Assembly: GCF_003573915.1 (NCBI RefSeq)
Contig: NZ_AP014608.1
Span: 360,001 to 424,000 of the forward strand
DNA from: Blattabacterium cuenoti STAT
GTDB lineage: Bacteria; Bacteroidota; Bacteroidia; Flavobacteriales; Blattabacteriaceae
Direction: 5' to 3'
Length of the DNA: 64,000 nt
Positions 1 through 64,000 of this stretch are shown here, piece after piece (within the stretch, counting starts at the first letter, position 1; each line of letters begins with the position of its first letter). A model generated the notes under the pieces. The model saw only the letters and a list, made by a program, of their open reading frames with translations, did not search any database and was not told the DNA's origin. The translations under genes were made by a program, and so were the position numbers.

Positions 1-931
<931 letters not shown>

Positions 932-975
932 AAAAAAAATTAATATCAAATACGTAAAACCTTATTAAAAAATCT

Positions 976-1005
976 AAGCATCAGGTCTAGAAGCTTCTTT
1001 ATGCT
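976..1005 (-). other. Imperfect dyad in the 16S rRNA leader
   Basis: Between the candidate promoter and the 16S 5' end, the outer arms AGCAT (977-981) and ATGCT (1001-1005) enclose a perfect 10-bp palindrome, AGAAGCTTCT (989-998). In a precursor rRNA leader this could be part of a processing stem or an antitermination element. That role is inferred from position only; the partner strand of a normal processing stem would lie beyond the left edge. Confidence 0.35.
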
Positions 1006-1038
1006 ATATTTTATTAAAACAAAGAACTATATAAAAAC

Positions 1039-1067
1039 ATTATACTTTAAATAAATTAAAAATGCAA
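1039..1067 (-). promoter_or_regulatory. Candidate rRNA operon promoter
   Basis: On the minus strand TTGCAT (1062-1067) is followed after 17 bases by TATAAT (1039-1044), about 100 bases upstream of the 16S 5' end. The spacing is that of a classical sigma-70 promoter. It can also be read as the Bacteroidota arrangement of a TTG element about 20 bases before a TA-rich -7 element. The surrounding DNA is so A+T-rich that TATAAT alone would mean little; the intact pair at the right distance from a stable RNA gene is the support. Confidence 0.55.
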
Positions 1068-1188
1068 GTGTACATTTTTTTTATCAAAAAAGTTTTAAAT
1101 AAAAACAAATGTATATATATTTTTCCGTTAGAAAAAAAATAATTATATATATGAAAATAAAATGTATAAATTTTTCTAATTCATTGAT

Positions 1189-2232
1189 ATGAAAACTTCA
1201 GATTTTGATTTTAAATATCCTATAAATCTTCTTGCTAAATTTCCTACTCAAGAAAGAGATGAGTCCAAATTAATGATTATTCATAGAAAAAATAAAAAAA
1301 TAGAACATAAATTTTTTAAAAATTTACATGAATATTTTGAGGAAGGAGATACTTTAATTCTTAATAATACTAAGGTTTTTCCTGCAAGATTATTTGGAAA
1401 TAAGGAAAAAACAGAAGCCAAAATAGAGGTTTTTTTACTTAGAGAATTAGATCCAAAAGATAGAACATGGGATGTATTAGTTGATCCCGCAAGAAAAGTA
1501 AGAGTAGGAAACAAATTAAATTTTGGAAATGAATTGACAGGAGAAGTTATAGATAATACTACTTCTAGAGGAAGAATCTTACAACTTAATTTTAATGGAT
1601 CACATAAAAAACTTATAAAGAAAATAAAGGAATTAGGAAAAACTCCTTTACCCAAATATATTAATAGAAAACCAGAAAAAAACGATAAAATACGTTATCA
1701 AACTATATATGCAAAAGAAGAAGGATCCGTAGCAGCACCTACAGCTGGATTACATTTTTCAAAACATTTATTAAAAAAATTAGAAATAAAAGGAATTAAT
1801 TTAGTAGAAGTTACTTTACATTTAGGCTTAGGAAGTTTTTTACCTGTGGATGTTGAAGATATATCAAAACATAAAATGGACTCTGAAAAATGTTTTATAA
1901 ATGAAAATACATGTAAAATAGTAAATTTTGCTATACAAAGAAAAAAAAAAATTTGTGCTGTAGGAACTTCTTCTATGAGAGCAATTGAAAGTTCTGTTTC
2001 TTCCAAAAAAAAATTAAATCCATTTTATGGATGGACCAATAAATTTATTTTTCCTCCATATAATTTCAATATAGCCAATTCTATGATTACAAATTTTCAC
2101 ATGCCAAAATCTACATTACTTATGATGACAGCCGCTTTTGCGAATTTTGATTTAATAAAAAAAGCCTACCAAATAGCAATAGAAAAAAAATATAGATTTT
2201 ATTCTTATGGAGATGCTATGTTAATATTATAA
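1189..2232 (+). CDS. queA: S-adenosylmethionine:tRNA ribosyltransferase-isomerase
   Basis: QueA transfers and isomerises the ribosyl part of S-adenosylmethionine onto preQ1 at tRNA position 34, giving epoxyqueuosine. The 347-residue protein has the full family length. Visible signatures are [10 protein letters not shown] at 59-68, [12 protein letters not shown] at 179-190, [12 protein letters not shown] at 209-220 and the late [11 protein letters not shown] block. The ATG start matches the usual N-terminus. It is first in a plus-strand run with the prenyl synthase (37-base gap) and topA, and reads away from the 16S gene. No defect is seen. A notable 11-A run (1941-1951) is crossed in frame. 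Confidence 0.96.
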
Positions 2233-2269
2233 GATATCATCAATGATAAAAAGATAAACAATAGATGTT

Positions 2270-3250
2270 ATGAATATTGTTTTAGAAAAAATAAAAAATA
2301 CTATAAAAAAAGAAATAGAAGAATTTGAAAAACAATTTCAAAATATAATTCAAGATAATGATATCCCTATTATAGATAAAATAACTCATTATATTATTCA
2401 CAGAAAGGGAAAATTAATTCGTCCTATACTTATTTTCTTAATTGCGAAAATGTTAGGAAATATACAAAAAAAAACATATCATACAGCTTGTTTGATCGAA
2501 CTCATACACATAGCTACACTTGTACATGATGATGTTATTGATAACAGCTTTTTACGTCGTGGTTCTTTTTCTATAAATGCTATATGGAAAAATAAAATAG
2601 CTGTTTTAATTGGAGATTATTTACTTTCTAAAAGTCTCTTAATTGCAACAAATAATAATTATTATGATTTACTTAAAATTATATGTAAAACTATAAAAGA
2701 TATGAGTGAAGGAGAATTATTACAAATTGAAAAATCCAGAAAATTAAACATTACTGAAAAAATTTATAATCAAATTGTTTATCATAAAACAGCAAGTTTA
2801 ATTGCTACTTCCTGTGAAGCAGGTTCTCGTTCAGTTAATACAAATGAAAAAACAGCTTTAAAAATGAGAAAATTTGGAATCTTTACAGGTATAGCTTTTC
2901 AAATTAAAGATGATTTATTTGATTATGAAGAAAAAAATGAAAAACTCATAGGAAAACCTGTAGGAATCGATTTTAGAGAAAAAAAAATGACACTTCCTCT
3001 TATTTACACTATTCAAAAAGCTTCTAAAAAAGATCAAAAATGTATATTAAACTATATAAAAAATTATGATGAAAAAAAAAGATATAAAATCATAAATTAT
3101 GTAAAAAAATATGGAGGATTGGAATATGCTACTCAGAAAATGATTAAATTTCGTAACAATGCATTAAAAATTTTGGAAATTTATCCAGAAGGAACAATTA
3201 AAGATGCATTAAAAACAATGGTTAATTTTATTATAGAAAGAAATCAATAG
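2270..3250 (+). CDS. Long-chain all-trans polyprenyl diphosphate synthase
   Basis: This class I prenyltransferase adds isopentenyl units to an allylic diphosphate. Both aspartate-rich Mg-binding motifs are intact: DDVID at 87-91 and DDLFD at 214-218. The GKLIRP substrate-binding segment is at 47-52. At 326 residues it fits the octaprenyl/heptaprenyl (IspB/HepT-like) class rather than farnesyl synthase. The men genes at 27-32 kb suggest that it makes the menaquinone side chain used by MenA; this is inference. Chain length cannot be read with confidence, so no gene symbol is given. It lies 9 bases upstream of topA. Confidence 0.9.
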   Translation: MNIVLEKIKNTIKKEIEEFEKQFQNIIQDNDIPIIDKITHYIIHRKGKLIRPILIFLIAKMLGNIQKKTYHTACLIELIHIATLVHDDVIDNSFLRRGSFSINAIWKNKIAVLIGDYLLSKSLLIATNNNYYDLLKIICKTIKDMSEGELLQIEKSRKLNITEKIYNQIVYHKTASLIATSCEAGSRSVNTNEKTALKMRKFGIFTGIAFQIKDDLFDYEEKNEKLIGKPVGIDFREKKMTLPLIYTIQKASKKDQKCILNYIKNYDEKKRYKIINYVKKYGGLEYATQKMIKFRNNALKILEIYPEGTIKDALKTMVNFIIERNQ

Positions 3251-3259
3251 ATAATTACT

Positions 3260-5367
3260 ATGAAAAAAAATTTGGTGATCGTAGAATCCCCAACTAAAGC
3301 TCATACAATACAAAAATTTCTTGGAAAAAATTATAGTGTCGTATCTAGTTATGGACATATTATAGATTTACCAGAAAAAGAAATAGGAATTAAAATTCAA
3401 GAAAATTTTAAACCCAATTATGTAATATTATCTAAAAAAAAAAAATTATTCAAAATCTTAAAAATTTAATTGAAAAACATGAAATTATTTGGCTAGCTTC
3501 TGATGAAGATCGTGAAGGAGAATCAATTGCCTATCAAATTTATAAAACATTTAATATACCTAGTGAAAAATACAAAAGAATAGTTTTTCACGAAATTACA
3601 AAAAAAGCTATTTTACGTTCTTTAAAAAATCCAAGATCAATTGATTATAATTTAGTTTATGCTCAACAAACTAGACGAATTATAGATCGATTAGTAGGAT
3701 TTCAATTATCTCCTATTTTATGGAAAAAAATAAAAACAGGACTATCTGCTGGTAGAGTTCAGTCTGTTGCTGTAAAATTAATAGTGGAACAAGAAAAAAA
3801 AATTCAAAATTTTATTCCTTGTTCAGTTTATCAAATAACTGGAACTTTTACTAATTCTGAAAAAAAAATAAGTCTTAATGCTAAATTTGAAAAAAAAATA
3901 GAAGACAAAAAAAAATTGAAGAATATTTTATCATTATGTATTAATAGTATTTTTAAAATAAAAAAAATTGTTAAAAAAAAAGAAGAAAAAAGTCCACCAT
4001 TTCCGTTTACCACTTCTTCTCTACAACAGGAAGCTTTCTATAGACTAAATTATTCCATATATAAAACGATGTTGTTAGCTCAAAAATTGTATGAAAAAGG
4101 ATTTATTACATACATTCGAACAGATAGTACCAATTTATCAAAAAGTATATTATTAGATATTAAAAATTTTATACTTTCTTCATATGGAAAAAAATATTTA
4201 TCTATAAAAAAATTTTATATAAAAAAAAATAGACTATCTCAAGAAGCTCATGAAGCAATTCATCCTACTATCATTAATTTTGAAAAAGATTATCTAAATT
4301 CTTTAGAAGAATCTCAAAAACGTCTTTATAAACTAATATGGAAACGAACAATCATAGGACAAATGAAAAATGCAATTTTTGAAAAAAAAGATATTTATAT
4401 TCAATCTTCTCATTTGAAAGAAAATTTTTTTATTTGTACAAAAAAAACTGTTTTATTTGATGGATTTATGAAAATATCAAATAAAGAAAAAAAACTTGAT
4501 CTTGATACAAAAATTATAAAAGGGGCTTTTTTAGAAAGAAAAGAAATCACTGCTAAACAAACTACTAAAAATCATTTATATAGATACAACGAGGCTAGCT
4601 TAGTAAAAAAATTGGAACAACTAGGAATCGGAAGACCTTCTACTTACGTTCCCACTATTCTTACTATTCAAAAAAGAAATTATATTGATATACAAAAAAT
4701 TTCAAAAAAAATAGAAACACGTGAAACTTTTCTCTTAAAAGGAGATATTATTACTAAAAAAAATGACAAAATTATTGAAATAGAAAAAAACAAATTTTTT
4801 CCTACAGAAATGGGTATTTTAACTACTAATTTTTTAAAAAAAAATTTTTATGAAATAATAAATTATAGTTTTACTGCAAAATTAGAAGAAAAATTTGATA
4901 ATATAGCTAAAGGAAAACAATCTTGTATTAAAGTTCTTGAAGACTTTTACAATGAATTTTACAAAAAAATACAATATGTTAAAAACAATGTAGATAAAAT
5001 TCACAAAAAACGTCTTCTTGGAAAAGATCCAAGATCTAAAAAAGAAATTTTTGTAAGAATAGCAAAATATGGACCAGTTATTCAAATAGGAGAATTTCAT
5101 AAAAAAGATAAACCAAAATTTTATCCTTTATTAAATAAACAAAAAATAGAAGAAATATCTTTAATAGAAGCTTTAAAAATTATTGAATTACCAAAATTAT
5201 TGGGAACTTTTAAAGAGAAAGAAATTTTATTGAAAATTAACAAATATAATATTTATATTAAATATAATAATAAATCAATTCCAATTGATGAAAAAATTTT
5301 TTTTGAAAATTCATTGAATTTAGAAAAAGCCATTAACATTATAATAGAAAATACAAAAGGTAAATGA
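3260..5367 (+). CDS. topA: DNA topoisomerase I, reading frame broken at a 12-A tract
   Basis: TopA relaxes negative supercoils. The Toprim domain starts in one frame ([19 protein letters not shown], residues 4-22) and runs into twelve A (3434-3445). The frame then hits a stop at 3467-3469. The rest of the protein continues without a stop in the next frame from the end of the tract to 5367, including the acidic SDEDREGE motif (from about 3499) and the active-site tyrosine in TYIRTDST (codon 4111-4113, about Y285). One extra A would restore a single 702-residue protein. No CxxC zinc ribbons are seen at the C-terminus, so it is shorter than E. coli TopA. The intact downstream sequence argues for transcript slippage or a sequencing error rather than a dead gene. 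Confidence 0.93.
3434..3445 (+). repeat. A12 homopolymer at the topA frameshift
   Basis: Twelve consecutive A separate the two topA frames. Homopolymers of this length are known sites of RNA-polymerase slippage in A+T-rich insect endosymbionts, where a share of transcripts regains the correct frame. Here 13 A (or 10 A) would join the frames. Confidence 0.9.
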
Positions 5368-5381
5368 AATAAAAACTAATT

Positions 5382-5807
5382 TTAAGTATCAAAATATCTT
5401 TGATTTAAATAAGTTGTTGGATAAGCTTGATTATGTCCCGTACGTTTAATATGATCTAAATATTTTGGAATATAGGATAATGCTTTAACTCTATCAGATA
5501 AAGACATTCTATTCCATATATTTTCAGCCATTTTTTTTTTTCCTATTTTGTATTTATAATCTGTCCAAAAGCGACTAAAAGATAAATCAGCAGGAATTTC
5601 TTCTATAGAAAAAAAAGAAGCTTTAGATTTTTTCATTTTAATTATAATAGATTCATTATAAGGTAAATACTTACCTATCCATATATAATGTGATAAAGAA
5701 ATCCTTTCAGGAAAAAGAACTTCTCTTAAAGAACCATTTAAATCATATTTAAATATAATATCTCCAGAAACTAAACGACTTTTAAATATATATTGTTTTC
5801 CTATCAT
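5382..5807 (-). CDS. Conserved unknown protein, 141 residues
   Basis: I do not recognise a named family. The protein is soluble-looking, basic and rich in aromatic residues, with no membrane segment or signal peptide. The N-terminal half looks like beta structure (GKQYIFKSRLVSGDIIFKYD). The C-terminal half is helical and ends HNQAYPTTYLNQRYFDT; a Y/FP-T-YLNQ-type ending also occurs in some phage and plasmid replication-module proteins, but this resemblance is from memory and weak. It reads convergently toward topA with a 14-base gap and has 266 bases of A+T-rich DNA upstream. Its survival in a reduced genome suggests a used function. Confidence 0.75.
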   Translation of the reverse strand: MIGKQYIFKSRLVSGDIIFKYDLNGSLREVLFPERISLSHYIWIGKYLPYNESIIIKMKKSKASFFSIEEIPADLSFSRFWTDYKYKIGKKKMAENIWNRMSLSDRVKALSYIPKYLDHIKRTGHNQAYPTTYLNQRYFDT

Positions 5808-6073
5808 TATTATTTATTTCATCAACATTAACATTTTATTATGATTATAAAAAAATAATCACTTTCTTTTTTTTATGTTTCTTATGAAAAAAATTTCAGT
5901 TTTAAAAATATTTAACATAATCTAGTTTAAAGATTTTTAAATTAACATGTTTATAAAATTTCATCAAATTATAACAATTAATAATTACTATAAATTTTTT
6001 GTTAACGTAACAAAAGTTATGGATTTTTATCTTTAAAAGATATTTTTTAGATTAAACATTTTTAAATTTTAAT

Positions 6074-6748
6074 ATGTTATATATTGTACCTACTCCTATA
6101 GGAAATTTAGAAGATTTTACTTTCAGAAGTTTACGAATATTAAAAGAAGTAGATTTAATTTTAGTAGAAAATTATAAAGTTTCTAAAAAATTATTAGATT
6201 TTTATTATATCAGAAACAATATAAATAAATATCATATTTACAATGAACATAAAATAATTCCTTCTCTTATAAAAAAGATAAAAGAGGGAAAAAAATTAGC
6301 GTTAATATCTAATGCGGGAACTCCAAGTATATCTGATCCAGGTTTTTTGCTCATAAGATCTTGTATTAAAGCTTCTATTTCTATAGAATGTTTACCTGGA
6401 CCTACAGCTTTTGTTCCAGCATTAGTTTCTTCCGGTATATCTACTAATGAATTTGTTTTTATAGGGTTTCTACCCAAAAAAAAAAGAAAAACTAAACTAG
6501 AGAATTTATCTAAAGAAAATAGAACTGTTGTGTTATATGAATCTCCTCATAGATTATTGCAAACATTAAATGATATAAAATATTTTTTTGGATCAAAAAG
6601 AAATATTGCTATATGTAAAGAAATATCAAAATACTTTCAAAATATCTCAAGAGGTAATATAGAAAAAATGATTACATATTATAAAAATATAAAAAAAATA
6701 TTAGGCGAGTATACTATTATTATTGAAAAAATTTTGAAAAAAAATTAA
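6074..6748 (+). CDS. rsmI: 16S rRNA 2'-O-ribose C1402 methyltransferase
   Basis: RsmI methylates the 2'-hydroxyl of C1402 in the ribosomal P site using S-adenosylmethionine. Family signatures are the N-terminal VPTPIGNLEDFTFRSL (5-20), SNAGTPSISDPG (79-90), the LPGPTAFVPALVSSG loop (107-121) and the later ESPHRL motif. The length of 224 residues fits the short Bacteroidota form that lacks the C-terminal extension of E. coli RsmI. The 3' end overlaps the convergent asd gene by 4 bases. The upstream 266 bases (5808-6073) are A+T-rich and hold nothing I can identify beyond space for two divergent promoters. Confidence 0.94.
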   Translation: MLYIVPTPIGNLEDFTFRSLRILKEVDLILVENYKVSKKLLDFYYIRNNINKYHIYNEHKIIPSLIKKIKEGKKLALISNAGTPSISDPGFLLIRSCIKASISIECLPGPTAFVPALVSSGISTNEFVFIGFLPKKKRKTKLENLSKENRTVVLYESPHRLLQTLNDIKYFFGSKRNIAICKEISKYFQNISRGNIEKMITYYKNIKKILGEYTIIIEKILKKN

Positions 6749-7734
6749 ACATAATTTTTTTGTGTTAAATATTCCGCAATCTGAATTGCATTAGTAGCTG
6801 CTCCTTTGTGAAGATTATCTGCTACTATCCAAAGATTTATAGAATTTTGAAATGAAAAATCTTCTCGAATTCTACCTACAAAAACTTCGTCTTTTCCATG
6901 AGCATATAATGGCATTGGATAAATATTTTTTTTTGGATTATCCTGAACTATTATTCCCTTTATTTTTAATAAAATTTTATAAATACAATCTATATCAGGT
7001 TTTTTTTCAAATGTAATGTTAACACTTTCTGAGTGTCCTCCTATAACAGGAACACGTACAGCAGTTGCTGTTATTCCTATATTATAATTGTTCATTATTT
7101 TTTTAGTTTCATTTATTAATTTTATCTCTTCTAGTGTATATTTATTTTCTGTGAAAGAATCACAATGAGGTAAAATATTTTGATAAATAGGATATGGATA
7201 AGCTTTTTTAGAAAAAATTCCTTTTTCTTCTTGATATAATTGATCTAATGCCTGTTTTCCTGTTCCTGTTACTGATTGATAAGTTGAAACAATAATTCTT
7301 TTAATTATATATTTTATATGCAATGGAAATAGTACCATAACTAATTGTATTGTAGAACAATTTGGATTTGCAATAATTTTATCCTTTTTGCATAAACAAG
7401 AAGCATTTATTTCAGGAACAATTAATTTTTTTTCTGAATCCATTCTCCATGCAGAAGAGTTGTCTATAATTGTAGATCCTATATCTGAAAATTTTTTTGC
7501 CCATTCTTTTGATATATTAGATCCCGCTGAAAATAAAACAATATCAGGTTTCTTTTTGAATAAATCATATATACTAATGACTTTATACGTTCTTTTTTTA
7601 AAAAAAATAGTTTTCCCTATAGATTTATTAGAAGCGGATAAGTATAACTTTTTTAATGGAAAATTTCTTTTTTCTAAAAGATCAATCATGACACGACCTA
7701 CCATACCTGTAACACCTACTATTCCTAGTTTCAT
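6745..7734 (-). CDS. asd: Aspartate-semialdehyde dehydrogenase
   Basis: Asd reduces aspartyl phosphate to aspartate semialdehyde with NADPH, the branch point to lysine/diaminopimelate, threonine and methionine. From the chosen start the protein has 329 residues. It shows the GVTGMVG dinucleotide-binding loop (7-13), catalytic Cys126 in NPNCST, Arg227 and the conserved His234 in IGGHSESV. An upstream in-frame start at 7782 would add 16 residues ahead of the conserved MKLGIVG N-terminus and run up to the divergent gmk, so the ATG at 7734 is preferred. Diaminopimelate supply would also serve the cell wall implied by PBP1A and GlmS. Confidence 0.95.
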   Translation of the reverse strand: MKLGIVGVTGMVGRVMIDLLEKRNFPLKKLYLSASNKSIGKTIFFKKRTYKVISIYDLFKKKPDIVLFSAGSNISKEWAKKFSDIGSTIIDNSSAWRMDSEKKLIVPEINASCLCKKDKIIANPNCSTIQLVMVLFPLHIKYIIKRIIVSTYQSVTGTGKQALDQLYQEEKGIFSKKAYPYPIYQNILPHCDSFTENKYTLEEIKLINETKKIMNNYNIGITATAVRVPVIGGHSESVNITFEKKPDIDCIYKILLKIKGIIVQDNPKKNIYPMPLYAHGKDEVFVGRIREDFSFQNSINLWIVADNLHKGAATNAIQIAEYLTQKNYV

Positions 7735-7796
7735 TTTATACGAATTTTTTTTATAAAAACTTAATTTTCCATAATGGAACAAAGTTAGATAAAATA

Positions 7797-8378
7797 ATGA
7801 AAAAAGGAAAAATGATTATTTTATCAGGTCCTTCTGGATCTGGAAAAACTACTATTTCACATTGTTTACTTTCAAAATTTACAGAATTAAAATTTTCTGT
7901 TTCATGTACTACACGATCGATTCGAAATAATGAAATACATGGAAAAGATTATTATTTTTTATCTGTAAATTCTTTTGTTTCTAAAATAAAAAAACATCAA
8001 TTCGCAGAATGGGAAGAAGTGTATCCTAAGTTATTTTACGGAACTTTAAAAGACGAAATTTTTAAAATTTGGAAATCAAATAAACATATTTTGGTCGATA
8101 TAGATGTAAAAGGAGGAATAAATTTAAAACAACAATATCCTAATAATTCTTTATCCATATTTATAATGGTGAATTCTATAAAAATTTTAAAAAAAAGATT
8201 ATTTACAAGATCTTTTTTTGAAAAAAATAATAAAACAAATATAAACGTCCGTTTAAATAAAGCTAGAAAAGAAAATAGCTATGCAAAATTATTTGATTTT
8301 ATTTTATTCAATATTGACTTATATCAAACAAAAAAAGAAGCAATTCATATTGTTTCCAATTTTATTCATGGAAAATAA
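7797..8378 (+). CDS. gmk: Guanylate kinase
   Basis: Gmk phosphorylates GMP to GDP. The P-loop GPSGSGKT is at residues 11-18, followed by the GMP-binding SVSCTTRS segment and the HGKDYYF motif. The GTLKDEI helix and the VDIDVKGG segment are also in place. Length (193) is normal. It is divergent from asd across 62 bases. It ends 7 bases before the tRNA-Pro-like gene, which lies on the opposite strand. Confidence 0.95.
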   Translation: MKKGKMIILSGPSGSGKTTISHCLLSKFTELKFSVSCTTRSIRNNEIHGKDYYFLSVNSFVSKIKKHQFAEWEEVYPKLFYGTLKDEIFKIWKSNKHILVDIDVKGGINLKQQYPNNSLSIFIMVNSIKILKKRLFTRSFFEKNNKTNINVRLNKARKENSYAKLFDFILFNIDLYQTKKEAIHIVSNFIHGK

Positions 8379-8385
8379 ACAATAA

Positions 8386-8463
8386 TCGGGGTGACTGGAA
8401 TAAATCCAGTTATCACATGCCCCCCAGACATGTGTATACATTAACTAATTAAATGACACCCCG
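8386..8463 (-). tRNA. Highly divergent tRNA-Pro (GGG), possibly degenerate
   Basis: On the minus strand CGGGGTG (8457-8463) pairs perfectly with CACCCCG, followed by discriminator A (8386). The T stem ACTGG/CCAGT is perfect. The anticodon arm is CATGT-CTGGGGG-GCATG, giving T33 and anticodon GGG with a purine at 37. Departures from the norm are a T loop of ATTTATT instead of TTCRANN, a D region about four bases too long with no GG pair, and an anticodon stem extendable to 7 bp. The minus strand is favoured because its stem has a T-G pair where the plus strand has C-A. It follows tRNA-Asn by 4 bases. Intact stems suggest selection, but function is uncertain. Confidence 0.6.
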
Positions 8464-8467
8464 ATGA

Positions 8468-8541
8468 CTCCTCAGGCTGGATTCGAACCAGCGACACCCT
8501 GATTAACAGTCAGGTGCTCTAACCAGCTGAGCTACTGAGGA
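8468..8541 (-). tRNA. tRNA-Asn (GTT)
   Basis: The 74-base gene folds into a standard cloverleaf. The acceptor TCCTCAG pairs with CTGAGGA, with discriminator G. The D arm contains AGCTGGTTAGAG, the anticodon loop is CTGTTAA with GTT, and the T loop TTCGAAT is canonical. Its first 23 bases also encode the last codons and the stop of rpiB, which reads in the same direction, so the two gene products must share this DNA. Confidence 0.97.
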
Positions 8542-8974
8542 TTTTAGGAATTTTTTCTATTCTTCTTTTATGCCTTCCTCCTTCAAAATTTGTTTTCAAA
8601 AAAATTTCTACAATTTCTATAATTTCACTTTTATTTATAAAACGAGCCGGAAAACTAATAACATTAGCATTATTATGTTTTCTTGCTAAAATAGCAATTT
8701 CTTTGTTCCATACTAAAGCTGCACGAATTTTATTGTATTTATTAGCCGTCATAGCTGCTCCATTTCCACTTCCACATATAATAATTCCAAAATTAGCTTT
8801 TCCTTGATTTACAAATTTTGCTGTAGGATGAATAAAATCTGGATAATCAACTCGTTTTCCATTATTTTCCGAAAATCCAAAATCTTTGATTTTATAACCT
8901 TGTTCAATTAAAAAATTGTTGATTGCATATTTATAATGTATTCCCGTATGATCAGATCCTATTGCTATTAACAT
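8519..8974 (-). CDS. rpiB: Ribose-5-phosphate isomerase B
   Basis: RpiB interconverts ribose 5-phosphate and ribulose 5-phosphate in the pentose phosphate pathway. With the ATG start at 8974 (a TTG five codons earlier is less likely) it has 151 residues. Active-site motifs are GSDHTG (6-11), CGSGNG with the catalytic cysteine at 67, and KHNNANVISFPAR with His100. The reading frame continues 23 bases into tRNA-Asn and stops at a TAG formed by the tRNA D loop, giving a C-terminal tail KILSSSAG. Either the mRNA carries an unprocessed tRNA sequence or tRNA cleavage removes the stop. Confidence 0.93.
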   Translation of the reverse strand: MLIAIGSDHTGIHYKYAINNFLIEQGYKIKDFGFSENNGKRVDYPDFIHPTAKFVNQGKANFGIIICGSGNGAAMTANKYNKIRAALVWNKEIAILARKHNNANVISFPARFINKSEIIEIVEIFLKTNFEGGRHKRRIEKIPKILSSSAG

Positions 8975-9101
8975 TACATTTTTTTGCAAAAAAAAAACAG
9001 GAGTAAATATACACTAAAAATTTGGTTTTTTTTATTATTTTTATTGTTATAACATGTTAAACATGACAATTAATGTTTATCATATATTACACTATACTAT
9101 A

Positions 9102-10304
9102 ATGAAAATAAAAACTGTTGAAAATTTCAATTTTGAAAATCAAACAGCTCTGGTAAGAGTAGATTTTAACGTTCCTGTAAACAAATTTCAAGAAATAATA
9201 GATGATACACGTATTCAATATAGTATTCCTACTATTCAAAAAATTCTTTCAGAAAAAGGAAAAATCGTTCTTATTTCTCATTTTGGAAGACCAAAGGGAA
9301 AACCTTCTAAAATTTTTTCTTTAAAATTTTTAGCTAATTTTTTATCCAAAAAACTAAAAATCAATGTATCTTTTTTCGAAGATTGTATAGGAGAAACGGC
9401 AATAAAAAAAGTTCGTGAATTAAAAAATAGCGAAATTTTGTTGTTGGAAAATTTACGTTTTTATAAAGAAGAAGAAGAAGAAGATATAAATTTTGCTTAT
9501 GAATTATCAAAATTAGGAGACATATATGTTAACGATGCTTTTGGAGTTGTTCATCGTTTTCATACTTCTATAACTCTTCTTCCAAAATTTTTTGAAAACA
9601 AAAAATGTATTGGTTTTCTTATGAAAAAAGAAATTCAATATTTAAACCAATTTTTATATGGAAAAGGAAAAAGGCCAATTACTATTTTATTAGGAGGAGC
9701 GAAAATCTCTTCTAAAATAAAAATAATTGAAAATCTTATTAATCTTGCAGATTTTATCCTAATAGGCGGAGGAATGTCGTTTCCTTTTATCAAAATAAAA
9801 GGAGGAAAAATAGGAAATTCTATAATTGAAAAAGATCAAATAATCGAAAAAACATTAAAAAAAATTTATTCTAAATATAAAAATAAAATAAATATTATAC
9901 ATCTTCCATATGATGTAGTAATAGCTGATTCATTCAAAAATGAATCTAATACTAAAATTGTTCCTATTCATTCTATTCCAAATGGATGGATGGGATTAGA
10001 CATAGGTCCTATTTCTATAAAAAATTTTTGTAAAATTATAGAAAAATCAAAAACCATTTTATGGAATGGACCTTTAGGTGTTTTCGAATTCGCGAATTTT
10101 TCTTTAGGAACTAAATCCATAGCAAGAACTATTGCAAATGTAACTGAGAGAGGGGCTTTTTCTCTAGTAGGAGGGGGGGATTCTATTGCTTCATTAAAAA
10201 TGGAAAATTGTGATAAAAAAATTAGTTATTTGTCTACTGGAGGAGGAGCTATGCTGGCTAGTTTAAAAAATAAAATACTTCCCGGAATAAATGCTATAAT
10301 ATAA
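9102..10304 (+). CDS. pgk: Phosphoglycerate kinase
   Basis: Pgk makes ATP and 3-phosphoglycerate from 1,3-bisphosphoglycerate in glycolysis, or runs in reverse. From the ATG at 9102 it has 400 residues, the family norm. Signatures are RVDFNVP at 19-25, HFGRPKG, ENLRF, VNDAFGVVHR, GGAKISSK, WNGPLGVFE and the terminal GGGDS nucleotide loop. An in-frame ATG at 9054 would add 16 residues unlike other Pgk N-termini and is not used. gpmI and eno in the minus-strand block supply the next two steps. Confidence 0.96.
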   Translation: MKIKTVENFNFENQTALVRVDFNVPVNKFQEIIDDTRIQYSIPTIQKILSEKGKIVLISHFGRPKGKPSKIFSLKFLANFLSKKLKINVSFFEDCIGETAIKKVRELKNSEILLLENLRFYKEEEEEDINFAYELSKLGDIYVNDAFGVVHRFHTSITLLPKFFENKKCIGFLMKKEIQYLNQFLYGKGKRPITILLGGAKISSKIKIIENLINLADFILIGGGMSFPFIKIKGGKIGNSIIEKDQIIEKTLKKIYSKYKNKINIIHLPYDVVIADSFKNESNTKIVPIHSIPNGWMGLDIGPISIKNFCKIIEKSKTILWNGPLGVFEFANFSLGTKSIARTIANVTERGAFSLVGGGDSIASLKMENCDKKISYLSTGGGAMLASLKNKILPGINAII

Positions 10305-10355
10305 AAATAAATGGTTTTTAATTATATTTGTTTTCTTAATCATTAAAAAATAGTT

Positions 10356-10970
10356 ATGTCGTTTAAACTTCCAAAGTTACCTTATTCATACAAGGATTTT
10401 GAACCTTATATAGACAGAAAAACTATGGATATTCATTATAATAAACATCATGCTACTTATACGAATAATTTAAATAAGGAAATTTCAAATACAAGCATGA
10501 AAAATTTATCCATAATAGAAATTTTAAAAAGAGCTCATATTGAATCTCCAGCTATACGAAATAATGGAGGGGGTTTTTATAATCATAATCTTTTTTGGGA
10601 TATATTAGTTCCTCATACAAAATATACTCACCCAAGCAGAGAGTTTAATGAAGTTTTTCAAAAAAATTTTGATTCGTTTGATCTTTTTAAAGATAATTTT
10701 TATAAAGTTTCAGTAAATCATTTTGGTTCTGGTTGGATTTGGTTATGCGTAACAGAAGAAAAATTAAAAATTTGTTCTACAATGAATCAAGATAATCCTA
10801 TTATGCATGGAATGGGATGTGAAGGTACTCCAATATTAGGATTGGATATATGGGAACATGCTTATTATTTACAATATCAAAATCGTCGTTTAGATTACAT
10901 ATCCTCTTTTTGGAAGATAGTAAATTGGATAAAAGTGGAAGAAAATTATAAAAAAGAAAGAAATAAATAA
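10356..10970 (+). CDS. Superoxide dismutase, Mn/Fe family
   Basis: The enzyme dismutates superoxide to oxygen and peroxide in the cytoplasm. All four metal ligands are present: His27 (DIHYNKHH), His77 (YNHNLFW), Asp164 and His168 (LDIWEHAYY). The 204-residue length is typical. Mn and Fe forms cannot be separated safely from these residues, so sodA/sodB is left open. It lies between pgk and folB on the same strand with gaps of 51 and 10 bases. There is no signal peptide. Confidence 0.95.
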   Translation: MSFKLPKLPYSYKDFEPYIDRKTMDIHYNKHHATYTNNLNKEISNTSMKNLSIIEILKRAHIESPAIRNNGGGFYNHNLFWDILVPHTKYTHPSREFNEVFQKNFDSFDLFKDNFYKVSVNHFGSGWIWLCVTEEKLKICSTMNQDNPIMHGMGCEGTPILGLDIWEHAYYLQYQNRRLDYISSFWKIVNWIKVEENYKKERNK

Positions 10971-10980
10971 TATTTTTTTC

Positions 10981-11334
10981 ATGGGAAAAATTGTATTAGA
11001 AAATATTAAATTATTTGGGTTTCATGGATGCATGCCAGAAGAGGGATATATTGGATCTCATTATACAATTCAATTAGAAATCGAATTTGATTTTCATCAG
11101 GCATCATCTAGTGATGATTTATCCAAAACTATTAATTATGTAGATTTGTATTCTATTGTTAAAAAAGAAATGAACATCAATTCTAAATTAATTGAACATT
11201 TAGCGAAAAGAATAACTCAAAAGATAAAAGAATATAAAAAACCTTTAATAAAAGGTACAAAAATAAAAATTTGCAAAGAAAACCCTCCATTACAAGGAAA
11301 TGTAGATAGAGTATGTTTTATTTTAGATAATTGA
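10981..11334 (+). CDS. folB: Dihydroneopterin aldolase
   Basis: FolB cleaves dihydroneopterin to 6-hydroxymethyl-dihydropterin in folate synthesis. The 117-residue protein shows the family pattern FHGCMPEE with glutamates 20-21, NYVDLY with Tyr53, the IEHLA segment with Glu72, and Lys99 before NPPLQG. It follows the dismutase by 10 bases and precedes tRNA-Cys by 15 bases, so all may share a transcript. Confidence 0.92.
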   Translation: MGKIVLENIKLFGFHGCMPEEGYIGSHYTIQLEIEFDFHQASSSDDLSKTINYVDLYSIVKKEMNINSKLIEHLAKRITQKIKEYKKPLIKGTKIKICKENPPLQGNVDRVCFILDN

Positions 11335-11349
11335 TTATTTTTTTTTAAT

Positions 11350-11420
11350 GGCACTGTGGCCGAATGGAAAGGCATGGGTCTGCAAAACCTCTTATAGCGG
11401 TTCGATTCCGCTCTGTGCCT
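11350..11420 (+). tRNA. tRNA-Cys (GCA)
   Basis: The 71-base gene has anticodon GCA in the loop CTGCAAA, the discriminator T73 typical of cysteine tRNAs, a D arm with GGCCGAATGGAAAGGC and the T loop TTCGATT. The acceptor GGCACTG against CTGTGCC contains one T-T mismatch at position 6-67; the other stems pair well. It is read with folB and precedes the hemD-like gene by 72 bases. Confidence 0.95.
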
Positions 11421-11492
11421 TTTTAAATTTTATTAATTTTTCATAAGTATATTTAAATTTTTCAAAATTAACTCTATTGTATAAAAAAAAGA

Positions 11493-12230
11493 ATGAAGAT
11501 AAATAGTATTCTGATTTCACAACCTCTTAGTGGTTGTTCTAATGCGCCGTATATAAAACTTAGTAAAAACAAAAATATAAATATCGATTTTCGATCTTTT
11601 ATAGAAGTAAAAGGAGCATCATCTAATGATATAAGAAAACAAAAAATAAACTTTTCTGATTTTACCGTTGTTCTTTTTATTAGTAAGAAATCTATAGATC
11701 ATTATTTCAGATTGGCAAAATCTATGCGATTTAAAGTTCCTATCTCCATGAGATATATCTGTCAAACAAAAACTATAGCTTATTATCTACAAAAATATAT
11801 TATCTTTCGAAAAAGAAAAATTCATATTGGAAATAAATCATTTAAAGATATACTTCCCTATATTCAAAAACATTTTAGAGAGAAATTTATTTTGCCTTCT
11901 TCAGATATACTGAAACCAGAGATTCCTGATATGTTAAATAAACAAAATATTTTTTGGAAAAGAGCAATTTTATATAAAACAACTTCTAGCGATTTATCTG
12001 ATTTAAAACATGTATACTATGATATTTTAGTTTTTTTTAGTCCAGCAGAAATCAAGTCTTTATTTGATAATTTTCCTAATTTTGATCAAAATAATATTAA
12101 AATTGCTACTTTTGGAGAAAACACTTTAAATGCGGCTTACAAAGCAGGATTAAAAATTGATATAAAAGTACCAACACCGAAATTTCCTTCTATGGCTATG
12201 GCTTTAGAAGAATATATTATAAAAAATTAA
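11493..12230 (+). CDS. hemD: Uroporphyrinogen-III synthase family protein
   Basis: The family closes hydroxymethylbilane into uroporphyrinogen III, precursor of heme and siroheme. The 245-residue protein has the two-lobed HemD layout. It begins KINSILISQPL, has a mid-protein lobe crossover (IHIGNKSFKD) and a second lobe with FILPSSD, ILYKTTSS, DILVFFSPAEIKSLF and IATFGENTLNAAYKAGL. Catalytic residues are poorly conserved in this family, so the call rests on this overall pattern. Siroheme would be required by a sulfite reductase hemoprotein partner of CysJ, which gives a reason for retention; that link is inference. Confidence 0.8.
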   Translation: MKINSILISQPLSGCSNAPYIKLSKNKNINIDFRSFIEVKGASSNDIRKQKINFSDFTVVLFISKKSIDHYFRLAKSMRFKVPISMRYICQTKTIAYYLQKYIIFRKRKIHIGNKSFKDILPYIQKHFREKFILPSSDILKPEIPDMLNKQNIFWKRAILYKTTSSDLSDLKHVYYDILVFFSPAEIKSLFDNFPNFDQNNIKIATFGENTLNAAYKAGLKIDIKVPTPKFPSMAMALEEYIIKN

Positions 12231-12255
12231 AATATTTTATTTTTAAAATAATTAT

Positions 12256-14106
12256 TTATTCTACTGTTACTGATTTTGCTAAATTTCTTGGTTGATCTAC
12301 ATTTTTTCCACGAGAAAAAGCAATTTGGTAAGCGAATAATTGAAGAGGGATAACCGTTATTAACGGACTAAGTATTTCATCAGTATTCGGAATTTCTATT
12401 ACATGATCTGCTAATAGATTAACTTGAATATCTCCTTTATTAACGATAGCTATAACTTTTCCTTTTCTAGCTTTGATTTCTTGAATATTTCCAATAATTT
12501 TATCGTAACATCCTTTTTTTGTAGCAATAATGACTACTGGCATATTTTCATCAATTAGAGCTATAGGGCCATGTTTCATCTCTGCTGCAGGATATCCTTC
12601 CGCATGAATATAGGATATTTCTTTTAATTTCAAAGCTCCTTCTAAAGCAACAGGAAAATTAATACCTCGACCTAAATAAATAAAATTATTTACATTATGA
12701 TATAATTGAGATATTTTTTTTATGGTATCATTCATTTTTAAAACATAATTAACTTTTTCTGGAATTGCACCAAGTTCTTCACATAAAAATTTATAGCGAT
12801 TATCATCAATTGCATATCTATATTTTCCTATAATCAAAGCTAATAAAACAAGAACTGTAATTTGTGCTGTAAAAGCTTTTGTAGAAGCAACACTAATTTC
12901 AGGTCCTGCATGTGTATAAGCTCCTGCATCTACACTCCGCGCTATGGTTGATCCTACTACATTACAAATTCCAAACACAAAAGCTCCTTTTTTTTTTGCT
13001 AATTTTAAAGCGGCTAAAGTATCAGCCGTTTCTCCTGATTGAGAAATTACAATAATAATATTTTTTTTTCCTATAACAGGATTTCTATACCTAAATTCAG
13101 AAGCATATTCTACTTCTACACGAATACGTGTTAATTCCTCTAATAAATATTCTCCTATTAAACTAGCGTGCCACGATGTACCACATGCCACTATGGTTAT
13201 AGATTCAGCATTTACAAAAATTTCTTTATGGGATTCAATTCCATCAATACAAATGATCTTTTCTGGAATTAGTAAACGGCCTCGTAAAGTATCTGAAATT
13301 GTTTTAGATTGTTCATAAACTTCTTTTAACATAAAATATTTATATTTTCCTTTTTCAATTTTATTTAAATTAATTTGAAGTTTTTTTATAATTGGATTCA
13401 ATCGATGGTTATCTATAATTTTTCTAAGATCTAAATCCTTTCCTTTTTTAAGAATTGCCATTTCCCCATCTTTTAAATAAAGAACATTTTTTGTATAATC
13501 TATAAAAGAAATAGGGTCCGATGAAACAAAAAATTCTTTTTCATTAATTCCTAAAGATAAAGGACTTCCTAATTTTGCAATAATAATTGTTCCAGGATGG
13601 GATTTTTCTACTATAGCAATAGAATAAGCACCTATAATTTCATTTAATGAAATTCTTACAGCTTCTTCTAAAGATAATTTATTTTCTTTTTTAAGATATT
13701 CAATTAAATTTACAAGAACTTCTGTATCTGTTTTGCTTTTAAAAATAAATCCATTTTTTAATAAAATAACTTTGATAGCATAATAATTTTCTATAATTCC
13801 ATTATGAATCATAATCAATTCATCAGAATTAGAGACATGAGGGTGGGCATTAATATCATCTGGTATACCATGGGTCGCCCATCTTGTATGACCAATTCCC
13901 ATTGTTCCTTTTATTTGGCCTCTACATGAAGAAATTTTCTTTTCCAATTCATAAACTCTTCCCTTTGTTTTATATAATTTATATTCATTTTCAAAAAATA
14001 TAGCAATTCCAGAACTATCATATCCTCTATATTCCAATTTTTTCAACCCATTAATAAGAATAGGATAGGCTTGTCTATAACCTAAATAACCAATTATACC
14101 ACACAT
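12256..14106 (-). CDS. glmS: Glutamine-fructose-6-phosphate aminotransferase (isomerizing)
   Basis: GlmS makes glucosamine 6-phosphate, the entry to UDP-GlcNAc and peptidoglycan. The protein has the full 616 residues. The N-terminal nucleophile Cys2 (MCGIIGY), the GHTRWATHG glutaminase motif and HNGIIENY are present. Two SIS domains follow with CGTSWHA, SQSGETADTL and the C-terminal sequence DQPRNLAKSVTVE. It is transcribed after the half glycogen synthase with a 20-base gap. No ribozyme-like leader is visible in that gap, so the Gram-positive glmS riboswitch is not indicated. Confidence 0.97.
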   Translation of the reverse strand: MCGIIGYLGYRQAYPILINGLKKLEYRGYDSSGIAIFFENEYKLYKTKGRVYELEKKISSCRGQIKGTMGIGHTRWATHGIPDDINAHPHVSNSDELIMIHNGIIENYYAIKVILLKNGFIFKSKTDTEVLVNLIEYLKKENKLSLEEAVRISLNEIIGAYSIAIVEKSHPGTIIIAKLGSPLSLGINEKEFFVSSDPISFIDYTKNVLYLKDGEMAILKKGKDLDLRKIIDNHRLNPIIKKLQINLNKIEKGKYKYFMLKEVYEQSKTISDTLRGRLLIPEKIICIDGIESHKEIFVNAESITIVACGTSWHASLIGEYLLEELTRIRVEVEYASEFRYRNPVIGKKNIIIVISQSGETADTLAALKLAKKKGAFVFGICNVVGSTIARSVDAGAYTHAGPEISVASTKAFTAQITVLVLLALIIGKYRYAIDDNRYKFLCEELGAIPEKVNYVLKMNDTIKKISQLYHNVNNFIYLGRGINFPVALEGALKLKEISYIHAEGYPAAEMKHGPIALIDENMPVVIIATKKGCYDKIIGNIQEIKARKGKVIAIVNKGDIQVNLLADHVIEIPNTDEILSPLITVIPLQLFAYQIAFSRGKNVDQPRNLAKSVTVE

Positions 14107-14126
14107 TTTAAATGAAAAATATCTAT

Positions 14127-14945
14127 TTAATTTATCTGTTCTAAAACACTTTCTTTATAAAATTGTTGATAAACGGTTTCTATTTCTTCTATAGGATAAT
14201 ATTTTAATACTAGAAGTTTATTCACTTTTATATAATCTTCTATTTCCTCTGGAAAAAAAAGATCCCCTTTTATAATGGCATCCGAAAAATACATACACAA
14301 TTTAATTAAATTAAAATAATTTGGATTTTCTAATAATTTTAACTTTATAGATTTGATTCCATCAAATTTTATTTTTTGTACAATGTTTTTATTTAAAAAT
14401 CCTTTAAAAGGTTTGTTATAAATAGATACAACGATTTTTACATTTTTATATACGGGATCGTTTTTATAAAAATTTTTAATATATAAAGGAATTAAAAAAC
14501 TCATCCATCCATATATGTGGATTATGTCTGGTTTCCAATTTAATTTTTTTACAGTTTCTAAAACTCCTTTTGTAAAAAATAAAGCTCTTTCATCATTATC
14601 TAGAAAAAAAATTCCATTTTCATCTTCATCTATTGCCTTTCTTTTGAAATATTCTTCGTTATCTATGAAATAAACTTGTAATCTAACATCAGGGATAGAC
14701 GCTACTTTTATTAATAAAGGTTGATCAATATCATTGATTACTAAATTCATACCTGATAAACGAATAACTTCATGTAATTGATGTCTTCTTTCATTAATGA
14801 CTCCAAAACGAGGCATAAATATACGTACATCATTTCCTACTGATTGCATAAATTTAGTAGCTTTTAATACTGATAAAGATATAGGATTCTCTGAAGAAAA
14901 TGGGAATAAATCCGAAGAAACATATAATATACGTTTATCTGTCAT
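14127..14945 (-). CDS. Glycogen/starch synthase N-terminal-domain protein (GT5-like)
   Basis: The 272 residues match only the N-terminal Rossmann half of glycogen synthase. ILYVSSDLFPFSS begins it, and FMPRFGVINERRHQLHEVIR and DIIHIYGWMSFLIPLYIK follow. The C-terminal ADP-glucose-binding half is absent. The expected K-T-GGL donor loop near the N-terminus is replaced by SSENPISLSVL, so glycogen synthesis by itself is doubtful. Single-domain forms next to glmS or pan genes are, from memory, common in Flavobacteriales, which suggests this is not a recent truncation. Its biochemical role is unknown. It is divergent from rnr across 151 bases. Confidence 0.8.
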   Translation of the reverse strand: MTDKRILYVSSDLFPFSSENPISLSVLKATKFMQSVGNDVRIFMPRFGVINERRHQLHEVIRLSGMNLVINDIDQPLLIKVASIPDVRLQVYFIDNEEYFKRKAIDEDENGIFFLDNDERALFFTKGVLETVKKLNWKPDIIHIYGWMSFLIPLYIKNFYKNDPVYKNVKIVVSIYNKPFKGFLNKNIVQKIKFDGIKSIKLKLLENPNYFNLIKLCMYFSDAIIKGDLFFPEEIEDYIKVNKLLVLKYYPIEEIETVYQQFYKESVLEQIN

Positions 14946-15022
14946 CTTAGAGTTATTTTTATTTTTTTATATATAGTAAAAAAACGGATAATTGCAAATA
15001 TAATAAATAATATCCTACTAAG

Positions 15023-15056
15023 TTTCCTAAAAAACATTTTCTATTTTTTTAGGAAA
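15023..15056. promoter_or_regulatory. Perfect 12-bp inverted repeat in the divergent rnr upstream region
   Basis: TTTCCTAAAAAA (15023-15034) and TTTTTTAGGAAA (15045-15056) are exact reverse complements separated by 10 bases. The site lies between the start codons of the half glycogen synthase (14945, minus) and rnr (15097, plus). It could be an operator for both genes or a hairpin in the rnr 5' leader. Neither side carries the long U tract of a terminator. The core TTTCCT/AGGAAA makes this more than a pure A/T coincidence. Confidence 0.5.
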
Positions 15057-15096
15057 AATATTTAGATTATAGATTTTTAATTTTTATAGTATAGAT

Positions 15097-17079
15097 ATGT
15101 TTTATCATGAAAAAAGAAATAAAAAAAAATATTATAATAATTTATATACAGGATTAATTAATATTACTAATCATGGATATGCATTTGTTCATGTAAATTA
15201 TTTTCAAAAAGATATTTTTATTCCAAAAAATAAAACTAATCGAGCATTGGAAGGAGATCTAGTAAAAATAAAGTTCTCTTATTGTAATAAAAAAAGAACA
15301 AAAATAAAAGGAGAAGTATTAAAAATTATAAAAAGAAAAACTAAACAATTCATTGGAATATTAAAAAAATCGAACATTCAATCCAATAATAAATACGGAA
15401 TTGTACATAATAATAATATTCATGTAGATATTCTAGTTCCCATGAAAAAATTGGAAAAGTATCATCATAATGACAAAGTTTTGGTTCAATTTATATCATG
15501 GCCTAAGAAATTAAAGAATCCTTTGGGAAAAATTATAAAAGTATTCGGATCTTCTGGAGAATATAATACAGAAATTTATTCTTTATTAAAAGAAAATGGA
15601 ATATCCTCTAATTTTTCAGAAAAAATAGAAAATGAAGCTAAAGAAATTTTTTCTAAACAACTTATAGATTTAAGCCTTAGAAGAGATATGCGAAATGTAA
15701 ATACTTTTACTATAGACCCCTTAAACGCAAAAGATTTTGATGATGCACTTTCTATTAGAAAATTGAATTATGATATTTGGGAAATAGGAGTACATATTTC
15801 TGATGTTTCTCATTATATAAAAGAAGGAAGTTTATTAGATCAAGAAGCATATTCACGTGCTACATCAATTTATTTTGTGGGTAAGGTTATTCCTATGCTT
15901 CCAAAAATATTATCTGATAATCTTTGTTCTTTACAACCAAAAAAAGACAAATTAAGTTTTTCTTATATTTTTAATATAAATAGTCAAGGAAAAATATTAA
16001 AAAGTTGGTTTGGAAAAACTATAATACAATCTAATCGAAAATTTACATATGAAGAAGTTCAGTATATCATAGAACAAAAAAAAGGAGATTATTACGAAGA
16101 TATTTACACATTATTTTCATTTTCTAAAATATTAATTCAAAATCGATTGAAAAATGGAGGAATTTATTTAGAAAAAGTAGAAGTTAAATTTCATCTAGAT
16201 GAAAAAAACAATCCGATATCTTTACACTTGGAAAAAAATAACGATGCTCATCGTTTGATTGAAGAATTTATGTTGTTAACTAATCGAAAAATTTCAGAAT
16301 TTGTTAGCTTAAATTTGGATGGAAAACCTTCTAATAAACTCTATATTTACAGAGTACATGACAAACCTGATTTTCAAAAAATTTTTTCTCTTAAAAAAAT
16401 TATAGAACCTTTAGGTTATTTTTTAGATTTAAAAAATATAAAAACTTCTATTAATCATTTATTAAAAAAAATAAAAGGAAAACCAGAACAAAACATGATT
16501 GAGAACTTAATTCTTCGTTCTATGAGTAAAGCTAAATATTCCACAAAAAATATAGGACATTATGGTTTATCTTTCATTTGTTACACTCATTTTACTTCTC
16601 CCATAAGAAGATATTCAGATATAATTGCTCATCGTTTATTATATTATTATTTAACAATAAACAAAAAAAGGAATCAAAATGAAAAACAAAAACTTAACAC
16701 AACAGAATTTTATGAAAAACAAACCCAATATTGTAGCCATAAAGAACGTTTAGCTATAGATATAGAAAGAGAATTTTTAAAATTTTTGCAAGTAAAATAT
16801 ATAAAAAAATTTATAGGGAAAGAATTTTATGGTATTATTACGGGTTTTACTGATTGGAGTGTTTATATTGATTTATTATTGTTTCAAACTGAAGGAATGG
16901 TAAAATTACGTGATATTAAAGAGGATTCTTATATTCTAAATTCAAATAATTATAGTATAATTGGAAAAAAAACAAAAAAAATTTATTATTTAGGAGATAA
17001 AGTAAAAGTAAAACTTATGGATGTTGATATAGAAAAAAAACAAATTATTCTTGATTGGATCAATCATGCTATGATATAA
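15097..17079 (+). CDS. rnr: Ribonuclease R (RNB-family 3'-5' exoribonuclease)
   Basis: RNase R degrades structured RNA from the 3' end. The 660-residue protein has N-terminal cold-shock-like domains (about 15-150) and the RNB catalytic core. The metal-binding aspartates of TIDPLNAKDFDDALSI are Asp207, 213, 215 and 216, followed by HISDVSHYI. FTSPIRRYSDIIAHR lies near the end of the core and a C-terminal S1 domain follows (about 575-655). It is shorter than E. coli RNase R (813), lacking the N-terminal helix-turn-helix region and the basic tail. It ends 5 bases before the convergent coaD. Confidence 0.95.
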   Translation: MFYHEKRNKKKYYNNLYTGLINITNHGYAFVHVNYFQKDIFIPKNKTNRALEGDLVKIKFSYCNKKRTKIKGEVLKIIKRKTKQFIGILKKSNIQSNNKYGIVHNNNIHVDILVPMKKLEKYHHNDKVLVQFISWPKKLKNPLGKIIKVFGSSGEYNTEIYSLLKENGISSNFSEKIENEAKEIFSKQLIDLSLRRDMRNVNTFTIDPLNAKDFDDALSIRKLNYDIWEIGVHISDVSHYIKEGSLLDQEAYSRATSIYFVGKVIPMLPKILSDNLCSLQPKKDKLSFSYIFNINSQGKILKSWFGKTIIQSNRKFTYEEVQYIIEQKKGDYYEDIYTLFSFSKILIQNRLKNGGIYLEKVEVKFHLDEKNNPISLHLEKNNDAHRLIEEFMLLTNRKISEFVSLNLDGKPSNKLYIYRVHDKPDFQKIFSLKKIIEPLGYFLDLKNIKTSINHLLKKIKGKPEQNMIENLILRSMSKAKYSTKNIGHYGLSFICYTHFTSPIRRYSDIIAHRLLYYYLTINKKRNQNEKQKLNTTEFYEKQTQYCSHKERLAIDIEREFLKFLQVKYIKKFIGKEFYGIITGFTDWSVYIDLLLFQTEGMVKLRDIKEDSYILNSNNYSIIGKKTKKIYYLGDKVKVKLMDVDIEKKQIILDWINHAMI

Positions 17080-17084
17080 TTTTA

Positions 17085-17564
17085 TTATATTATTCTAACA
17101 CTAGAAGGTACAAATATTGTATAATCTCCTCCATTTTTTATTACATCTCTCACAATACAAGAACTGATATAAGATTTATCATAAGAAGCAAAAAGATAAA
17201 CTGTTTCAATAAAATATTTATTACATAATTTTTGATTTACAAAATCAATATTTTTTTCCAATTCAAAATCCAATTGATTTCGGATTCCTCTTAATAAAAA
17301 TCTAGCTTTTTTTTTTATACAAAAAGAAATAGTTAATCCATTGAATGAATCTATTTCTATTTTTTGTGATAACTTTAAAAAAGTTTTTTGGATCCACTTT
17401 TTTCTTTTTTCAATAGAAAACATATTTTTTTTTTCAAAATTGTTTCCAATAGCTATAATAATTTTATCAAATAAATTTAAAGCTCTAACAATAATATCAT
17501 AATGTCCTAAAGTAATAGGATCAAAAGTGCCAGGAAATATTGCTATTTTTATTTTTTTATTCAT
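17085..17564 (-). CDS. coaD: Pantetheine-phosphate adenylyltransferase
   Basis: CoaD joins ATP and 4'-phosphopantetheine to dephospho-CoA, the penultimate coenzyme A step. The nucleotidyltransferase motif FPGTFDPITLGH (10-21) with His21 is intact. LLRGIRNQLDFELE and the terminal YISSCIVRDVIKNGGD match the family; the usual ISSS is ISSC here. Length (159) is normal. It is a single gene between the convergent rnr and the divergent ricT-like gene, with 101 bases upstream. Confidence 0.95.
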   Translation of the reverse strand: MNKKIKIAIFPGTFDPITLGHYDIIVRALNLFDKIIIAIGNNFEKKNMFSIEKRKKWIQKTFLKLSQKIEIDSFNGLTISFCIKKKARFLLRGIRNQLDFELEKNIDFVNQKLCNKYFIETVYLFASYDKSYISSCIVRDVIKNGGDYTIFVPSSVRII

Positions 17565-17665
17565 TTTTTTTTAGAAATATATATATTTATATAATTTTTT
17601 TTATGAAAAATATAGTTTATTCTTTCTTAATAAATATAAAATATTATTATTATTAAATATAAATA

Positions 17666-18709
17666 ATGAACAAATCATGTCATGATTGTTTTTTAAATAA
17701 ATGTTCAAAAAAAGAAAATCTTCTTCAAAAAAAACAATGTTACAAATTTAATGTATTGGATTGGTTATCTAATATTCAAACTCCTTTTGAATATCAAAAA
17801 TATGATATTGTAGAAATAAAATTTAAAAATGATAGAAAAGAATTTTTTCTTAATCAAGAAAAAATATTCCTTGATCAAGGAGATATTGTGACTGTAGAAA
17901 CAAAATCCGGTATAGGATATGATATAGGAGTAGTTTATTTAACTGGAGAATTGGTAAAATTACAAATAAGAAATAAGACTGTTAATTTTAAAAAAATATA
18001 TAGAAAATCAACATATAAAGAAATAAATATTTGGAAATCTTTTAAGAAAAAAGAAACTAAAACTCTTTTCATAGCTAAAAAGCTTGCAAAAAATTTAAAT
18101 CTATTTATGAAAATTAGTGATATAGAATATCAAGGAGATGGAAAAAAAGCTGTTTTTTATTATACAGCTGAAAATAGAATAGATTTTAGAAAATTAATTA
18201 AAGAATTTGCTTTATATTTTCGTACGCATATAGAAATGCGTCAAATAGGATATAGACAAGAAGCAGCAAAAATTGGGGGTATTGGTTCTTGTGGGCGTGA
18301 ACTTTGTTGTACTACTTGGTTAAAAAATTTTAAAAGTGTAACAACTAATTCAGCAAGATATCAACAACTTTCTATAAATATTAAAAAATTAACCGGACAA
18401 TGTAGCAAATTAAAATGCTGTCTTAACTATGAATTAGATGCTTATTTAGATGCTATTAAAGATTTTCCAGATTTTAATAGAAAAATTTATACAGAAAAAG
18501 GAATTGCTAAATGTATGAAAATTGATGTTTTTAAACAAAAAATATGGTTTTCTTATATTAAAAAGCCCAATACTTGGTTTAGAATAAAAGTAAAAAAAAT
18601 TAAAGAAATTTTAGAAAAAAATAGAATCACCCCTCCTTTAGAAGAATTATCAACTATTAATACTACTATTCAAAAAACAGAATTAAGGTTTAAAGATATA
18701 TCTATATAA
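17666..18709 (+). CDS. PSP1-domain protein, RicT/YaaT-like
   Basis: The central PSP1 region runs from DIVEIKFK (about 47) to IEMRQIGYRQEAAKIGGIGSCGRELCC-type sequence (about 189-215). Cysteines are plentiful: C5, C8, C13 and C25 at the N-terminus, then C209, C214, C215, C246, C251 and C252. In Bacillus the homologue is part of a complex that carries iron-sulfur clusters and affects RNA processing; whether that holds here is unknown. It lies 17 bases before PBP1A. Flavobacterial relatives, as I recall, often have a gliding-motility gene in this gap, which is absent here. Confidence 0.85.
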   Translation: MNKSCHDCFLNKCSKKENLLQKKQCYKFNVLDWLSNIQTPFEYQKYDIVEIKFKNDRKEFFLNQEKIFLDQGDIVTVETKSGIGYDIGVVYLTGELVKLQIRNKTVNFKKIYRKSTYKEINIWKSFKKKETKTLFIAKKLAKNLNLFMKISDIEYQGDGKKAVFYYTAENRIDFRKLIKEFALYFRTHIEMRQIGYRQEAAKIGGIGSCGRELCCTTWLKNFKSVTTNSARYQQLSINIKKLTGQCSKLKCCLNYELDAYLDAIKDFPDFNRKIYTEKGIAKCMKIDVFKQKIWFSYIKKPNTWFRIKVKKIKEILEKNRITPPLEELSTINTTIQKTELRFKDISI

Positions 18710-18726
18710 TATAAAATAATTTTTTC

Positions 18727-21096
18727 GTGTATAAAAAAAGTACAAAAAAAATTTTTTTCTTTTATAAACTTATTTTTTATTTTTGGTTTTTATTTTTTAT
18801 AGGAATAGGCATTGTTATGCTTATTTTTTATGCAGCTTTCAAAGGTTATTTAGGAACATTACCTAGTACTAAGGATATAGAAAATCCTGCTATGAAAGTA
18901 GGATCAGAAGTATATGATTCTAATGGGATATTATTAGGGAAATTTTTTTCCGAAAATAGAACTTTAGTTACTTATAAACAACTTCCAAAAAATCTTGTTA
19001 ATGCACTTCTTGCAAAAGAAGATATTCGTTTTAAATATCATTCTGGAATTGATGTTAAATCTTTTCTTAGAGCTATTCTTTCTTTAGGAAAAAAAGGAGG
19101 AGGTAGTACTATATCACAACAGTTAGCAAAACTTCTTTTTACAGGACCATCTGCAAAAAACAAATTGCATAGAATTCATCAAAAACTTTTAGAATGGGTT
19201 ATGGCTATTGAGTTAGAAAAACGTTATACAAAGGAAGAAATTATTACTATGTATTATAATAAATTTGATTTTTTGTATAATGCAAAAGGAATAGAAACAG
19301 CGGCTCATACTTATTTTAATAAAAATGTATCTGACCTAAATTTAGGAGAATGCGCTATATTAGTAGGAATGCTAGAAAATCCTTCTTTATATAATCCTAG
19401 AAATTATCCTAATAGAACAAAAAAACAAAGAAATTTAGTTTTATATCAAATGAAAAAATATAATTTCTTAAATGTACATATATATAAAAAAGAATTAAAA
19501 AAACCTGTAAAAATAAATTTTAAAATACAAAAAAAAGATTTTGAATTACTTACTTATTATGGAGAATTTTTAAAAAAAGAAATTCAAGAAGCTTTAAATG
19601 AATATGAAGAAAAAACTGGAAAAAAACTTAATCTTTATTCTAGTGGATTAAAAATATATACATCAATTGATGCTAAAATGCAAAGTTATGCAGAAAAAGC
19701 CGTAAAAATACATCTTAGTCAGTTACAAATTTTATTTAATCGTTTTCAGAAAACGAATAAAAATGCTCCATTTTTAAATATTTCTCCAAAAAAAACAAAA
19801 CAAATCCTCATATCTGCAATGCACAGAACCTCTCTTTACCAAGATTTAAGACAAAAAGGATTAAAAGAAGAAGAAATCATAAAAATATTTAAGAAACCAC
19901 AACTGATCAAATTGTTTACTTGGAAGGGATCTAAAAAAGTATTTATGTCTCCATGGAATTTTATTCGTTATCAAAAAAGTATTATACAAGCAGGAATGTT
20001 ATCAGTAGAACCATCTACTGGATTTATTAAAGCATGGGTAGGAGGAATAGATTTTAACTATTTTCAATATGATCATGTAGCACAAACACAACGTCAAGTT
20101 GGTTCTGTTTTTAAACCTATTTTATATGCTGCAGCTATTAATAAATTGCATTATAATCCTTGTACAAAAATTTCAAATGAAAAATTTCATTTGGGAAAAT
20201 GGAGTCCCAGAAATTCTAATGGAAAATACGGAGGATTTCTTACTTTAAAAGATGGATTAGCTTTTTCTGTAAATACTATTTCAGCTCGTTTAATATCACA
20301 GATTACACCAAATCCAGTAATTAATTTAGCAAAAAAAATGGGTATAGAATCGATAATTCCTAAAAACCCATCTATTGCACTTGGTTCGGCTGATTTGACT
20401 TTATATGAAATGACAGGAGCGTTTAATACATTTACCAATTATGGTTTTTACGTTAAACCCTCTATTTTAGTTAAGATAGAAGATGAAAATGAAAATTTAA
20501 TTAAAGAACATATAGATTTTAGTAGAAAACAAGTTTTTAGTGAAGAAGTAGGATATATTATGTTAAAATTAATGCAAGGAGTAGTTAAATATGGAACAGC
20601 AAAAAGATTACAATCTTATAATATTACAGGAGATATAGCTGGAAAAACAGGAACAACTAATGAAAATTCAGATGGATGGTTTATAGGCATGATTCCTAAT
20701 CTAACTACCGGAGTTTGGGTAGGTTGGGAAGACCGATTTTCTCATTTTGAAAGCATAAAATTAGGACAAGGAGCAAATATGGCTTTACCTATATGGGCTT
20801 ATTATATGAAAAGCTTGTATAAAGATATGAATTTAATTTATCATAATAAATTATTATTCCAAAAACCTAAAAATTATCAATCTTATTGGGATTATTGTTA
20901 TGAACCTGAACCTATTCTTAAAGAACAAGAAGAGGGTCCTTTTAATAAAGAAAAAAGTGAAGAAAAAAGTGAAGGAGAAAGTGAAGGAGAAAGTGAAGGA
21001 GAAAATGAAGGAGAAAGTGAAGGAGAAAAAAATTCTTTAAAAAAAATTATATATTTTGATGGAAAATTCAGTTTAGAAAATAAAAAAAGTTTATGA
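18727..21096 (+). CDS. Class A penicillin-binding protein (PBP1A type)
   Basis: This bifunctional enzyme polymerises and cross-links peptidoglycan. One N-terminal membrane segment (about 10-38) is followed by a GT51 domain with catalytic Glu98 in LLAKEDIRF and GGGSTISQQLAK (124-135). The transpeptidase domain has Ser460 in SVFK, SVN at 514-516 and KTGT from Lys640. The only suitable start is a GTG; the next Met lies inside the membrane segment. The 789-residue protein ends in an acidic, repetitive SEGE-rich tail encoded by 12-bp repeats. It lies between the ricT-like gene and serA on the same strand. Confidence 0.93.
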   Translation: MYKKSTKKIFFFYKLIFYFWFLFFIGIGIVMLIFYAAFKGYLGTLPSTKDIENPAMKVGSEVYDSNGILLGKFFSENRTLVTYKQLPKNLVNALLAKEDIRFKYHSGIDVKSFLRAILSLGKKGGGSTISQQLAKLLFTGPSAKNKLHRIHQKLLEWVMAIELEKRYTKEEIITMYYNKFDFLYNAKGIETAAHTYFNKNVSDLNLGECAILVGMLENPSLYNPRNYPNRTKKQRNLVLYQMKKYNFLNVHIYKKELKKPVKINFKIQKKDFELLTYYGEFLKKEIQEALNEYEEKTGKKLNLYSSGLKIYTSIDAKMQSYAEKAVKIHLSQLQILFNRFQKTNKNAPFLNISPKKTKQILISAMHRTSLYQDLRQKGLKEEEIIKIFKKPQLIKLFTWKGSKKVFMSPWNFIRYQKSIIQAGMLSVEPSTGFIKAWVGGIDFNYFQYDHVAQTQRQVGSVFKPILYAAAINKLHYNPCTKISNEKFHLGKWSPRNSNGKYGGFLTLKDGLAFSVNTISARLISQITPNPVINLAKKMGIESIIPKNPSIALGSADLTLYEMTGAFNTFTNYGFYVKPSILVKIEDENENLIKEHIDFSRKQVFSEEVGYIMLKLMQGVVKYGTAKRLQSYNITGDIAGKTGTTNENSDGWFIGMIPNLTTGVWVGWEDRFSHFESIKLGQGANMALPIWAYYMKSLYKDMNLIYHNKLLFQKPKNYQSYWDYCYEPEPILKEQEEGPFNKEKSEEKSEGESEGESEGENEGESEGEKNSLKKIIYFDGKFSLENKKSL
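20956..21027 (+). repeat. Six tandem 12-bp repeats in the PBP1A tail
   Basis: Six consecutive units of the type AGTGAAGGAGAA encode S-E-G-E repeats. The first unit reads AGTGAAGAAAAA and the fifth AATGAAGGAGAA; the other four are identical. The array keeps the reading frame because the unit is a multiple of three, so copy-number change would alter only the length of the acidic tail. There are no spacers, so this is not a CRISPR array. Confidence 0.95.
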
Positions 21097-21106
21097 TAAT
21101 TAATAT

Positions 21107-22066
21107 ATGATAAAAAAAATTTTAATTTTGGATAAAAACCATCCTTTTATTATATATAAGTTAAAAAAAAAAGGATTTATTTGTGATGAAAATTATAATG
21201 ATTCAGCAAATCAAATTAATTTATCTTTGTATGACGGCATTATTTTAAGAAATAGATTAAAAATAAATAAAGAATTTATTGAAAAAGCTATAAATTTAAA
21301 ATTTATAGCTCGTATTGGATCTGGAACAGAAAATATAGATAAAAATTATGCTATAAAAAAAGGAATTACTTTAATTTCTTCTCCAGAAGGAAATAAAGAC
21401 GCAGTAGCAGAACATGCTATAGGAATGCTTTTATGTATAATGAATAATATTATTCGTTCACATCAACAAATTGTTACAGGAAAATGGAGTAGAGAAATTA
21501 ATAGAGGTATAGAAATTATGGGAAAAACAATAGGTATTATTGGATATGGAAATACAGGAAAAGCTTTTGCAAAAAAATTATCAGGATTTAATCCTAAAAT
21601 AATATGTTATGATATCTTACCTAGAGTAGGAGATTTTTATGCAAAACAAGTAAATATGTCTACAATTTTTAAAAAATCAGATGTAATAAGTTTACATGTT
21701 CCCTATACAAAAAAAACAAAGGGAATGATAAATTATAATTTTATAAAAAAATTTAACAAACCTTTTTATTTAATAAATACTTCTCGTGGAGGGTGTTTAG
21801 TTACAAGTCATTTAGTAGAAGCATTAAAAAATGGAAAAATAAATGGAGCATGCCTAGATGTATTGGAATATGAAGATTTTTTTTTCAAAAATATTGATTT
21901 AAATCAAAATTTTCGTAAAATTTTTTTTTATCTTATTCATTCTAATAAAGTAATATTTACACCTCATATTGCAGGATGGACTAAAGAATCGAAATCAAAA
22001 ATGGATAATAAAATTGTGGAAAAAATTATTTTTTTAAGTCAAAAATTAAATAAAATAAAATTATAG
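21107..22066 (+). CDS. serA: D-3-phosphoglycerate dehydrogenase family protein
   Basis: SerA oxidises 3-phosphoglycerate in the first step of serine synthesis. The NAD-binding GYGNTG is at 146-151. The catalytic triad of the D-2-hydroxyacid dehydrogenase family is visible as Arg227 in NTSRGG, a glutamate in the 254-256 region, and His287 in TPHIAGW. At 319 residues it lacks the C-terminal ACT domain, so feedback inhibition by serine of the long-form type is unlikely. Substrate specificity is inferred from the pathway context: cysE and cysK next door consume serine. A different 2-hydroxyacid dehydrogenase cannot be excluded. Confidence 0.82.
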   Translation: MIKKILILDKNHPFIIYKLKKKGFICDENYNDSANQINLSLYDGIILRNRLKINKEFIEKAINLKFIARIGSGTENIDKNYAIKKGITLISSPEGNKDAVAEHAIGMLLCIMNNIIRSHQQIVTGKWSREINRGIEIMGKTIGIIGYGNTGKAFAKKLSGFNPKIICYDILPRVGDFYAKQVNMSTIFKKSDVISLHVPYTKKTKGMINYNFIKKFNKPFYLINTSRGGCLVTSHLVEALKNGKINGACLDVLEYEDFFFKNIDLNQNFRKIFFYLIHSNKVIFTPHIAGWTKESKSKMDNKIVEKIIFLSQKLNKIKL

Positions 22067-22143
22067 TTTTATTATTTTTTGTTAAAAATAATTTACTATC
22101 TTTTTTTATAAAATTCAACTTAATAAAATAAGTTATATCTATA

Positions 22144-23841
22144 TTAATATACATCTTTTAAATATCTTCCTTCTTTTTTCATTTTTTTTAGAAAAAGATT
22201 GGAATCGCATTTTCCTATTTTTTCTATAACGCGAGAAATTATTTTTTCTACATCTACACTCATAGGGGTTTTATTTCCACAAATAAAAACATAGGCTCCA
22301 TTTTTTATCCATGAAAAAAATTCTATTCTATTCTCCCATATTTTATCTTGGACATAGATTTTTTTTTCCTGATCCCTAGAAAAAGATAAAATAACACGAT
22401 AAAGATTTCCTTTTATTTCCCATTTTTGGATTTCTGTTTTATATAAAAAATCTGTATTAGAATGTTGATCTCCAAAAAATAACCAATTTTTACCTGATGC
22501 TTTTGTTATTTCTCTTTCATATAAAAAAGAACGAAAGGGAGCAATTCCAGTACCAGGTCCAATAAGAATTATGTTTTTATCAGGAGTTGGAAGTTTAAAC
22601 ATTTTATTTTTATAGATAAAAAAAGATAATTTATCTCCAATTTTAAGTTTGGACAAAAAATCAGAACAATGCCCATATACAGTTTCTCTATTATTTAATT
22701 GAAAATAATGACGAGATACAGTAATATGGATTTCATTTTTATGAGCTGTAGGAGAAGAAGAGATAGAATATAATCTAGGTTTTATGGGTTCTATATTTTT
22801 TATCAGATCTTTTAAAGAATATTCATTTTTTATAGGAAATTTTATTAAAAGATCAATAAGTTTCCATTTTCTATCTAAAGAAATATTTTTTATCCCCGAT
22901 AAAAAAGAATATTTTTTTACAAAATCGTCAGATAAAAAAAGGATATTCAATTTTTTTTTCAGAAGATTAAATATTTTATTTTTTTCTTTATATTCATATT
23001 CTTCGAATTCTTTTTTCCTATTTTCCTTCATATACTTTATAATATAATTTATTTCCATAGAAGGATTTTCAGGAAAAATTCCTATAGAGTCTCCAGGAGA
23101 ATATTCAATTTTATTTGAAACAAAAATTTCAATATGATGAACCTCTTTATTCGAGCCCTCTTTTTTATCATTTAAAATTATGTTATTTAAAATTTTTCCA
23201 TATACTTTCTGATTTTTATTTTCTGCATATTCCACGTGAATTTCATTTTTTTTTTTAAAAAAACTTAAAATTTCTGAAAACCATTGATTTGCCTGAATTT
23301 CATAATCTACATTACATTTATATAATGGAATAATTCTTTTTGCTCCTATATTATGTAAACATTTATCTATATCTTTTCCTGCTTTACAAAAATGAGTGTA
23401 GGATTTGTCCCCCAACGCTAATACGCTATATTTCACATTTTTTAAAAATAAATTTTTATTCTTATGAATAAAATTAAAAAAAGATCTTGCAGAATAAGGA
23501 GGGGCTCCTTCTCCATGTGTACTTATTATAATAAAAAAATAATCTTCTTTTTCTAAATTTTTCAAACAATATTGATCTAGATTGATCAATTTCATTTTTA
23601 ATTTTTCTTTTTTAGCTTTTTCATAAATATCAAAAGCTAAGTTTTTAGCATTACCTGTTTCTGTTCCATAAACTAACGTAATTTTTTTTTCCTCTTCTTT
23701 TATTTTAATCTCTTTGAAATCTTTTTTTTCTTTTTTATAAAAAAATAATCCAGATATATAACCACATATCCATATTATTTCTTCTTTAGAGCATTCTTGC
23801 ATTAATTTAGAAAATGTTTTATTATTTGATTCAGATAACAT
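22144..23841 (-). CDS. cysJ: NADPH-sulfite reductase flavoprotein subunit
   Basis: CysJ passes electrons from NADPH through FAD and FMN to the siroheme subunit CysI, which reduces sulfite to sulfide. The 565 residues comprise a flavodoxin-like domain starting LVYGTETGNAKNLAFD (about 56-71), an FAD domain with RLYSISSSP (about 355) and an NADP domain with IGPGTGIAPFRSFLYER (about 425). The terminal residues RYLKDVY are typical. It is transcribed after cysK but separated by 199 bases. No cysI lies in the window, so the partner must be elsewhere or lost. It is convergent with serA. Confidence 0.92.
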   Translation of the reverse strand: MLSESNNKTFSKLMQECSKEEIIWICGYISGLFFYKKEKKDFKEIKIKEEEKKITLVYGTETGNAKNLAFDIYEKAKKEKLKMKLINLDQYCLKNLEKEDYFFIIISTHGEGAPPYSARSFFNFIHKNKNLFLKNVKYSVLALGDKSYTHFCKAGKDIDKCLHNIGAKRIIPLYKCNVDYEIQANQWFSEILSFFKKKNEIHVEYAENKNQKVYGKILNNIILNDKKEGSNKEVHHIEIFVSNKIEYSPGDSIGIFPENPSMEINYIIKYMKENRKKEFEEYEYKEKNKIFNLLKKKLNILFLSDDFVKKYSFLSGIKNISLDRKWKLIDLLIKFPIKNEYSLKDLIKNIEPIKPRLYSISSSPTAHKNEIHITVSRHYFQLNNRETVYGHCSDFLSKLKIGDKLSFFIYKNKMFKLPTPDKNIILIGPGTGIAPFRSFLYEREITKASGKNWLFFGDQHSNTDFLYKTEIQKWEIKGNLYRVILSFSRDQEKKIYVQDKIWENRIEFFSWIKNGAYVFICGNKTPMSVDVEKIISRVIEKIGKCDSNLFLKKMKKEGRYLKDVY

Positions 23842-24040
23842 TTTAATTATTTTATATAAGTATTTATACCATAAAATTATTTATAATAATTTAAGATTTC
23901 TTTCTTTATATTCGAAAAACTGTATTTTATTATTGAATATTTTCGATTATATGTATATGTTTATAAAACAATTTAGATTATTTCATTTTTTGATCAAAAT
24001 CATAAAAAATTAATTATCGATATTTTATAAAAAATATTTT

Positions 24041-24958
24041 TTATCCTTTACAAAAAAGATTATCAACCGATAAATATCTTTCCCCAGTATCATAATTTAC
24101 TGTTAAGATTGTGGATTTTTTTGAAAAATTAGATAATTGTTTTTCTATAGCAGATACTGAAGCTCCAGTAGAAATTCCAACAAGAATTCCTTCTTTTTTC
24201 GCTATCTTTCTAACATAATGAAAAGCTTCTTCTTTAGAAACTAAAAAAGTTCCATCTAATATTTTTACATTCAAAATAGATGGAATAAAACCAGCACCTA
24301 GTCCTTGTAAAGCATGAGAATTAGGTTTTCCTCCAAATATCACTGGTGATTCTATAGGTTCTACAGAAAATATTTTTATATTCGGAAACTTATTTTTTAA
24401 TACTTCTCCTATTCCAGTAATATGACCTCCAGTCCCCACTCCTGTAATGAAATAATCTATCCCTTTAGGAAAAGTGTTAATTATTTCTCTTGCCGTTGTA
24501 TTTTTATGTGTATCTGGGTTTGAAATATTATCAAATTGTTTAGGCATCCAAGAATTTGGAATCGTGTTAATTAATTCTTCTGCTTTTTGAATAGCTCCTT
24601 TCATTCCATCTTCTTTTGAAGTCAAAACAAATTTTGCTCCAAAAATAGAAAATAATTTTCTTCTTTCAATACTCATAGATTCTGGCATAACTAAGATCAG
24701 ACGATATCCTTTTACAGAACAAACCATAGCTAATCCTATTCCTGTGTTTCCAGAAGTAGGTTCTATAATAATATCTCCTTTGTGAATAATTCCTTTTTTT
24801 TCTGCATCTTCTATCATAGATAAAGCTATTCTATCTTTTATGCTTCCTCCAGGATTATTTTTTTCCAATTTTATCCACACTTGATGATTAGGAAATAATC
24901 TTTTAAGACGTACATGAGGCGTATTTCCGATAGTTTTTAAAATGCTATCAACTTTCAT
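24041..24958 (-). CDS. cysK: Cysteine synthase (O-acetylserine sulfhydrylase)
   Basis: This PLP enzyme makes cysteine from O-acetylserine and sulfide. Lys41 in NPGGSIKDR is the cofactor lysine, the SGNTG loop is at 69-73 and the phosphate-binding [10 protein letters not shown] lies further on. The 305-residue length is normal; cysK and cysM types were not separated beyond general resemblance. It follows cysE by 18 bases, and 15 A immediately precede its ATG. The 199 bases between cysK and cysJ (23842-24040) hold no gene I can recognise and may be the remnant of a lost one. Confidence 0.93.
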
Positions 24959-24976
24959 TTTTTTTTTTTTTTTGAA

Positions 24977-25801
24977 TTATATCATAAAATTAATGGGGTC
25001 AGGAAAAGGACTATTATTTCTCATTTTAATTTCATTTTTTTGATATACTATAGAAAAAGGAGGGATACTTTTTGTAACCCAAACGTTCCCCCCAAGTACA
25101 CTATCATGTCCTATTATAGTCTCTCCTCCTAAAACAGTTGCTCCAGCATAAATTGTAACTTTATCTTCTATTGTAGGATGACGTTTTGTATTTTCTAATT
25201 TTTTAGCTACATAAATAGCTCCTAAAGTTACCCCCTGATATATTTTTACTTTATCTCCTATTTTTGTACTAGAACCTATTACTATCCCTGTTCCATGATC
25301 AATAGCAAAAGCCTTTCCTATTTTTGCAGATGCATGAATATCCACTCCAGTTTTACTATGTGCATATTCTGTAATTAATCTTGGAAGAATTGGAATTTTT
25401 TGAATCCATAATTGATGTGCAATTCTATATAAAGCCGTTGCAAAAAAACCGGGATAAGAAAGAAAAATTTCTTCTATAATTGTAGCTGCAGGATCAGATT
25501 TTAATATTGCATTAGCATCTATTATCAATGTTCGATAAATATTAGGAACTTCCTGAAAAAAAGCTTGAGTAAGGTTATAAGAATCTTTTTTATTTATATT
25601 CAATTCAATAAAAATTTCATATAAAAGTTTTTTTAATTTTTCGTATTTTTTACGAAAAAATACAACATCATTCAAAATATCCTGATTAGGAGTAAATAAA
25701 GTATGAAATAATGTTTTCACAAAATTTTCAGATTTACTCTTATTAGGATAAATACCTTTATTTCTATTATTTTCAAGTATAGTTTTTAAAAAATCTAACA
25801 T
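24977..25801 (-). CDS. cysE: Serine O-acetyltransferase
   Basis: CysE acetylates serine to O-acetylserine, the carbon skeleton for cysteine. An N-terminal helical region carries the conserved SDPAA segment (102-106). It is followed by left-handed beta-helix hexapeptide repeats with Asp168-His169 in AIDHGTG and His208 in RHPTI. At 274 residues it has the longer N-terminal form. It starts a cysE-cysK-cysJ gene order, with serA nearby on the other strand. A terminator-like hairpin lies about 140 bases upstream on the same strand and might control the cluster. Confidence 0.94.
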   Translation of the reverse strand: MLDFLKTILENNRNKGIYPNKSKSENFVKTLFHTLFTPNQDILNDVVFFRKKYEKLKKLLYEIFIELNINKKDSYNLTQAFFQEVPNIYRTLIIDANAILKSDPAATIIEEIFLSYPGFFATALYRIAHQLWIQKIPILPRLITEYAHSKTGVDIHASAKIGKAFAIDHGTGIVIGSSTKIGDKVKIYQGVTLGAIYVAKKLENTKRHPTIEDKVTIYAGATVLGGETIIGHDSVLGGNVWVTKSIPPFSIVYQKNEIKMRNNSPFPDPINFMI

Positions 25802-25941
25802 TATTTATTTTATTTTATTGAATCATAAATACATAAAGAAGAAAATCCTATAAGAAGGAATATTTTTTTGTAAAATATTTTTATTATAAATTTTATATGA
25901 TTTCTCAAAAAAATTATATATTTTTTTATCTACTTTATCAC

Positions 25942-25972
25942 AAAATAAAAACCCTTCGAGTAATTCAAAGGG
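25942..25972 (-). terminator. Intrinsic-terminator-like hairpin upstream of cysE
   Basis: On the minus strand CCCTTTGA and TCGAAGGG form an 8-bp stem with one T-G wobble and a 5-base loop ATTAC, followed at once by TTTTTATTTT. Read on the plus strand the wobble becomes a C-A mismatch and there is no U tract, so the minus direction is favoured. No minus-strand gene ends here: the next gene upstream, icd, starts on the other strand at 26072. The hairpin therefore sits in the 5' leader of cysE and could act as an attenuator. Confidence 0.6.
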
Positions 25973-26071
25973 ATGATAGGTTAATTAATTACATTCAATA
26001 AATAGTTACGTAAATATAAGAATTTCTTTTTTTTAAAAAACATATTATATTATAAAAAATTTTTGGAAATT

Positions 26072-27316
26072 ATGAAAAAAATCAAAGTTTACAATCCTAT
26101 AGTAGAAATAGACGGAGATGAGATGGCAAAAATTATATGGAAATATATAAAAACATATTTCATTCTTCCTTATTTAGATATAAATATTATTTATTTTGAT
26201 TTAGGAATAGAAAATAGAAATATAACAAATGATCAAATTACTATAGATGCTGCTTATGCTATAAAAAAGTATAATGTAGGAATTAAATGTGCTACAATTA
26301 CACCAGATGAAGATAGAATGAGAGAATTTCATTTAAAAAAAATGTGGAAATCTCCAAATGGAACTATTAGAAATATTGTTAATGGAACTATTTTTAGAGA
26401 ACCTATTATAGTAAAAAATATTCCTCGTTTGATTTCAAATTGGACTAATCCTATATGTATCGCTAGACATGCATATGCTGATCAATATGAAGCCATAGAT
26501 TTTATGGTTAAAGAAAAAGGAATTTTATATATTTCTTTTATTCCAGATGATAAAAATAAAAAAAATCAATCAATAAAATTTAAAATCCATCATTTTACAG
26601 ATCCTGGTATTGCCATGGGCATGTATAATACAGATAAGTCTATCTATGGATTTGCTCGTTCTTGTTTTAATTATTCTGTATATAAAAAATGGCCTTTATT
26701 TTTATCTACAAAAAATACTATTTTAAAAGCATATGATGGTAATTTTAAAAAAATATTTCAAAATGTATATGAAAATGAATTCAAATCAAAATTTGAAAAA
26801 TTACAAATTACTTATGAACATCGTTTGATTGATGATATGATTGCAAAAACAATTAAATCAAATGGAAAATTTATATGGGCTTGTAAAAATTATGATGGAG
26901 ATGTATTATCGGATTGTATAGCACAAGGATTTGGTTCACTAGGAATGATGACCTCTATTTTACTTACTCCAGATGGAAAAACTTTAGAATCTGAAGCTAT
27001 TCATGGAACAATTACTAGACATTATAGATTGCATCAAAATGGAAAAGAAACATCTACTAACCCTATTGCTTCTATTTTTTCTTGGACTAGAGGCCTTAGA
27101 CATCGTGCCATTTTAGATAAAAATTTAGATTTGAAATCCTTTTCGGAAAATATGGAAAAAGCATGTATAGATTTTATAGAATCTGGAAAAATGACCAAAG
27201 ATTTATTTCAATTATCTAAACAAAATGAAGAAAAAAATAACTATTTGAATACCAAAACTTTTCTTAAAGAACTCAAAATATTTTTTGATAAAAAAATAAA
27301 CAAAAGAAATACATAA
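26072..27316 (+). CDS. icd: NADP-dependent isocitrate dehydrogenase
   Basis: The enzyme oxidatively decarboxylates isocitrate to 2-oxoglutarate, yielding NADPH and the precursor of glutamate. The sequence is of the eukaryotic-like homodimeric class: [16 protein letters not shown] near the start, [41 protein letters not shown], and [19 protein letters not shown] with the metal-binding aspartates. From the ATG at 26072 it has 414 residues; a TTG three codons earlier is less likely. It ends 11 bases before the convergent menE. NADPH produced here could feed CysJ. Confidence 0.94.
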
Positions 27317-27327
27317 TAATATATTTA

Positions 27328-28377
27328 TTATGTTTTTAATAGTTTTTTCATAATTTCTTTTCTCCTAAATTTACTCAATAAATTTTTCGTAAAATGAGAT
27401 ATAAAAAAAATATTTTTTGGTTTATAAAATTTTTTGTTTCCATTAAAAATGGAATCTGGAATATGCAATGAAAAAGGCTTTCCTTCAATAACTAATACTA
27501 TTTTTTCTCCTAAAATTTTATCTGGAATTGAGGATATAAAAAATCTTTTTTCATAAGGAATAAAAAAACTAATTTCTTTTTCTATTAATTCAGGAATAAT
27601 TTTAATTCCACCACTATTAATTACATTGTCATATCTACCTATCCAAGTAAATGTATTTTCAGATATCATATGAACAATATCATTTGTTTGAAGAAATGAA
27701 TCCATACAACATGTAGAAAAAATTTTCAAGCAATTCCTATCGTCTACACTTAAAATGATATCTTTAAATGATTTATAAAAAGTAGATCTGTTAGATCCAT
27801 TGACTTTTTTCATAGCTATGTGGCCTGAAGTTTCTGTCATACCATAAGTAGCATAACAAATTGTTGAAATATTTTTCAATTTTTTTTCTAAAAAAATTGA
27901 AATAGAATATCCTCCTATTAAAACGATTTTAATATATTTCAAATATTTTAAACTAAAAAAAACTTGTACAGGAACCATTGATGTGATATCAAAATATTCT
28001 TTAATATTTTTTAAAGGATTAGATGATGGAGGAGTACAATATATTTTCCATTTAAAAATAATAGCACGAACTAAAAACATTTTAGATGCTATAAAATCTG
28101 GAGACAAACATAACAATCCTTTAATTCCTCTTTTTTTATTAAGTTTTAAAAATTCTACAGTTCTTACAGCTCTTTTATACATATGTTCTTTACGTAAAGA
28201 AAGAATTTTAGGAATTCCTGTTGTTCCAGAAGATAGAGATAATATTATAGGTTTATTATTAAACCAATCTTTTAAAAAAGAAAAAATAGATTTTTTCCAA
28301 TTATTATTTTTTTCATTTTGTTTTTTTAAAATAAAAGAAGAAAATATTTTTTCTTTTGAAGAAAAATCGATCCACAT
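27328..28377 (-). CDS. menE: o-Succinylbenzoate-CoA ligase
   Basis: MenE activates o-succinylbenzoate with ATP and CoA in menaquinone synthesis. The adenylate-forming P-loop SLSSGTTGIPK is at 47-57, the YGMTET motif is present, and WIGRYDNVINSGGIKI carries the second core motif. At 349 residues it is shorter than E. coli MenE (451), lacking part of the N-terminal region. Position immediately after menC (3-base gap) settles the substrate among related ligases. The C-terminal subdomain ending in the KFRRKEI lysine region is retained. Confidence 0.92.
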   Translation of the reverse strand: MWIDFSSKEKIFSSFILKKQNEKNNNWKKSIFSFLKDWFNNKPIILSLSSGTTGIPKILSLRKEHMYKRAVRTVEFLKLNKKRGIKGLLCLSPDFIASKMFLVRAIIFKWKIYCTPPSSNPLKNIKEYFDITSMVPVQVFFSLKYLKYIKIVLIGGYSISIFLEKKLKNISTICYATYGMTETSGHIAMKKVNGSNRSTFYKSFKDIILSVDDRNCLKIFSTCCMDSFLQTNDIVHMISENTFTWIGRYDNVINSGGIKIIPELIEKEISFFIPYEKRFFISSIPDKILGEKIVLVIEGKPFSLHIPDSIFNGNKKFYKPKNIFFISHFTKNLLSKFRRKEIMKKLLKT

Positions 28378-28380
28378 TTT

Positions 28381-29457
28381 TTATTTTAATAATGTTTCTA
28401 TTTTCCATTTTATAAATGGATTATACCAAATAATCCCTTTCTTTATTTCTAAAGGAGAAATCCAATTTTTTGGATATAGCTCTCCTGTATTTAATCCATG
28501 TGTATTAAAATTATTATATTTTTTCTGCATTATAAAGGTCCATTGAGCAATCGCATTAATTCCGATATTACTCTCTAAAGAAGAACTAATATACCATTTT
28601 ATTTTTCTTTTATTAGCTTCCAGTATCCATTCTTCAGATCCAAAAAATCCACCATTTATACTAGGTTTTAGTATAATATATTGAGGACTAATAATATCCA
28701 ATAATTTTTTTTTTTTTTTTAATTCATAAATATTTACTAATTCTTCGTCTAATCCTATAGGTAATTTTGATTTTTTACATATTTTTTCCATATCCTTCCA
28801 GTTTCCAGATAATATGGGTTGTTCTATTAAATCAATAATTCCTAAATCATAAAATTTATTTAAATAATAAAAAACTTTTTTAGTTTTTTTAAAACAACCA
28901 TTTGCATCTAAACGTATTTTTATAAATGGATATTTTTTTTTTATTTTTTTTAAAATAAGATATTGGTCATCAATAAATTTTATATTTATTTTCATTTTTA
29001 TCAATGAAAAACCTTTAATAATTTGATCTTCTATTTTTTCTATTGCGTATTTTTTTTCTTTTTTAAAAGAATTTAACCAAATTAAACTATTTATAGAAAT
29101 TCCCTTTCTACCAGAAGTAAATTCAGAGTGGTATAATATAGGAAACTTATTTTTTAAGCTTAAAAAAGCTTGTTCTAATCCAAATAAAATAGATGAATAA
29201 GAAATATGTTTATAATAAAAAGAAATTTCTATCTTCTTTAAAAACAGAATTTTTTTGGAAATATTTTTTAATTCCAATTCAAATTTTTTTAAGTTTTTTA
29301 AAGCAAATTGATCTAATATTGGATTACACTCTCCTATTCCTATTTTATTTTTTTGTGTTAAAATAATAAACCATATAATATTTTTTTGAAATATTCTATT
29401 AGAATTAAATATTTTTTTTTTAAAAAAAAATATTTGTTTTTTTAAAAAACAATTCAA
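28381..29457 (-). CDS. menC: o-Succinylbenzoate synthase
   Basis: MenC dehydrates SHCHC to o-succinylbenzoate. It is an enolase-superfamily enzyme: the LIKMKI lysine, RLDANG aspartate, LIEQP glutamate, GLDEEL aspartate and ILKPSINGG lysine are all visible in order. The only in-frame start is TTG at 29457, since a stop codon lies two codons upstream. The coding strand contains sixteen consecutive A (28705-28720) coding for lysines, crossed in frame. It follows the UPF0173 gene by 20 bases. Confidence 0.92.
   Translation of the reverse strand: MNCFLKKQIFFFKKKIFNSNRIFQKNIIWFIILTQKNKIGIGECNPILDQFALKNLKKFELELKNISKKILFLKKIEISFYYKHISYSSILFGLEQAFLSLKNKFPILYHSEFTSGRKGISINSLIWLNSFKKEKKYAIEKIEDQIIKGFSLIKMKINIKFIDDQYLILKKIKKKYPFIKIRLDANGCFKKTKKVFYYLNKFYDLGIIDLIEQPILSGNWKDMEKICKKSKLPIGLDEELVNIYELKKKKKLLDIISPQYIILKPSINGGFFGSEEWILEANKRKIKWYISSSLESNIGINAIAQWTFIMQKKYNNFNTHGLNTGELYPKNWISPLEIKKGIIWYNPFIKWKIETLLK
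28705..28720 (-). repeat. A16 homopolymer inside menC
   Basis: Sixteen consecutive A on the coding strand encode five lysines of the ELKKKKKLLD segment. The frame is intact as given. It is longer than the A12 tract at which topA is broken, so it should be at least as prone to replication or transcription slippage. Confidence 0.95.
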
Positions 29458-29477
29458 TTTCTAAATTTTTTCATTCA

Positions 29478-30164
29478 TTAAACACATATAGTTTTTCCTT
29501 TTTCTAATAAAATTAATTCTTTCCCTTTTTCAAAAAACTTTTTTTTTGCTTTTTCTTGATCAATTTGAATATCTTCAAAAGTATCATAATGAACTCCTAA
29601 TATTTTTTCAGATTTCAAAAAATTTGAAGCAATAATAGCTTCTTCTATATCCATAGTATATTTCCCTCCTATTGGTAAAATAGAAAGTTTTAATTTTCCA
29701 AAATAAGGAATAAGTTTCATTTCATACATAACAGATGTATCTCCTGATAAATATAGATTTCCTTCATCTGTATGTAAAAGGAAACCTCCTGGATTTCCTC
29801 CATAAGTACCATCGTTAAAAACACTAGAATGAGTAGCCCAAGTATATTTTAATTTTCCAAAAGGAAATGAGACAAAAGAACCATAGTTGATTCCATATGT
29901 TTTTATTCCTTTTTTGTAAAAGAAATTAGATATTTCATAATTAGAAATAACTAAAATATCATGAAAATTACGTGAAAATAATTCTACATCGGATACATGA
30001 TCGTAATGTGCATGAGTTAATAAAATATAATCTATTTTTGGAAAAAATTTTAAAAAATTTATATTGTTATAAATAGGATTTCCAGAAAAAAAAGGGTCTA
30101 TCAATAAATATTTTTCATGTATTTCTAATATACATGTACTATGAGAAAAAAAGGTAATTTTCAT
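29478..30164 (-). CDS. Metallo-beta-lactamase-fold hydrolase, UPF0173 type, in the men cluster
   Basis: The 228-residue protein starts MKITFFSHSTCILEIHEKYLL-like and carries the metal-binding THAHYDHVSD motif (His51, His53, Asp55, His56). Further ligand histidines are in THSSVF, SGDTSV and LGVHYDTF. UPF0173 proteins are predicted hydrolases of uncertain substrate. The start at 30164 leaves 14 bases after menA; an earlier in-frame start would overlap menA by 16. Placement between menA and menC suggests a role in menaquinone metabolism, where thioesterase (DHNA-CoA) or MenH-like activity would otherwise be needed. That role is inference only. Confidence 0.88.
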   Translation of the reverse strand: MKITFFSHSTCILEIHEKYLLIDPFFSGNPIYNNINFLKFFPKIDYILLTHAHYDHVSDVELFSRNFHDILVISNYEISNFFYKKGIKTYGINYGSFVSFPFGKLKYTWATHSSVFNDGTYGGNPGGFLLHTDEGNLYLSGDTSVMYEMKLIPYFGKLKLSILPIGGKYTMDIEEAIIASNFLKSEKILGVHYDTFEDIQIDQEKAKKKFFEKGKELILLEKGKTICV

Positions 30165-30178
30165 ATAATAATTTTTTT

Positions 30179-31084
30179 TTAATTTAAAAAACAAATTCCT
30201 ATACTAAATCCATATAAAAAAATAAGTATCACTAATTTTTTCAATTCTAAATCAAATATTTTATTTTCTTTTATAAAAATTATATTTCGAACATGCAATA
30301 TCAAAAAGATAAAAATAAAAATAAAAAAAAAACATTGGCAAACAGTTTTTTTATTCAAAAAAATAAAATATCCTCCTAAAAATATTGATATTAATATAAT
30401 AAATGTATGATATAATTTAGCATATTCTATCCCCAACCATACAGGTATAGTATATTTTTTGTTTTCACGGTCATTATCCAAATCTCTCATATTATTTAGA
30501 TTCAAAACTCCTACGTTTAAAAAACCTATAGATAAAGAAAGAAAAAATATATCCATAGATAAAATATGTGTATACAAAAAATAACTTCCTTCCACTGAAA
30601 GAATTCCAAAAAAAATCATAACAAATAAATCTCCCATTCCTGTTATATATCCATATGGACGAGATCCAATAGAATATCTTATTGAACTATATATACATAC
30701 TAGAATTCCTAAAAAATAAATAAAAAAAATTAAAATATTTTTCCATAAAATAGTCTGAAAAAGCAAAAAAAGACCAGAGAAAAAAGATAATACAGAAAAT
30801 ATAAAAATAGCTTTTTTCATTTCTGATAAAGAAATTAAACCACATTGAATTGTTCTTTTAGGACCTATTCGTCTAAAATTATCTACTCCTGTTATACTAT
30901 CTCCATAATCATTTGCAAAATTTGCTAAAATTTGTAATAATAAAGCAGTAGTAATACTTAGAATATAAGTAATTATACTTACGTTTTTTCTAGATTGAGA
31001 AATAAAAAAACTCAAAGTTATTCCAGAAAGAGATAAAGGTAAAGTATGAATACGAGCTGCACTAATCCAATATTTTAATTTCAT
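30179..31084 (-). CDS. menA: 1,4-Dihydroxy-2-naphthoate polyprenyltransferase
   Basis: MenA attaches the polyprenyl tail to dihydroxynaphthoate in the membrane. This UbiA-superfamily protein (301 residues) has about eight hydrophobic helices. It carries both aspartate motifs: [14 protein letters not shown] in the first half and [13 protein letters not shown] in the second. It overlaps menB by 4 bases (ATGA), indicating translational coupling. The prenyl diphosphate substrate is probably made by the synthase at 2270-3250. Confidence 0.94.
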
Positions 31085-31905
31085 AAAAATTTCGTAAATT
31101 TTTTAAAATTTGGAGTTCTTTTTTCTAAAAAGGCTTTTTTTCCTTCTTGAGATTCTTCCATTAAATAAAACATTAAAGTAGCGTCTCCTGTTAATTGCAT
31201 TAAACCATGTTGTCCATCCAATTCAGCATTTAAACTTCGTTTTATCATTCTTAAAGACATTGGACTTCTTTTCTGTATAATTTTACACCATTCTATAGTT
31301 TTTTTTTCCAATTCCTTTTTCTTTACTACTTTATTGATCAATCCCATTTCTAAAGCTTCTTTAGCTGTATATTCTTTACATAAAAACCACATTTCTCGTG
31401 TTTTTTTTTGTCCAATATGACGAGCTAAATATGAACATCCAAATCCACCATCAAAAGAGCCAACTTTTGGACCTACTTGACTAAAAATAGCATTATCAGA
31501 GGCTATTGTCAAATCACAAACAACATGTAAAACATGCCCTCCTCCTATTGCATATCCATTAACCATAGCTATAACCGGTTTAGGAATTTCTCTTATTTTT
31601 TTATAAAAATCTAAAATATTTAATCTTGGAATTCCATCTTTACCTAAATATCCACCCATTCCTCTTGTAGTTTGGTCGCCTCCAGAACAAAAAGATTTTT
31701 CTCCAGATCCAGTTATAATTAATACATCTATATCATTTCTATTTCCACATATATCTATAGCATCTATCATTTCATTAACTGTTTCTACACGAAATGCATT
31801 ATGACACCATGGTCTATTAATCTCTATTTTAGAAATACCTTCTCCAAAAAAAAATAAAATATCTTCATATTTTTTAACAGATATCCAATTTATACTAGAA
31901 TTCAT
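31081..31905 (-). CDS. menB: 1,4-Dihydroxy-2-naphthoyl-CoA synthase
   Basis: MenB closes the second ring of the naphthoquinone from o-succinylbenzoyl-CoA. The crotonase-fold protein (274 residues) shows [37 protein letters not shown] and [20 protein letters not shown], which separate MenB from general enoyl-CoA hydratases. It is the first gene of menB-menA-UPF0173-menC-menE. menF and menD are not in the window. Confidence 0.96.
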
Positions 31906-31973
31906 AATAAAAAAATTAAAAATTGATGTTTATTTTTATTATACAAAATAACAAAAAAATATATTTTCATGTT

Positions 31974-32384
31974 ATGTACCAAAATATATTATTTATATCT
32001 ACAGGAGTTTTAATAAGTATTATAGAAATGATTTTTTTCATAAAATTTATGAAAAAATGGTTTTCGGAAATACAATTTATTCCATTAAAAAAATTTCAGT
32101 ATCTTTTAACTGAAGCTCCTACTGAATTTTTTATAGTTTTAATTTTTTCTTATGCTTCTAGTGCATTATTAGGAAGTATGATAACTGCTTTCTTTATAAA
32201 AAATGCGAAAAAAGCTTATGCTATATTAACTGGATTTATTTTATTTATCATTACATTATTTCATATGTTTTTTTATCCATTTCCATTATGGTTTAAAATA
32301 ATAATACATCCTATTCTTTTAATTTTTTCATGTATAGGAGGAAATATTATAGAATTTTTACAAAGAAAAAAATGGATAAATTAA
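31974..32384 (+). CDS. Small integral membrane protein, unknown function
   Basis: The protein of about 136 residues has four likely membrane helices. Helix 1 is in the first 25 residues; a loop with the motif EAPTEFF precedes helix 2, which contains SYASSALLGSMITAFF; two further helices lie in GFILFIITLFHMFF and IIIHPILLIFSCIGG. A similar four-helix family occurs, from memory, widely in Bacteroidota without known function. ATG at 31974 is chosen because it leaves 68 bases to the divergent menB; ATG at 31926 is possible. The 3' end overlaps the convergent nhaD by 27 bases. Confidence 0.72.
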   Translation: MYQNILFISTGVLISIIEMIFFIKFMKKWFSEIQFIPLKKFQYLLTEAPTEFFIVLIFSYASSALLGSMITAFFIKNAKKAYAILTGFILFIITLFHMFFYPFPLWFKIIIHPILLIFSCIGGNIIEFLQRKKWIN

Positions 32385-33629
32385 TAAATAAATAAATCCA
32401 GACATATATCCTATTAAAGCAATCCAACTTATTTTTTTTAAATACCAAAAAAAATCTATTTTTTCCATACTCATAGCCGATACACCAGAAGCAGATCCTA
32501 TAAGAAGAAGGCTTCCTCCTGTTCCAGAAACATAAGCAATAAAATGCCATAAATCATGATTTATGGGATAAGAAAACATATTTATAGTAGCGGCTACTAA
32601 AGGAACATTATCTATAATAGAAGAAATTAATCCAAATAAAAAAATTGTAATTTTCCATGTAAAAACAGTTTCATTAATCCAATGAGATAAACTATATAAT
32701 TTTCCTATAGATTCTAATGAAGAAACAGAAAGTAAAATACCAAAAAAAAATAAGATACTAGATATATCTACTTTTTTAAGTATTTCATCTAAAATAGATT
32801 GATCTCTATATTTCTTAGAAACTATAAAAAGCATAATTCCTAAAGAAAACATTATTCCCATATACGGAGGAATTCCAATTATAGTTTTAAAAAATGGAAC
32901 AAGCAACATTAAAAATAAACCTAACTTTAACATAAAAAAACCTCTACTTAGATAATATTTTGATATATCATTTTTTTTTATTTGAATATTTCCATTAAAA
33001 ATAGGCATATAAGATGCTATTAAAGTAGAAATAAACATACATAATACAGATGGAATGAATAATTTTTTTATAAGAGAAGTTGTAGTTACTTTATTAGAAA
33101 TCCATAACATAGTTGTTGTTATATCTCCAATTGGAGACCAAACTCCTCCTGCATTAGCAGATATAATAACTAAACCTAAATAATATAAACGATTTTTGTA
33201 ATTAGAAATCGTTTTTTTCAAAATGGAAATTAAAACCATAGTAGCTGTAAGATTGTCTATTATAGCAGATAATAAAAAAGAAACTATACTTATAATCCAT
33301 AAAAATTTTCGTTTTGTATTCGTGAAAATTAATTCTTTAATAGCTTCAAATCCAGAATATCTTTCAATAATAGCAATAATAGACATAGCTCCAATAAGAA
33401 AAAAAACAATTTCAGATACTTTTCCTAGATGAAATAATAATAAATATTTAGAATCTTTTTTTAAAATTAAATGTTTTCCTAATTCATATTCATATACAGG
33501 AATATCTAAGAATATAATTAAAGACCAACAAATAACGGCCATCAAAATAGATGGAATAACTTTATTTACAGAAATATAATTTTCAATAGTAATCAATAGA
33601 TATCCAAAGATAAAAATTAAGATTATCAT
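32358..33629 (-). CDS. nhaD: Sodium/proton antiporter, NhaD type
   Basis: The 423-residue protein has about eleven hydrophobic helices of the ion-transporter superfamily. Conserved parts include SAIIDNLTATMVLISIL, NAGGVWSPIGDITTTMLW and SIIDNVPLVAATINM, the paired D-N helices expected of NhaD. The C-terminal GTGGSLLLIGSASGVSAM segment also fits. It would exchange Na+ for H+ across the inner membrane. It is the last gene of the long minus-strand block, 39 bases after eno, and overlaps the opposite membrane-protein gene at its 3' end. Confidence 0.88.
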   Translation of the reverse strand: MIILIFIFGYLLITIENYISVNKVIPSILMAVICWSLIIFLDIPVYEYELGKHLILKKDSKYLLLFHLGKVSEIVFFLIGAMSIIAIIERYSGFEAIKELIFTNTKRKFLWIISIVSFLLSAIIDNLTATMVLISILKKTISNYKNRLYYLGLVIISANAGGVWSPIGDITTTMLWISNKVTTTSLIKKLFIPSVLCMFISTLIASYMPIFNGNIQIKKNDISKYYLSRGFFMLKLGLFLMLLVPFFKTIIGIPPYMGIMFSLGIMLFIVSKKYRDQSILDEILKKVDISSILFFFGILLSVSSLESIGKLYSLSHWINETVFTWKITIFLFGLISSIIDNVPLVAATINMFSYPINHDLWHFIAYVSGTGGSLLLIGSASGVSAMSMEKIDFFWYLKKISWIALIGYMSGFIYLLIYPFFSL

Positions 33630-33668
33630 TGATTTTATATTTCCCTATTATTCTATATTGATGAATAT

Positions 33669-34958
33669 TTAACTCCATTTTGAATAAAATGAATATTTTC
33701 CAAGTGTATTTTCAATACGTAATAATTGATTATATTTTGAAATTCGTTCGGAACGACATAAAGAACCTGTTTTAATTTGTTCAATATTAAATGCAACAGA
33801 AAGATCTGCTATAAAAGAATCTTCAGTATCTCCAGAACGATGAGAAATAATACTTTTATATTTATTTTTTTTAGCTATATTAATTGTTTCAATTGTTTCT
33901 GTTAAAGTTCCTACTTGATTAAGTTTAATTAAAATAGAATTTGCAATTTTTTCTTTTACTCCTTTATTTAATCTTTTTGCTTGTGTAACAAAAATATCAT
34001 CTCCAACTAATTGGATTTTATCTCCCATTTCGTGAGTCAGTAATTTCCATCCTTCCCAATCATTTTGATCCATTCCATCTTCAATAGATATAATTGGATA
34101 TTTTCTAATTAAATAAGATAAATAACGAACGTGTTCTTCTTTTGATTTTATATTGGTTTCTTTTTTTGATTTTTTAAAATGTGAATAATCGTATTGATTA
34201 TTTTTATAAAACTCAGAAGCTGCACAATCTATAGCTATTGCTATTTGATCATAAGGTTCATAATTTGCTATATGTATAGCTTCTAATATAGTATCTAGTA
34301 CTTCTTCAATTCCATTATCAAAATTAGGAGAAAAACCACCTTCATCTCCTACATTTGTAGAAAAACCTTTTTCATCTAAAATATTTTTTAAATGATAAAA
34401 AACTTTATGACCCATTTGAAGTGCTTCTATAAAAGAATTTGCTTTTACAGGAACTATCATAAATTCTTGAAAAATTATAGAAGAAATATTTGAATGTTTT
34501 CCTCCATTTACAATGTTTATTAAAGGAATGGGAAGTGAATAGGTATAAACCCCTCCTATATATTTATAAAGAGGAAGATTTAATTCATTAGATGCTGCTT
34601 TTGCAGTTGCTAAAGATACAGCTAAAATAGCGTTAGAACCCAATCTTTTTTTGTTTATTGTTCCATCTAATTTTAACATTAGTTGATCAATACAAATTTG
34701 ATCTAAAATAGATTTTCCAATCAATTCAGGAGCAATAATGTCATTAACATTTTGAATTGCTTTTAATACTCCTTTTCCAAAAAAAATATTTTCTTTATTA
34801 TCACGTAATTCAAAAGTTTCATATTTTCCTACTGATGTTCCAGACGGAACAGAAGCACGTCCTAATATGTCATTTTCTGTTATCACATCCACTTCTACAG
34901 TAGGATTTCCTCTAGAATCCAATATTTGTCTAGCTTGAATACTTTTAATTTTACTCAT
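33669..34958 (-). CDS. eno: Enolase
   Basis: Enolase converts 2-phosphoglycerate to phosphoenolpyruvate. The 429-residue protein begins with IKSIQARQILDSRGNPTVEVDV. It contains GDEGGFSPN, the metal ligands in AIDCAASEF and SIEDGMD, LVGDDIFVTQ, and the signature IANSILIKLNQVGTLTETI followed by SHRSGDTEDSFIADL. It overlaps the end of rplQ by 8 bases, so glycolysis is coupled to the ribosomal protein transcript. No residues are missing. Confidence 0.97.
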   Translation of the reverse strand: MSKIKSIQARQILDSRGNPTVEVDVITENDILGRASVPSGTSVGKYETFELRDNKENIFFGKGVLKAIQNVNDIIAPELIGKSILDQICIDQLMLKLDGTINKKRLGSNAILAVSLATAKAASNELNLPLYKYIGGVYTYSLPIPLINIVNGGKHSNISSIIFQEFMIVPVKANSFIEALQMGHKVFYHLKNILDEKGFSTNVGDEGGFSPNFDNGIEEVLDTILEAIHIANYEPYDQIAIAIDCAASEFYKNNQYDYSHFKKSKKETNIKSKEEHVRYLSYLIRKYPIISIEDGMDQNDWEGWKLLTHEMGDKIQLVGDDIFVTQAKRLNKGVKEKIANSILIKLNQVGTLTETIETINIAKKNKYKSIISHRSGDTEDSFIADLSVAFNIEQIKTGSLCRSERISKYNQLLRIENTLGKYSFYSKWS

Positions 34959-35391
34959 TATTCAATTTTTTATTTTTTTTCTTACTTCTTCTTATTCTTA
35001 TAGACTTTTTTTCTTTTTTATGAGTATAAATTTTATTGAAATCTACTAATTCTATAAGAGAAAGAGAAGCATGATCGCCAGTACGGAATCCAATTTTAAT
35101 TATTCTAGTATATCCTCCAGTACGTTCTCGTACTTTTTGAAAAGTATCTTTAAATAATTCTGATACCGCTATTTTATCTTTTAAATATGAAAAAATATTT
35201 CTTTTAGAATGAGTAGTATCAATTTTTGATTTTGTAATAATAGGTTCCACATATTTTCTCAAGGCTTTTGCTTTAGCTAAAGTAGTAAAAATTCTTTTTT
35301 TTTTGATAAGAGAAGAAGCTATATTAGAAAGAAGAGATTTACGATGTCCATATTTTCTTCCTAAATGATTATTCTTATTTCTATGATTCAT
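34951..35391 (-). CDS. rplQ: Ribosomal protein L17
   Basis: L17 sits near the exit of the large-subunit tunnel. The N-terminal GRKYGHRKSLLSNIASSLI and the later TGGYTRIIKIGFRTGDHASLSLIELVDF match the family. The 146 residues exceed E. coli L17 (127) by a lysine/arginine-rich C-terminal tail, which overlaps the eno start. It follows rpoA by 7 bases as in other alpha operons. Confidence 0.96.
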   Translation of the reverse strand: MNHRNKNNHLGRKYGHRKSLLSNIASSLIKKKRIFTTLAKAKALRKYVEPIITKSKIDTTHSKRNIFSYLKDKIAVSELFKDTFQKVRERTGGYTRIIKIGFRTGDHASLSLIELVDFNKIYTHKKEKKSIRIRRSKKKNKKLNNE

Positions 35392-35398
35392 TAATAAT

Positions 35399-36427
35399 TT
35401 AGTATGTGTTTGTTTTTTCTTTCAATTTTTTTAACTGAAATTCTTCTATATTCATTCCAAAATATAAACCTTTTTCTTTCATTTTATTTTCTAATTCATC
35501 TAAAGATTTTTTTCCAAAATTTCTCATTTTCAACATATCGTTCCTTTTGCAACTTACTAAATCTTCTATAGTTGTTATAGAAGCAGATTCTAAACAATTT
35601 TTTGTACGAACAGAAAGATCCATATCATTTAATTTTGATTTTAACAATGCTCTAATTCTAACAAATTCTTCGTTATGTTTTTTATCCTTATTAATTTTTT
35701 CTTGTTTTTTTTCTCCTATTTTATCATAAGAAAATATAGAAAAATATTGAATTAATATTTTAGAAGCCTCCATTAAAGCTGATTTTGGACAAATAGACCC
35801 ATCTGTTTTAATCTCTAATGAAAGATTTTCAAAATCTGTTTTTTGTCCTACACGACAATTTTCTATTGTATATTTCACATTTTTAATAGGAGTAAAAATA
35901 GAATCTATGGAAATAGATTCTATTGAAGAAACTTCACAATTTTTATTTTTCTTATTTTCTTCTGCAGGAACATAACCTCTTCCTTCTTCAATAGTAAAAC
36001 TTATTTCTAAAGGAATTGATTCATCTTTATGACAAAGGATTAAATCTTCATTTAAAATTTGAAATCCAGAAATAAATTTGTTTAAAATTTTTCCTGTTAC
36101 TTTTTTTCCATAATTTATGGAAGCATTTACAACCTCTTTACAAGTTCCTGATATTTTTTGTTTAAAACGAAATTTTTTAAAATTTAAAACTATTTCAGTT
36201 ACATCCTCAATTACTCCTTTTATAGTAGAAAATTCATATTTAATTCCTTTAATCTTAATAGAAGTAACTGCAAATCCTTTTAAAGAACCTAATAAAACTC
36301 TTCTTAATGCATTTCCCAATGTAATCCCATATCCAGGCTCTAAAGGTTTTAAATGAAAAACTCCTTTTTTATCTGAAAATTCAGATATTGTAATTCTATC
36401 AGGTTTTACAAAATTTAGAATAGCCAT
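35399..36427 (-). CDS. rpoA: RNA polymerase alpha subunit
   Basis: The alpha dimer scaffolds RNA polymerase. The N-terminal domain (about 1-230) includes LEPGYGITLGNALRRVLLGSL. The C-terminal domain (about 265-325) carries LSVRTKNCLESASITTIEDLV and MRNFGKKSLDELENKM, the DNA- and regulator-contacting helix-hairpin-helix. A lysine/glutamate-rich linker joins them. Length 342 is slightly above average. It lies between rpsD and rplQ. This is the polymerase that may slip on the poly(A) tracts noted in topA and cdsA. Confidence 0.97.
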   Translation of the reverse strand: MAILNFVKPDRITISEFSDKKGVFHLKPLEPGYGITLGNALRRVLLGSLKGFAVTSIKIKGIKYEFSTIKGVIEDVTEIVLNFKKFRFKQKISGTCKEVVNASINYGKKVTGKILNKFISGFQILNEDLILCHKDESIPLEISFTIEEGRGYVPAEENKKNKNCEVSSIESISIDSIFTPIKNVKYTIENCRVGQKTDFENLSLEIKTDGSICPKSALMEASKILIQYFSIFSYDKIGEKKQEKINKDKKHNEEFVRIRALLKSKLNDMDLSVRTKNCLESASITTIEDLVSCKRNDMLKMRNFGKKSLDELENKMKEKGLYFGMNIEEFQLKKLKEKTNTY

Positions 36428-36453
36428 TTAATTTACTACTTACTTTACTATAT

Positions 36454-37065
36454 TTATTTTGAATAAAATTCAACAATTAATTGTTCTTTGATATTTTCTG
36501 GAATTTGAATTCTTTTAGGAATCATTCTAAACATCCCAAACATATTTTTTTCATCTAAAACTAGCCATTCTACTAATGGTCCTGTTTTTTTATTATATAT
36601 GGAATTTAATATAACAGGATGTTTTTTAGATTTTTCCTTAATTTCTATTTTATCCCCTGGTTTTAATCTAAAAGATGGAATATTCACTATTTTATTATTA
36701 ACGATGATATGTCTGTGAGAAACAATCTGACGAGCAGAAGATCGAGATGGAGCGAATTTTAACCTAAAAACTATATTATCTAAACGACTTTCACATGCTT
36801 GCAATAATAACTCTCCAGTTATTCCTTTTTTTCTTGAAGCCTCAAAAAATAAACTTTCAAATTGTCGTTCTAATATTCCATAAGTATATCTTGCTTTTTG
36901 TTTTTCTATTAATTGAATAAAATATTCTGAACGTTTACCTCTACGACGATTATTTCCGTGTTGTCCAGATGGATATTTTCTTCTTTCAAAATATTTATCT
37001 TCTCCGTAAATACATTCTCCGAATCTTCTAGAAATTTTAGTTTTAGGTCCTATATATTTTGCCAT
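36454..37065 (-). CDS. rpsD: Ribosomal protein S4
   Basis: S4 is a primary 16S-binding assembly protein. From the ATG at 37065 ([17 protein letters not shown]) it has 203 residues; the longer frame adds nine atypical residues. The S4 RNA-binding domain reads [20 protein letters not shown] followed by [11 protein letters not shown]. It follows rpsK by 23 bases. Confidence 0.97.
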
Positions 37066-37088
37066 AATTTTTTTATCTTGAAAAAATA

Positions 37089-37484
37089 TCAAACTCTCCT
37101 CCTTTTAGGAGGACGACAACCATTATGAGGTAATGGAGTTATATCCTTTATTATCGTTACTGTAATTCCAGAATTACTTAATGCACGTATAGCTGCATCT
37201 CTTCCTGCGCCAGGTCCTTTAACTTTAACTTCTACTTTTTTAAGCCCAGCATTTAATCCTTTTTTTGCTACATTTTCTGCTACCATTTGAGCTGCATATG
37301 GTGTATTTTTTTTAGAACCTTTAAAATTCATTTTTCCAGCAGAAGACCATGCTATCACATCACCTTTTTTATTTGTTAAGGTTATAATAATATTATTAAA
37401 AGTAGCTTGAATATGAGCTTCCCCTAAAGAATCTACGATAACTGATTTCTTTTTGTTATTTTTCGCCGATGATGATTTTACCAT
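37089..37484 (-). CDS. rpsK: Ribosomal protein S11
   Basis: S11 lines the small-subunit platform at the E-site mRNA path. The 131-residue protein has [35 protein letters not shown] and the basic ending [12 protein letters not shown]. It lies 4 bases after rpsM and leads into rpsD. Confidence 0.97.
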
Positions 37485-37488
37485 ATTA

Positions 37489-37869
37489 TTATTTTGTGAT
37501 TTTTCTCTTATTTGCTACCGTTTTCTTTTTTCCTTTTCTAGTTCTACAATTATTTTTTGTTTTTTGTCCTCTTAATGGTAAGCTTTTTCTATGTCTAGTA
37601 CCTACATAACATCCTATATCCATTAATCGTTTGATATTAAGTTGTATTTCAGACCTTAATTCTCCTTCAATTTTTACGTAATCAGATATATGTTTTCTAA
37701 TCTTACTAATATCATCATCAGACCAACTTTTTACTTTTTTATTTTCATCTATTCCAATAGAACAAAGTATTTTTTTTGATAAACTTCTCCCTATTCCATA
37801 AAGATAAGTAAGACCAATAACGCCTCTTTTAGATCTTGGAAGATCTATTCCAGATATTCTTATAGACAT
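37489..37869 (-). CDS. rpsM: Ribosomal protein S13
   Basis: S13 forms small-subunit head bridges and contacts P-site tRNA. The ATG at 37869 gives [16 protein letters not shown] and 126 residues; the longer frame begins at a TTG. The [12 protein letters not shown] helix-turn and the [20 protein letters not shown] basic region are present. It follows rpmJ, as in the standard alpha operon. Confidence 0.97.
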
Positions 37870-37957
37870 AATAGTATAACACAATAATAAATTGTTTATT
37901 TTCTTTTATTTTATTTACCTTATTTTTCCTTATTTTTACCTTTTACCACTATTGCCC

Positions 37958-38074
37958 TTACCCTTGTTTTTGTTTAAATCTAGGATTCTTTTTATTAATA
38001 ATACGAAGTCGTCTTTTTCTTCTAACTATTTTACAATTATCAGTTCTTTTTTTCAAAGATGCTCTTGTTTTCAT
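37958..38074 (-). CDS. rpmJ: Ribosomal protein L36
   Basis: A 38-codon gene on the minus strand begins MKTRASLKKRTDNCKIVRRK and ends NPRFKQKQG before TAA (37958-37960). It has the Bacteroidota L36 pattern, with a single cysteine at position 14 and so no complete zinc-binding C-C-C-H set. It lies between infA and rpsM, its usual place. An opposite-strand frame at 37892-38080 is only its shadow. Confidence 0.95.
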   Translation of the reverse strand: MKTRASLKKRTDNCKIVRRKRRLRIINKKNPRFKQKQG

Positions 38075-38103
38075 AAATGAAAAAATTTAATTTTATTATA
38101 TGA

Positions 38104-38319
38104 TTAATATCTATAAGTTATTCTTCCTCTTTCTAAATCATAAGAAGACATTTCCAATCTTACTTTATCTCCTGGCAAGATTTTTATGTAATGCATTCTC
38201 ATTTTTCCTGAAATATGAGCTTTAACAATACATCCATTTTCTAGTTCTACACGAAACATTGCATTTGGAGATGAATCAATAATAATTCCATCAACCTCAA
38301 TATGCTTTTGTTTAGCCAT
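38104..38319 (-). CDS. infA: Translation initiation factor IF-1
   Basis: IF-1 occupies the A site during initiation. The ATG at 38319 gives the standard 71-residue OB-fold protein: [20 protein letters not shown], then [20 protein letters not shown], and the ending [11 protein letters not shown]. Fourteen extra residues of the longer frame do not resemble IF-1. It follows secY by 48 bases; map, which lies between secY and infA in some Bacteroidota, is elsewhere in this window. Confidence 0.97.
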
Positions 38320-38367
38320 ATTAAATTTTTTATATAATTTACACAAAAAATTATTATCCAATACAAT

Positions 38368-39753
38368 TTATCTACTACTACGATATTTCATCATCATTAG
38401 TCCATCATAATGATAATTTAAAAGATATATATTCACTTGTTGTGATATATCTAAAATTACACCTACTACAATTAATAATGAAGTCCCTCCATAAAATAAA
38501 GCAAAATTTTGAGTAAATCCTATACGAAAAACTATAGATGGAAATATGGCTATTATTGCCAATAAAATAGCTCCAGGTAATGTAATGATTGATAAAACAT
38601 GATCTATATATTCAGAAGTTTCTTTTCCAGGTTTAATTCTAGGTATATGTCCTCCATTTCTTTTTAAATCATTAGCCATTTGATTTACTGGAATAGCAAT
38701 AGCTGTATAAAAAAAAGTAAAAACTATAACTAATATAAAAATAGTTAAATTATACCATAATCCATAAATATCTTGAAAAAGATAAAAAAAATTTCTAATT
38801 TTCATGTTTTTTATATAATTAGAAAAAGTTAATGGAAACAACATAATAGCTTGAGAAAATATGATAGGCATAACACCAGCTGATGTCATCTTTAATGGAA
38901 TATATTGATGTTTTTTATGAATTAAATGAGAATGATTTAAGTCTAAACTCCCCGAATACTTATAATGAGATACATATTGTACTGGAATTTTTCTAATTGC
39001 TTGAATAATTATAACAGAAAATAAAATAACTAATAACCATAACAAAAATTCAAAAAATAAAATTATTAAACCTCCATTTCCAATTTCTAATCTATTAAAA
39101 ACTTCTTTTCTTATAGCATCTGGAAAGCGTGCTATGATTCCGGACATAATAATTAAAGAAATCCCGTTTCCTATTCCTTTATCTGTAATTTTATCTCCTA
39201 ACCACATAGTAAATAAAGTTCCTGAAGTTAAAATTATTATCCCTATAGTCCAAAATAAGCTTTTTCCATAAAAAGTATTTAAATCGATTAAATAAGTAGC
39301 TTTGGAGGAATGAAAAGGAATAAATTGTTGAGTTAAAGAAATAAGATATACAGGTGCTTGAATGAAACATATAAGGACAGTTATCCATCTAGTAATAAAA
39401 CTAATCTGTTTTCTTCCACTTTCTCCATCTCTTTGTAATTTTTGTAAATAAGGAATAATTATACACATTAATTGTATTATAATAGAAGCAGATATATAAG
39501 GCATAATACCTAATGCAAAAACTGATGCACGATTAAAGGCCCCTCCTGTAAAAGAAGATAAAATTTGCATTAACCCCTTAGAGCTTGAATGAAACTTTTC
39601 TACAAAATCACTAATTCCCAAAGGATTAATTCCTGGAATAGGAACATAAGCACCGAAACGGTATACTAATAATAAAATTAAAGTAATTCCTATCTTTTTT
39701 CGTAATTCTTTTACGTTCCAAATATTGAAAAAAGCTATTATAAAATTATTCAT
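38368..39753 (-). CDS. secY: Protein translocase subunit SecY
   Basis: SecY forms the protein-conducting channel of the inner membrane. The 461-residue protein has ten hydrophobic helices. It shows the typical RFGAYVPIPGINPLGI near the N-terminus and a plug region around GGAFNRASVFALGIMPYISASI. PVNQMANDLKRNGGHIPRIKPG lies before the last helices. It follows rplO by 10 bases at the end of the spc cluster. YidC at the right edge of the window would cooperate with it. Confidence 0.96.
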   Translation of the reverse strand: MNNFIIAFFNIWNVKELRKKIGITLILLLVYRFGAYVPIPGINPLGISDFVEKFHSSSKGLMQILSSFTGGAFNRASVFALGIMPYISASIIIQLMCIIIPYLQKLQRDGESGRKQISFITRWITVLICFIQAPVYLISLTQQFIPFHSSKATYLIDLNTFYGKSLFWTIGIIILTSGTLFTMWLGDKITDKGIGNGISLIIMSGIIARFPDAIRKEVFNRLEIGNGGLIILFFEFLLWLLVILFSVIIIQAIRKIPVQYVSHYKYSGSLDLNHSHLIHKKHQYIPLKMTSAGVMPIIFSQAIMLFPLTFSNYIKNMKIRNFFYLFQDIYGLWYNLTIFILVIVFTFFYTAIAIPVNQMANDLKRNGGHIPRIKPGKETSEYIDHVLSIITLPGAILLAIIAIFPSIVFRIGFTQNFALFYGGTSLLIVVGVILDISQQVNIYLLNYHYDGLMMMKYRSSR

Positions 39754-39763
39754 AATATTATTA

Positions 39764-40243
39764 TTACATAAATATAGCTTTTCCCCCTATTTTTTCTATG
39801 GAAGACAAAGCTTTTTTGCTAAATTTATGTGCATATACTTTTAATGAATTATGAAGTTCTCCTCTTCCTAAGATTTTGATAAGATCATTTTTTCTAGCTA
39901 AATTATTTTTTAAATAAAATTCTTTATTGACAACATTATTTTCTTGTTTTTTATTAATCTTATTAATACAGTTTTGTACTGTATCTAAATTAATTACAAC
40001 AATTTTTTTTTTTTTAATATTTTTCTTAAATCCAAATTTTGGGATTCTTTTATGAAGAGGCATTTGTCCACCTTCAAATCCTTTTTTTTTAGAAAAACCA
40101 GATCTAGATTTTGCTCCTTTATGTCCTCTTCCACAAGTACCTCCTTTTCCTGAACCCTGTCCTCTTCCCAATCTTAATTTTCCTTTTTTAGACCCTTTGT
40201 TTGGATGTAAATAACTAATACTTAAATAATTTTTATCCATCAT
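39764..40243 (-). CDS. rplO: Ribosomal protein L15
   Basis: L15 helps assemble the central large subunit. The glycine/arginine-rich N-terminus [20 protein letters not shown] is followed by [18 protein letters not shown]. Two ATG codons stand side by side (40243 and 40240), giving 159 or 158 residues. It overlaps rpsE by 11 bases, leaving no room for rpmD (L30), which lies between these genes in most bacteria. A 13-A run is crossed in frame at 40003-40015. Confidence 0.96.
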
Positions 40244-40742
40244 ATACTTTTTTTATAGTAATTCCTCTTTGTTTTGCTATAAGATAAACATCTCTCATAA
40301 AGCTTAAGGCTTTAATTGTAGCTTTTATAACATTATGATGATTAGAGGATCCTTTAGATTTAGATAAAACATTCCGTAATCCTACGGCTTCAAGAACAGC
40401 TCTTATAGGCCCTCCAGCAATTATTCCTGTTCCATCAGAAGCTGGTTTAATAAGAATACGTGCTCCTCCATATTTAGATTCTTGTTCATGAGGAACCGTT
40501 CCATTGGAAATATAAACTTTACAAAGATTTCTTTTTGCTTGTTCTCCAGCTTTATGGATAGCATCAGGAGCTTCTTTAGATTTTCCAAAACCATAACCTA
40601 CTATTCCGTTTTCATTACCTTTAATAACAATAGCACTGAAACTAAAATATCTTCTCCCTTTAGTAACTTTACACACTCTTGTTACTCCAATTAATTTTTC
40701 TTTTAATTCTGATCCTATATATTTTATTTTTTTTTCATGCAT
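40233..40742 (-). CDS. rpsE: Ribosomal protein S5
   Basis: S5 takes part in decoding accuracy and mRNA unwinding. The 169-residue protein has the double-stranded-RNA-binding part [20 protein letters not shown], then [20 protein letters not shown], and the C-terminal [20 protein letters not shown]. It lies 3 bases after rplR and overlaps rplO. Confidence 0.97.
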
Positions 40743-40745
40743 ATT

Positions 40746-41066
40746 TTAAAAATCTAATCCTATTTTTCTAATCCCTTTAGCTAAAGATTTAATCCTACCA
40801 TGATATAAATATTTTCCTTTATCAAATACTAATTTTTGTATGTTTAATTCTTTTATTCTGATTCCTAATAATTTTCCTACTTCATATGATGATTCTATTT
40901 TATTTTTTTTGTATTTACTAATTTTTTTTTCTCTTGAGGAAGATGAAACTAAAGTAGTTCCAGATAAATCATCTATAATTTGTGCATATATCTCTTTATT
41001 GCTTCTAAATACAGAAATCCTAGGTCTATCTTGAGTTCCAAAAATTTTTTTATTTTTTTTTTTCAT
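40746..41066 (-). CDS. rplR: Ribosomal protein L18, N-terminally short
   Basis: L18 binds 5S rRNA. PRISVFRSNKEIYAQIIDDL is unmistakable and the C-terminal YLYHGRIKSLAKGIRKIGLDF is complete. At 106 residues it lacks about ten residues of the usual basic N-terminus, which begins here as MKKKNKKIFGTQDR. The 31 bases to rplF contain no frame that would restore the missing part, so this looks like real shortening. Confidence 0.95.
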   Translation of the reverse strand: MKKKNKKIFGTQDRPRISVFRSNKEIYAQIIDDLSGTTLVSSSSREKKISKYKKNKIESSYEVGKLLGIRIKELNIQKLVFDKGKYLYHGRIKSLAKGIRKIGLDF

Positions 41067-41097
41067 TTTAATTTATTTCTAATAAAAAAAAATTATT

Positions 41098-41643
41098 TTA
41101 AGCAGATTTTCCTGCTTTTCTTCGAATTTCTTCTCCAAAATATCTTATTCCTTTTCCTTTATAAGGTTCTGGAACTCTGAAAGTTCTAATTTTTGCCGCT
41201 ATTATTCCTAATAATTGTTTATCATAAGATTTTAAAATAATAAAGGGATTTTTTCCTTTTTCAGATTGAATTTCTACATTTATTTCTTTAGGAAGCTTCA
41301 TCATAATATTATGAGAAAAACCTAAATTTAGGTCTAAAATTTCTCCATTATAATAGGCTTTATATCCAATTCCTACTAATTCCAATTTTTTTTGAAACCC
41401 TTTTGAAACTCCCATGATCATATTATTAATTAATACATGATATAATCCATGTAAGGATTTTGATTTTTTATTTTCTTGATTTCTGGTAATTAATAATTTA
41501 TTTTGATATAAATTCAATTGAAAATTTTTTGAAATTTTTTGACTTAAACTACCTAAAAATCCTTTTACGAATATTTCGTTATCAACAATTTTTAAATTTA
41601 CATTTTTAGGAATAAAAATGGGTTTTTTTCCAATTCTAGACAT
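41098..41643 (-). CDS. rplF: Ribosomal protein L6
   Basis: L6 lies near the factor-binding site of the large subunit. The 181-residue protein starts MSRIGKKPIFIPKNVNLKI and ends with the signature PEPYKGKGIRYFGEEIRRKA. The tandem L6 folds are complete. It lies between rpsH (53-base gap) and rplR. Confidence 0.97.
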   Translation of the reverse strand: MSRIGKKPIFIPKNVNLKIVDNEIFVKGFLGSLSQKISKNFQLNLYQNKLLITRNQENKKSKSLHGLYHVLINNMIMGVSKGFQKKLELVGIGYKAYYNGEILDLNLGFSHNIMMKLPKEINVEIQSEKGKNPFIILKSYDKQLLGIIAAKIRTFRVPEPYKGKGIRYFGEEIRRKAGKSA

Positions 41644-41696
41644 TTTTTTAATTTTTAATTAATTAAATAATAAAAAATAAAATTATTAATTAATAA

Positions 41697-42080
41697 TCAA
41701 TATATATAACATAATATCTCTCCTCCTATTTTTTTCTTTTTTGCTTGTTTATCTGTAATAACTCCACTAGAAGTAGAAATGATAGCAATACCTAATCCAT
41801 TCAATACTCTAGGTATACTTGTATATTTACAATATTTTCTTAATCCTGGTTTACTAATTCTAATAATTTTATGAATTACAGGTGTTTCTTTTTTATAATA
41901 CTTTAAAGCTATTTTAATTATTTTTTTGTTTTTTTCTATTTTATAATCTAAAATATATCCATTTTCTAATAAAACACGAAGAATTTCTCTTTTTATATTA
42001 GAAAATGGAACTTCAAGGAGTTTATGTTTAACCAAACTAGAATTACGAATTCTAGTTAAAAAATCCGCTATTACATCCAT
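41697..42080 (-). CDS. rpsH: Ribosomal protein S8
   Basis: S8 binds the central domain of 16S rRNA. The 127-residue protein begins [20 protein letters not shown]. It has the C-terminal [20 protein letters not shown] signature and the final CYIY. It follows rpsN by 27 bases. No anomaly is seen. Confidence 0.97.
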
Positions 42081-42107
42081 ATATAATAATATATATTTTT
42101 ATTTTTA

Positions 42108-42377
42108 TCACCAACTTGCTTTTTTTATTCCAGGAATAAGCCCTTGAGAAACTAATTTTCTAAAAACAATACGAGAAACTCCAAACTGACGCATATATCC
42201 TCTACATCTTCCAGTAATAGAACATCTATTTCTTAATCGAACAGGAGAAGCATCTCTAGGTAATTTTTGTAATAATTCATAATTTCCAGCTTTTTTCAAA
42301 GCTTTTCTTTTGTTTTCATATTTCAAAACCATTTTTTCTCTTTTCTTTTGTCTTGCTTTAACCGATTCTTTAGCCAT
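42108..42377 (-). CDS. rpsN: Ribosomal protein S14 (zinc-independent type)
   Basis: From the ATG at 42377 the protein has 89 residues: [20 protein letters not shown] through [20 protein letters not shown] to [11 protein letters not shown]. The C-x-x-C pairs of the zinc-binding form are absent, so this is the longer C-minus type. The start overlaps the end of rplE by 8 bases. A longer frame upstream lies within rplE and is not used. Confidence 0.97.
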
Positions 42378-42930
42378 TTTTATTTTTTTTAAAAGGAATT
42401 CCAAACAAAGATAAAAGACTTTTAGCTTCCTCTTTTTTTCTTGTAGAAGTAACAAATGTTATATTCATTCCCATATTTTTTTTAATTTTATCAATATTTA
42501 TTTCAGGATAAATCATTTGTTCCATAATTCCCATATTATAATTTCCATAATCATCAAAGCTATTTCCTTTTACTCCATTAAAATCTCTAACTCTAGGTAA
42601 AGAAACAACAATAAGTCTTTCCAAAAATTCATACATTTTTATTTTTCTTAAAGTAACTTTAACTCCTATAGGCATTCCTTTTCTAAGTTTAAAACCTGAT
42701 TCATCATGTTTAGAATAACAAAAAATAGCTTTTTGTCCTGTAATATTCGTTATTTCATTCATAGAATAATCTATGATTTTTTTATCAAAAACAGAAAAAC
42801 CAATTCCTTGATGTACAACTATTTTTTTTAATCTAGGAACTTCCATAATAGAACGATACTTAAATTTTTTTATTAAAATAGGAATTATTTTTTCTTTATA
42901 AAGTTTTTGTAATTTAGATCGATAAATCAT
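42370..42930 (-). CDS. rplE: Ribosomal protein L5
   Basis: L5 binds 5S rRNA and P-site tRNA. The 186-residue protein has [14 protein letters not shown], the [20 protein letters not shown] segment and [26 protein letters not shown]-type sequence. The C-terminal [20 protein letters not shown] is standard. It follows rplX by 9 bases. Confidence 0.97.
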
Positions 42931-42939
42931 TATTTATTT

Positions 42940-43161
42940 CTATTTAATCTTTTTTAGATTAGATACATGTATAGGGGCTTCTTTTTCTACAATTCCACCT
43001 TTAGGTTTTACTGGTGTAGGTTTGGTATGTCTTTTAATCATATTTACTCCCTGAATAATAGCTTTATTTTTTTTTGAAAAGATTTTTACAATTATACCTT
43101 CAGTTCCTTTATGATTTCCTGATAAAATCAATACCTTATCTTTTATTTTTATTTTTTTCAT
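42940..43161 (-). CDS. rplX: Ribosomal protein L24, C-terminally short
   Basis: L24 initiates large-subunit assembly. The KOW motif KDKVLILSGNHKGTEGIIVK is intact and KGGIVEKEAPIHVSNL matches the conserved middle. The protein stops at 73 residues, about 30 short of the usual length, losing the C-terminal beta segment. The stop is followed by rplE after 9 bases, so no continuation exists. Truncation of non-core ribosomal segments is common in reduced genomes. Confidence 0.95.
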   Translation of the reverse strand: MKKIKIKDKVLILSGNHKGTEGIIVKIFSKKNKAIIQGVNMIKRHTKPTPVKPKGGIVEKEAPIHVSNLKKIK

Positions 43162-43175
43162 GAAAAAATAATTTT

Positions 43176-43547
43176 TTATAAAACTTCTTGTGCTAAAGAA
43201 ACAATTTTCATGTATTCTTTTTCTCTAAGTTCTCTTGCTACTGGACCAAAAATTCTTGTTCCCATTATTTCTCCAGAGGTATTAATTAGTACACAAGCAT
43301 TATCATCAAAACTTATGTAAGATCCATCTTTTCTTCTAGTTCTATTTTTCGTTCTGATTACTACAGCTTTACATACTTGTCCTTTTTTTACTATATTTCC
43401 ACCAGAAATAGCAATTTTTACGGTAACTACTACCGTGTCTCCCAGTGAAGCGTATCTTTTTTTTGTTCCACCTAAAACTCGAATAATTAAGACTTCTTTA
43501 GCTCCTGTATTATCCGATACTTTACATCTAGACTCTTGTTGTAACAT
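43176..43547 (-). CDS. rplN: Ribosomal protein L14
   Basis: L14 forms part of the subunit interface. The 123-residue protein starts [20 protein letters not shown]. It contains the signature [20 protein letters not shown] and ends [11 protein letters not shown]. It lies 3 bases after rpsQ and 14 before rplX. Confidence 0.97.
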
Positions 43548-43550
43548 TAT

Positions 43551-43826
43551 TCATGATTTTTTAAAAATCTTAACTAATCTCCAACATTTTTTTTTACTTA
43601 CTGGACGTGTTTCCATAATATTTACTTTATCTCCATTTTTAGAAATGTTTTTTTCATCATGAACCATATATTTTTTATTTCTTAAAATACTTTTTCCATA
43701 ATATCTATGTTTTACTTTTTTAATCTCATATACCACAACAGTTTTATTCATTTTATCACTTATAACTATTCCTTGTCTTTGTTTTCTAAAATTTCGAATT
43801 TTTTTTTCAGGTTGTTGATATATCAT
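43551..43826 (-). CDS. rpsQ: Ribosomal protein S17
   Basis: S17 binds the 5' domain of 16S rRNA. The OB-fold begins with FRKQRQGIVISDKMNKTVVV, and HDEKNISKNGDKVNIMETRP follows. The only suitable start overlaps the end of rpmC by 20 bases, and the next methionine would remove the first strand. It has 91 residues. Confidence 0.96.
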   Translation of the reverse strand: MIYQQPEKKIRNFRKQRQGIVISDKMNKTVVVYEIKKVKHRYYGKSILRNKKYMVHDEKNISKNGDKVNIMETRPVSKKKCWRLVKIFKKS

Positions 43827-44010
43827 TAATTTTCTTATTATATTCTGTTTTTAATTTAGCAATGTTTTTTCTAAAAAATTTAATTTTCATAGGGTTTTTT
43901 AATGTTTTAATATGATGATGAAATTTAAGATTTTGATAATCTTTTTGATATTGATCGATTTTTTTTCTTAAATCATGAATCGATAATTTTTTCACATCTA
44001 AACTATTCAT
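43807..44010 (-). CDS. rpmC: Ribosomal protein L29
   Basis: L29 lies at the nascent-peptide exit. The 67-residue helical protein reads SLDVKKLSIHDLRKKIDQYQ, then LKNPMKIKFFRKNIAKLKTE, the usual two-helix pattern. It lies between rplP (9-base gap) and the overlapping rpsQ. Confidence 0.94.
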   Translation of the reverse strand: MNSLDVKKLSIHDLRKKIDQYQKDYQNLKFHHHIKTLKNPMKIKFFRKNIAKLKTEYNKKINDISTT

Positions 44011-44019
44011 AGTTTTCTT

Positions 44020-44436
44020 TCATAAAGAATCATAAGAAATAATAAATTTCATTTTTATAGGAAGTTTTTGAGCCGCTAGTCTTAAAGCTTCTTTTGCTAT
44101 ATCCATTTCTACTCCATCTATTTCAAATAGTATCCTGCCAGGTTTAACTACAGAAACCCAAAATTCAACAGGTCCTTTTCCTTTCCCCATACGTACTTCT
44201 TGTGGTTTTTTTGTAGCGGGTTTATCAGGAAAAACATTAATCCATAATTTTCCTTCTCTTTTCATATATCTTGTAGCAGCAATTCTTGCTGCCTCTAGTT
44301 GTCTTGCAGTAATCCAAGCACCTTCTAAAGCTTTAATTCCATATAATCCTCTAGAAAGAAGAAACCCTTTTTTAGCATTTCCACGAATCCTTCCTTTTTG
44401 TTTTTTTTTATATTTTGTTTTTTTTGGTTGTAACAT
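44020..44436 (-). CDS. rplP: Ribosomal protein L16
   Basis: L16 helps position A-site tRNA. The 138-residue protein starts [20 protein letters not shown]. It has [40 protein letters not shown] and the FEIDGV segment. It follows rpsC by 36 bases. No anomaly is seen. Confidence 0.97.
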
Positions 44437-44472
44437 AGTATTAATAAAAAATTTATAAAAATATATAAAATA

Positions 44473-45201
44473 TTATTTATTTTTTTTTCTATTAAAATGA
44501 TAGGATTTATATCCTCTTTTTTGTCTTTTTTGATTTCCTATTTGTCTTTTCTGAATTCCTAATAATGGAGATAAATCTATTTTACCATATATTTCTCCTT
44601 TCATTATCCATACTTTAACCCCTATGCTTCCATAAACAGTATGAGCTACTGACATATGGTAATCTACATCGGCACGAAAGGTTCCAAGAGAAATTCTTCC
44701 TTCTTTATAAGTTTCACACCTTGCCATTTCTGATCCATTAAGTCTTCCAGAAATCTGTATTTTTATACCTTGAGCATTCATTCTCATAGCAGAAAGAATA
44801 GATAATTTAATTGATTTTTTGTAAGAAATTCGATTTTCCAATTGTCTAACTAAACTTTTAGCAACTAATGGAGCATCTAACTCAGGACGTTTCACTTCAG
44901 AAATATTAATTTGTACTTCTTTTTTAGTAAGTTTTTTTAATTCTTTTCTTACTGTATCTACTTCGTCTCCTCTTTTTCCTATTACAAGAGCTGGTCTTGA
45001 TGTTCTAATCGTAATTGTTATAAATTTTAAGGTCCTTTCTATAAAAATACGGGATATTATTCCTTTTGGAAATCTAGCTTCTATATATCTTCTGACTTTA
45101 AAATCTTCTTGTATTCTATCTTTATAATTATTACACCAACTAGATTGCCATCCTGTTATAATTCCCAAACGATTAACGATTGGATTTGTTTTTTGTCCCA
45201 T
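44473..45201 (-). CDS. rpsC: Ribosomal protein S3
   Basis: S3 lines the mRNA entry tunnel. The 242-residue protein has the N-terminal [14 protein letters not shown], a KH domain around [20 protein letters not shown], and the C-terminal [20 protein letters not shown]. The lysine-rich tail is modestly extended. It lies 5 bases after rplV. Confidence 0.97.
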
Positions 45202-45206
45202 AAAAA

Positions 45207-45584
45207 CTATGTTTTTTTTCTTTTGTTATATAAAAAAACTGTAATATTACTCGATTTTTTCCTTATTCTATGACCTCTACCTTGAGGAACAGGACGTAAT
45301 CTTTTTAAGGTTTTTCCTTGATTTACTATAATTTTTTTTATATATAATAAATATTCTTGATTTTCAAAATTAGATTGATTATGTTTTGTTTTCCAATTAG
45401 AAAGTAAAGAAAAAAGTAATTTTTTGAAAATTAAAGAAATTCTTTTTTTTTTACTATGAGTTAAAAGATCCAAAGCTAAATAGATTTCTTTGTTTCGAAT
45501 TAAATTTGCTATCAATCTCATTTTTCTAGGAGAATTTCTTACTCCCTTTAGAGAAGCTGAAACTACATTAGTTTCCTGTTTCAT
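45207..45584 (-). CDS. rplV: Ribosomal protein L22
   Basis: L22 lines the peptide tunnel. The start [20 protein letters not shown] and the hairpin-forming [20 protein letters not shown] are diagnostic. The protein has 125 residues, slightly shorter than many Bacteroidota forms. It lies between rpsS and rpsC with gaps of 5-6 bases. Confidence 0.97.
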
Positions 45585-45590
45585 ATCCTC

Positions 45591-45875
45591 CTAATTTTTT
45601 ATTTTCAATTTGTTTTTTGACCCTGAATGTCCTCTAAAAATACGTGTAGGAGAAAATTCTCCAAGTTTATGACCAATCATATTTTCCGTAATATATACAT
45701 TAATAAATTGTTTTCCATTGTGAATAGCAAAAGTTTGTCCTACAAAATCAGGTAAAATAGTAGAAGGTCTAGACCAAGTTTTAATTATCGTTTTTTTCTC
45801 TAATTTTATATTATTCAATACTTTTTTATATAATTTATGAGAAACAAATGGTCCTTTTTTTAAAGATCTTGCCAT
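45591..45875 (-). CDS. rpsS: Ribosomal protein S19
   Basis: S19 forms the small-subunit head with S13. The 94-residue protein has [40 protein letters not shown] and [20 protein letters not shown]. It lies between rplB and rplV. Confidence 0.97.
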
Positions 45876-45888
45876 AATTGTAAATTTT

Positions 45889-46713
45889 TTATTTTTTTCT
45901 TTTTTGCAAAATATATTTGTTGGAATATCGTTTTTTAGAACGGGTTTTAAAACCTTTAGCAGGTTTTCCTTTTCTATTTCTAGGTATTCCTCCAGAAGCT
46001 TTTCCTTCTCCTCCTCCCATTGGATGATCTACAGGATTCATAGCAACTCCTCTTGTTCTAGGTCTTCTTCCTATGTGTCTTTTTTTTCCTGCTTTTCCAT
46101 ATGTTTCTAATTGATGATCAGGATTAGAAACAATTCCAATTGTAGCCATACAATTCTTTAAAATTAATCTAACCTCTCCAGAAGGAAGTTTTATTGTTAC
46201 ATATTTTTCATCTTTCGCAAATAATTGCGCAAATGATCCAGCACTTCTTGCGATTTTAGCTCCTTGTCCTGGATTAAGTTCTATACAAGAAATATTGGTC
46301 CCTAAAGGGATTTCACTTAAAAAAGTTGAATTTCCTATATTAAAAGATATATCTTTTCCGGAAATGACTTTTTGTCCTATTTTAATTCCTTCTATTGTTA
46401 TCATATATCTTTTTTCTCCATCTTCATAATGAAGTAAAGAAATAAAACAAGATCGATTAGGATCGTATTCTATAGATTTAATGATAGCAGGAATTTTAAA
46501 TTTATTTCTTTTAAAATCTATTTTTCTATATTTTTTTTTATGTCCACCTCCAAAATAACGCATAGTCATACGACCTATATTATTTCTTCCTCCAGATTTA
46601 CACATTCCTTTTACTAAAGTTTTTTCAGAATCGAAACTTGTAAGTTGATCAAAACAATTTACAACTCTAAAACGTTGACCAGGTGTAATTGGTTTTAATT
46701 TTTTTATTGACAT
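45889..46713 (-). CDS. rplB: Ribosomal protein L2
   Basis: L2 supports the peptidyl transferase centre. The 274-residue protein has the RNA-binding [20 protein letters not shown] stretch. Its catalytic-region loop [13 protein letters not shown] retains the first histidine; methionine instead of the second histidine is, as I recall, usual in Bacteroidota. It shares one base with the end of rplW (TAATG). Confidence 0.97.
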
Positions 46714-47003
46714 TAATTTTCTTTTTGATTTAAAAAATCAATTTTTTGATTTTCGTAAAACTGAACAATAACTTTTTTTAATCTATTAGTTTTTCCATAA
46801 AGAAAGCCTTTTTTAGTATATTTAGACTTATCCTTTTTAGGATAAATCATTGTTCTAATATTTTTTATAGAAAAACCAAACAATTCATTTATTTTTTTTT
46901 GTATTTTATTTTTATTACAATTTATATTTACAGAAAAAGTGAAACAATTATATTTATTTCCTTTATAAGATTTTTCTGTAATAAAAGGTTTTATTAAAAT
47001 CAT
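46713..47003 (-). CDS. rplW: Ribosomal protein L23
   Basis: L23 is the docking site for trigger factor and SRP at the tunnel exit. The 96-residue protein begins [20 protein letters not shown]. It carries the [20 protein letters not shown] strand-helix and a lysine-rich end. It lies between rplD (7-base gap) and rplB. Confidence 0.95.
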
Positions 47004-47010
47004 ATTTTTA

Positions 47011-47643
47011 TTAATGTATGGACAAAAACTGATAAATTTTTTCTATAGAATTTTCAAAAAAAATAATATATGGATAATTTATTAATGAAAAACAATCTAA
47101 TTCATTTACACTTAATAACTTAAAATTTTTTAAATTTCTAGAAGATAAATATAAATTTTTATTTATTTCTCCAATTATCATTAACGATTTTTTATTTGTC
47201 AATTGTAAAGATTCTAATATTTTTAAAATAAATTTAGTTTTTGGATTATCTAATTTTAGATTTTCTATAATTAGAATTCTGTTATTTATTAATTTTTGTT
47301 CGATAAGAAATTTTCTAACTATATTTTTAGTACGTTTGTTTAATTTTATTATATATTTTCTGGGTTTAGGCCCAAAAACTCTTCCTCCTCCTCTGAAAAT
47401 AGGGTTTTTTATATCCCCTTTTCTAGAACCTCCAGTTCCTTTTTGTCTATGTAATTTTTTAGTGCTTCCAGATAATTCTCCTCTTCCTTTAGACTTATGT
47501 GTTCCTTGGCGTTGAGCTAATAAAAATCTTTTAATCTCTAAATATAGAGAATGATTATAAGATTTTTTAAAAAAAGTAGTTTCGTGAAATTCTATTTTTT
47601 TATCAGTATAATTTCCTTTAATATCTAAAATTTTTAGTTTCAT
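47011..47643 (-). CDS. rplD: Ribosomal protein L4
   Basis: L4 reaches into the peptide tunnel. The loop [20 protein letters not shown], followed by [20 protein letters not shown], is the conserved tunnel extension. The protein has 210 residues. It overlaps rplC by 4 bases (ATGA). In E. coli L4 represses its own operon; no such leader element was recognised here. Confidence 0.96.
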
Positions 47644-48266
47644 TCTTTTTTTTGAATCATTAAATATGAATTTTTATTTCCTGGAACTGAACCTTTTAAG
47701 ATTATAATATTATAATTTATGTCTATTTTTAATATTTTTAAATTTTTAATAGTTACATTTTTTTTTCCCATTCTTCCAGCCATTTTCTTTCCTTTAAAAA
47801 CACGTGATGGATCAGATCCAGCTCCTATTGATCCTGGAGCTCTTAAACGATTGTGTTGTCCATGAGTTTTTTCTCCAACTCCTGAAAAATTGTGTCTTTT
47901 AACTACTCCTTGAAAACCTTTTCCTTTAGAAACTCCTTTTACATTAACTAATTCTCCTTCTTTGAAAAGATCTATTTTTATTAAACTTCCTAAAAGAAAA
48001 TTAGATATTTTATTTATTTTAAATTCTAACAATTTTTTTTTGGGAGATAATCCTGCTTTTTTAAAATGATTAAATAAAGATTTGTTAGTTTTTTTAATTT
48101 TTAGATCATCTACTCCTAATTGAATAGAAGAATAACCATCATTTTCTACTGTTTTTATCTGAACAATATAACAAGAACCTACTTGAATAATTGTACATGG
48201 AACATGTTCTCCACTTACTAAAAATATTCTAGTCATTCCTATGTTTTTTCCTATTAATCCATTCAT
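47640..48266 (-). CDS. rplC: Ribosomal protein L3
   Basis: L3 organises the large subunit near the peptidyl transferase centre. The 208-residue protein starts [15 protein letters not shown]. It contains the extended loop [19 protein letters not shown], then [20 protein letters not shown] and [15 protein letters not shown]. It lies 4 bases after rpsJ and is translationally coupled to rplD. Confidence 0.97.
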
Positions 48267-48270
48267 ATCC

Positions 48271-48576
48271 TTATACTTTTATTTCTGCTTCTACTCCACT
48301 TGGCAATTCCAATTTCATTAAAGCATCTACTGTTTTAGATGAAGCATTATGAATTTGTAAAAGTCTTTTATGAGTAGGAAGAAAGAATTGTTCTCTTGAT
48401 TTTTTATTTACATGAGGAGAACGTAATACCGTAAATACTTTTTTTTCAGTAGGTAAAGGAACGGGTCCGTTCAATACAACTCCTGTAGGAAGGACAGAAT
48501 TTACAATTCTTTCGGCTGATTTGTCTAATAAATTATAATCATAAGATTTTAATTTAATTTTTATATCATGACCCAT
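48271..48576 (-). CDS. rpsJ: Ribosomal protein S10
   Basis: S10 also acts as NusE in antitermination. The 101-residue protein has [20 protein letters not shown], the [20 protein letters not shown] signature and the ending [12 protein letters not shown]. It follows fusA by 18 bases, joining the str and S10 clusters without a break. Confidence 0.97.
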
Positions 48577-48594
48577 GGTATATCAATTTTGCTA

Positions 48595-50709
48595 CTATTT
48601 ATTTTTTCGGTTTTTATTTTCTATAATTACATTTTCCATTACAGTTTCAGGAACTGAATCATAATGAGAAAATTCCATAACAGAAGTCCCTCTACCAGAA
48701 GTAAGTGTTCGTAATATAGTAACATATCCAAACATTTCTGATAATGGAACTAAAGATTGAATTACTTTTATATTGTTTTTACTATTCATATTTTGTATGA
48801 TCCCTCTTCTACGATTTAAATCTCCTATTATATCTCCCATATTCTCTTCTGGAATTAAAACTTCTAATTTCATAATCGGTTCTAATAAAACAGGTTTAGC
48901 TTTTTTTGCTGCTTCTCTAAAACCTAATTTTCCTGCTAATTCAAAAGATAGTTGATCAGAATCAACAGAATGATAAGATCCATCTAAAACAGTAACTTTA
49001 GCATTATCTATTTCATATCCAGATAAAGGCCCATTTTTCATCATTTCTTTAAATCCTTTTTCTATAGATGGAATATATTCTTTCGGAATATTTCCTCCTT
49101 TTATTTTATTAATAAAAATTAAACCAGATTCACCTATATTTCCGGGTTCTAATCTAAATAATATATCCGCATATTTTCCTCTTCCTCCTGTTTGTTTTTT
49201 ATAAATTTCTCTATGTTCTACTAAATTTGTCAAAGCTTCTTTATATTCTACTTGAGGTTTTCCTTGGTTTACTTCAACTTTAAATTCCCGTTTCATTCTA
49301 TCTACAATAATTTCCAGATGAAGTTCACCCATACCGGAAATGATAGTTTGACCTGTATAATTATCTGTTCTTACTTGAAAAGTAGGATCTTCTTCCATCA
49401 ATTTTGATAAAGCAAAACTCATTTTATCTATATCCGATTTATATTTAGGCTCAATTGCCAATCCAATTACTGGTTCAGGAAATAAAATTTTTTCTAACAA
49501 AATTGGATATTTTTCATCACATAAAGTATCACCTGTTTTAATATCTTTAAACCCTACCACTGCTGCTATGTCCCCAGCTCTAACTTTATCCACTGGATTT
49601 TGTTTATTTGCATGCATTTGGTATATTCTAGAAATTCGTTCTTTATTTCCTGATCTAGCATTAAAACTATAAGAACCTGATTCTATTTTTCCAGAATAAA
49701 CTCTAAAAAAAGCTAATCTTCCAACAAAAGGATCACTTGCAATTTTAAAAGCTAAAGCAGAAAAAGGCTCATCTTCAGTAGGTTTTCTTTTTTCTTTTTT
49801 ATTATTAACAGGATTAACCCCTACTATATCTTTTACTTCAAGAGGAGAAGGTAAGTATCTACATATGGCATCCAATATAGATTGAACTCCTTTATTTTTG
49901 AATGAAGATCCACATAGAATAGGAATTACATTCATTTTCATAGTATTTTCTCGTAAAGAAAAAATAATATCTTCTTTTGATATAGAAGAATAATTTTCAT
50001 TTCCATATAAAAATTTCTCCATAATGATATCATCATGTTCAGATAATGTTTCAAGAAGCTTATTTTGATAATCAAAAACTATATTTTTCATATCTTCCGG
50101 AATAGGATTTTTATAATATGTCATTCCATAATTATTTTCATCCCATATAATGGACTTATTTTCAATTAAATCTACAACTCCTTTAAAATCATCTCCAATC
50201 CTAATAGGAATTTGGATAGGAATTGATTTTGCTCCTAAAATTTTACGTATCTGATGGCAAACATTAAAAAAATCAGCACCTTGACGGTCCATTTTATTTA
50301 CAAAAGCTATTCTAGGAATTCCATATTTATCTGCTTGTCTCCATACAGTTTCAGATTGTGGTTCTACCCCATCTACTGCACTAAACAAAACAACCATTCC
50401 ATCTAAAACTCTCATAGATCTTTCTACTTCTACAGTAAAATCTACATGACCTGGGGTATCTATAATATTAATTTGATATTTTTTTTTATTATACATCCAT
50501 TCACAACATGTAGCTGCAGAAGTAATCGTTATTCCACGTTCTTGTTCTTGTTTCATCCAATCCATAGTAGCGGCTCCATCATGGACCTCCCCTATTTTGT
50601 GATTAATACCTGTATAAAATAAAATTCTTTCTGTAGTAGTAGTTTTTCCCGCATCAATATGTGCTGCAATCCCTATGTTTCTTGTATATTTTAAATCTTT
50701 TTTTGCCAT
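48595..50709 (-). CDS. fusA: Elongation factor G
   Basis: EF-G drives translocation with GTP. The 704-residue protein has all GTPase motifs: [15 protein letters not shown] near the N-terminus, [10 protein letters not shown] (switch), DTPGHVDF and [10 protein letters not shown]. Domain IV has [14 protein letters not shown], and the C-terminal domain includes [20 protein letters not shown]. Tu is not encoded beside it in this window. It lies between rpsG and rpsJ. Confidence 0.97.
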
Positions 50710-50715
50710 ACATAA

Positions 50716-51192
50716 CTAAAATCTAAAATGTGAAAAAGCTTTATTTGCTTCTGCCATTTTGTGAATATTTTCTTTCTTTTTTACAGCTTCACCTTGTTCT
50801 TGAAAAGCATCCCATATTTCATGGGCTAATTTGTTAGCCATTGTTTTTTCATTTCTAATAGATGCACAAGAGATTAACAGCTTCATTGCTTTTGTAATTT
50901 TATTATTGGGAGAAATAGGAATAGGAACTTGAATATTAGATCCTCCTATACGACGATTTTTTACTTCTACATGAGGCATGATATTTTTTAATCCTTCTTT
51001 CCATATTTCCAATGCAGATTTATCTTCTTTTTCTTTAATTATCTCTATTTTTTTCATGGCATTATAAAATATGTTATAAGCTATATTTTTTTTACCATTT
51101 TTCATTAGATGATTCACAAAACGTGTAACTAAAGGATCATGAAATTTAGGATCGGGAAAATATGTTTTCTCTTTTTTTTTAATTTTTCTCAT
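50716..51192 (-). CDS. rpsG: Ribosomal protein S7
   Basis: S7 nucleates assembly of the small-subunit head. The 158-residue protein has DPLVTRFVNHLMKNGKKNIA, VEVKNRRIGGSNIQVPI and the C-terminal HKMAEANKAFSHFRF. It lies 7 bases after rpsL and 6 before fusA. Confidence 0.97.
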   Translation of the reverse strand: MRKIKKKEKTYFPDPKFHDPLVTRFVNHLMKNGKKNIAYNIFYNAMKKIEIIKEKEDKSALEIWKEGLKNIMPHVEVKNRRIGGSNIQVPIPISPNNKITKAMKLLISCASIRNEKTMANKLAHEIWDAFQEQGEAVKKKENIHKMAEANKAFSHFRF

Positions 51193-51199
51193 TAATAGT

Positions 51200-51577
51200 T
51201 TAATCTTTTTTAGCTATTTTAGCGCCATATTTGCTTCTACTTTTTTTTCTTCCATTAACTCCAGCTGTATCTCTAGCTCCCCGTACTATTTTATATTTCA
51301 CACCTGGTAAATCCTTAACTCTTCCTCCTTTAACTAATACGATGGAATGTTCTTGAAGATTATGTCCTTCTCCTGTAATATAGCTAATTACTTCTCTTCC
51401 ATTTGTAAAACGCACACGAGCTACTTTCCGCATAGCAGAGTTTGGTTTTTTAGGTGTAGTAGTATAAACTCTAGTACAAACTCCTCTTTTTTGAGGACAA
51501 AGATCTAAAGCTACAGATTTCCGTTTTTTAGAAACGGAAACCCTTCCTTTTCTAATTAACTGCTGTATAGTAGGCAT
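51200..51577 (-). CDS. rpsL: Ribosomal protein S12
   Basis: S12 sits at the decoding centre. The 125-residue protein has [37 protein letters not shown] and [20 protein letters not shown], with the lysines linked to streptomycin sensitivity in the wild-type state. It heads the str cluster; the 81 bases to map (51578-51658) are A+T-rich and may hold a promoter. Confidence 0.97.
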
Positions 51578-51658
51578 ATCCTATATTTAAAAAAATGCAA
51601 ATTATGTTATTTAATAATAAATTACAAAAACTAAAATCAAAAATATTTCTTATATATA

Positions 51659-52474
51659 TCAATAAATTTTTTGATTTTGAAAACTATCTTCTTCTAATGT
51701 ATTTATATTGAGTTCTTTATAAATATAACGAAAAGTCGATAATAAACAAGGGGCTCCATCTACAATCGCTACATTATGTTCATAATGGGCTGAATTTTTA
51801 TTATCTAAAGTAGTAATTGTCCATCCATCTTTGTGAAAAAGGATTTCAGATGAACCAATATTTACCATTGGTTCTATGGATAGAACTAATCCTTCTTTTA
51901 ATTTAAATCCTTTTCCTTTTTTTCCAAAATTAGGAATTTTTGGGTCTTCATGCATATTTTTTCCTAACCCATGACCTACAAGATCTTTTACTACATTATA
52001 TCCCTTTTTTTCAATATAAGACTGGATTGAATAACCTATGTCCCCAATACTATTACCCAATTTACAATTGGACATTCCAATATAAAGAGATTTTTTAGAA
52101 CAATCTAAAAATTTTTTTATATTATGAGAAACTTTTCCTATCTCAAAAGTATAAGCATGTTCTCCATAAAATCCATTCATATAAACTCCACAATCTATAG
52201 ATAATATATCTCCTTCACATAAAGGATCCCGATTGGGGATGCCATGTACTACTTGATTATTCGGAGAAACACACAAAGTATTTGGAAAATCATATAATCC
52301 TAAAAAAGCCGGTTTTCCACCATGATCAAAAATAAAATTTTTTGCAAGTTTATCTAAATAAAGAGTATGAACTCCTGGTTTTATTTCTTTAGTTAACATA
52401 CCTAATGTTTTAGAGGCTAAAACAGCGCTTTTTTTAATTAAAATTATTTCTTCAATAGTTTTTAATTGTATCAA
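51659..52474 (-). CDS. map: Methionine aminopeptidase type I, with an Asp-to-Glu change at a metal ligand
   Basis: MetAP removes the N-terminal methionine of new proteins. The 271-residue protein has His77 (VVHGIPN), ligand Asp94 (SIDCG), His168 (GHGLG), Glu201 (SIEPM) and Glu232 (YEHNV). The second ligand aspartate of the usual GxxGDxAxTF pattern is glutamate here (Glu105 in GFYGEHAYTF). The substitution is conservative but at a normally invariant position. The gene lies between gpmI (7-base gap) and rpsL rather than in the spc cluster. Confidence 0.95.
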   Translation of the reverse strand: MIQLKTIEEIILIKKSAVLASKTLGMLTKEIKPGVHTLYLDKLAKNFIFDHGGKPAFLGLYDFPNTLCVSPNNQVVHGIPNRDPLCEGDILSIDCGVYMNGFYGEHAYTFEIGKVSHNIKKFLDCSKKSLYIGMSNCKLGNSIGDIGYSIQSYIEKKGYNVVKDLVGHGLGKNMHEDPKIPNFGKKGKGFKLKEGLVLSIEPMVNIGSSEILFHKDGWTITTLDNKNSAHYEHNVAIVDGAPCLLSTFRYIYKELNINTLEEDSFQNQKIY

Positions 52475-52481
52475 AATAAAA

Positions 52482-54032
52482 TTATTTTTTGTAATTTTTT
52501 ATAATCATAGGAGTTCCATCCATAATTTTAGGAATAGGAAGTTCCATTAGTTGTAAAATCGTAGGAGCTACATCCGATAAATTTCCTTGTTTTTTTAGAA
52601 TAAGGTCGTGTTTTTTTATATTTCGATCTAAAAGAATAAAAGGAACTAAAGCTCTAGTATGAGCTGTATGAGGTGTTCCATCTGAATTTATCATATAATC
52701 TGCATTTCCATGATCTCCTACTATAACAACTTTATATAAATTTTTTATAGCTTCTTCAGAACATTCTTTTACACATTTATCAACAAATTCACATGCTTTT
52801 ATTGTTTCTTTCATTTTACCAGTATGTCCTACCATATCCGGATTTGCAAAATTTAGACAAATAAAATCTGACTGTTTTCTTTTTAATTCAGGAATAATCT
52901 TTTTTACGATATTTTCTGCACTCATTTCAGGTTTTAAATCATAAGTAGAAACTTCAGGAGATTCACATAAAATTCTTATTTCTTTATGAAAAGGAGTTTC
53001 TCTTCCTCCTGAGAAAAAAAAAGTAACATGTGGATATTTTTCTGTTTCAGCTATACGTATTTGTTGTTTTCCTTCTTTTTCTAAAACTTCTCCTAAAGTA
53101 TTTGATAAACATTCTTTTTCAAAAAGAACATGAATTCCTTTATATTTAGGATTAAAACAAGTCATAGTTATATAATAAGATAAATTTAATTTTTTCATTT
53201 TCGGAAAAAAAGTATTATTTCCCGTCAAAAGTTCTGTAATTTGTCTAGAACGATCGGGGCGAAAATTAAAACAAAAAACAACATCTCCATTTTTTATTTT
53301 TGAAACAGGAATTTCTTTTTCATCAACAATAATTAAAGGCAATAAAAATTCATCTGTAATGCCATTATTATAAAATTCATTTATAGATGAAATAATATTT
53401 TTAGTATAAATTCCTTTTGAATGAACCATTGCATCATACGATTTTTTAGTTCTTTCCCACTTATAATTACGATCCATTGAATAATATCTTCCGATAACAG
53501 AAGATAATTTTCCAACATATTTCTCAGTAACCTCCAAAAGTTTTTTTATATAAAAAATACTCTTTTTTGGAGAAGAATCTCTTCCATCTGTAAATACATG
53601 TATAAAAACATTCTTTATATTTTTTTTATGAGCTATTTTAAGCAAATAAAAAAGATGATTCATATGTGAATGAACTCCTCCATCAGATAATAATCCAATA
53701 AAATGAATTCTCTTTTGAGAAAAAGAAATTTCATCAAAAAAAATAGATATTTTTTTAAAAAAAAAATTGTTTTTTATTGAAACATTAATTGTTTCTAAAC
53801 TTTGAACAAGTTTTCTTCCAGCTCCTAAATTTATATGTCCTACTTCTGAATTTCCTACTTGTTTTTTAGGCAATCCAACATGACTTCCTGATGCTTTTAG
53901 TTTACTGTAAGGAAATTTTTTGGAACAATAATCAATAAATGGAGTAAAAGCTTGTTCTATAGCAGAAGAATAATAATTTTTGTATAAAGAAACTCCCCAA
54001 CCATCTAAAATAATTAATATTAATTTCTTCAT
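52482..54032 (-). CDS. gpmI: 2,3-Bisphosphoglycerate-independent phosphoglycerate mutase
   Basis: This cofactor-independent Mn enzyme interconverts 3- and 2-phosphoglycerate. The alkaline-phosphatase fold is evident from ILIILDGWG with Asp10, and from KKQVGNSEVGHINLGAGR with the phosphoserine Ser62. FTDGRDSSPKKS, GRYYSMDRNYKWERT, FNFRPDRSRQ and the metal motifs VGDHGNADYM and HTAHTRALVPFI follow. Length 516 is normal. With pgk and eno it completes the lower glycolytic steps in this window. It follows tsf by 12 bases. Confidence 0.97.
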   Translation of the reverse strand: MKKLILIILDGWGVSLYKNYYSSAIEQAFTPFIDYCSKKFPYSKLKASGSHVGLPKKQVGNSEVGHINLGAGRKLVQSLETINVSIKNNFFFKKISIFFDEISFSQKRIHFIGLLSDGGVHSHMNHLFYLLKIAHKKNIKNVFIHVFTDGRDSSPKKSIFYIKKLLEVTEKYVGKLSSVIGRYYSMDRNYKWERTKKSYDAMVHSKGIYTKNIISSINEFYNNGITDEFLLPLIIVDEKEIPVSKIKNGDVVFCFNFRPDRSRQITELLTGNNTFFPKMKKLNLSYYITMTCFNPKYKGIHVLFEKECLSNTLGEVLEKEGKQQIRIAETEKYPHVTFFFSGGRETPFHKEIRILCESPEVSTYDLKPEMSAENIVKKIIPELKRKQSDFICLNFANPDMVGHTGKMKETIKACEFVDKCVKECSEEAIKNLYKVVIVGDHGNADYMINSDGTPHTAHTRALVPFILLDRNIKKHDLILKKQGNLSDVAPTILQLMELPIPKIMDGTPMIIKNYKK

Positions 54033-54044
54033 TCAATTTTTTTA

Positions 54045-54860
54045 TTAAAAACTTATTCTTTTAAAAAGATTTATTTTTAAATTTTTATCATATTTATTTA
54101 AATATTCTTGAACAGTTATTTTATTTTCTTTTATAAATTTTTGATTAAGAAGAGTATTTTCTAATATAAATTTTTGAATTTTTCCTTGAATTATATTTTT
54201 TTTTACAAAATCAGATTTATTTTCTTTCTGGACCTGATTTTCAATAATTTCAATTTCTTCATTTATTAATGAAGTAGGGATGTCTTTTTTATAAATAGCT
54301 ATAGGATCCATAGCAGTTATATGCATTGCTATATCCTTAGCTATAAGGGTATTTACTTTTTTAGAAAAACCGACTAATGTTGCTATTTTATTAGTGTTAT
54401 GAGTATAATTTATTACAAATGGAGAAACTATTTTCTCGAAAATTTTTAATTCTAATTTTTCTCCTACTACTCCCATGTAGTTTACAATCATTTCCTGAAT
54501 ATTTCCATATTCATCATATGAACTAGATAAAAAATCAATTTTATTACTAAATAATAATGATTGTTTTGAAAGAATAGACAAAAAATTCAAAAATTTAGAA
54601 TTTTTAGACAAAAAATCAGTTTCACAACTAATTCCTATAATTGTTCCACAAGAATAATTAAAATTTACAGAAGCAATAAGAGCACCATCTTTCATTTTAG
54701 ATGAAGAACGATTTATTGCTATTTTTTCTCCTTTTTTTCGTAAAAAAAGAATAGCTTTATCTATATTTCCATTTGATTGAATCAAAGCTTTTTTACAATC
54801 CATAATTCCAATTCCTGTTATTGTTCTAAGTTTAGAAATTTCTTTTATAGAAATTTTCAT
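54045..54860 (-). CDS. tsf: Elongation factor Ts
   Basis: EF-Ts recharges EF-Tu with GTP. The N-terminal domain ISKLRTITGIGIMDCKKALI and the core motif ISCETDFLSKN (the TDFV-type contact with EF-Tu) are present. IAKDIAMHITAMDPIAI is in the C-terminal core. At 271 residues it is of the medium-length class. It follows rpsB by 5 bases, the universal order. Confidence 0.96.
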   Translation of the reverse strand: MKISIKEISKLRTITGIGIMDCKKALIQSNGNIDKAILFLRKKGEKIAINRSSSKMKDGALIASVNFNYSCGTIIGISCETDFLSKNSKFLNFLSILSKQSLLFSNKIDFLSSSYDEYGNIQEMIVNYMGVVGEKLELKIFEKIVSPFVINYTHNTNKIATLVGFSKKVNTLIAKDIAMHITAMDPIAIYKKDIPTSLINEEIEIIENQVQKENKSDFVKKNIIQGKIQKFILENTLLNQKFIKENKITVQEYLNKYDKNLKINLFKRISF

Positions 54861-54865
54861 AATTT

Positions 54866-55579
54866 TTATTTTATTTTTTTATTTTCACGTTCATTTTTAT
54901 TAATGGAAATTCCATATTGAATTGCTTTTGATACAAATTTCAAAATAATATCTATAGATTTAGAAGAATCATCATTAGAAGGAATAGGATATTGAATATC
55001 ATGAGGGTTTGTATTTGTATCTACCATAGCAAAAATGGGAATTTTAAGTCTTTTTGCCTCAGTTAAAGCTATTTTTTCTTTATTTGGATCTACTAAAAAA
55101 ATCCCACCTGGTATGTGATTCATATTCGAAATACTTCCTAAATTTTTATATAATTTAGTATACAAACGATCAATTAATAATCTTTCTTTTTTAGATAAAG
55201 TATCGAAAACTCCATTTTTTTTCATTTTTTCTATATTGTTCATTTTTTTTACAGACTTACGAATTGTTGTAAAATTAGTAAGTAACCCCCCTAACCATCT
55301 TTCTGTTATACAAGGCATATTGATACTTTTTGCGTAAAAAGAAATTTTTTCTCTAGCTTGCGCTTTTGTTCCTACTAATAATATTTTTTTTCCATTTTTT
55401 GCTATTTTTTTTAATTCATGACAAGCTTCTTCTAATTTTGAAATTGTTTTTGATAAATCTATAATGTGAATTCCTCCTTTTTTCATAAAAATAAAAGGAC
55501 GCATATTAGGATTCCATTTTCGTGAAAAATGTCCAAAATGAACTCCAGCTTGGAGTAAATCTTTAGTATTGATTTCCAT
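54866..55579 (-). CDS. rpsB: Ribosomal protein S2
   Basis: S2 joins the small subunit late in assembly. The 237-residue protein has LLQAGVHFGHFSRKWNPNMR, RWLGGLLTNFTTIR, PGGIFLVDPNKEKIAL and DTNTNPHDIQYPIPSNDDSS. It lies between rpsI and tsf. Confidence 0.97.
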   Translation of the reverse strand: MEINTKDLLQAGVHFGHFSRKWNPNMRPFIFMKKGGIHIIDLSKTISKLEEACHELKKIAKNGKKILLVGTKAQAREKISFYAKSINMPCITERWLGGLLTNFTTIRKSVKKMNNIEKMKKNGVFDTLSKKERLLIDRLYTKLYKNLGSISNMNHIPGGIFLVDPNKEKIALTEAKRLKIPIFAMVDTNTNPHDIQYPIPSNDDSSKSIDIILKFVSKAIQYGISINKNERENKKIK

Positions 55580-55591
55580 ACTAATTTAATT

Positions 55592-55972
55592 TTAACGTTT
55601 TGAAAACTGATATTTTTTTCTTGCTTTTTTCTGTCCAAATTTTTTTCTTTCTACTTCTCTAGAATCACGAGTCAGTAATCCTTCGGATTTTAGTTTTTTT
55701 CTATTTTTTATATCAAATACACAAAGTGCACGAGATATAGCAAGACGGATTGCTTCCGATTGACCGTTGAATCCTCCTCCAGATACTTTCACATTAATAT
55801 CAAATTCTTCAATTTTTTTGTTCACTATTTCAATAGGATATAAAATTTTTGGATGAAGATATTTTGGAAAATATTGTTCCAATTTTTTAGAATTAATAAT
55901 TATTAATCCGTTTCCTATTTTTAAATAAATACGTGCAAGAGATCTTTTTCTTCTTCCTATAGTATGTATCAT
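55592..55972 (-). CDS. rpsI: Ribosomal protein S9
   Basis: The C-terminal tail of S9 touches P-site tRNA. The 126-residue protein has TIGRRKRSLARIYL, VKVSGGGFNGQSEAIRLAIS and RALCVFD, then DSREVERKKFGQKKARKKYQ and the terminal SKR. It lies 5 bases after rplM and 12 before rpsB. Confidence 0.97.
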   Translation of the reverse strand: MIHTIGRRKRSLARIYLKIGNGLIIINSKKLEQYFPKYLHPKILYPIEIVNKKIEEFDINVKVSGGGFNGQSEAIRLAISRALCVFDIKNRKKLKSEGLLTRDSREVERKKFGQKKARKKYQFSKR

Positions 55973-55977
55973 AATTT

Positions 55978-56421
55978 TTATAATTTCAATAAAATAGGTT
56001 TTTGAGCTTCATGATTATGTTCTGTTTTTGGATATACATGTAAATTTTTAAAAATTAATCGTCCTAAACGATTTTTAGGTAACATACCTTTCACTGATTT
56101 ATATATTATATTCCTTGAATCTTTATTTAATAAATTTTGAATAGAAATCGCTTTTTGACCACCTGGATAACCAGTATAATAAATATATTTTTTATTATTC
56201 CATTTTTTTCCAGTAAGTTTAATTTTATTAGAATTGATAACTATAACATGATCTCCACAATTTATATTAGGAGAAAAAAAAGGTTTATGTTTACCCATTA
56301 TAATACAAGCAATTTTAGTAGATAATCTTCCCAAAATTTGATTTTTTGCATCTATTATTATCCAAGATTTTAAACAAGAACTTTTTTTTGCTGAAATTGT
56401 TTTAAAACTCAAAAAATCCAT
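55978..56421 (-). CDS. rplM: Ribosomal protein L13
   Basis: L13 acts early in large-subunit assembly. The 147-residue protein has WIIIDAKNQILGRLSTKIAC, NCGDHVIVINSNKIKLTGKK, YTGYPGGQKAISI and KGMLPKNRLGRLIFKNLHVY. It is the first gene of the 24-kb minus-strand block and is divergent from dnaK. Confidence 0.97.
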   Translation of the reverse strand: MDFLSFKTISAKKSSCLKSWIIIDAKNQILGRLSTKIACIIMGKHKPFFSPNINCGDHVIVINSNKIKLTGKKWNNKKYIYYTGYPGGQKAISIQNLLNKDSRNIIYKSVKGMLPKNRLGRLIFKNLHVYPKTEHNHEAQKPILLKL

Positions 56422-56468
56422 ATTTATTTTGATTTTATCGACATCAATATAAGAAATTTTAACGAATG

Positions 56469-56516
56469 ACTTTTTGTCATAAAAAGTTTTTATAAAAAAA
56501 GTTTTTTATTGTCATA
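56469..56516. promoter_or_regulatory. Dyad and repeated TTGTCATA in the rplM/dnaK divergent region
   Basis: ACTTTTT (56469-56475) and AAAAAGT (56481-56487) are reverse complements around a GTCAT loop. The octamer TTGTCATA occurs at 56474-56481 and again at 56509-56516, 35 bases apart. The 200-base gap between rplM and dnaK (56422-56621) must hold both promoters; these elements could be regulator sites or repeated promoter parts. The low complexity of the region limits confidence. Confidence 0.3.
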
Positions 56517-56621
56517 TTTTTTCTTTCCTTTATTTATATAGCGTTTCATTTCATTATGGCATAATGATTGGAGTGCTATTGGATGAAATTAACATATGAA
56601 AAAACGTAATAAAATAATAAA

Positions 56622-58529
56622 ATGAGTAAAATTATAGGCATAGATTTAGGAACAACAAATTCTTGTGTCGCAGTTATGGAAATTAATGATCCCATTGTAA
56701 TTCCAAATTCAGAAGGAAAAAGAACAACTCCATCTATAGTAGCCTTTGTAGAAGGGGGAGAAAGAAAAATAGGAGATCCTGCAAAAAGACAAGCAGTAAC
56801 CAATCCACAAAAAACTATTTTTTCCATCAAAAGATTTATGGGAAGAATGTATTCAGAAGTTACTGAAGAATTAAAACATATTCCTTATAAAGTTATAAAA
56901 GGAGGAAATAATACACCACGTGTAGATATAGAAAAAAGATTATATGCTCCTCAGGAAATATCTGCAATGATTTTACAAAAAATGAAAAAAACAGCTGAAG
57001 ATTATTTAGGAGAAGAAGTTAATAGAGCCGTAATTACGGTTCCTGCTTATTTCAATGATGCACAAAGACAAGCAACTAAAGAAGCTGGAGAAATAGCAGG
57101 ATTAAAAGTAGAAAGAATTATAAATGAACCGACTGCAGCTGCTTTAGCTTATGGATTAGATAAAAGTAATCAAAATAAGAAAATTGTTGTATATGATTTA
57201 GGAGGAGGAACATTTGATGTTTCTATTTTAGAATTAGGTGATGGAGTTTTTGAAGTTTTATCTACTAACGGAGATACTCACTTAGGAGGGGATGATTTTG
57301 ATCAAGTTATTATTAATTATCTGGCAAATGAATTTAAATCTAAAGAAGGATTAGATCTTAGAAAAGACCCTATGGCTTTACAACGTTTAAAAGAAGCTTC
57401 TGAAAAAGCAAAAATAGAATTATCTTCTTCAAATCAAACAGAAATTAATCTTCCTTATATCACAGCAACAGAATCAGGACCTAAACATTTAGTTTTAACT
57501 TTAATTCGTTCAAAATTTGAACAATTATCAGAAAAACTAATACAACGTTCTATTAACCCTTGTTCTAATGCATTAAAAAACGCAAATTTAACAACTCAAG
57601 ATATAGATGAAGTCATTTTAGTTGGAGGATCTACACGTGTACCAAAAGTACAAGAAGAAGTAAAAAAATTTTTTGGAAAAAAATTAACTAAAGGAGTTAA
57701 TCCAGATGAAGTTGTAGCTATCGGAGCTGCTATCCAAGGAGGAGTATTAACCGGAGAAGTTCAAAATGTATTATTATTAGATGTAACACCTTTATCTTTA
57801 GGAATTGAAACTTTAGGAGGGGTATTTACGAAACTTATTGAATCTAACACAACAATTCCTACTAAAAAATCAGAAATTTTTTCTACAGCATCAGATAATC
57901 AATCAGCAGTAACTATACGAGTAGGACAAGGAGAAAGATCAATGTTCAATGACAATAAAGAAATAGGAAGGTTTGATTTAGTTGATATTCCTCCAGCACC
58001 TAGAGGAATTCCTCAAATTGAAGTTACTTTTGATATAGATGCAAATGGAATACTTAATGTTTCTGCAAAAGATAAAGGAACAGGAAAAGAACAATCTATT
58101 CGGATTGAAACTTCCTCAGGATTAAATCAAGAAGAGATAGAAAAAATGAAAAAAGAAGCAAAAGAAAATGCTAAAAAAGATGAAAAAATTAAAAAAGAAA
58201 TAGAAAAATTAAATTCTGTAGATAATCAGATTTTTCAATCTGAAAAACAATTAAAAGATTATGGAAATAAATTATCTGAAACTAATAAAAAAAACATAGA
58301 AGATTCTTTAGAAAAACTAAAACAAGCTCATTCTAAAAAAGATTTTGTTTCTATTGAAAATTATATGAAAAAATTAAACGAAGCTTGGACTAACGCTTCT
58401 CAAGAAATTTATAACATCAAAAAAACGAATAAAAACAATCATCAATCAAATAAAAAAGAAGATGAAAAAAAAAGGAATGGTAAAGGAAATGAAAATATAC
58501 AAGATGTAGATTATGAAGAAGTAAAATAA
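56622..58529 (+). CDS. dnaK: Hsp70 chaperone DnaK
   Basis: DnaK binds and refolds proteins with ATP. The 635-residue protein has [17 protein letters not shown] at the start, the phosphate-binding [18 protein letters not shown] and the adenosine motif [15 protein letters not shown]. The linker [19 protein letters not shown] joins the substrate-binding beta domain, and a helical lid follows. The C-terminus ends QDVDYEEVK, the usual EEVD-like tail. dnaJ and grpE are not adjacent. It ends 21 bases before the convergent psd. Confidence 0.97.
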
Positions 58530-58550
58530 AATCGATAAAGGGAGTTTATA

Positions 58551-59222
58551 TTATAATGGAATTATAGAAATTTTAGTTTCACCTCCAATAACTTTTTCTC
58601 CCTTTTTTACTAGGATTATAGAATTTAATGGTAAGAAAATATCAACTCTAGATCCAAATTTAATAAAACCAAATTCATCTCCTTTTTTTACTATAGAATT
58701 TTTTTTTGCATAAATAATAATACGTCTAGCTAAAAAACCAGCTATTTGTCGAAATAACACTTTTTTTCCTTTAAAAGTCTTTATAACTGTTGTTGTATGT
58801 TCATTATATGATGAAGATTTTGTTTTCCACGCTATCATATGTTTACCGGGGTAATATTTTACATAAATAACTTTTCCAGAAACAGGAAACCTGTTAATAT
58901 GTACGTTAAAAAGAGACATAAATATAGAAATGCATATATAGTTTTTTTTAAAAAATTCATTTTCAAAAATTTTTTGTATTTTCAATATTTTTCCATCAGC
59001 AGGAGAAATAATTGTTTCTATATTATAATTTTTTTCATGAATTTCACGTGATTTTTTTTTTGGATTTCTAAAAAAGAAGATGAAAAAAGAATAAAGAATA
59101 ACAAAAAAAACTGATATAAAAATAAAAACTAATCTAGACAATAGAAAAAAAGAAAAAATTAATAGTAATAATATTATTACTAACGTATATACTAGAAATG
59201 AAAAACCTTCTTTATGAATCAT
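58551..59222 (-). CDS. psd: Phosphatidylserine decarboxylase (proenzyme)
   Basis: Psd makes phosphatidylethanolamine. Two hydrophobic N-terminal helices (about 8-50) precede the short-type catalytic domain, with ISPADG (Asp76), FNVHINRFPVSG (His108) and the self-cleavage pair Gly190-Ser191 in FGSRVD. Cleavage there generates the pyruvoyl group; the FGSR variant of the LGST motif is typical of this 220-residue class. It follows cdsA by 30 bases, so successive lipid steps are adjacent, though pssA is not seen. Confidence 0.93.
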   Translation of the reverse strand: MIHKEGFSFLVYTLVIILLLLIFSFFLLSRLVFIFISVFFVILYSFFIFFFRNPKKKSREIHEKNYNIETIISPADGKILKIQKIFENEFFKKNYICISIFMSLFNVHINRFPVSGKVIYVKYYPGKHMIAWKTKSSSYNEHTTTVIKTFKGKKVLFRQIAGFLARRIIIYAKKNSIVKKGDEFGFIKFGSRVDIFLPLNSIILVKKGEKVIGGETKISIIPL

Positions 59223-59252
59223 TATTATAAAAATTTTTATATAAATATTGAT

Positions 59253-60076
59253 TTAAAAAACATAAATAATACTAGTTATTACAGTAGCTATAATAGGAAT
59301 TACGAAAATAAAACTATCTAATCTATCTAAAAAACCCCCATGACCAGGAAATAAGATTCCTGAATTTTTTACGTTACAAGACCTTTTAATAGAAGATTCT
59401 ACAAGATCCCCAATAGTAGAAAAAATAGGAACAATAATAGATAAAATAAACCAATATTTTTTATTCCATATTTTATATAAAAAAAACCCTAGTATTAAGC
59501 AAAACACTATACCACCAATAACGCCTTCTATTGATTTTTTAGGTGAAATAGATATAGCCATTTTTCTTTTTCCCCATTTTTTTCCTATTAAATAGGATAA
59601 AGAATCGTTAGTCCATATTAAAATAAATATTCCTAAAATCAATTGTTTTCCATGATAAATCATAGTATATATACAAGAAGCTAAATAAAATGGCATAATA
59701 ATATATACCAATCCAAAAATTTGATGACTTATTTGTAATATTTTTTCTTTATGGGAGCATTTTTTAGAAAACAATTGAATAACAAGAAAAATTATAGAAT
59801 AAGGAATAAAACAAATTATATATACTATTAATCCCTTTTCTTTTTTTATAAAAAAATCCATAAAAATTGAAAACAAAAAAAATAAAGAACTAATTTTAAC
59901 TAAAGTTTTATTAATCTTTAGTATCAATAGGAATTCTAACAAACAAAAGAAAGACAACATCATCATTAGTATTCTAAAAGTTTTTTCTCCTTTTTCAATG
60001 GAAAAAAGAATTAAAATAACATAAATTAATCCAGTAAAAACTCTGATTGTAAAGTTTAAATACTTTTTTTTTTCAT
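59253..60076 (-). CDS. cdsA: Phosphatidate cytidylyltransferase, start codon out of frame at an A10 tract
   Basis: CdsA makes CDP-diacylglycerol. The C-terminal part has SYLIGKKWGKRKMAISISPK, IGDLVESSIKR and FPGHGGFLDRLDSFIFV, the family signature. Upstream of the first in-frame ATG (59966) the same frame continues with IRVFTGLIYVILILF, clearly a CdsA first helix. It has no start codon before the ftsH stop except an ATG at 60074-60076 in another frame. Ten A (60064-60073) lie between; eleven A would give a 274-residue protein starting MKKKKYLNFTIRVFTG. Without slippage only the shorter 237-residue form could be made. Confidence 0.9.
60064..60073 (-). repeat. A10 homopolymer between the cdsA ATG and its reading frame
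   Basis: On the coding strand the ATG at 60076 is followed by ten A. As written the frame reads MKKKSI and stops. One added A joins it to the conserved CdsA frame, the same polarity of correction as in topA. Confidence 0.9.
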
Positions 60077-60092
60077 ATATACAATTAAAAAA

Positions 60093-62051
60093 TCAAGAAG
60101 AAGAAGTATTAGTAACAGTATTTAACATATCACCAATATCGTCAGGATAAGGTCTTTCTCCAAATATTTTTTTCAAATCTTCTCTAAAAATAACTTCTTT
60201 TTCTAATAATTTATTAGCCAATATAGATAATTTTTTTTCATTATCTTTCAGTATATTTTTAGCTCTTTGATATTGTTCTGTTATAATTTTGGATATTTCT
60301 TCATCTATAATTTGAGCCGTTTTTTCACTATAAGGTTTGGAAAAAGAAAATTCGTTTTGTCCTGTTGAATCGTAATAAGAAATATTTCCAATTTTTTCAT
60401 TCAGTCCAAAAATAGCTACCATAGATTGAGCTTGTTTAGTTACTTTTTCTAAATCATTTAGAGCTCCAGTAGATATGCTACTAAAAATAATTTCTTCTGC
60501 TGATCTTCCTGCTAATAGTGCACATATTTCATCTTTCATTTGTTCTGGAGTTGTTAATTGTCTCTCTTCTGGAAGATACCAAGCTGACCCTAAAGATTTT
60601 CCTCTTGGGACTATAGTGACTTTTACTAAAGGTGATGCATGTTCTAATAACCAACTTATTGTAGCATGTCCTGCTTCATGATAAGCAATTCGTTTTTTTT
60701 CATTTGGTTTTATAATTTTATTCTTCTTTTCTAAACCTCCAATAATACGATCTATTGCATCAAGAAAATCTTGATTTTCAATTTGATGTCTATCCTTTCT
60801 AGCGGCAATAAGAGCGGATTCATTACAAACATTAGCAATATCTGCTCCACTAAATCCTGGAGTTTGTCTTGATAAAAAATCTATATCAACATTATCAGAC
60901 AATACTAATTTTTTAAGATGTACACGAAATATTTCTTTTCTTTCATTTAATTCAGGTGGATCTACTAATATAGTACGGTCAAAACGACCAGGACGAAGTA
61001 AAGCCTTATCTAAAATATCGGATCTATTGGTAGCAGCTAAAACAATAACATTTGTATGAGTTCCAAATCCATCCATTTCTGTCAAAAGTTGATTTAAAGT
61101 ATTTTCTCTTTCATCATTTGATCCCGCTATATTGCTTTTTCCACGAGCTCTTCCTATTGCATCTATTTCATCAATAAATATAATACATGGAGATTTTTCT
61201 TTAGCTTTTTCAAATAAATCTCTCACTCTAGAAGCTCCTACTCCTACAAACATTTCTACAAAATCTGATCCTGATAAAGAAAAAAATGGAACTTTCGCTT
61301 CTCCAGCTACTGCTTTTGCCAATAAAGTTTTTCCTGTTCCTGGTTGTCCTATCAACAAGGCTCCTCTAGGGATTTTTCCTCCAAGTTTAGTATATTTTTT
61401 AGGACTTTTTAAAAATTCTACTATTTCTTGAACTTCTTCTTTTGCCTCTTCTAACCCAGCTACGTCTTTAAACGTAATTTTAACATTATCACTTTCATCA
61501 AATAATCTAGCTCTTGATTTTCCTATATTAAATATTTGACTTCCAGGACCTCCAGTAGGAGATCCTATTCTCCTAAATAAAAAAATCCAAAAAAGAATTA
61601 ATAATATAAAAAATATACCATAATCAAAAAAAAATTTTGTAATAGTATATTCTTGTTGATTTTTAAAATCAATAATAGTATTTAACTTGTATTTTTTTTT
61701 ATATTCTTCAAACTTTTTTTGAAAAAATTGTAAATCTCCTATTTCAAATTCATATTGCAATGGTTGTTGTGTTATAAATTTTTTTTCATTATTATTTTTT
61801 CTAATAATATTTTGAGAAGGGTTCTTTTCCGGTAAGAATTCTTTTTTTAAATAAACATATACTGTTTCTTTATGTTTTACTATAATTTTTTGGATTTCTC
61901 CTTTAGAAAGGATATCAAAAAAAGTATCCTGATCTATTTTTCTAGGATTAGAAAATGAAGATTTAAAAAAAAATATTCCCAAAAATATAGCAAATATAAC
62001 CGCATATACCCAAAAAAAGTTATTTTTATTTTTTATTTTTTTGTCTATCAT
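60093..62051 (-). CDS. ftsH: ATP-dependent zinc metalloprotease FtsH
   Basis: FtsH degrades membrane and short-lived proteins. Two membrane helices (about 12-30 and 133-152) flank a periplasmic domain. The AAA module has GQPGTGKT (about 233-240), [13 protein letters not shown] and the second region of homology [20 protein letters not shown]. The zinc site is HEAGH (about 457). The 652-residue length is normal. It follows rsfS by 54 bases and ends 17 bases before the cdsA ATG. Confidence 0.97.
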
Positions 62052-62105
62052 ATTAGGTTTCTTTATTATTTAATTTTAATAAATAAAAAACCTTAGTTTC
62101 TTTTC

Positions 62106-62426
62106 TTATGAATTTCGATTCCAAATATTTTCTATGTCATAATATGATCTTAACTTTTTTTGAAAAATATGAACAACAATAGAAACGTAATCAACCAAAA
62201 CCCATTCTTTATTTTTTAATCCTTCTACATGCCAAGGTCTTTTCTGTAATTTCTCAATCGTTATTCTTTTTATAGATTGAGAAATAGCATATACTTGATT
62301 ATGAGAATCTCCATTACAAATAACAAAATAATCACAAATAAAATTTTCCCTATTTTTTAAATTTATAATAGAAATATCTTTTCCTTTAACTATTTGAATT
62401 CCTTCTATGATTTTTTCTAATAGCAA
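62106..62426 (-). CDS. rsfS: Ribosome silencing factor RsfS
   Basis: RsfS binds L14 and blocks subunit joining when nutrients are scarce. The 106-residue Iojap-family protein has DISIINLKN, FICDYFVICNGDSHNQVYAI, KRPWHVEGLKNKEWVLVDYV and VVHIFQ. The start is a TTG at 62426 with no ATG available nearby. The usual order rsfS-ftsH-cdsA of Bacteroidota is preserved here. Confidence 0.92.
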   Translation of the reverse strand: MLLEKIIEGIQIVKGKDISIINLKNRENFICDYFVICNGDSHNQVYAISQSIKRITIEKLQKRPWHVEGLKNKEWVLVDYVSIVVHIFQKKLRSYYDIENIWNRNS

Positions 62427-62560
62427 AATAAAAAATTATTTTTCCATATTGTTAAATGAATTAGCAAGTATTTTTTTATTTCTTTATATATTAAATTTAT
62501 TTCAAAAAACAAAAATAAGGTTTTCGTTTTAAAGAAGTTAAAAATTCAATATAAAACATT

Positions 62561-63328
62561 TTGAAAAAATTGATTTGGCCTATAAATGTTATTATATTAA
62601 AAGAAGTTAATTCTACAAATCAATATGCTAAAAAATATATTCATAATAGATATAATTGGATAATCATTTTGACAATGAATCAAACTAAAGGAATAGGAAT
62701 GAATAAAAATTTATGGTATGCAGAAAAAGGAAAAAATTTAACTTTTAGTATTGTTTTTAAACCTATTAAAATTTTATATATAAAAAAAATATATATTATG
62801 AATCTTATTGTAAGTAATGCGATACATAAAACTTTATCTGAATGTTATAATAGAAATAATAAAGAAAAAATATGGATTAAGTGGCCTAATGATATTATTA
62901 TCAATAATAAAAAAATAGGTGGTATTTTAATAGAGAATAGTATTTTTTCAAAAAAGATTCATACTATTGTTATTGGAATAGGTTTAAATGTTTTTCAAAA
63001 AGAATTCCAAAAAGAATGGAATGCTTCTTCTTTGAAAGAAATTTTTAATCCAAATTTTGATTTGGATTATCTATTTTATAAAATTATATATTATTTTCAA
63101 AAAGAATATCTTTTTTTTATAATTCATGGAGAAAAAAATATACGAGATTATTATCTTAATTACCTATATTTAAAAGATAAAACTTCTATTTTTTATATCT
63201 ATAAAACGAATAGTTATATTTCTGGAATAATACGATCTATAACAGATCAAGGATTTTTAGTCATAGAATCCAATAAAAAATTATATTTTTTTTATCAGAA
63301 AGAAATAAAATATCTTATTATTCTATAA
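62561..63328 (+). CDS. birA: Biotin-[acetyl-CoA-carboxylase] ligase
   Basis: BirA biotinylates the carboxyl-carrier protein of acetyl-CoA carboxylase. The 255-residue single-domain form has no DNA-binding region. EVNSTNQYAK, KGKNLTFSIVFKP, the catalytic IKWPNDIIINNKKIGGILIE and GIGLNV are present. The biotin loop normally reading GRG(R/Q) is KGIGMNKN here, losing the arginine. The start is TTG, since the first in-frame ATG would remove the STN motif. It is divergent from rsfS and overlaps the 3' end of yidC by 11 bases. Confidence 0.9.
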   Translation: MKKLIWPINVIILKEVNSTNQYAKKYIHNRYNWIIILTMNQTKGIGMNKNLWYAEKGKNLTFSIVFKPIKILYIKKIYIMNLIVSNAIHKTLSECYNRNNKEKIWIKWPNDIIINNKKIGGILIENSIFSKKIHTIVIGIGLNVFQKEFQKEWNASSLKEIFNPNFDLDYLFYKIIYYFQKEYLFFIIHGEKNIRDYYLNYLYLKDKTSIFYIYKTNSYISGIIRSITDQGFLVIESNKKLYFFYQKEIKYLIIL

Positions 63329-64000
63329 GCCCCTTAGATTTATTGTCATTCCTTTTATCTGTTATTTCCTTTGTCATATAATTTTTTTTTATAACTTTTT
63401 TTTCTAGAATTTTTATAATATTTTTTTTCTTATTCAACATAAATTCTTTAATAAAAAAGAAAAATCCAATATTAATTATATTAGAAGTAAAATAATATAA
63501 AGATAAAGCAGACGCATAACTATTTATAAATAACAACATTACAATAGGCATCATATATAATAAAAAATTCATATCAGGGATAGAAGAATCATTTTCGTTT
63601 TGAGAAAAATTTTTTCTTCCATTATTGCTAAGTTTTGTGTAAATCAATAAAGCTAAAGAATACAATAAAGTAAGTAAACTTACGTGATTTCCATAAAAAG
63701 GAATAAAAAAAGGTAATTTGAATATTGAATCATATGATGTAAGATCTTCTACCCACAAAAAAGATTTTCCTCTCAAATTAATTATAGTAGGAAAAAATTT
63801 AAATAAGGAATAAAAAATAGGAATTTGAAATAATGTAGAAATACATCCAGACATTGGATTAATTCCAACATTACGATATAATTCCATTATTGCTCTTTGT
63901 TTTTTAAAAACATCTTTTTTATATTTATGATTTAATTTTTCTATCTCTGGACGAATTAATTTCATTGTAGCACTTAACTTATATTGTTTATAAGTGATTG
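63318..64000 (-). CDS. yidC: Membrane protein insertase YidC, C-terminal part (5' end outside window)
   Basis: YidC inserts membrane proteins alone or with SecYEG. The conserved insertase domain is visible: MKLIRPEIEKLNHKYKKD, LYRNVGINPMSGCISTLFQI (where the E. coli family reads NP..GC), then helices with YMMPIVMLLFINSYASALSL and YYFTSNIINIG. The frame is open to the window edge at 64000, reading ITYKQYKLSAT before the first methionine at 63965, so that ATG is internal. The lysine-rich tail overlaps birA. Confidence 0.95.
   Translation of the reverse strand, partial: ITYKQYKLSATMKLIRPEIEKLNHKYKKDVFKKQRAIMELYRNVGINPMSGCISTLFQIPIFYSLFKFFPTIINLRGKSFLWVEDLTSYDSIFKLPFFIPFYGNHVSLLTLLYSLALLIYTKLSNNGRKNFSQNENDSSIPDMNFLLYMMPIVMLLFINSYASALSLYYFTSNIINIGFFFFIKEFMLNKKKNIIKILEKKVIKKNYMTKEITDKRNDNKSKGLIE

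What the first reader, a model, noticed from the sequence alone, without database searches (positions are those of the whole stretch)
8386..8463. tRNA-Pro(GGG) with intact stems but a lost T-loop/D-loop elbow
Acceptor and T stems pair perfectly and the anticodon loop CTGGGGG is normal for proline. The T loop is ATTTATT in place of TTCRANN, the D region is about four bases longer than usual and lacks GG, and the anticodon stem can extend to 7 bp. Preserved pairing argues against random decay, while loss of the elbow resembles mitochondrial-type tRNAs. It could be functional and divergent, or a redundant isoacceptor in early decay.
Basis: partly seen in the sequence, partly recalled or inferred. 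Interest (0 to 1): 0.6.

Follow-up and report, generated by a model that had tools for sequence, protein, structure and literature searches.

The report
Elbow-less proline tRNA in cockroach symbiont
A spare proline tRNA gene in the cockroach symbiont Blattabacterium has lost the loops that normally lock a tRNA into its L shape, yet its paired stems and anticodon look protected by selection, so it is either a pared-down working tRNA or a structured relic that most related strains have already discarded.

Summary
Minus strand 8463-8386 is a tRNA-Pro(GGG) gene with perfect acceptor, T and anticodon stems, an intact CUGGGGG loop, T loop AUUUAUU, AG instead of GG in the D loop, and 4 extra nt before the anticodon stem. 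ARAGORN misses it and Rfam scores it 24.7 bits (cut-off 29). The genome is Blattabacterium. All 49 genus genomes keep tRNA-Pro(TGG), 93-100% identical. The GGG gene, always between gmk and tRNA-Asn, is ARAGORN-intact in 20, a remnant in 11 and gone in 18, implying at least 15 losses. So it is dispensable and repeatedly lost. Here, however, decay is not random. D arm, variable loop and T loop lost 7 of 10 G/C bases, as silent sites did (52-65%); acceptor, T stem and anticodon loop lost 1 of 25. Folding stability equals intact genes (P=0.004 against random placement of the same substitutions). Three other copies (G015, G024, G036) share the pattern; seven other remnants do not. I favour a redundant tRNA whose elbow constraint lapsed while stems and anticodon stayed selected. 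A non-decoding structural relic, or an ordinary pseudogene, remain live rivals. No expression data were available.

The parts
8386..8463 (-). tRNA-Pro(GGG) gene or relic, 78 nt including A73, no encoded CCA
   Evidence: Rfam RF00005 24.7 bits; synteny and alignment with 20 intact orthologues
8457..8463 (-). acceptor stem 5' strand CGGGGTG, unchanged
   Evidence: 0/7 changes
8438..8454 (-). decayed D arm ATTT-AATTAGTTA-ATGT; 7 of 17 sites changed, G18 to A
8433..8436 (-). 4-nt insertion TACA between D arm and anticodon stem (placement within the arm is ambiguous)
   Evidence: comparison with G015, G016, G021
8416..8432 (-). anticodon arm CATGT-CTGGGGG-GCATG; pair 29-41 changed on both sides (C-G to U-A)
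8423..8425 (-). anticodon GGG, unchanged
8406..8410 (-). T stem 5' strand ACTGG (G49 to A turns G.U into A-U)
8399..8405 (-). T loop ATTTATT, 4 of 7 sites changed, U54 and C56 lost
8394..8398 (-). T stem 3' strand CCAGT, unchanged
8387..8393 (-). acceptor stem 3' strand CACCCCG, unchanged
8468..8541 (-). intact tRNA-Asn(GTT), immediately upstream on the same strand
   Evidence: ARAGORN and Rfam 71.8 bits
7797..8378 (+). gmk (guanylate kinase), convergent neighbour
   Evidence: Pfam PF00625 E=2e-35
8519..8989 (-). rpiB-like isomerase ORF upstream; its mechanical 3' end overlaps tRNA-Asn
   Evidence: Pfam PF02502 E=4e-52

Best explanation
This is the ancestral tRNA-Pro(GGG) gene of Blattabacterium, made redundant by tRNA-Pro(UGG). 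Selection on the D-loop/T-loop elbow has lapsed and those parts have drifted to AT-rich sequence at the neutral rate, while the acceptor stem, T stem, anticodon stem and anticodon loop have stayed under purifying selection. Shown: redundancy, repeated loss, and unequal constraint within the gene. Inferred: that the constraint exists because the RNA is still made, processed and at least occasionally charged with proline, so the molecule works as a pared-down, mitochondrial-type tRNA on a path that usually ends in loss.
For: tRNA-Pro(TGG) present in all 49 genomes, 93-100% identical; GGG gene ARAGORN-intact in 20, remnant in 11, gone in 18, at least 15 losses on the tree. In this copy 1/31 sites changed in acceptor + T stem + anticodon loop against 14/31 in positions 8-9, D arm, variable loop and T loop (P=0.0002). 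G/C loss 1/25 against 7/10; silent G/C loss on the same branch 52-65%, giving P=3e-7 or less for the held parts while the loops match neutral. Same substitutions placed at random rarely fold as well (P=0.004; G015 0.0065; G024 0.002; control G011 0.62). Anticodon G34-36: 1 of 12 bases changed in the four structure-keeping copies against 7.3 expected (P=3e-5), and the one change (G036, GGG to AGG, depending on how its 8-nt loop is read) is still a proline anticodon. C1-G72 and A73 are kept in G000, G015, G024 and G036.
Against: No RNA data. G18, U54 and C56, normally among the most constrained tRNA positions, are the ones lost here, whereas a copy in plainly random decay (G011) still has them. 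G015 has an extra G in the anticodon loop and G036 an 8-nt loop and a replaced D region, so at least two copies with the same stem pattern probably do not decode normally. Bacterial EF-Tu needs the T arm (PMC4013460), and G024 has lost its canonical T stem. The site partition was chosen after seeing the sequence, and the alignment was made by hand.
Confidence: 0.42

Rival explanations
1. Non-decoding structural relic: the stems are kept because the RNA structure at the 3' end of the tRNA-Asn transcript matters (processing, 3'-end stability or termination), as with plant mitochondrial t-elements, while tRNA function is gone.
For: Stability and stems, not tRNA consensus bases, are what is kept; G036 keeps acceptor and T stems perfectly with D arm and anticodon loop wrecked. 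T loops of G000 and G036 allow extra pairing into the loop. G024's outer stem extends to 12 bp beyond the tRNA ends (sequence). Derived G.U pairs (C27U in G015 and G036; 7-66 and 30-40 in G024) all suit the tRNA strand.
Against: Genomes that lost the gene have no replacement structure in the spacer (z about 0), so no such element is needed. Other convergent gene pairs in the window have spacers of 0-25 nt. The anticodon triplet is kept, which a hairpin does not need. No terminator-like signal lies within the gene itself.
Confidence: 0.28
2. Ordinary pseudogene of a redundant tRNA; the stem/loop contrast is chance plus favourable choice of this copy among 11 remnants.
For: Repeated loss across the genus; seven other remnants show no structure clearly beyond chance; GGG-Pro is a known auxiliary, frequently lost tRNA (Wald and Margalit, PMC4041420); loss of U54, C56 and G18 is what loss of function looks like.
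Against: G/C retention in stems and anticodon loop against 52-65% silent loss; similar results in G036 and G024; the control copy G011 behaves differently.
Confidence: 0.25
3. Mutational process: template switching at inverted repeats keeps correcting one stem strand from the other, so stems stay paired without selection.
For: Two-sided changes (29-41 in G000; 4-69 and 27-43 in G024) and hairpin lengthening are what such switching gives.
Against: Correction in both directions does not by itself keep stems G/C-rich, nor preserve the unpaired anticodon; observed conservation is of sequence as much as of pairing.
Confidence: 0.05

Closest known systems
Bacterial tRNA-Pro(GGG), an auxiliary isoacceptor
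   Same: Position, anticodon GGG, C1-G72, A73, acceptor/T/anticodon stems; free-living relatives in the order reach 93% identity with intact Blattabacterium copies
   Different: G18, U54, C56 and canonical D stem lost, 4-nt insertion, scores under the Rfam tRNA cut-off
Metazoan mitochondrial tRNAs with reduced D/T loops (PMC4013460)
   Same: AT-rich loops, elbow consensus lost, stems and anticodon kept
   Different: Bacterial gene, one tRNA of the set only, redundant; expression and charging unknown
Plant mitochondrial t-elements (PMC11658184)
   Same: tRNA-like stems retained in a gene-flanking position without the full tRNA consensus
   Different: t-elements are shown to be cleaved, CCA-tailed and not charged; none of that was tested here, and the anticodon is conserved here
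Decaying or lost tRNA genes of reduced symbiont genomes
   Same: Redundant isoacceptor lost many times in a reduced, AT-rich genome
   Different: Decay is uneven: loops at the neutral rate, stems and anticodon held

Membership tests
Canonical bacterial tRNA | Rfam RF00005 score at or above gathering cut-off | tested here: not met
   24.7 bits against 29; not called by ARAGORN
Canonical bacterial tRNA | 7-bp acceptor, 5-bp anticodon and 5-bp T stems | tested here: met
   all pairs standard
Canonical bacterial tRNA | D loop G18G19 and T loop TTCRANN | tested here: not met
   A18 G19; ATTTATT
Canonical bacterial tRNA | mature, CCA-ended, charged RNA | not testable with these tools
   no RNA data held
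tRNA-Pro (isoacceptor identity) | A73, G72, G35, G36 (prolyl-tRNA synthetase determinants known from E. coli, from memory) | tested here: met
   C1-G72, A73 and GGG present in sequence
Redundant (auxiliary) tRNA | another isoacceptor able to read the codons is present | tested here: met
   tRNA-Pro(TGG) at C1:39478-39552 and in all 49 genomes; that it reads all four CCN codons is inferred from the lineages that lost GGG
Randomly decaying pseudogene | changes spread evenly over stems and loops at the neutral rate | tested here: not met
t-element | cleaved by RNase P/Z and not charged | not testable with these tools
   needs RNA sequencing

The most novel reading that the evidence does not exclude
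A bacterium uses a translation-active tRNA that lacks the canonical D-loop/T-loop elbow, and this mitochondrial-type state has arisen more than once in Blattabacterium as a step towards losing a redundant tRNA.
Probability: 0.3. Interest if true: 0.75.

Novelty: new variant of a known kind. Interest (0 to 1): 0.45.

Why it matters
How tRNAs lose their elbow is known mostly from mitochondria, where the intermediates are long gone. Here 49 related genomes show one dispensable tRNA gene in every state from intact to absent, including copies with freed loops and constrained stems, so the order of loss and what selection still sees can be tested directly.

Tried and rejected
IQ-TREE failed on thread number and then timed out; FastTree used instead. 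Gene conversion from tRNA-Pro(TGG) as the source of the clean acceptor stem: rejected, its acceptor is CGGGGTA/TACCCCG, not CGGGGTG/CACCCCG. Overlap with gmk coding as the source of conservation: rejected for this copy, gmk stops at 8378, before 8386; it may hold for G017, G045, G020 and G047, where the gmk alignment runs into the spacer. Inversion of the T loop: not a clearly better fit than point changes (by eye). Loop and D-arm changes selected for extra pairing: not supported (P=0.25). tRNA-Ile/Ala looked missing from this genome, but the stretch is masked with N. MAFFT misaligned the D region and T arm of several remnants, so a hand alignment was used. Literature searches found no report of this gene's state.

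Full report
The window lies in a 631,621-bp Blattabacterium chromosome (G000:C1:360001-424000; a genus relative is B. cuenoti). At 8386-8463 on the minus strand, directly after tRNA-Asn and convergent with gmk, the sequence reads as a tRNA-Pro with anticodon GGG. ARAGORN does not call it, Rfam gives it 24.7 bits against a cut-off of 29, and it folds into a cloverleaf-like structure with z about -3.5 to -4.4.

Comparison. I took the syntenic stretch from all 49 genus genomes. The GGG gene is called intact by ARAGORN in 20, is a recognisable remnant in 11 by my reading and is gone in 18. Intact copies are nearly uniform, always with UUCAA(A/G)U and GG, and free-living relatives in the order reach 93% identity. 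tRNA-Pro(TGG) is present in all 49 at 93-100% identity. On a tree from seven neighbouring genes, assuming no regain, there are at least 15 losses. This genome is sister to G015 (remnant) plus G016 (intact), so its change is independent of G015's. The gene is therefore dispensable; GGG-Pro is also a known auxiliary tRNA in bacteria at large (PMC4041420).

Uneven constraint. Against the intact ancestor, this copy has 1 change in 31 sites of acceptor stem, T stem and anticodon loop, and 14 in 31 sites of positions 8-9, D arm, variable loop and T loop (P=0.0002). The single stem change turns G.U into A-U. One anticodon-stem pair changed on both sides (C-G to U-A). Neutral yardstick: of silent G/C third positions in seven genes, 52-65% became A/T on this branch. 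D arm, variable loop and T loop lost 7 of 10 G/C, in line with that; acceptor, T stem and anticodon loop lost 1 of 25 (P=3e-7 or smaller). Placing the same substitutions at random gives folds this stable in 0.4% of trials.

Other copies. G036 keeps acceptor and T stems (1 of 24 changed against 10 of 14 elsewhere, P=2e-5), though its D region is replaced and its anticodon loop altered. G024 keeps acceptor stem and anticodon loop, with two-sided changes at 4-69 and 27-43, but has lost the canonical D and T stems; silent loss there is 91%. G015 keeps stems with an extra loop G. Fold z-scores fall in two groups: about -3.7 to -5.8 for these four, and near zero (down to about -1.5) for the other seven remnants on the tRNA strand. 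G011 shows what even decay looks like: stems and anticodon hit, elbow bases still present. Two-sided acceptor changes by eye are also present in G044 (4-69) and in G037 (6-67, ARAGORN-intact).

What the constraint is for. Kept anticodon bases (1 of 12 changed against 7.3 expected, P=3e-5), C1-G72 and A73 point towards translation. Against that, the lost elbow bases are ones tRNAs normally cannot spare, and G015 and G036 have 8-nt anticodon loops. A structural role at the transcript end is possible, but genomes without the gene have no replacement structure, and other convergent pairs in the window have spacers of only 0-25 nt. I give 0.42 to a still selected, pared-down tRNA, 0.28 to a non-decoding structural relic, 0.25 to a plain pseudogene and 0.05 to template switching.

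Limits. The partition was chosen after reading the sequence, though the other copies were then scored with the same one. The alignment is by hand, because MAFFT misplaced several arms. Silent sites were taken where two or three relatives agree. The four similar copies represent three or four origins, since G024 and G036 may be sisters (support 0.46). There are no RNA data, so transcription, processing and charging are all untested.

Noticed in passing
window 3260-5367: A topA-like reading frame (named by eye) is split: the first 69 codons are in one frame and the rest in another, with the shift at a run of about 12 A near 3433-3444. Such poly(A) shifts in symbionts are sometimes rescued by transcript slippage (from memory).
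   Followed up: partly
L023 (G015) 2086-2160, minus strand: The G015 copy of tRNA-Pro(GGG) has one extra G in the anticodon-loop G run, as in known +1 frameshift-suppressor proline tRNAs (sufA6, from memory).
   Followed up: no
L097 (G024), gmk/tRNA-Asn spacer: The remnant's outer stem extends to 12 perfect base pairs (TAATATCGGTGT/ACACCGATATTA), beyond the tRNA ends.
   Followed up: no
L013 60-180 (G000:C1:601649-601725): A tRNA with anticodon CAT and a normal elbow scores 63 bits with Rfam but is not called by ARAGORN.
   Followed up: partly
G000:C1:357000-360000: This stretch next to the 16S gene is masked with N in the held genome, so tRNA-Ile and tRNA-Ala, which G016 has there, cannot be seen.
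   Followed up: yes
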